From IMG/VR virus record IMGVR_UViG_3300009314_000489, positions 1 through 21,503 of that record: a stretch of DNA of 21,503 nt; one strand, written 5' to 3'. The notes beneath the pieces were generated by a model, which saw nothing but the letters and a program-made list of their open reading frames with translations, was not told the origin of the DNA and made no database searches. Position numbers and translations under genes: made by a program. This stretch comes from a virus. Shown here one piece after another: positions 1 to 21,503 of the stretch. Numbering within the stretch: the stretch's first letter is position 1; every line of letters starts with the position of its first letter.

Positions 1-687
1 AACACGCTCCGACGCGCCCCCCCGGGCGCCGGCACCGATGGCGCCATCATGGCCGGCCTCGAGGCCGCCGTCTCCCAGCTGCTGCACCGCGAATGGAAGG
101 TCGCCGGCGGCCACGGCGTCCGCCGCATCCAGCGGCTGCTGGTGGACATGGGCTACAAGCCCAAGGTGGTCGCCGCCGTCAAACACAAGGCCGGCGGTTC
201 GGCAATGGAACTGTCACGCGGCCAGGGCATCGGCGCCCGCAACAAACCGATGGCCGCCTACCGCCGCAAGCCCGGCGAGAAGCACGGACATCACTGGTAC
301 ACCCCGACCGTCAAGGGAACCCAGGAATTCCCCCACATCGCGGTCGACGTCAACTATTGGAAATCGTTCGTCCACCGGGCCATCGGCACCCCCGACGGCG
401 AGCCCGGCTGCCTGACCCTCTTCGGCAAGAGCCCCAAGGACCACGAACTGATCGCCCAGCACGTCGCCGCCGCCGAGACCTGGGTCGAAACCTACGGGCA
501 GGGCCGCACCGTCCACGAATGGAAACTGCGACCGTCGAAGCCCGACAACCACTGGCTGGACTGCCTCACCGGCTGTGCCGTGGCCGGCGCCATGGCCGGC
601 TGCCGCACGCCCGGCATGGACGCCCAGCAACAGCGCCGCCGCAAACGGTACAGCCAGGCCGACCTCACCGGAGGCCCGCGCAAATGA
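1..687 (+). CDS. Phage terminase large subunit, GpA-type, C-terminal part (5' truncated)
   Basis: The reading frame is open from the first base of the window and ends at 687, so the gene starts upstream and about 228 residues are visible. This segment looks like the C-terminal nuclease part of GpA/lambda gpA-family large terminases, which cut concatemeric DNA and drive it through the portal. Visible support is the block VNYWKSFVHRAI, an acidic and Trp-rich stretch, and the terminal DNHWLDCLTGCAVAG pattern typical of this family's end, followed by a basic tail (QQQRRRKR). The upstream ATP-binding domain lies outside the window. The stop overlaps the next start (ATGA at 684-687). The downstream portal and capsid genes agree with the assignment. 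The Met at 49 is internal, not the start. I am confident of terminase, and less so of the exact subfamily. Confidence 0.85.
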   Translation, partial: NTLRRAPPGAGTDGAIMAGLEAAVSQLLHREWKVAGGHGVRRIQRLLVDMGYKPKVVAAVKHKAGGSAMELSRGQGIGARNKPMAAYRRKPGEKHGHHWYTPTVKGTQEFPHIAVDVNYWKSFVHRAIGTPDGEPGCLTLFGKSPKDHELIAQHVAAAETWVETYGQGRTVHEWKLRPSKPDNHWLDCLTGCAVAGAMAGCRTPGMDAQQQRRRKRYSQADLTGGPRK

Positions 688-962
688 GCGCCCTGGAGAC
701 CTACCACATGGAACGCGATCGGAAGCGCTACAGCGAGCCCATCACCCCGGGCGTGGCCCCCGACGCCGAGGGCATCGTCTGCCGGCGATGCGGCTGCGGA
801 CATTTCCGGGTCCTGTACACCCGCCCGGCCACGCGCGGCGGAATCCGCCGCCGCCGCGAGTGCCGCCACTGCGGCACGCGCGTCACCACCATCGAAAGGC
901 CATCCGATGACCAGCAACCCGCCGACGCCGATCGGCCAGATGATATGGCCGACCCTGGCTGA
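684..962 (+). CDS. NrdR-like zinc-ribbon protein
   Basis: A 92-residue protein starts at the ATGA overlap with the terminase stop and has a GGAG ribosome binding site at 669-672. Residues about 33-71 form a zinc ribbon: CRRCGCG, then a basic loop and RRRRECRHCG, ending in RVTTIER. This order (CxxCG, RRRREC, xxCG, TTIE) closely matches the N-terminal ribbon of NrdR, the ribonucleotide reductase repressor. The ATP-cone that follows in genuine NrdR is absent, so NrdR function is not expected. Small zinc-ribbon proteins in phages include Ogr/Delta late activators, and DNA binding or late-gene control is an inference. The last residues are acidic and may be disordered. The 3' end overlaps the next gene by 56 nt. 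Confidence 0.7.
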   Translation: MSALETYHMERDRKRYSEPITPGVAPDAEGIVCRRCGCGHFRVLYTRPATRGGIRRRRECRHCGTRVTTIERPSDDQQPADADRPDDMADPG

Positions 963-1311
963 CATAATCCCCGACGCCAGCCGCGACCTGCTCGAGGTCC
1001 TGCCCTGCGAGCCCAACGGCCTGAGCATCCACGAACTGGCCGACGGCCTGGTCGGCCGCCGCGACCCCCGGGCCCGGGCGTACATACGCCGCGCCCTCGA
1101 GGGCCTGTCGGCGATGCTGGGGGGTCTGGCCACGACCCGCGGGTGCGATGATTTCGGCCACGCCGACGTCGCCCTCTGGGGCCTGCCCCGCGACACCTAC
1201 CGCGTGGTCCTGCGGATCTACGGCCTGGCCGGTTCTACATGCGTAGCGCAAGGGTCTACCGGTGTAACTACCCCCGATTCCGGGGGCTACACCGCCGAAC
1301 CTCGACGATGA
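907..1311 (+). CDS. Putative winged-helix DNA-binding protein
   Basis: A 134-residue ORF overlaps the zinc-ribbon gene by 56 nt in another frame. GAAAGG at about 893-898 could serve the 907 start; a later ATG at 940 would shorten the overlap. Residues about 28-92 read like a winged helix-turn-helix: LLEVLPCEPNGLSIHELADG, then a helix rich in Arg and Ala (RARAYIRRALEGLSAM), then GGLATTRG and DVALWGLPR as a possible wing. The last 30 residues are Gly/Thr/Ser-rich and lie over strong DNA hairpins, so the true functional C-terminus could be shorter. I do not recognise a specific family. Its position next to a zinc-ribbon gene suggests a regulatory pair, but nothing in the sequence proves regulation. 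Confidence 0.55.
   Translation: MTSNPPTPIGQMIWPTLADIIPDASRDLLEVLPCEPNGLSIHELADGLVGRRDPRARAYIRRALEGLSAMLGGLATTRGCDDFGHADVALWGLPRDTYRVVLRIYGLAGSTCVAQGSTGVTTPDSGGYTAEPRR
1261..1293 (+). other. Hairpin at the 3' end of the winged-helix gene
   Basis: Inverted repeats GGTGTA (1261-1266) with TACACC (1288-1293) enclose a perfect inner stem CCCCCG (1271-1276) with CGGGGG (1281-1286) and an ATTC loop. It lies inside the last codons of the upstream ORF. No T-run follows, so a simple intrinsic terminator is not supported. Repeated TCTAC/CTAC words nearby (1217, 1234, 1255, 1268, 1287) add to the repetitive look. Confidence 0.5.
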
Positions 1312-1519
1312 TGTAAATGCGACGATGCGAGCGGGCGATTGTTCCGTGGCCACGGTGTGCTGGCAGCGCACAATCGCTCGACAACCGGCCGCCCGGGCCC
1401 GTGCACCCGGGCGGCTACTGTTTCGACACGTCCGCCCGGCCCGCGAGGCCGAGCCGGGCCCGCTGGGGGCGGCACCGGGCAACGCCCGCTCGCAACTCTT
1501 GACGCCACGGGAGACCCGC
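1312..1519 (+). other. Hairpin-rich non-coding region between regulator-like gene and head module
   Basis: No convincing coding sequence is present in these 208 bases. They hold a series of stem-loops: 1332-1342 pairs with 1370-1380 (11 bp, one G-U) around a 27-nt loop that itself contains the perfect palindrome CCGTGGCCACGG (1344-1355); 1388-1397 pairs perfectly with 1406-1415; 1434-1440 pairs with 1453-1459; 1476-1480 pairs with 1484-1488. A GGGAG ribosome binding site for the next gene sits at the end. This could be a structured leader, a processing or termination region, or an sRNA. No known family was recognised. Confidence 0.5.
1388..1425 (+). terminator. Candidate terminator-like hairpin
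   Basis: A perfect 10-bp GC stem (1388-1397 with 1406-1415, 8-nt loop) is followed by TACTGTTTCG, which is only a weak T-rich tail. It lies after the regulator-like genes and before the head genes, a sensible place to limit read-through. The poor U-tract keeps confidence low. Confidence 0.35.
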
Positions 1520-1735
1520 ATGGCCACCGACCTGCAGACCGACGTCACCAGCAACGCCCAGGGCCCGCGCGAGGCGCGAGGCGACGGCGTCATGGTGCGC
1601 CAGCATTCCATCCCCGACCAAATCGCCGCCGACCGGTACCTGGCCGCGAAGGAACTCACCACCGTCAGCACCAAGCGGACGTTCGGCATTCGCATGGGCC
1701 GGCTGATCCCGCCCGGCGCTGCCGCCGATGACTGA
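1520..1735 (+). CDS. Small head-joining-like protein (gpW position)
   Basis: A 71-residue protein has GGGAG about 8 nt upstream of its ATG. The same frame is open farther upstream (from 1325), but that part reads as Arg/Ala/Pro-rich non-coding sequence, so 1520 is chosen. Residues about 29-66 contain a helix-prone, charged segment (IPDQIAADRYLAAKE) followed by TFGIRMGRLIPPGAA. Its size and its place between terminase and portal match the small gpW-type head-joining gene of lambda-like phages, and I have seen similar ending motifs in small proteins at this position. Sequence alone does not prove gpW homology. It overlaps the portal start by one base (TGATG). Confidence 0.55.
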   Translation: MATDLQTDVTSNAQGPREARGDGVMVRQHSIPDQIAADRYLAAKELTTVSTKRTFGIRMGRLIPPGAAADD

Positions 1736-3216
1736 TGGCAAAAGCCGCCGCCAAAACCCGAGGCGCCCGCCGACGCCGGCCACGGCGCCGGCACATCACC
1801 GCCAGCGACATCGCTGAGCGCCGCACCGCGATCGTCCGGGCCACCTACGATGTGGCGCAGACCACCGACATGAACAAGCGGCACTGGGCCGCCGCCGACG
1901 CGCTCAGCCCCACCGCCGCCGGCAGCAAGTCCGTCCGCACCATCCTCCGCAAGCGGGCCCGATACGAAGTGGCCAATAACAGCTTCGCCCGCGGGCTGGT
2001 CAGCACCCTGGCCGCCGACCTGATCGGCACCGGCCCGCGCCTACGCCTGCAGCTGGAGGACCTCGCGGTCGCCCGCCGCATCGAAACCTATTGGCAGCAG
2101 TGGTGCGACGCCGTCCACCTGGCCGAGAAGCTCCGCACGATGCGGAAGGCCAAGGCCCAGGACGGCGAGGCCTTCGGCGTCCTGGTGACGAACCGCCGCC
2201 TGGACAGCCCGGTCAAACTGGACATGCGCCTCATCGAGGCCGACCGCGTCACCACGCCGTCCACGGGCATGCTGAGCAAGCCCGAGGACAAGGCCATCGA
2301 TGGGATCGTCTTCGACGCCTACGGGAACCCGCAGACCTACCACGTGCTGCAGTCGCACCCGGGCGCCCGCACGATTTCGGCTGACCCGTTCAACGCCTAC
2401 GATCGCATCGCCGCCCACCGCGTCATTCACTGGTTCACCCCCGAACGCCCCGAACAGCATCGCGGCGTCCCGGACCTGACGCCCGCCCTGCCGCTCTTTG
2501 CCCAGCTTCGCCGGCTGACCCTGGCCACGCTGAACGCCGCCGAGGTCGCCGCCGACCTGGCGATCGTGATGCAGACCGAAGCGCCCGTGGGCGGCGAGGC
2601 CGCCGAGGTCGACCCCTGGGTCACAATGGAAATCGAACGCAACACGATCATGTTCGCGCCCGAGGGATGGAAGCCGACGCAGATGAAGGGCGAGCACCCG
2701 TCCGAAAACTTCGCGCCCTTCAGACGGGCCATCATCACCGAAATCGCCCGCTGCATGGATGTGCCCTACAACATCGCCGCCGGCGATTCGAGCGACTACA
2801 ACTTCGCCAGCGGCCGCCTCGACCACCAGACCTATTTTCAGTCCCTACGCGTGCAGCGATCGGAACTGGAGACCGTCGCCCTCAACCGCATCTTCATGGC
2901 CTGGCTGACCGAGGCCGTCCGCGTGGCCGACTACGGGATGTTCGGCCAAATCGAACGCATCTTCTGGCCCCACGGCTGGCTGTGGCCGACCCGCGAGGAA
3001 ATCGACCCGCGATGGCTGCGCGCCCGGGCCGACCTGGTCGGCAAGGGCATCATCACCGAGAGCGACTACCACGCTCGAGCCGGCCATGACTGGCAGGACC
3101 AAATCGACCAACGCCAGCGCGAGGCCCAGGCCCGCGCCGACGCCGGCCTGCCGCAACCGTGGGACAAGGCCGCCCCCGCCCCGGCCGCTGCTGCCGAACC
3201 GGAGACCGACAAATGA
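1735..3216 (+). CDS. Phage portal protein, lambda family
   Basis: A 493-residue protein is close in length to lambda gpB and matches the lambda-type portal family. The portal forms the dodecameric ring at one head vertex through which DNA enters and to which the tail attaches. Recognisable blocks are a basic N-terminus, RARYEVANNSFARGLVSTLA with GTGPRL (about residues 75-105), AKAQDGEAFGVLV (about 139-151), LIEADRV, the RIAAHRVIHWF region, and DVPYNIAAGDSSDYNFAS with the following RLDHQTY (about 341-370), which is characteristic of this family. The C-terminal 40 residues are charged then Ala/Pro-rich, and probably flexible. The start at 1735 overlaps the preceding stop and the end overlaps the next start (ATGA, 3213-3216). 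Confidence 0.93.
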   Translation: MAKAAAKTRGARRRRPRRRHITASDIAERRTAIVRATYDVAQTTDMNKRHWAAADALSPTAAGSKSVRTILRKRARYEVANNSFARGLVSTLAADLIGTGPRLRLQLEDLAVARRIETYWQQWCDAVHLAEKLRTMRKAKAQDGEAFGVLVTNRRLDSPVKLDMRLIEADRVTTPSTGMLSKPEDKAIDGIVFDAYGNPQTYHVLQSHPGARTISADPFNAYDRIAAHRVIHWFTPERPEQHRGVPDLTPALPLFAQLRRLTLATLNAAEVAADLAIVMQTEAPVGGEAAEVDPWVTMEIERNTIMFAPEGWKPTQMKGEHPSENFAPFRRAIITEIARCMDVPYNIAAGDSSDYNFASGRLDHQTYFQSLRVQRSELETVALNRIFMAWLTEAVRVADYGMFGQIERIFWPHGWLWPTREEIDPRWLRARADLVGKGIITESDYHARAGHDWQDQIDQRQREAQARADAGLPQPWDKAAPAPAAAAEPETDK

Positions 3217-5495
3217 ACTTCGCCGAGTGGTGCGAGAAAAACGGCATCGACGTCGACACCTTGAACCCCGTCCAGATGTCCGCCATGCGGGCGATGTGGG
3301 AACGGGCCCACGGGCGACCCCAGGTCGACCCGGAGCGGCTGAACTTCCGCACCGGTGAACTGGACGCCACCGATGACGGCGGTGCGTTCTACTACGCCGA
3401 CGATGGGGAGTGGAAGTATTTCGCCCCGGCCACCATCGCCCTCGAGGCCGACGCCGTGATCGACCTGGAGGCCGCCGACGATGAGGGCAAGCCGAAACTG
3501 CCGACGTTCAAAATGCTCGCCTACACCGGTGGGGCGATGCGGCTGGCCGGCTGGTACTGGCCCGTCGTGATCGAGGTCAGCGGCCTGGCGATCGGCGGAA
3601 AACAGAAGCCCGCCCTGCTGCAGCATGACCCGCGGGCCGTCGTGGGCCACACCACCACGGTGGAGAAATCGAACAACCGCGTCACGGCCGAAGGCCTTGT
3701 CAGCGGTACCGGAGAGGCAGCCGCCGAAGTCGTGGGCGCCGCGAAGAACGGCTTCCCCTGGCGGGTCTCGGTCGGGGCACGTGCGGAACGGATGGAGTTC
3801 GTCGAGTCCGGCAAGGACGCCACCGCCAACGGCAAGACATGGAAAGGCCCGGTGCTGATCGCCCGCAAGGCGACGCTGGGCGAGTTCAGCTTCGTGGCAA
3901 TCGCTGCCGACGACAAGACCCGCGCCCGAGTGGCGGCATCCGCCATCCCCGCGCAACGCGTCGCCAGCCCTGACCAGAGGAGAAAACCGATGACGTTCGA
4001 GCAATGGCTGAAGGCAAAGGGCTTCGACACCGTCGAGACGATGTCGGAGGAAGGCCAGGCCTTCCTGCGTGCCCAGTACGACGCCGAAATCGCGGCCGCC
4101 GATGGCGGCGAGCCGACGCCGGCGCCCACACCCGCCGCCGCACCGAAGTCGCCCGCCGAGCCGGCGGCCACCGAACCCGACGTGCAGGCGATGGTCCAGC
4201 AAGGCATCCGGGCCGAAGGCGAGCGCCGCGACCTGATCGAAGCCACCTGCCGTGGCTTCGAAGGCGAGCGCATCGAGGAACTACGTGCCCAGGCCATCGC
4301 CGGCACCATCACCGTCGATGACCTGCGGGCCAGCGTCCTCGAGCACGTCCGCACCGAACGCGCCCAGGTCACCCCGGGCGGGGCCGACGCGGACAACACC
4401 CGCAAGATGCTCCTGGCCACCGGCTACCTGCAGGCCGCCATGCCCCAGGACAGCATCGTGGCCATCTGCGGCGAGCCCGCCCTCGAGGCCGCCGCCAACC
4501 TGCGTGGCGTGGGCTTCCAGGAGTTCTGCGCGATGGCCGCCGCCATCGACGGCGTGGAACTTCCGCGTTACCAGCAGGACCCGACCGCCTGGCTGCAGGC
4601 CGCATTCAGCACGCTGAGCCTTTCGGGCATCCTCGGCAACGTGGCGAACAAGTCCCTGCTCGCCGGCTTCAACGCCGTCGAGGACAGCTGGCGGGCCATC
4701 GCCGCCACCCGCCCGGTGAAGGACTTCAAGCAGGTCACCAGCTACCGGCTGACCGGCAATATGGAGTTCGACCAGGTCGGGCCGACCGGCGAGCTCAAGC
4801 ACGGCACCGTCGGGTCCGAAAGCTACACCAACCAGGCGGACACCTACGGCCGGATGTACGCCATCACGCGCACCGACATCATCAACGATGACCTCGGCGC
4901 GCTGACGGCCGTGCCGACGAAGATCGGCCGCGGGGCCGCGCTGAAGTTGAACACCGTGTTCTGGACCGCATTCCTGAACAACGGGTCCTTCTTCACCTCC
5001 GGCCGCGGGAACTACATTAGCGGCGCCGCCACGGCCCTGAGCGTCAACGCGCTCACCACGGCCGAGACCGCGTTTTATGACCAGACCGACCCGGACGGCG
5101 ACCCCGTCGCCATCGCGCCGAAGATTCTCCTGGTCCCGAACGCCCTCATCGTGACGGCGACCCAGCTGGCCCAGTCCGTGGAGCTGCGTGACACCACCGC
5201 GTCCACGAAGTACCTGACCAAGAACCCGCACGCCGGCAACTTCACGCCGGTCCGCTCGTCGTACCTGAGCAACAGCGGGATCACCGGGTACAGCACGGCC
5301 GCCTGGTATCTGCTCGCCGCCCCGGGCGACATGCCCGTCATCGAGGTCGTGTTCCTGAACGGCCAGCAGAACCCGGTCGTGGAGCGGGCCGACGCCGACT
5401 TCAACGTCCTGGGCGTGCAGTTCCGGGGCTATTTCGACTTCGGCGTCAGCCTCCAGGAATACCGGGGCGGCCTGAAGAGCAAGGGCAGCGCCTAA
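3213..5495 (+). CDS. Prohead protease / major capsid protein fusion (Mu gpT-like capsid)
   Basis: A 760-residue protein with three parts. Residues about 70-245 look like an HK97-type (S78) prohead protease, with candidate catalytic His138 in LLQHDPRAVVG and Ser186 in WRVSVGA, about 48 residues apart as in that family. Residues about 260-380 are charged, Ala/Pro-rich and helical, like a delta or scaffold domain. The rest is a Mu gpT/HK97-like major capsid domain: TGNMEFDQVGPTGELKHG, then NQADTYGRMYAITRTDIIND. The protease would mature the shell and remove the scaffold. The start at 3213 overlaps the portal stop. A strong internal ribosome binding site and in-frame ATG at 3990 suggest the capsid is also made alone. 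Protease/capsid fusions are known; the double start is read from the sequence. Confidence 0.9.
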   Translation: MNFAEWCEKNGIDVDTLNPVQMSAMRAMWERAHGRPQVDPERLNFRTGELDATDDGGAFYYADDGEWKYFAPATIALEADAVIDLEAADDEGKPKLPTFKMLAYTGGAMRLAGWYWPVVIEVSGLAIGGKQKPALLQHDPRAVVGHTTTVEKSNNRVTAEGLVSGTGEAAAEVVGAAKNGFPWRVSVGARAERMEFVESGKDATANGKTWKGPVLIARKATLGEFSFVAIAADDKTRARVAASAIPAQRVASPDQRRKPMTFEQWLKAKGFDTVETMSEEGQAFLRAQYDAEIAAADGGEPTPAPTPAAAPKSPAEPAATEPDVQAMVQQGIRAEGERRDLIEATCRGFEGERIEELRAQAIAGTITVDDLRASVLEHVRTERAQVTPGGADADNTRKMLLATGYLQAAMPQDSIVAICGEPALEAAANLRGVGFQEFCAMAAAIDGVELPRYQQDPTAWLQAAFSTLSLSGILGNVANKSLLAGFNAVEDSWRAIAATRPVKDFKQVTSYRLTGNMEFDQVGPTGELKHGTVGSESYTNQADTYGRMYAITRTDIINDDLGALTAVPTKIGRGAALKLNTVFWTAFLNNGSFFTSGRGNYISGAATALSVNALTTAETAFYDQTDPDGDPVAIAPKILLVPNALIVTATQLAQSVELRDTTASTKYLTKNPHAGNFTPVRSSYLSNSGITGYSTAAWYLLAAPGDMPVIEVVFLNGQQNPVVERADADFNVLGVQFRGYFDFGVSLQEYRGGLKSKGSA
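3976..3983 (+). promoter_or_regulatory. Strong internal ribosome binding site
   Basis: AGAGGAGA lies inside the protease/capsid coding sequence, six bases before an in-frame ATG at 3990. Its strength and spacing, at the protease/scaffold boundary, argue against chance. Confidence 0.7.
3990..5495 (+). CDS. Major capsid protein from internal in-frame start (nested in fusion)
   Basis: This is the same frame as the fusion gene, entered at ATG 3990, giving 501 residues. AGAGGAGA at 3976-3983 is one of the best Shine-Dalgarno matches in the window and stands six bases before the ATG. In the fusion this point is exactly the end of the protease domain. The product would carry a roughly 120-residue helical N-terminal delta/scaffold segment plus the Mu gpT-like capsid domain. 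Its first residues (MTFEQWLKAKGFD) resemble the fusion's own N-terminus (MNFAEWCEKNGID). A nested capsid start gives many capsid copies per protease copy, similar in logic to lambda C/Nu3, where the scaffold starts inside the protease gene. Expression from this site is inferred. Confidence 0.7.
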   Translation: MTFEQWLKAKGFDTVETMSEEGQAFLRAQYDAEIAAADGGEPTPAPTPAAAPKSPAEPAATEPDVQAMVQQGIRAEGERRDLIEATCRGFEGERIEELRAQAIAGTITVDDLRASVLEHVRTERAQVTPGGADADNTRKMLLATGYLQAAMPQDSIVAICGEPALEAAANLRGVGFQEFCAMAAAIDGVELPRYQQDPTAWLQAAFSTLSLSGILGNVANKSLLAGFNAVEDSWRAIAATRPVKDFKQVTSYRLTGNMEFDQVGPTGELKHGTVGSESYTNQADTYGRMYAITRTDIINDDLGALTAVPTKIGRGAALKLNTVFWTAFLNNGSFFTSGRGNYISGAATALSVNALTTAETAFYDQTDPDGDPVAIAPKILLVPNALIVTATQLAQSVELRDTTASTKYLTKNPHAGNFTPVRSSYLSNSGITGYSTAAWYLLAAPGDMPVIEVVFLNGQQNPVVERADADFNVLGVQFRGYFDFGVSLQEYRGGLKSKGSA

Positions 5496-5735
5496 GCCGG
5501 CGCCGCCTGACCGGCCCGCTGCAGCAGACAACCCCGCCGCCGGCACCGCGCCGCCGGCGGCACCGGCGCGCAGAGACTGGTGGAAACTCGTCTGGAAACC
5601 ACAGAGGAGCGCAAACCCTCCTCCGTTAGCAGCATAGGCCAACAAGAATCGCTTACTGCGAACGTGAGCGGAAACATCTGACGCGCAACCATAGTCCGCG
5701 ACCGGCACGGCGGCCGCCCGAACTGGAGACCCGCA
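5496..5735 (+). other. AT-richer intergenic spacer between capsid and decoration genes
   Basis: There is no convincing gene in 240 bases. The first part is extremely GC-rich with a strong hairpin (5536-5561). The middle part, 5581-5700, contains 66 G or C of 120 (55 percent), visibly lower than the flanking genes, and its possible codons (ACT, GTT, ATA, TCG, CTT) do not look like neighbouring gene usage. A second hairpin (5604-5609 with 5618-5623) hides an AGAGGAG sequence. The end carries the decoration gene's TGGAG ribosome binding site. It could be a leader RNA, a promoter region or an inserted fragment. No clear -35/-10 pair was recognised. Confidence 0.5.
5536..5561 (+). terminator. GC hairpin after capsid gene, possible terminator or mRNA stabiliser
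   Basis: GCCGCCGGC (5536-5544) pairs perfectly with GCCGGCGGC (5553-5561), a 9-bp stem with an 8-nt loop, 40 bases after the capsid stop. No T-run follows, so a 3' stabilising or processing hairpin is as likely as a terminator. Confidence 0.35.
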
Positions 5736-6071
5736 ATGAGCAATGTGAACTTCCGCCACGATGGCATCTCGGTCGACTACACCCCCGCAGCGGCGGTGAC
5801 GGCCGGCGACGTCGTGGTCCAGAACGAACTGGTGGGCGTGGCGAAGAAGGACATCGCCGCCAACGCCCTCGGCGCCCTGGCCGTCTCGGGCGTCTTCGAC
5901 TTCCCCAAGGGCACGACAAGCGGCAGCGCCATCGCCGCCGGCAAAAACGTGTACTGGGACGATACGAACGACGTCGCCACCGAGACCGCCGGCAGCAACA
6001 AGCTGATCGGCAAGACGGTCGCCGCCGCGACGGACACCGACACCACGGTCCGCGTCCGAATGAACCAGTAG
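5736..6071 (+). CDS. Capsid decoration protein, DUF2190 family
   Basis: A 111-residue protein with a TGGAG ribosome binding site shortly before its ATG. It looks like the DUF2190 family of small beta-rich proteins that often follow the capsid gene and are thought to decorate or stabilise the shell. Visible support is the order of short beta segments with Ala/Gly/Thr content: VTAGDVVVQNELVGVAKKDI, then GALAVSGVFDFPK, then AAGKNVYWDD and a final LIGKTVAAA-VRVRM block. Length and position match. It would sit on the outside of the capsid, which makes it one possible acceptor for the sugar-modification enzymes encoded next, although that link is speculative. Confidence 0.8.
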   Translation: MSNVNFRHDGISVDYTPAAAVTAGDVVVQNELVGVAKKDIAANALGALAVSGVFDFPKGTTSGSAIAAGKNVYWDDTNDVATETAGSNKLIGKTVAAATDTDTTVRVRMNQ

Positions 6072-6078
6072 GCGCCGC

Positions 6079-6666
6079 ATGGCCAGGCCGGGAAAACGCG
6101 CAGCGGTGCTGTGCCCCGGGCCGTCCCTGGCCAGCGCCCTGCCAGAACTGCGGGCCGGCCGCCTGGGAGACTTCGATCACGTGATCGCGGTAAACCGGGC
6201 GGCCGCCGCCTGGCCGGCCGACTTCTGGTCCATCTGGGACCCGGAGAGTTTCGGCGACGTCCAGCCGCTCGGCCGACCGGCCATCATCATGGCCCGGCAG
6301 CACTGGCAGACGCTGCTGGCCGAACGGCCCGAAGCCGGCCGGCACCATTCGGTCATGCGGGATGACCTCGCACACCCGCCCCGCAACACCGGCTGGGACT
6401 CCTGGTCCGCCACCGTGGCCGTGGTCGCCGCATGGAACCTCGGCGCCACCGACATCCGCGTCCTCGGGTGCGACCTCGAGGGCACGGCCGACTGGGATGG
6501 CGCCCGCCTGGACCGACACAAGCGCGAGCCCGAACGTTGGGCCCGCGAAGCCGACGCCTGGACGCTGCTGATCAACTGGCTGCGGATCGAGGGCGTCGAC
6601 GTCATACGCGAACGCATCACGGGCGGCACCGCCGTCCGCCAACGCCTCACCGGAGACAGGGCATGA
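6079..6666 (+). CDS. DUF115 / GT29-like nucleotide-sugar related protein
   Basis: A 195-residue protein starts 7 bases after the decoration stop with only a weak ribosome binding site. It shows the Rossmann-like layout of DUF115/sialyltransferase-like proteins: AVLCPGPSLA (residues 9-18), DHVIAVNRA (33-41), ADFWSIWDPESF (47-58), then GWDSWSATVAVVAAWNLGA (105-123) and DIRVLGCDLEG (125-135). The GPSL, VNRA and LGCD motifs are characteristic. Members act on sugars or pterin-like substrates, and several phages carry such genes near structural genes. Substrate and reaction cannot be read here. It overlaps the methyltransferase start (ATGA), so the two are likely co-translated. A degenerate pseudoenzyme cannot be excluded. 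Confidence 0.65.
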   Translation: MARPGKRAAVLCPGPSLASALPELRAGRLGDFDHVIAVNRAAAAWPADFWSIWDPESFGDVQPLGRPAIIMARQHWQTLLAERPEAGRHHSVMRDDLAHPPRNTGWDSWSATVAVVAAWNLGATDIRVLGCDLEGTADWDGARLDRHKREPERWAREADAWTLLINWLRIEGVDVIRERITGGTAVRQRLTGDRA

Positions 6667-7238
6667 ACCCGCGGGCACGATACGATCACATCGCACACCT
6701 GGTGCGGCAGACCGCCGGCGTCCCCGGCGATTTCGCCGAACTGGGCGTCTGGTACGGTCACACCTTCGTGCCCCTGGCCCTGGCCGCCCGCTTCTCCGGC
6801 CGCGTCGCCCACGCCGTCGACAGCTTCGAAGGCATGCCCGACCCCACCGACCGCGACCTCGAGCCCGACGGCAAGTGCCTCTTCCCCGCCGGCGGCCTCG
6901 ACGCCGGCGGCACCGGGCCCGTCCAGGCGGCCGTCGAACCGATCGCCGGCTGGGTGCGGATTTGGCAGGGCTGGATTCCCGACGTGTTCGAGGGCATCCA
7001 CCTCGAGGACGGCCTGGCCTTCGTTCACGTGGATCTCGACCACTACGCCCCGACCCGGGCCGCCCTGCCCTGGGCCTGGGAGCATCTGAACCCGGGCGGC
7101 ATCATCGCCGTCCACGACTACGTCCCCGGCGCCGACAACCTGGCCACGGCGGCCATCGCCGAATTCATCGAGCAAGGCTACGCGCCCGCCGGCTTCCAGG
7201 AGGCCAGCGGCCATGTATGGTTTCGGAGGTATGGATGA
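6663..7238 (+). CDS. TylF/MycF-type sugar O-methyltransferase
   Basis: A 191-residue protein whose ATG overlaps the preceding stop. It matches the macrocin O-methyltransferase (TylF) family, SAM- and metal-dependent enzymes that methylate sugar hydroxyls. Motif I is FAELGVWYGHT (residues 24-34, E-x-G-x-x-x-G). HAVDSFEGMPDP (50-61) supplies the acidic residue for SAM. FVHVDLDHYAPT (120-131) and GGIIAVHDY (145-153) carry the Asp residues that bind metal in TylF/MycF-like enzymes. It is slightly shorter than typical members, which usually carry extra N-terminal sequence. It is coupled by overlap to the glycosyltransferase downstream, so the likely substrate is the same glycan. Family assignment is strong; the acceptor is unknown. 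Confidence 0.85.
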   Translation: MNPRARYDHIAHLVRQTAGVPGDFAELGVWYGHTFVPLALAARFSGRVAHAVDSFEGMPDPTDRDLEPDGKCLFPAGGLDAGGTGPVQAAVEPIAGWVRIWQGWIPDVFEGIHLEDGLAFVHVDLDHYAPTRAALPWAWEHLNPGGIIAVHDYVPGADNLATAAIAEFIEQGYAPAGFQEASGHVWFRRYG

Positions 7239-8881
7239 TCCCGAAGCTGATACATTTCGTCTGGATCGGCCCGCCCATGCCCGACTGGGCCCGCCGCAAC
7301 ATCGAAGAGTTCCGCCGGCTCAACCCCGACCACGACATCCGCGTCCACGGCCGCGAAGTACTCCACCCGGATTATGCCCCGATGTATGACCGCTGCGAGG
7401 GCATCCGCGTCGTGCAGGCCGACCTGCTGCGGTACAGCGCCATCGAACGCTTCGGCGGCTGGTATTTCGACGTCGACTATTGGCCCTTCCGCCCGGTCGC
7501 CGACATCGAGTCCGCCTACGGCCTGGACGGCAAACGCCTGGTGGTCACCGAACAGCACGGCCAGAAGAATCGCCTGCTCCACATCGCCAACGGCTGCCTG
7601 GCCAGCGAGGCCGGCCAGCCCGCCTGGGCCTTCATCCGCAACTGGGTCGCCGGCAGCACGGTCCGCGCCGGCAAAAACGCCTTCGGCCCCGCCTTGATGA
7701 CCAAGCTGATCGCCAAGCGAGGCGATCTCTTCCAGGTCCTCCGCTGGCCGTTCTTCTACCCCGCCGCCGGCGGCGACGCCGTGCACCGGTTCAAACGCCT
7801 GGCCGCCGGCGAGGACCCCCGCAGCGTCCTCTGGGACCTGATCCACCAGACCCTCGGGCAATTGCCCTTCGTGATGCACATGTGGATGAACGGCCGCGCC
7901 GAACTGCCGGCGTATGACCCGGCCGCCGACGGCATCGACGCCGACCGCGACAAGGCGCCGCCGCCCTTCGACGGCATGCGCGTGGGCCTGGTCGCCACGC
8001 GCCAGCAATGGCTCGACGAGCAGCAATGCTTCCAACACCTGAGCGCCGGCCTCGAACGCCTGGGCTGCAACGTCCAGGTCGCCGAGCCGGGCGATTGGCC
8101 CTGCTTCATCGACCCGCAGCTGGTCCTGATGTGGAACGGCCGCAAGGCCCTCTACATGGAGACCGCCGCCGGCGCCCGAGCCGCCGGCGTCCCCATGCTG
8201 GTGATGGAGCACGGGTTCTTTGATCGCCGCGCCTATAGCCAGATCGACCACCAGGGCATCCTCCACTGGGCCAGCTGGACTAATCAGCTGCATCGCCCGG
8301 CACCGGCCGAAGGCGCAGCCCGCCTGCAGGCCGTCTGGCCCCGACCCCTGGAACCGGTACGGGCCCGCCAGAACGGCAACGTCCTGGTCCTCGGCCAGGT
8401 GCCCGGCGACAGCCAGATGGACGAATCGCCCATGCGCGACCCCGACGATCTGATCAAGGCGGTCGCCAAGGCCATCCCCGCAGGCCTGCAGCCGGTTTTC
8501 AGGCCGCACCCGCGCCGAGCGAAGCACACCGCCGTCCCCCGGGAAATGCCGGCCAGCGGCGCCCGCAACCTGGCCGACGCCGTCGCCCAGGCCCGCTTCG
8601 CCATCACCATCAACAGCAACGCCGGCAACGAATGCCTGGCCATGGGCCTGCCGGTGCTGGCCTACGGGCCGGCCCTCTACCTGCGCGCCGGCGTGGCCCG
8701 CCAGGCACAGCCGGAGACCCTGCGCGATGACATCCAGGCGATGGCCGCCGGCTGGGCGCCCGACCCGGGCCGCGTAACGAACTACCTCCACTGGCTGGCC
8801 GCTCGCCAGTGGAACGTCCACGAAATGGCCAGCGGGCACGTGCTGGCCCGGCTGATCCAGAAGGCGGTGACAGCGGCATGA
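7235..8881 (+). CDS. Two-domain glycosyltransferase: GT32-type N-terminus fused to KpsC-like C-terminus
   Basis: A 548-residue protein with CGGAGGT just before its ATG, which overlaps the methyltransferase stop. Residues 1-230 are a GT32-type glycosyltransferase: IPKLIHFVWIG (2-12), ADLLRY (62-67), GGWYFDVDYWPF (74-85) with the DxD metal/nucleotide-sugar motif at 79-81, and a closing HMWMNG (215-220). From about residue 245 a second domain resembles capsule polysaccharide synthesis KpsC/LipB-like proteins: VLGQVPGDSQ (about 384-393), FRPHPR (about 421-426), and ITINSNAGNECLAMGLPVLAYG split over about 457-478. GT32 enzymes transfer hexoses; KpsC-type enzymes transfer Kdo onto lipid. The fusion suggests two successive sugar additions. 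Whether the acceptor is a virion protein or host surface glycan cannot be read. Confidence 0.8.
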   Translation: MIPKLIHFVWIGPPMPDWARRNIEEFRRLNPDHDIRVHGREVLHPDYAPMYDRCEGIRVVQADLLRYSAIERFGGWYFDVDYWPFRPVADIESAYGLDGKRLVVTEQHGQKNRLLHIANGCLASEAGQPAWAFIRNWVAGSTVRAGKNAFGPALMTKLIAKRGDLFQVLRWPFFYPAAGGDAVHRFKRLAAGEDPRSVLWDLIHQTLGQLPFVMHMWMNGRAELPAYDPAADGIDADRDKAPPPFDGMRVGLVATRQQWLDEQQCFQHLSAGLERLGCNVQVAEPGDWPCFIDPQLVLMWNGRKALYMETAAGARAAGVPMLVMEHGFFDRRAYSQIDHQGILHWASWTNQLHRPAPAEGAARLQAVWPRPLEPVRARQNGNVLVLGQVPGDSQMDESPMRDPDDLIKAVAKAIPAGLQPVFRPHPRRAKHTAVPREMPASGARNLADAVAQARFAITINSNAGNECLAMGLPVLAYGPALYLRAGVARQAQPETLRDDIQAMAAGWAPDPGRVTNYLHWLAARQWNVHEMASGHVLARLIQKAVTAA

Positions 8882-9267
8882 CAGCCGACCTGCTACAAAC
8901 CGGCAGCGACTGGCTGCAGACGCAGCGCAAGGCCGAACTCAGCCACGCGGTGACCTACGCCCGCGGGGCGAATTCGGTCTCCGTCAACGCCACGGTGGGA
9001 TCTACCACCTTCGACGTGGTCACCGACCACGCCGTCGAACAGGTCGAGACCCGCGACTTCCTCATCACCCGGGCCGACCTGGTGATCGCCGCCATCGGCG
9101 CCGATCCCATCGAACCTGCCCGAGGCGACAAGATCACCGAGACCGTCGGCAGCGAGACCCTGACTTATGAGGTCATGGCGCCCAACACCGACGAGCCGCC
9201 CTACAGGTATTCCGACCGGTACCGGAAAACGTACCGCGTGCATACGAAGCTGGTGACAGAAGCATGA
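8878..9267 (+). CDS. Head-tail joining protein
   Basis: A 129-residue protein starts in an ATGA overlap with the glycosyltransferase stop. It resembles a recurrent phage head-tail joining/connector protein: LLQTGSDWLQTQRKAELSHAVTY split over residues 5-27, then VSVNATVGSTTFDV, a central ESRDFLI-like block (VETRDFLITRADLVI, about 56-70), ARGDKITETVG, TYEVMAP and RYSDRYRKTYRVHTK at the end. The alternation of short beta strands fits a small barrel used as head closure or stopper below the portal. It probably followed the decoration gene directly in an ancestral arrangement, with the sugar cassette inserted between. Function is inferred from family memory and position. Confidence 0.65.
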   Translation: MTADLLQTGSDWLQTQRKAELSHAVTYARGANSVSVNATVGSTTFDVVTDHAVEQVETRDFLITRADLVIAAIGADPIEPARGDKITETVGSETLTYEVMAPNTDEPPYRYSDRYRKTYRVHTKLVTEA

Positions 9268-9449
9268 ATGGCGACGCCACCGAAAAACTGACCGACCACG
9301 ATCTGCTGATCCGCATCGACGAACGCGTCGACGGGCTGCACACGTGCCTCAAGGAACACCTGCGCAGGCATTGGGCCATCACCCTGGCCGCCGCCGGCGC
9401 CGGCCTGACGGCCGTGGCGTCCCTGCTGATCGTGCTGATTCGAGGCTGA
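9264..9449 (+). CDS. Small single-helix membrane protein
   Basis: A 61-residue protein starts in an ATGA overlap. A charged, helical N-terminus (LLIRIDERVDGL, residues 14-25, and KEHLRRH, 30-36) is followed by one hydrophobic segment, about residues 37-59 (WAITLAAAGAGLTAVASLLI and following), ending in RG. This layout resembles XhlA-like small phage membrane proteins, sometimes linked to holins, but such a short sequence cannot be assigned firmly. It sits oddly between connector genes instead of in a lysis cassette. It might act in membrane attachment or exclusion. Expression is supported by coupling and by codon usage. Confidence 0.55.
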   Translation: MNGDATEKLTDHDLLIRIDERVDGLHTCLKEHLRRHWAITLAAAGAGLTAVASLLIVLIRG

Positions 9450-9452
9450 CCG

Positions 9453-9902
9453 ATGCCCGACCCGATGTGCGTGACAATCGCCGACGCGGTAGTGGCCGCC
9501 ATCAACGCCGGCACGTTTTCGCCGGTGGTGACGGCGGTGCGCAAATTCGAGGTCCAGACGAAACTGCAGGATGCCGACACCCTGGCGGTGACGGTGGTGC
9601 CGAAGAGCAAAGCCCGGACCCTGGCCGGCAGGGCCGATGACCGCGTCGATTACGTAATCGACGTCGGCGTGCAGCAGAAATTCAGCCCGGCCGACGACGT
9701 CGACACGCAGATGGCCGAACTGCTGAACCTGGTCGAGGACATCGACGCGTGGATGAACCGCCGCGACCTGAGCCAATACGAGGCCACGGTCGGCGCCACC
9801 TGGATCGGCAGCAGCAACGAACCGATCTGGTCGCCCGAGCACCTAGAGACCCTGCGACAGTTCACCAGCGTGCTGTCGCTGACCTACCGCGACATCGAAT
9901 GA
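9453..9902 (+). CDS. Tail terminator / neck-like protein
   Basis: A 149-residue protein begins 3 bases after the preceding stop. CGAGG at 9441-9445 is a possible ribosome binding site. It starts with a helix (TIADAVVAAINAGTF), continues with beta strands (VVTAVRKFEVQTKLQD, then LAVTVVPKS), a strand-rich DDRVDYVIDVGVQQKF, a helix (MAELLNLVEDIDAWMNRRDL) and ends LSLTYRDIE. This helix-beta-helix-beta layout and length match small tail-terminator or neck proteins (lambda gpU type) that cap the tail tube at the head end. Position just before the tail-tube region agrees. No catalytic motif is expected. The subfamily is not certain. Confidence 0.55.
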   Translation: MPDPMCVTIADAVVAAINAGTFSPVVTAVRKFEVQTKLQDADTLAVTVVPKSKARTLAGRADDRVDYVIDVGVQQKFSPADDVDTQMAELLNLVEDIDAWMNRRDLSQYEATVGATWIGSSNEPIWSPEHLETLRQFTSVLSLTYRDIE

Positions 9903-9905
9903 CAC

Positions 9906-9922
9906 CGGGCCCCCGGGGCCCG
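9906..9922 (+). repeat. GC palindrome in intergenic gap
   Basis: CGGGCCCC (9906-9913) and GGGGCCCG (9915-9922) form a near-perfect palindrome around one base, between the tail-terminator-like stop and the CTGGAG ribosome binding site (9924-9929) of the next gene. It may be a protein-binding site or a tight hairpin limiting read-through. Confidence 0.4.
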
Positions 9923-9936
9923 CCTGGAGAACTACG

Positions 9937-10347
9937 ATGGCCGACACCTTGAAAGCACTCATGGGAGCCGACGTCTCCGTCGACCCGACCACCGGGCGCG
10001 CCCGCCTCGACATTTCCATCGAGGCCCTGGCCGACCTGATCAGCGGCGGCCGGCTGGCGACCGTCGACGGCGCCGGCATCGACGCCGACAGCCACTTCAA
10101 CAAACAAGTGGCCCTGACCGGGGCCCAGCAGGAAATCGACCTGGAAGGGACGCGGCACGTGGTCCACGCCTGGCTCGACGATGACGCGGCGCCGACGAAG
10201 ATGTCCCTCAACGAAGCGCCCACCGCGACCATGACCGAACGCTCGCCGAGCAAGCCGCTGATCCGCGTGCTTGATTCCGACGGGGCGACGAAGCTTTACG
10301 TCCTGGCCTCTGCCGCCAGCGGCAACATCAACGTGGAGGCCTGGTGA
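9937..10347 (+). CDS. Unrecognised phage structural protein
   Basis: A 136-residue protein with CTGGAG about 7 bases before its ATG. I do not recognise a family. The N-terminus has an amphipathic helix (SIEALADLISGGRL, residues 27-40). The middle and end are beta-rich, with QEIDLEGTRHVVHAWLDDDA, SEAPTATMTE-like stretches and a final TKLYVLASAASGNINVEAW. The beta-rich second half would suit a small virion surface or baseplate accessory domain. It is separated by one base from the following larger gene, with which it probably works. Both lie between the neck genes and the tail tube, a place where accessory virion genes can insert. Confidence 0.5.
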   Translation: MADTLKALMGADVSVDPTTGRARLDISIEALADLISGGRLATVDGAGIDADSHFNKQVALTGAQQEIDLEGTRHVVHAWLDDDAAPTKMSLNEAPTATMTERSPSKPLIRVLDSDGATKLYVLASAASGNINVEAW

Positions 10348-10348
10348 C

Positions 10349-11779
10349 ATGGCGGCTGGCAAGGTCTACGCCGAGTGGTACAAGCACTTCATCAACGCCG
10401 GCGGCGCCCACTTCGTCTGGCAGGACACCGGCGTGGGTGACTGGCTTCGCTGGCGGATGTGCACGGCCAAGCAGTTCAACGACAGCCACGACAACACCTA
10501 CTTCGCCCTGGCCGGCTGCCTGCGGGGCAAGTGCTACGCCGGCAGCCAGGTCCACTGGGATGATGACGACGCGGCCAACGGGTTCACGTCCTCGGCCGGC
10601 GACGTGATGTGCGCCGACTACATCTCCACCAACGCCATCGCCCACTACCGCGACTACAACGTGCCCGGCACCATGACCCCCGACGGCTCGACCATCAAGG
10701 CCCGGGCGTGGTTCCGGGGCACCAGCGGCCGCGGCGAGCTGGCCCTGCAGGCCCTCGACAGCGGCGACACCGTGCTGGCCACCGTCACGGCCGACACCGG
10801 GGCGGTGACCGACATCGACCCCACGGACTGGCTGGACCTGCCCGCGACCACGGCCAAGGTCCGGGTGAAGAAAAACGCCGACAACGCCGAGTACATCCAG
10901 CTGGTGGGGATCGACTTCATCAACACGGGCAGCACCACCACCCCCGACACGGCCGGCAGCATGCTGTACGACGGGACCGACGGGGAGGCCGAGGAGGTGC
11001 TGATCGGCAGCGGCTGGGGGTCCGACTACGTCTCCACCAGCTTCGAGATGGCCCTGTACTGGGCGGCCGACGGCGGCAGCTTCAGCGCCAACAACGCCAT
11101 CGGCGGGCTGAGCCACCGCGGGATCGACACGGCCACGTTCACCTGGCAGAGCCAGGACGGCAGCGGCGCGCTGACGAACATCCTCGAAACCAACAGCGAC
11201 CCGGCCGGCACGAAGACCGGCGCGGTCGACTACGTCGTGATGACCATCTCCACGGCCAAGGCGTACCTCGAGAGCGCCTGCTCGACGGAGAAGGGCACGC
11301 TGGCCGGGAAGCTGATCTTCGGCGGCGACGGCGTGCAGGTGAAGCACACCGTCACGACCTCGGCCAATATGGATGGGTTCGGTTTCTATAACGTCCTATG
11401 CGGGATGCCGCTGGACCTCAAAGTCGTTCAGTTCTATGGCGACGACGGCCCGACCTACATCGCCGGCGGTTCGAAGGTCAGCGCCATCAAAAGCTCCGGG
11501 ATGCGGTGCTGGGGCGCCAGCAACCGCGTCGTCTATGACATCTACGTTCCCAACGTCAGCGATGACATGAACTACATGATTGACGCCGGCGCGGCTTACT
11601 ACCCGCAGGTCGCCTATAACGCCGGCGGCGGTACCTGCAAGGCGTATATGTATCGATACTATGACACGGCCGCAAAGCAGGACGACATCGACAGCGGCCA
11701 GAGCCGCTCAACCAACTTCGTAATCCGCCTGGCGGACCGCAGCCTGGCGCTGCCGCAGGCGGCAAGCGTGGCCGTCTGA
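10349..11779 (+). CDS. Unrecognised large beta-rich virion protein (possible adhesin)
   Basis: A 476-residue protein with GTGGAGG about 9 bases before the ATG at 10349. No family is recognised. The sequence is rich in Gly, Asp, Thr, Ser, Trp and Tyr, with alternating strand patterns. A region around residues 95-195 (TIKARAWFRGTSGRGELALQ, then ATTAKVRVKKN and YIQLVGIDFIN) looks like a carbohydrate-binding-module-type beta sandwich. Residues about 210-330 form another beta domain. Residues about 340-476 have more Tyr and Met and noticeably more T- and A-ending codons than the rest, suggesting a different origin. A sugar- or receptor-binding role is inference from composition. A strong terminator-like hairpin follows, so it may end a transcription unit. 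Confidence 0.5.
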   Translation: MAAGKVYAEWYKHFINAGGAHFVWQDTGVGDWLRWRMCTAKQFNDSHDNTYFALAGCLRGKCYAGSQVHWDDDDAANGFTSSAGDVMCADYISTNAIAHYRDYNVPGTMTPDGSTIKARAWFRGTSGRGELALQALDSGDTVLATVTADTGAVTDIDPTDWLDLPATTAKVRVKKNADNAEYIQLVGIDFINTGSTTTPDTAGSMLYDGTDGEAEEVLIGSGWGSDYVSTSFEMALYWAADGGSFSANNAIGGLSHRGIDTATFTWQSQDGSGALTNILETNSDPAGTKTGAVDYVVMTISTAKAYLESACSTEKGTLAGKLIFGGDGVQVKHTVTTSANMDGFGFYNVLCGMPLDLKVVQFYGDDGPTYIAGGSKVSAIKSSGMRCWGASNRVVYDIYVPNVSDDMNYMIDAGAAYYPQVAYNAGGGTCKAYMYRYYDTAAKQDDIDSGQSRSTNFVIRLADRSLALPQAASVAV

Positions 11780-11840
11780 GCAGGCGGCTGATGACATAGC
11801 CGGCTGACGTGAGGCTGGCGAGATGACCGAAGCGAACACC

Positions 11841-11879
11841 GAGGCCGCACGGGGCCCCGACCGCCGTGCGGCCTCTTTA
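11841..11879 (+). terminator. Intrinsic-terminator-like hairpin
   Basis: GAGGCCGCACGG (11841-11852) pairs perfectly with CCGTGCGGCCTC (11864-11875), a 12-bp stem with an 11-nt loop, followed immediately by TTTA. This is the best terminator candidate in the window. Its T-run is short, so partial read-through into the tail genes is likely. It separates the two unknown virion genes from the tail tube gene. Confidence 0.65.
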
Positions 11880-11892
11880 CGTCGACGCACCG

Positions 11893-11909
11893 CGGGCGGG
11901 CCCCGCCCG
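11893..11909 (+). promoter_or_regulatory. Hairpin abutting the tail tube ribosome binding site
   Basis: CGGGCGG (11893-11899) pairs with CCGCCCG (11903-11909) over a 3-nt loop, ending two bases before the GAGGAG ribosome binding site at 11912-11917. It could protect the 5' end of a tail-gene mRNA or tune access to the site. Confidence 0.4.
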
Positions 11910-11923
11910 GCGAGGAGAAACCG

Positions 11924-12370
11924 ATGGCCAAGAAGCTCGGAAAAGACTGCAAGATTTACATCGACACCACGCCCCTGGCGGGCGGACCGAACGGCGCGTC
12001 CTGGAGCGAGGTCGACAAGGCCCGCGACGTGACGCTGAACCTGGAGGCCGGCGAGGCCGACGTCACCGCCCGCGACAACAGCGGATGGCGCGCGAGCCAG
12101 CAGGCGCTGAAGGACGCGAGCATCGAACTGGAAATGGTCTGGGACCCCTCGGACGCCCAGTGCGAAGCCATCCGCGATGCCTTCCTGAACTCGAGCGCCC
12201 TGGCCGTGGCCGTCATGGACGGCGACGTCACCACCGTGGGAACCGAAGGCTTCGTGGCCGACTGCGAGGTGATCAACTTCACCCGCAGCGAACCGCTCGA
12301 GGAAGCCGTCACCCACAGCGTGACGCTGAAGCCGAAGGACAACCACCAGTGGTGGGAGGTCGCCTGCTAG
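11924..12370 (+). CDS. Major tail tube protein
   Basis: A 148-residue protein with a very strong GAGGAG ribosome binding site 6 bases before the ATG, as expected for a high-copy virion protein. The layout fits the tail tube fold of siphophages: KLGKDCKIYI (residues 4-13), ARDVTLNLEAGEADVTARDNSGW split over about 33-55, ASIELEMVWDPSDAQCEAI, an exposed middle (FLNSSALAVAVMDGD), and a last beta pair (ADCEVINFTRSEPLEEAV, HSVTLKPKD). Hexameric rings of such proteins stack to form the tube. The genes that follow look like tail assembly chaperones and tape measure, which supports the call. No separate sheath gene is present, so the tail is probably non-contractile. Confidence 0.8.
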   Translation: MAKKLGKDCKIYIDTTPLAGGPNGASWSEVDKARDVTLNLEAGEADVTARDNSGWRASQQALKDASIELEMVWDPSDAQCEAIRDAFLNSSALAVAVMDGDVTTVGTEGFVADCEVINFTRSEPLEEAVTHSVTLKPKDNHQWWEVAC

Positions 12371-12673
12371 ATGGCCCGCCTACGACGAGACACCGCCAGG
12401 CGAGCGGTGCTCGAGGCCCTCGACGCACTGCCGCCCGACGCGACCGTGCAGGTCAGCACACCCGGCCCGCCGCCGCCAGGATGCGACCTGGCCGTCACGG
12501 TCACCGTCCGGGCGACACCACGCGCCGCCAGCCTCGACACCGACCCGCCACCGTTGGACCTCGGCGCACCCGAGGCCCAGGACATCGAAGCCGACGCCGG
12601 CGATGACGCCGACCCGGGAGATCAGGGCAATGCCGACATTCCAGGACAACAAGAAACGGACGTGGTCGATTGA
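12371..12673 (+). CDS. Small acidic-tailed protein of unknown function
   Basis: A 100-residue ORF starts directly after the tail tube stop; GGGAGG at about 12354-12359, inside the tube gene, is a possible ribosome binding site. The N-terminal half has a basic helix (RLRRDTARRAVLEALDALPP) and a short beta stretch (LAVTVTVRATP). The second half is Asp/Ala/Gly/Pro-rich, strongly acidic and probably disordered. Its end overlaps the following chaperone gene by 44 nt in another frame. I do not recognise it. Codon usage in the first half looks coding; the low-complexity end is less convincing. Confidence 0.45.
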   Translation: MARLRRDTARRAVLEALDALPPDATVQVSTPGPPPPGCDLAVTVTVRATPRAASLDTDPPPLDLGAPEAQDIEADAGDDADPGDQGNADIPGQQETDVVD

Positions 12674-13124
12674 AGTCAACGTCACGTCCGCCAAACGCAC
12701 CCGCGCCATGGTCGACGTCGACCTGGTCGGCGCCACCGACGCCCAGTTGATCCAACGGCTGGCCGGCGACCCGGTGCTGCTGGTCGACGTGATCTATGCG
12801 CTCTGCAAGCCCCAGGCCGACGAACGCAACATCACCGATGAGGAGTTCGGCCGGGCCATGTGGGGCGACGTGATCGACCACGCGACCACCGCCATGCTGG
12901 AGGCCCTCGCGGATTTTTTCCCGAGCCGACGGCGAGAGTTGCTCCAGAGGGCCATCGGCAAGGTGCGGACGATGGAGCGGATGACCCTGGAGGCGGCGGC
13001 CCGGACCCTGGACAGCGACGTGATGGAGCAACTGCTGGCGAAGGAACTGGCGCCGGAGAAGTTGGAAGCGGAACTGAAGAGGCTGCTGGCCGACGCGACC
13101 ACCGCATCGGCCCCTGGCGGATGA
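12630..13124 (+). CDS. Tail assembly chaperone (gpG-like position)
   Basis: A 164-residue protein. The frame is open from 12603, but MPTFQDNKKRTWSIEVNV is the natural N-terminus, with GGGAG about 10 bases upstream. Residues 1-75 alternate beta strands and a helix (LVGATDAQLIQRL, VLLVDVIYALCKPQ), as in phage proteins named tail assembly chaperone next to the tube gene. The second half is helical and charged (LEAAARTLDSDVMEQLLAKE, KLEAELKRLL). Such proteins bind the tape measure and guide tube polymerisation. The stop overlaps the next start (ATGA, 13121-13124), and the next frame is -1 relative to this one, as in lambda G/T. A T_TTT_TTC heptamer lies in frame at 12914-12920. Confidence 0.65.
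   Translation: MPTFQDNKKRTWSIEVNVTSAKRTRAMVDVDLVGATDAQLIQRLAGDPVLLVDVIYALCKPQADERNITDEEFGRAMWGDVIDHATTAMLEALADFFPSRRRELLQRAIGKVRTMERMTLEAAARTLDSDVMEQLLAKELAPEKLEAELKRLLADATTASAPGG
12914..12920 (+). other. Candidate -1 slippery heptamer (T_TTT_TTC)
   Basis: Codons GAT TTT TTC in the chaperone gene place the heptamer T TTT TTC in the right phase for -1 slippage. A run of six T is exceptional in this GC-rich sequence. The -1 frame stays open from here through ATG 13121 to 13459. The intervening -1 frame is poor coding sequence and frame-0 coding continues well, so slippage is uncertain. Confidence 0.4.
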
Positions 13125-13459
13125 TCGCCGAACTGGCCGGCGCCGTGGGCGTCGACCCCGGGCCCTTCACGCTCCGCGAGCTGTTCTGGATGGCCGAAGG
13201 CCACGACCGCCATGAGTGGGGCCGGGCGTCCTCGCTGATGGCGATGATCGCCAACGCCCACAAGGGCAAGAAGGGCCGCTGGGTGCGGCCCGCCCAACTG
13301 AACCCTTACGAACGGGATCGCCCGCCCGGCATCCCGCTGACAACCGACAACATCCGGATTCTGAAGAGCCTGGTGCCCAACGGCAAAACCGTCCGCACCA
13401 AACCGGGGCGGCTGAGCGTGAAAGGACAGAAGCCATGCGAAAAACCACCACCCTCCTGA
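13121..13459 (+). CDS. Second tail assembly chaperone-like protein (gpT-like position)
   Basis: A 112-residue ORF starts in an ATGA overlap with the previous stop and is in its -1 frame. Its first 75 residues show FTLRELFWMAEGHDRHEWGR followed by a helix (ASSLMAMIANAHKGKKGR) and VRPAQLNPYER, a pattern I associate with small phage tail assembly proteins upstream of the tape measure. The last 40 residues are basic and less organised. It may be made separately by re-initiation, or as a chaperone extension by frameshifting as in lambda gpGT. It overlaps the next gene by 25 nt. Confidence 0.55.
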   Translation: MIAELAGAVGVDPGPFTLRELFWMAEGHDRHEWGRASSLMAMIANAHKGKKGRWVRPAQLNPYERDRPPGIPLTTDNIRILKSLVPNGKTVRTKPGRLSVKGQKPCEKPPPS

Positions 13460-14412
13460 TGGCGTTTTTGATCGGCGCGATGTTCGCCGGTGGCGCCCTC
13501 TTCGTGGCCGGCGTGCCCGGCTGCGGCGGGCCCTTCCCCGGCGTCCGGTGGGCGCCCAACGAAGAGCAGAAGGCCGCCCGCGACGTGGCCCACAAGGTCG
13601 CCATCGCAACCCAGCAGCACGGCCTGCCGCCCAGGACGCCGGCGGCCGGCGCCCTCGTCGACTCGACTATGGATGCCACAATCGACGCCGGCCGACCCAA
13701 GGCGCCAATCCCCATCGACGCACTGATACCCGAGGGAACCGCCACCGCCTGGGAAGTCCGAACCAAACAAGTCGACGCCTACCGCGCCAAGACCGGCCTG
13801 CTACTACGCGGGCTGCAGGGACAGGCCGACCGACTGACAGGACTGGCAACGGAAATGGGCGCCGCAACCGGGCCGGTGGAACCGGCGGTGGTCGCCCGCC
13901 GCCTCGAGGACATCGCCGCCAACGCCGGAGCGAGCATCGACGTGGCCGCGACCGTCCAGATTCCCGACAGCCCGTCCGTCAGCGAAGCCGAACAACGCGC
14001 CGCCCAGGCCGTCGCCGCGAGCATACACGAAATCGGCGTGGCCGCCGCCGCCGCTGCAAACCGACCCGTCACCCCGACCGACATCGCCGGCAAGGTAGTC
14101 GACGAAGCCGACTTCTGGCACGGCCAACTCGCCCCCATCCTGGCGTCGTTTGGAATCGCCATCCCGGGCGTGGCCGTGGCCATCAAGAAGGGAAAAGACG
14201 CGGTGAACGCCCGCCGAGAATTCGAGGCGAGCCGACGCAGCGGCGGCCAGGTCGTGAATCAGGCCCAGGCCTTCATGGACGGGCCCATCGGCCAGCAGCC
14301 CGTGCGCATCGGCGAGGAGACCACCACGGTCGCCGAACTCTTCAAGGCCTTCTTGTCCGGCCAGGATGCCGACACCCGCAAGTTCGTCACCGACGCGAAG
14401 CGCGCCGCATAG
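13435..14412 (+). CDS. Membrane-anchored protein of unknown function, Ala-rich
   Basis: A 325-residue protein. AAAGGACAG a few bases upstream supports ATG 13435. The N-terminus is a classical signal or anchor: MRKTTTLLMAFLIGAMFAGG and a further hydrophobic stretch to about residue 30, followed by Cys30 in VPGCGG, which is a poor lipobox. Residues 35-225 are mostly helical and Ala-rich. A second hydrophobic segment, about 232-254 (LAPILASFGIAIPGVAVAIK), is followed by a basic helical region. The glycine-containing second segment plus KKGKDA recalls small phage holin-like proteins, but the length is too great for a simple holin. The role is unknown: host envelope passage, tape-measure partner or lysis accessory are all possible. 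It sits just upstream of the tail completion and tape measure genes. Confidence 0.55.
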   Translation: MRKTTTLLMAFLIGAMFAGGALFVAGVPGCGGPFPGVRWAPNEEQKAARDVAHKVAIATQQHGLPPRTPAAGALVDSTMDATIDAGRPKAPIPIDALIPEGTATAWEVRTKQVDAYRAKTGLLLRGLQGQADRLTGLATEMGAATGPVEPAVVARRLEDIAANAGASIDVAATVQIPDSPSVSEAEQRAAQAVAASIHEIGVAAAAAANRPVTPTDIAGKVVDEADFWHGQLAPILASFGIAIPGVAVAIKKGKDAVNARREFEASRRSGGQVVNQAQAFMDGPIGQQPVRIGEETTTVAELFKAFLSGQDADTRKFVTDAKRAA

Positions 14413-14425
14413 GAATGGAGACCGC

Positions 14426-14809
14426 ATGCCCACGCTGGCTGAAAACATCGACCGCCTCGGCAAACTACGCGACCGCATCCACCGGCTGAACGCCGACGAA
14501 AAGGCCCTGGCCGAAACCGTCCGCACGGCCCTGGCCAAACGCAAGGGCAAGTCCGCCGAGGGCGCCGCCTACAGCGCCGACCTGGTCGCCGCGAACAAGA
14601 CCACCGTCGACGTGGCCGACCTGAAGCGCATCGCCGGCCGGAAGTTCCTGCAGGTGATCCGGGCCGACCTGAAGGCCGCCCGGAAGATTCTCGGCGAGGC
14701 CGCCGTCAAGGCCATCGCCCGCCTGAAGCGCGGCACGCAGCTGAAGGTGTACCGAAAGAAGGCGCCCGCCACCGCCCCCAGGCGGGCCGCCAGAAGCGCT
14801 GCCGGCTGA
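14426..14809 (+). CDS. Small basic helical protein of unknown function
   Basis: A 127-residue protein with ATGGAG about 7 bases before ATG 14426; the upstream frame is open but lacks good coding character. Residues 1-40 form a predicted coiled coil (NIDRLGKLRDRIHRLNADEK, then LAETVRTALAKR). Then come AAYSADLVAANKTTVDVADLKRIAG (in two parts, about 47-72), KFLQVIRADLKAARKIL and VKAIARLKRG. The end is Lys/Arg/Ala-rich (RRAARSAAG). The segment with TTVDVADLKR and F..V recalls small phage-encoded proteins that bind nucleic acid, but I do not recognise a family. The next 149 bases are non-coding and structured. Confidence 0.5.
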   Translation: MPTLAENIDRLGKLRDRIHRLNADEKALAETVRTALAKRKGKSAEGAAYSADLVAANKTTVDVADLKRIAGRKFLQVIRADLKAARKILGEAAVKAIARLKRGTQLKVYRKKAPATAPRRAARSAAG

Positions 14810-14958
14810 CCTGGCCGCCCCCTTGTCAGCTGAAACCCCAGCGGGCCGCCAGGGCCGCCCGTGTGCCCCGCGGGCGGCCTGGTCGACCGACCACCGCCCT
14901 GGCCGGCGATTGGCCGCCAGGGCCCAACGTGGGCCGCTGTGTGCCCGCTGGGAGACCT
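14810..14958 (+). other. Structured non-coding spacer with hairpins and a 13-bp direct repeat
   Basis: No coding sequence is convincing here. CCAGGGCCGCCCG (14849-14861) pairs with CGGGCGGCCTGG (14871-14882) with one bulged base. GGCCCA (14921-14926) pairs with TGGGCC (14930-14935). GGCCGCCAGGGCC occurs twice, at 14844-14856 and 14912-14924. GGGAG at 14950-14954 serves the next gene. The hairpin could end or protect transcripts, but no T-run follows. Confidence 0.5.
14844..14924 (+). repeat. 13-bp direct repeat pair
   Basis: GGCCGCCAGGGCC at 14844-14856 recurs exactly at 14912-14924. Both lie in the spacer before the frameshifted gene. In a GC-rich sequence this may have arisen by local duplication or by chance. 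Confidence 0.45.
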
Positions 14959-15227
14959 ATGGTCGCCTTTGGCGTACAACCCGACGCCCGGCTGCCGAAC
15001 GCGCCGCCGCCCGACCCCGCCCTGGGCCCGGGCCAGTGCACCTGGCCCGAGTTGCTGGTCGCCTGGATCGCCGGCGACAAGAGCCTGCAGGCCGGCCTGC
15101 TGCAGGCCATCGAGACTCGCCCAAGTACCGCATGGCCGCCGACGCCTGGGCCAGCGGCTGCGATTTCGAGACCGTCCGCCAGCTGCTGCTGGCCGCCGCA
15201 GCGGAGGCCCTGACCCGACAATGGTGA
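14959..15227 (+). pseudogene. Small tail-region gene broken by a one-base frameshift
   Basis: ATG 14959, preceded by GGGAG, opens a well-coding frame (MVAFGVQPDARLPNAPPPD, then TWPELLVAWIAGDKSLQAGL and LLQAIET) up to about 15117. From about 15117 the good codon usage and sensible protein continue in the -1 frame (SPKYRMAADAWASGCDFETV, then RQLLLAAAAEALTRQW) to the stop at 15227, which overlaps the next gene's start. Adding one base after GAGAC at about 15116 would restore one protein of about 89 residues. The frame-1 continuation is Pro/Arg/Ser-rich and looks non-coding. It may be a real lesion or a sequencing error; a programmed slip is less likely, since no heptamer is present. Function is unknown. 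Confidence 0.6.
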
Positions 15228-15721
15228 CGATGCGATTCAAAATGGCCTTCTTCAACACGAAGGCGGTTTCCGACGCCCTGGACCCCGTCACCCGGGAGGC
15301 CCTCGCCCACGCCGGCGCCGCCATCCGCATGACCGCCCGGCGGTCGATCCGCAAGCGCAAGAGCATCTCGAAGCCAGGCAGCCCGCCCAGCAGCCACGCC
15401 GGCCACCTGCGACGCCTGCTCTTCTACGCCTTCGACCGCATGGCCGAGACCGTGGTGGTCGGCCCGGTCCCGTTCAAAGAAGGCACCGCCCCGGCGACCC
15501 TCGAGGCCGGCGGCAGCGTCACCACCCGCAAGACCACGCTGATCCGTGGCGAGCAAGGCCGCAACCGCAGCGGCCACTTCACCGCCGGCGAATGGCAACG
15601 CGTGCCCGCCGGCACCCGCCTGACCTACAGGCCCCGACCCTTCATGGGCCCGGCCCTGGCAAAAGTCGAACCGCGAGTCGCCGGCTTTTGGGCCGCCGCC
15701 CGGTCGAAGTTTGGAGGCTGA
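15221..15721 (+). CDS. HK97 gp10-like tail completion protein
   Basis: A 166-residue protein. ATG 15221 overlaps the end of the preceding frame, with GGAGG at 15203-15207; a second ATG at 15230 is possible. The pattern fits gp10/gpZ-type neck and tail completion proteins: an N-terminal helix (LAHAGAAIRMTARRSIRKRK), then SKPGSPPSSHAGHLRRLLFYAFD split over about 46-67, then ETVVVGPVPF (about 72-81), and a C-terminal PRPFMGPALAKVEPRVAGFW stretch. The PGxPPxxHxGxLR motif and VVVGP strand are typical. Such proteins sit at the head-tail joint. It lies directly before the tape measure instead of next to the connector genes, which is a little unusual. Confidence 0.6.
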   Translation: MVTMRFKMAFFNTKAVSDALDPVTREALAHAGAAIRMTARRSIRKRKSISKPGSPPSSHAGHLRRLLFYAFDRMAETVVVGPVPFKEGTAPATLEAGGSVTTRKTTLIRGEQGRNRSGHFTAGEWQRVPAGTRLTYRPRPFMGPALAKVEPRVAGFWAAARSKFGG

Positions 15722-15724
15722 ACC

Positions 15725-18256
15725 GTGGTCGCCCCATCCGCCGTCAGAGCCGGCAAGGCATACGTCGAACTCGGCACCCTCGACAAAACCGCCGTGGGCC
15801 TGAAGCGGGCCCAGCGCCGCCTCCGCGCCTTCGGCCGATCGGTCAGCGCCGCCGGCGCCGGCCTGATGAAGATGGCCGCCCTGACGGCCGTCCCGCTGGC
15901 CATCGGCGCCAAGGCCTTCATGGACTTCGAACGCCAGATGGCCCAGGTCTCGACGATGCTCGATGACCCCCAGCGGCACATGAAGGATTTCAAAGCCGGC
16001 ATCCGCCGCATGGCCGTCGAGTTCGGCGAGTCGACCGACGCCCTGGCCGGCGGCTTGTATGACATCCTGTCCGCCACCATCGAACCGGCCAAGGCCCTTG
16101 ACGTGCTCGCCGCCTCGGTGAAGGCCGCCAAGGCCGGCCTCACCGACACCGCGACCGCCACCGACGCCATCGTCACGATCCTGAACAGTTACAACCTCAG
16201 CGCCGACAAGGCGGCCGACGTGAGCGACTGGCTGTTCGCCGTGGTCAAGAAGGGCAGGACTGACTTCGCAAAACTGGCCCCGACGATCGGCATGGTCGCC
16301 AGCACCGCCTCGGTGGCCGGCGTCAGCCTCGAGGAACTCGGGGCGATGATCGCCGTGCTGACCCGCAACGGCGTCCAGACCGACAACGCCATCACCGCCA
16401 TCAACCGGACGATCGCCACGTTCCTGAAGCCGACCGATGACGCCGCCGCCTACGCCCGCCGGCTGGGCTTCGAACTGTCCAGCGCCACGCTGAAGGCCGA
16501 AGGCATCGAGGGCGTCTTCAGGCGGATCGCCAACCTGCCGCCCGACGCCGTCGCCCGGCTATTCCCGAACATCCGGGCCCTGCGTGGCGTGCTGCCGGCC
16601 CTCAAGAAAATGGACGAGTTCAGCGGCGACGTCCAACTCATGGCAGACCGCGCCGGCAAGACCGAGGAGGCCTACCGGAAGATGGCGAACACGCTGTCCC
16701 ACCAGTGGCAAAAAATGAAGCAAGCCGCCGTGATCGCCTTCGGCCACATCGGCGAGGCGATGCGGGAACACCTGGCCGCCGCCGCCGAAAAAATCACGGA
16801 CTGGGGCAAGGCCGTCGCGCTATTCATCAAACGCAACAAGGCCATGATCGCCACCGTGGCCAAGTGGACCGTCATCGTGGCCGCCATCGGCGCCGGCCTG
16901 CTGATCGCCGGCAAACTGATCGCCGTCTTCAGCGCCCTGATTGGCGTGATCAAGGGCGTGGCCGTGGCCGTTGGCGTTCTGAAGATGGCCTTCACCGCGC
17001 TGCTGGCCAACCCGGTCGCCCTGGCCATCACCGCCATCGTCGTGGCCGTGCTGGCGCTGGCCGTGGCCTTCAAGAAGGCGCTCGATTGGATTTACAGAAC
17101 CAGCGACGCGATGCAGAACCTGGTCGACGCCGGCGAGAAACAGCGGGCCATCGACCGCCAGCGGATGCAGCGCCTGCAGCAGCTGGCCGCCAAGGAAAAA
17201 CTCAGCAACGCCGAACGCCGCGAGGCCCTGGACCTGACGAAGAAACTGAACAAGGAATATGGCGACCTCGGCATCCGCATGACGGAGACCACCGGCCAGC
17301 TGGTCGGGATGGCCGAGGCCCAAAAGAAACTGAACGCCGCGATGCGCGCCAACCAGGTCATGGAACTGGAGAACGCGCTCGAGGAAATCGACGCCAACAT
17401 CAAGAAACTGAAACGTAAACGGCGCATGGCCTACGGGGCCGGCATCGGCGCCGGCTACCTGTACAACAAGTGGGAGGACACCAGCGGCAAGATCGAAATG
17501 CAGGTCCGCAACGCCGAACGCATGCGCAAGCGGCTGGCCGACATCCGCAGCGGCGCCGGCACCGACAAGCCCGCCGCCCTCAGCGCCCGCATCGCCAAGG
17601 GCAAAACGGACGCCGCCGCCGCCAAGGCCGAAGCGATCGCCACCGTCAAGGAACTCGCCGACCTGGACCGCCGCATCCACCGGCTGAAGCTGCAGCAAAT
17701 CGATGACGAACGCCAACGCGAACTGGCCCTGATGCATAACCGGTATGACGATGAAATCGCCCGGGCCAAACAGAACCACCAAATCATCAACAAGCTGAAC
17801 CTGGCCCGGTTCGCCGAAGAGGCAAACATCCGAAAGAAGCACGCCGCCCGGTACGCCCAAGAGCAGAAACGCCGGGCCGAACAACGCGCCACCGAAGAGG
17901 CCGACCTGCAGCACCAAATCGCCCAGCTGCAAATCCAGGCCACGCGCAAGGGCCGTGATCGGGAACTGGGCCTCATCGAACTCGAGGAGCAACGCGCCCT
18001 GGCCCGGGCCAAGGAACTGGGCCTGGACGAAGCCCTGGTCCGCCGCGTCTTTGCCCTACGCCGCCAGCTGGTCAGCGGCCGCGCCGCGGCGGCCACCGAA
18101 ATGGCCAGCATCGGCAGCTTCAGCGCCGGCGGCCTGCGTGGCGTCTTCGGCGGCCAGAACCTCGCCGAACGCGCCGCGAAGGCCGCCGAGGCCACGGCCA
18201 CCAACACCCGCAAGCTGGTGCGGAAGGCCGACCAGGGCAAGGTCACATTCGCCTGA
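15725..18256 (+). CDS. Tail tape measure protein (TP901-type)
   Basis: An 843-residue protein starts with GTG at 15725, three bases after the previous stop, with GGAGG 7 bases upstream. Residues about 55-290 match the conserved TP901-1-type tape measure domain: MDFERQMAQVSTML, ESTDALAGGLYDILSA, ALDVLAASVKAAKAGLTD, ATDAIVTILNSYNLSADKA and APTIGMVASTASVAGVSLEE. Two or three strongly hydrophobic segments lie at about 379-456, as usual for proteins that enter the host membrane during DNA delivery. The remaining part, about 460-775, is charged coiled coil. The protein sets tail length; with the common rule of about 0.15 nm per residue it predicts a tail of roughly 125 nm. Confidence 0.92.
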   Translation: MVAPSAVRAGKAYVELGTLDKTAVGLKRAQRRLRAFGRSVSAAGAGLMKMAALTAVPLAIGAKAFMDFERQMAQVSTMLDDPQRHMKDFKAGIRRMAVEFGESTDALAGGLYDILSATIEPAKALDVLAASVKAAKAGLTDTATATDAIVTILNSYNLSADKAADVSDWLFAVVKKGRTDFAKLAPTIGMVASTASVAGVSLEELGAMIAVLTRNGVQTDNAITAINRTIATFLKPTDDAAAYARRLGFELSSATLKAEGIEGVFRRIANLPPDAVARLFPNIRALRGVLPALKKMDEFSGDVQLMADRAGKTEEAYRKMANTLSHQWQKMKQAAVIAFGHIGEAMREHLAAAAEKITDWGKAVALFIKRNKAMIATVAKWTVIVAAIGAGLLIAGKLIAVFSALIGVIKGVAVAVGVLKMAFTALLANPVALAITAIVVAVLALAVAFKKALDWIYRTSDAMQNLVDAGEKQRAIDRQRMQRLQQLAAKEKLSNAERREALDLTKKLNKEYGDLGIRMTETTGQLVGMAEAQKKLNAAMRANQVMELENALEEIDANIKKLKRKRRMAYGAGIGAGYLYNKWEDTSGKIEMQVRNAERMRKRLADIRSGAGTDKPAALSARIAKGKTDAAAAKAEAIATVKELADLDRRIHRLKLQQIDDERQRELALMHNRYDDEIARAKQNHQIINKLNLARFAEEANIRKKHAARYAQEQKRRAEQRATEEADLQHQIAQLQIQATRKGRDRELGLIELEEQRALARAKELGLDEALVRRVFALRRQLVSGRAAAATEMASIGSFSAGGLRGVFGGQNLAERAAKAAEATATNTRKLVRKADQGKVTFA

Positions 18257-18266
18257 GGAGAACACC

Positions 18267-19142
18267 GTGCCCGGAGCGACACTGACAGAACTGATCGACA
18301 GCCGCGAACAGCGGATGGAGCGCGACGAGACCGGAGAACTCCGGCTCGAGGAACTGACCCTGCATTACGTCCTGCAAGGCACGAGCAGCGAATCCACCGC
18401 CCGCACCCTCCTGGAGAACAGCACCGCCACCACCTATGACTCCCTGGTCCGCGACCAAATCCGCCTCGAGCCCATCGAGGTCGACACCGTCAACACCACC
18501 GGCCGGTGGGACGTCGAGGTCGACTACGTCATGCCCGAGGCCCAGGAGGCCGAGACCGGCGAGTCCCGCTTCAGCTTCGACACCGGCGGCGGCACCAAGC
18601 ACATCACGCAGAGCCTCGGCACCGTGGCGTCCTACGGGATCGCCGGCGACAACCCGCCCGACTTCAAGGGCGCCATCAACGTGCGAGGCCGCGCCGGCGA
18701 CATGACGGTCGAGGGCGTCGACATCGTCGTGCCCCAGTACAGCTTCAGCGAGACCCACTGGATCGGCGACGGCGCCGTCACGCCGACATATAAGGGCCGC
18801 CTCTTCGCCCTGACCGGCACCACCAATAACGCCCCCTTCAAGGGCTGCGCCATCGGCGAATGCCTCTTCCTCAACGCCGCCGGCAGCAAGCGGGGCGATG
18901 CCGACTGGGAGATTACCTTCAACTTCACCGCCAGCCCGAACAGCGATGACATCCGCACCCCCGAACTGATCGCGCTGAACTTCAACACGGCCATCCCGAA
19001 AAAGGGCTGGGAGTATTTCTGGGTCCGGTACCGGGAGACCGATGACACCACCGCCAAGGCCATCGTCAAGCGGCCCATTGGCGTTTACATCGAGAAGGTC
19101 TACGAAGCCGACAACTTCGCCATGATCGGCATCGGCACCTGA
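18267..19142 (+). CDS. Tail-tip / baseplate protein of unrecognised family
   Basis: A 291-residue protein from GTG 18267, with GAGGAG at 18255-18260, shortly after the tape measure stop. The N-terminus is helical and acidic (LTELIDSREQRMERDETGEL). The rest is beta-rich: TTGRWDVEVDYVMPE, SRFSFDTGGGTKHITQSLG, FKGAINVRGR, VEGVDIVVPQYSFSETHWIG, then KGWEYFWVRYRET. The position immediately after the tape measure is where the distal tail protein or baseplate hub usually lies. I think it is a conserved, uncharacterised tail protein, but no known fold is clear from the sequence. No enzymatic motif is seen. Confidence 0.55.
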   Translation: MPGATLTELIDSREQRMERDETGELRLEELTLHYVLQGTSSESTARTLLENSTATTYDSLVRDQIRLEPIEVDTVNTTGRWDVEVDYVMPEAQEAETGESRFSFDTGGGTKHITQSLGTVASYGIAGDNPPDFKGAINVRGRAGDMTVEGVDIVVPQYSFSETHWIGDGAVTPTYKGRLFALTGTTNNAPFKGCAIGECLFLNAAGSKRGDADWEITFNFTASPNSDDIRTPELIALNFNTAIPKKGWEYFWVRYRETDDTTAKAIVKRPIGVYIEKVYEADNFAMIGIGT

Positions 19143-19159
19143 CGAAAGGACACACGAGC

Positions 19160-19657
19160 ATGACCACCACTTATGAGGACAACGTTGTCTTCCGAGGGAC
19201 GGCCACGTTCCTCGGCGCCACCAACATCCCCGCCGGCACCATCACCGACGCGATGGTCGCCGCCGCTGCTGGCGTCGCCTATTCGAAACTGGAGCACCAG
19301 CACCGCTGCGTGGTCGCCCAGGAATCCGACACCAGCGCCGCCGACGAGACCCACGTGGCCCACGTCGTGGTCGGCACCGCCGGCACGCTGCTCGAGTTCA
19401 AGATCGGCGCCGTGGTCGCCAACGTTGGCGCCGCCGTGGTCGACGTCGACCTGCTGAAAAACGGCGTCAGCGTCCTGAGCGCCCCCGTTCAAATCGACAA
19501 CGGCGATGCCGCCTATGCCCTGGTCGCCGGCACGATCTCCGACACCACCCTGGCCGCCGGCGACGTGCTCGAGGTCGACATCGACGGCACGATCGGCGGC
19601 GGCACCCTGGCCAAGGGTGTCTTCGCGTACATTGACCTGAAGGAAGATGCCGCATAA
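19160..19657 (+). CDS. Tail-tip or fibre-associated beta-rich protein
   Basis: A 165-residue protein with AAAGGA at 19145-19150 ahead of its ATG. The N-terminus has ATFLGATNIPAGTITDAMVA followed by AYSKLEHQHRCVV, a phrase I associate with tail and fibre proteins in some phages. The rest is a Gly/Ala/Val/Asp-rich beta fold (LEFKIGAVVANVGAAVVDVDL, in two parts, about 76-96), with a final TLAKGVFAYIDL strand. It resembles small receptor-binding or fibre-accessory domains more than an enzyme. It precedes the collar-domain gene, with only a short gap, so the two probably belong to one tail-tip complex. Family unknown. Confidence 0.5.
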   Translation: MTTTYEDNVVFRGTATFLGATNIPAGTITDAMVAAAAGVAYSKLEHQHRCVVAQESDTSAADETHVAHVVVGTAGTLLEFKIGAVVANVGAAVVDVDLLKNGVSVLSAPVQIDNGDAAYALVAGTISDTTLAAGDVLEVDIDGTIGGGTLAKGVFAYIDLKEDAA

Positions 19658-19662
19658 AGCGC

Positions 19663-20811
19663 ATGGCCGGTGACCCGTTCAAACACGTGCAGGCCGGCGC
19701 CCCCCTGGTCGTGCCGGCGGCCGCCTGGAATGCCTTCTGCGACGTCGCCCTCGCCTACAAGCGGGCCGCGATGACGCTGGCCGAACGCGCCGGCCTGAAC
19801 CGCCACCAGGCCGGCATCGCCCTGATCAAAAATGACAGCGGCGGCGACCTGGTCCGCTTCTCGGTCCTCGGCATCGATGACGTATTCCCCACGTCCGCCG
19901 AGAACATCGGCGTGTTCAAGAATAACCCACGCCTCAACGGCACCACGCCGACCACGGCCAGCCACCTCGGCACCTTCGCCGTGATGATCGGGCCCGCCAA
20001 GAATCAAGCAACCTGCAGGGCCGTGGTCAGCGGCATCGTTGTCTGCAAGGTCTACATGCACGCGACCGCCCACCGGTACGCCGACGTCAAGGATGCCGAC
20101 GCCTCGCAACTCGAGTCGGGCGACAGCGGCCACGCCATCATCCTCTGGGCCGCCCCCGGCGTCGGCAGCCAGTGGGCCGTGGTCCACCTCGGCGGCGGCA
20201 CCGCCCAGGGCGGCTCGCTCTGGGGCAAGGCGCCGGGCGCCGACACCGCCAACGCCGCCTGGGTCAACGATGCCACGCCGACCGGGAACGGCTGCTATGT
20301 GAACGTCAACCCCTGCAACCGAACCGGCGGCGGCGTGATCGCGGCCGTGACGCACAAGGTATGGCTGCCCCGCAACGGCCGCCGCGAGGACCCCAACGTC
20401 CGCGAGACCGACGTGATCTCCTACGCCCGGGAGGCCGGCGGCGATTTCGTGGCGCCCTCGGGCCTGCTCGACGGCAAGGTCGATGAGTCCATCCGCATCT
20501 GGTGCGGCACCGTGGCCAACATCCCCGCCGGCTGGACCCTGGTCGACCAGGGCAAGTTCTACGTCGGCCTGGATGACGGCAGCGGCAGCGACTACCCGAA
20601 CGTGGGTGACACCGGCGGCTTCAAGCTCCACGGCGGCGACGATGACGGCGGCAACAATCACGATGACCACACCCCGACCACCACCGGCAGCGGCAGCGAG
20701 CCCGGCTATGGCGGCACTTCAAAGGGCTTCGTGGATGGGTCCTTCGAGCACACCGAGACCGACAACCGCCCGCCCTACATCGTGCGGGCCTGGATCAAGA
20801 GGACCGACTGA
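19663..20811 (+). CDS. Tail fibre / collar-domain protein
   Basis: A 382-residue protein starts 5 bases after the previous stop. Residues about 1-270 are a variable fibre part: an N-terminal block VPAAAWNAFCDVALAYKRA, AGIALIKNDSGGDLVRFSV, and a Gly/Ala/Thr-rich stretch. The C-terminal part, about 280-382, looks like a phage tail collar domain: WCGTVANIPAGWTLVDQGKF, YVGLDDGSGSDYPNVGDTGG, then an Asp/Gly/His-rich segment (GGDDDGGNNHDDHT), and HTETDNRPPYIVRAWIKR. The IPxGW and H(x)nNRPPY pattern is typical of collar tips; the His-rich segment may bind metal, as in T4 gp12. It overlaps the next gene's start by one base (TGATG). Likely host recognition. Confidence 0.75.
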   Translation: MAGDPFKHVQAGAPLVVPAAAWNAFCDVALAYKRAAMTLAERAGLNRHQAGIALIKNDSGGDLVRFSVLGIDDVFPTSAENIGVFKNNPRLNGTTPTTASHLGTFAVMIGPAKNQATCRAVVSGIVVCKVYMHATAHRYADVKDADASQLESGDSGHAIILWAAPGVGSQWAVVHLGGGTAQGGSLWGKAPGADTANAAWVNDATPTGNGCYVNVNPCNRTGGGVIAAVTHKVWLPRNGRREDPNVRETDVISYAREAGGDFVAPSGLLDGKVDESIRIWCGTVANIPAGWTLVDQGKFYVGLDDGSGSDYPNVGDTGGFKLHGGDDDGGNNHDDHTPTTTGSGSEPGYGGTSKGFVDGSFEHTETDNRPPYIVRAWIKRTD

Positions 20812-21503
20812 TGGCAGAGCCCCGGCACCGATGGGTCGTATTCCAGCGCGGCGGCTTCCACGGCCAGAACTCCCTCGAGGATACCCTGGCCACCGGGCCC
20901 GGCCTCTTCCTGCACGGCGCCCACCGCATGGATGACCCCCACATCCGGGCCGCCCAGGTCGAGCACGGCTACCTGGAGCGGATGCGCCGCGACAACCCCG
21001 AAGCCGCCGCCGCCCTGGCCACCCCGACCCTGGACCGCCTCGGCTGGGAGGACGGCCAGCCGATGGCCCCGCTTTTCAAACTGACCAGCAAGCCGGAAAT
21101 GCCGGAGTGCCCGACCAAGGGCTGGCCGCACCTGTCCTGGTGCTACGTCAACGATTACGCCCCGAACGAACCGGCCATCCCTTACCACGACGTCTGCCGG
21201 CACATCGTGCAGGCCGACCCGGACGTCCGCCTGCTGATCTGGATGACGCAACCGCACCCGTACCTGGTCGCCGCCCTCGAGGATCTCAAGCGCCATCACC
21301 GCCGCCGTCACGCCAGCCTCTACCACAAAACAAATATGGCCGAACTGACCGACGTGGCCGGCACCTGGCGACACATCGCCGACCGCCTGTGGGACATGGC
21401 CGACTTCAAGTATTTCTCCGGCTGCGGACTGTGCAGCAAAGGCGCCGCCGCCTTCTGGCGCCGCCACGGCCACGCCGACCACCGCGACCTGCACACCCTG
21501 CAC
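20811..21503 (+). CDS. Unrecognised Cys/His/Trp-rich protein (3' truncated by window end)
   Basis: The frame is open from ATG 20811 to the window end, 231 codons with no stop. The gene couples to the collar protein by TGATG. The start has RHRWVVFQRGGFHGQ. The middle contains FKLTSKPEMPECPTKGWPHL, SWCYVNDYAPNEPA, then DVCRHIVQADPDVRLLIWMT and PHPYLVAALEDLKRHHRRR. Near the cut there is KYFSGCGLCSKGAAAFWRR and a His-rich tail (HGHADHRDLHTLH). Repeated Cys and His suggest metal binding or disulphide structure. The fold is unknown, and a tail-tip enzyme or chaperone for the fibre is possible. The missing end prevents a better call. Confidence 0.5.
   Translation, partial: MAEPRHRWVVFQRGGFHGQNSLEDTLATGPGLFLHGAHRMDDPHIRAAQVEHGYLERMRRDNPEAAAALATPTLDRLGWEDGQPMAPLFKLTSKPEMPECPTKGWPHLSWCYVNDYAPNEPAIPYHDVCRHIVQADPDVRLLIWMTQPHPYLVAALEDLKRHHRRRHASLYHKTNMAELTDVAGTWRHIADRLWDMADFKYFSGCGLCSKGAAAFWRRHGHADHRDLHTLH

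Follow-up and report, generated by a model that had tools for sequence, protein, structure and literature searches.

Virion glycosylation by phages has been described in mycobacteriophages, including Che8 and Rita (Freeman et al., 2023, cited in PMC11256854 and PMC12619734), and the published cases found in a literature search come from this group. In Maravista, which is related to Che8 and Rita, the glycosyltransferase (GT) genes lie near the 3' end of the genome (PMC11256854), and the mycobacteriophage glycans are described at protein C-termini (PMC12619734). In the chlorovirus PBCV-1, the protein A064R is a multi-domain GT with a predicted methyltransferase domain, and has been connected with the glycan on Vp54, the major capsid protein (PMC5408694). 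The enzymes KpsC and WbbB are retaining beta-Kdo transferases (GT107, GT99) with a QXXXD nucleophile motif (PMC10148158).

The window, i.e., the whole 21,503-nucleotide stretch of viral DNA analysed here (IMG/VR record IMGVR_UViG_3300009314_000489), has in its head operon a cassette of three genes, A, B, and C, located between a head decoration gene and a head-tail joining gene. The features of this region are as follows.

3159..5495, + strand: protease-major capsid fusion protein (PF25209, 6.6e-41; PHROG 4523, 2.9e-82)
5736..6071, + strand: head decoration (cement) protein, candidate glycan acceptor (PF09956 Phage_cement_2, 7e-28; PHROG 122, head decoration)
5919..5921, + strand: codon of decoration Ser62, candidate acceptor residue (co-variation with C)
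6079..6666, + strand: gene A, weakly DUF115/MptE-like, possible glycosyltransferase (PF01973, E 0.022, below cut-off)
6663..7238, + strand: gene B, TylF-type O-methyltransferase (PF05711, 5.3e-14)
7235..8881, + strand: gene C, predicted two-domain glycosyltransferase, cassette anchor (Pfam, fold, conserved motifs)
7235..7909, domain end approximate, + strand: N-terminal GT-A domain of C (GT32/TcdA-like), DXD motif D79/D81 (structural alignment)
7979..8878, + strand: C-terminal KpsC/WbbB-like GT-B domain of C, Q388xxxD392 (Foldseek, motif)
8878..9267, + strand: head-tail joining protein, ATGA overlap with C (PF25138 Phage_H_T_join_3, 4.5e-36)

The decoration gene, whose product has a homologue in the PDB (9gay, minor capsid protein gp48; E 1.4e-6), ends 7 nt before the start of gene A. 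Genes A, B, and C are linked by ATGA overlaps, as had been claimed in an earlier note on this DNA, and C overlaps the joining gene in the same way, which supports the further claim that the cassette is translated together with the virion genes. The 4-nt overlap with the C stop codon holds a candidate start codon of the joining gene in 21 of 34 loci, and such an overlap would couple the translation of both genes.

Judging from sequence comparisons, the cassette would be a late, phage-encoded virion glycosylation module (probability about 0.7), in which C acts on the capsid and Ser62 of the decoration protein is the likeliest candidate acceptor. Phage virion glycosylation is already known; new here are this architecture, of which a full-text search that did not reach most subscription papers found no account, and the acceptor candidate. 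The mycobacteriophage systems described in PMC11256854 and PMC12619734 are similar in that glycans of the capsid (and tail tube) proteins have been connected with phage-encoded GTs, whereas the present cassette has one two-domain GT, encoded among the head genes, and its candidate site is a serine inside the decoration protein chain. The cassette shares with PBCV-1 a virus-encoded multi-domain GT, a methyltransferase, and a capsid glycan, predicted in the present case, but PBCV-1 is an algal virus, expresses its GT genes early, and has other GT domains (PMC5408694).

Gene C is a phage-encoded glycosyltransferase by prediction, with both catalytic signatures intact. In Pfam, PF05159 (Capsule_synth) matches residues 382-497 (5e-7), and weak matches to TcdA_TcdB (5e-5) and Gly_transf_sug (0.0011) near the N-terminus are both slightly below cut-offs, the family scores of the GT-A domain being 20.1 bits for PF04488 (cut-off 23) and 23.2 bits for PF12919 (cut-off 23.6). 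The closest solved relatives of this domain are of the GT32/large-toxin type (TcdA, SetA, PaToxG, YeGT), and model residues 1-175 align with YGT (6rth) over 161 residues (VIA Z 18.8, rmsd 2.0). It has the same GT-A core with DXD as these toxins, but is minimal (about 225 residues), lacks toxin parts, and is fused to a KpsC-like domain. For the part labelled 'GT32' in the earlier note, a GT-A domain of the GT32/large-toxin type is the better name. Enzymes of this type are known to modify protein hydroxyls.

The KpsC-like label is backed by structure and by the QXXXD motif. The C-terminal domain resembles KpsC (8fux) in Foldseek (E 4.4e-9) and aligns with 6mgd over 250 residues (VIA Z 16.5, rmsd 3.7); a profile search with this domain alone reached KpsC at E 0.5-0.9 only. 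A GT-B fold and QXXXD are thus shared with KpsC and WbbB (PMC10148158), whereas C is phage-borne, is fused to a GT-A domain, and has 12-20% identity to them in structural alignments. Among 27 non-redundant C proteins, counted after dropping seven near-identical C proteins and three copies of the near-twin contig of the window, the metal-binding D79 and D81 of DXD and Q388 and D392 of QXXXD are present in all 27, and E325, H344, and H425 are likewise invariant.

Contrary to what had been supposed, the three genes do not form a fixed unit: C is constant and anchors the cassette, and A and B are swappable. The TylF identity of gene B is confirmed by a PF05711 score of 52.5 bits against a cut-off of 23, and TylF family matches occur in 10 of the 27 non-redundant C cassettes (in two of them as a short piece only). 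Gene A is present in one of the 27. Its DUF115 label rests on a weak match, at 15 bits against a cut-off of 34.6. Besides the near-twin contig, its relatives are limited to two loci (L069 and L150), in the same slot. An AlphaFold model of A, built from two sequences, was poor (pLDDT 55), and a Foldseek search with it gave nothing at E <=0.001, with weak CST-I/II among the matches (E >0.1). A weakly DUF115-like gene in locus L274 gave no alignment with A. In other C phages the neighbours include GT2, methyltransferase, epimerase, deacetylase, and pyruvyl-transferase-like genes. Two further families, 'sulfotransferase-like' (L005, L006) and 'MTP methyltransferase-like' (L002), were named by eye, and no Pfam matches were found for the members scanned.

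Insertion of the cassette into a conserved series of head genes, as proposed earlier, is confirmed by the synteny of related phages. In a search by capsid genes, the decoration and joining genes were separated by <=143 nt in 57 of 65 resolved loci, so the cassette is an insertion, and the isolates F10 and PBb001 likewise have none between these genes. Cassette-family matches were found in none of the 64 resolved C-negative loci of the capsid-gene search and in 3 of 79 C-negative loci, all three without a joining gene in view. Both flanking genes are visible in 28 of 44 tabulated C loci, with C between them in 28 of 28, and the reverse gene order occurs in none of the 44; the table leaves out L032 and the loci with the GT-A or the KpsC-like domain only, and without three near-copies (L266, L036, L272) the numbers become 41 loci and 27 with two flanks. 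The earlier note had named occurrence in unrelated positions as evidence against its view. Instead, C or one half of it stays near capsid genes in three major-capsid families, and two of these proteins are unrelated to that of the window, C following a GP7 (PF20911) major capsid protein in L026 and a Gp13-like (PF20036) protein in L020, and the KpsC-like half alone following a Gp13-like (PF20036) protein in L274. A further locus, L290, has the GT-A domain of C only.

This distribution also bears on what the cassette modifies. Some phage glycosyltransferases reportedly act on DNA (PMC12619734), but DNA hypermodification is very improbable here, given that C is confined to head operons among the 44 tabulated loci and has TylF, epimerase, deacetylase, and pyruvyl-transferase-like genes among its neighbours. 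A late change to the surface of the infected host (to mask receptors, exclude superinfection, or aid release), with the head operon merely supplying late expression, is an unlikely reading but has points in its favour: the KpsC, TylF, and polysaccharide pyruvyl transferase families take their names from pathways for surface polysaccharides or antibiotics, and some carriers look temperate, as integrase genes are present in three of nine records searched (G001, G002, G005). Against it, inspection of cassettes by eye revealed no export gene, C or its half keeps beside the capsid genes across three capsid families, and the tracking of the cassette by decoration Ser62 is left unexplained.

That tracking supports one of the two options suggested in the earlier note, a glycan directed to the virion, for which the neighbouring decoration protein is a candidate acceptor. 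A screen of four head proteins (20,727 residue tests, p computed where frequencies differed by >0.4) gave its lowest p for Ser62, present in 22 of 22 C-positive and 4 of 51 C-negative decoration proteins of a first set. In a non-redundant sample from a scan keyed on decoration residues 1-54 only, Ser62 occurs in all 23 aligned C-positive proteins and is also carried by 7 of the 84 aligned C-negative ones. Three more proteins with Ser62, from L037 (C cut), L032, and L036 (copies), are outside the 23/23 count, and the C-positive L007 has an alignment gap at position 62. In fresh C loci Ser62 is present in 11 of 11 decoration proteins (10 non-redundant, L271 and L272 being near-copies), with C cut by the contig end in L282 and L285, a partial protein in L255, and the GT-A domain as the only part of C in L290.

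Major-capsid residues also differ between the C-positive and C-negative sets (e.g., 18/19 versus 7/63), hence part of the Ser62 signal is relatedness. No PF09956 decoration protein was found in the C-bearing heads of L020/L021, L026, L267, and L273-L276, hence Ser62 cannot be the sole acceptor. It is possible, at less than an even chance, that the cassette moves as a linked block together with the genes on its two sides, those for the decoration and joining proteins. Ser62 would then be a lineage mark that hitchhikes, and the true acceptor would lie elsewhere in the head, in the major capsid protein or some other protein; capsid glycosylation is retained in this case, at another site. The C-bearing heads without a PF09956 match are in line with such a block. 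So is the decoration tree: C-positive decoration proteins as one clade were not rejected (AU p 0.64) and the one-clade tree scored better, so Ser62 may mark a lineage in linkage with the cassette. The same applies to the correlation of C identity with that of the joining protein (r 0.49, a value reached in none of 2000 permutations) and of the decoration protein (reached in 14 of 2000). As a test of vertical co-inheritance of C with the capsid gene, the Mantel r of C with the major capsid protein was 0.10 (357 of 2000 as high), in a comparison in which capsid and decoration proteins themselves gave only 0.05, making these tests weak.

The linked block is opposed by the invariance of Ser62 among C-positive proteins while the remaining decoration protein varies, the next marker, E79, being present in only 16 of 23, and by the 12 changes that C needs on the best decoration tree, in which well supported branches are few. 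A single clade of C carriers was rejected on a quick capsid tree (AU p 0.00012). On a decoration tree built without the Ser62 columns, 7-8 of 10 independent pairs agree with the Ser62-C link and none is opposite; with well supported branches only, one pair is left on the decoration tree and three on the capsid tree, too few for significance.

If the cassette is a capsid glycosylation module, the GT-A domain of C would add the first sugar to a capsid surface residue, most likely Ser62 where the decoration protein is present. The KpsC-like domain would add a second sugar, possibly Kdo or another CMP-linked acidic sugar, by a retaining double-displacement route with D392 as nucleophile. Accessory enzymes would then modify the chain, in the phage of the window TylF and perhaps the product of gene A, and in other phages GT2, methyltransferase, epimerase, deacetylase, or pyruvyl-transferase-like proteins. 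We infer a short methylated sugar chain as the product here, and the outcome would be a swappable capsid 'serotype', shielding the particle or setting what it sticks to. In a broader and more tentative form, at slightly under even odds, this would be a portable system in which the fused enzyme glycosylates a dedicated Ser62 and an interchangeable tailoring set gives a phage-specific sugar. Unrelated heads would trade the module, which would insert anew next to the capsid genes, and the enzyme as writer would co-evolve with the decoration protein as its acceptor.

Modular virion glycosylation would be present in many uncultivated phages, and as the enzyme, its catalytic residues, and one candidate acceptor serine are all specified, it is testable with two expressed proteins. 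If the capsid glycan varies, this would matter for phage escape from recognition and for sticking to surfaces, and the fused GT-A/KpsC-like enzyme would add a new type to the retaining glycosyltransferases.

A tblastn search (E 1e-5) of 50,697 phage records found no C in isolated phages. The only full-length cellular match, L047, is a contig of 4.9 kb from a MAG named Thermoplasmatota, in which mis-binning is possible and which has a matching capsid gene on a second contig.

The head operon of the window (G+C 68% over 21,503 bases of an IMG/VR virus record) runs from the terminase end through portal (PF05136), a protease-capsid fusion (PF25209), decoration protein (PF09956), genes A, B and C and a joining gene (PF25138) to the tail genes. 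The central part consists of:

5736-6071, decoration gene (codon of Ser62 at 5919-5921)
6079-6666, gene A, weakly DUF115-like
6663-7238, gene B, TylF
7235-8881, gene C, two-domain glycosyltransferase
8878-9267, joining gene

ATGA overlaps join A to B and B to C, as the earlier note had reported, and also C to the joining gene. A near-identical 43 kb contig (L001; L-numbers denote related loci) encodes proteins 99.8-100% identical to those of the window where compared. It also carries a tyrosine integrase gene and, by eye, a radical-SAM-like gene, part of which may bind B12 (L153:17641-19011).

Comparison with cassette-free relatives upheld the proposed insertion into a conserved gene series. 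A capsid-profile scan of IMG/VR, from which the best 80 of at least 580 relatives were taken, gave 65 loci with both decoration and joining genes resolved; the gap between them was at most 143 nt in 57, C was found in one, and the remaining seven large gaps (355-1942 nt) were all without C. In a second, decoration-keyed scan, 51 of 70 resolved loci had gaps of at most 150 nt, and no cassette was found at the decoration-joining site of the isolated phages F10 and PBb001. The short gaps in both scans indicate that an empty site is the common state in these samples. Cassette-family matches occurred in 3/79 C-negative capsid-search loci, with the joining gene out of view in all three. A capsid tree comprising 26 C rows and 64 resolved C-negative ones requires at least six changes in C presence. 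On this quick tree, several branches of which are long, the AU test rejects a single clade of carriers (p 0.00012).

The slot accepts other cargo too. Gaps of about 1330 nt were seen in nine resolved loci, including L219, and a lone, predicted secreted trypsin-like peptidase gene occupies the slot in L219:2980-4236, L111:2440-3627 and L139:7353-8480, assigned by eye from a signal-like start and GSG/NAHV/GxSGS-type motifs. In a C-negative phage the gap holds a 710-residue repeat-rich gene, fibre-like by eye (L162:5260-7392). A methyltransferase-like gene between capsid and decoration genes (L080:7029-7472; no C in view) perhaps marks a second insertion point.

Gene C is the constant element. 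Full-length relatives found with C are mostly 31-47% identical, and 44 C-bearing loci were tabulated (41 after removal of near-copies), with the decoration gene upstream in 36/44 and the joining gene downstream in 34/44. Wherever both flanking genes were visible (28/44), C lay between them (28/28). Nine of the other 16 loci are at a contig edge or cut (L012, L024, L252, L257, L266, L282, L285, L036, L037), in four no joining-profile match follows C (L027, L030, L034, L255) and three represent other heads (L020, L026, L267). A candidate joining-gene start codon lies inside a 4-nt overlap with the C stop in 21/34 loci. In L020 (near-copy, L021) a Gp13-like capsid gene (PF20036, 3.9e-35) is followed directly by C and then TylF; in L026 a GP7-type capsid gene (PF20911, 2.3e-13) precedes TylF, a methyltransferase-like gene, C and the joining gene; and in L267 TylF, methyltransferase-like genes and C lie farther downstream of an unfused PF25209 capsid gene. 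In L274 a Gp13-like capsid gene (3.9e-51) is followed by an unnamed ORF, then by a weakly DUF115-like gene and finally by C in the form of its KpsC-like half only, an arrangement that L273 resembles by eye in its capsid and KpsC-like genes. Thus, C or its second half follows capsid genes of three families. The KpsC-like half is also held by L276, the capsid gene of which was not identified.

Possible glycosyltransferase genes lie near the KpsC-like genes at L274:5833-6489 (weak PF01973 match, E 0.0077, as with gene A) and L276:5727-6224 (no Pfam match); L276 also carries a radical SAM/SPASM gene there. In one locus, full-length C is immediately preceded by another copy that has the GT-A domain only (L002:10001-10690). 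C had no match among 50,697 phage records. A pattern scan covering one genome each for 84,980 species gave a single full-length match, L047 (JAQUQK010000147.1); this head-operon fragment belongs to a MAG labelled Thermoplasmatota, a putative host only.

The accessory genes vary. Profile matches in 27 non-redundant C cassettes revealed TylF in 10 (two of which, L013 and L024, have just a short piece), a small GT2-like gene in nine, an unnamed methyltransferase-like family in eight, and GT2-methyltransferase-like fusions, two Methyltransf_24-type families, pyruvyl-transferase-like and sulfotransferase-like genes in three each. Gene A occurred in the window only, and outside this set in the same slot of two cut contigs (L069, L150). 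The three-gene cassette of the earlier note therefore stands for the window and fails as a fixed unit (TylF 10/27, gene A 1/27). Pfam also identified an epimerase (L002 cassette, 1.1e-26), a YdjC deacetylase (L022 cassette, 5.6e-32), radical SAM/SPASM (L005), nitroreductase (L006) and RXYLT1_C-type genes (L034, L186).

In the AlphaFold model of C (8-sequence alignment, mean pLDDT 77.8, pTM 0.54), residues 1-175 match large-toxin/SetA-type GT-A transferases, with VIA Z up to 18.8 (161 residues at rmsd 2.0). The region 249-536 resembles KpsC and WbbB over about 250 residues at rmsd 3.5-3.9 (Z about 16; Foldseek E 4.4e-9), in agreement with the KpsC likeness noted earlier. In KpsC-type enzymes the Asp of an invariant QXXXD is described as the nucleophile, with Glu66 and His94 serving as general base and general acid, respectively (PMC10148158). 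Q388-x-x-x-D392, the DXD residues D79 and D81, and E325 and H344 are each present in 27/27 C proteins. The stretch containing E325 lines up with the KpsC E-D-G-F motif, a match that falls short of significance at the sequence level, and E325 and H344 may be the equivalents of Glu66 and His94. Both domains look catalytically competent.

A candidate acceptor emerged from a Ser/Thr comparison of decoration proteins from C-positive and C-negative phages. When the screen was widened to 20,727 residue tests covering the decoration, capsid, joining and portal proteins (p calculated only where frequencies differed by >0.4), decoration Ser62 gave the lowest p, with Ser in 22/22 aligned C-positive versus 4/51 C-negative proteins; the loop usually reads K-x-T-G/T-S-x-S/T-A. 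To keep Ser62 from biasing the sample, a follow-up IMG/VR scan (best 80 of 527) used residues 1-54 of the decoration protein alone as its key; it added a single C phage, L186, which carries the serine. The non-redundant total is 23/23 aligned C-positive (24 in all, one gapped at the site) versus 7/84 aligned C-negative proteins (103 in all, 7 of them phage-collection records). Ser was also present in 4/16 cut-off contigs, three of which (L069, L134, L231) have cassette-family genes downstream of the decoration gene. A final search with C gave 27 previously unseen loci, 11 having a decoration protein beside C or its GT-A domain, and all 11 (10 non-redundant) carry Ser62.

Either Ser62 has been selected as acceptor, or decoration gene and cassette have been inherited as one block. 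On a decoration tree built without the columns concerned, 7-8 of 10 independent pairs changed in the same direction and none in the opposite one, and Ser62 ranked top among 155 column-residue tests, with Ser64 second. This tree has few well supported branches, with one pair only on starred branches, and the AU test does not reject a single clade of decoration proteins from C-positive phages (p 0.64). The 3-4 pairs on the capsid tree include none in the opposite direction and are too few to test. C-positive and C-negative sets also differ in capsid residues, so part of the Ser62 signal is relatedness. The L008/L009 pair is mosaic, C and joining proteins being 72% and 70% identical versus 31% for capsid, 27% for portal and 47% for decoration.

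Virion glycosylation is established in mycobacteriophages, according to work cited in PMC11256854 and PMC12619734. By its position, the cassette would be expressed late with the head genes, and C would most likely glycosylate a capsid surface protein. The GT-A domain would act before the KpsC-like domain, and the accessory genes would then tailor the sugar. Position, overlap, motifs and co-variation are observed here, whereas enzyme activity, substrate, order of action, sugars and purpose are inferences. In one C phage the decoration protein (L007:3391-4515) bears an extension of roughly 260 residues that is rich in Gly, Thr and Ala, and no cassette gene other than C was seen there.
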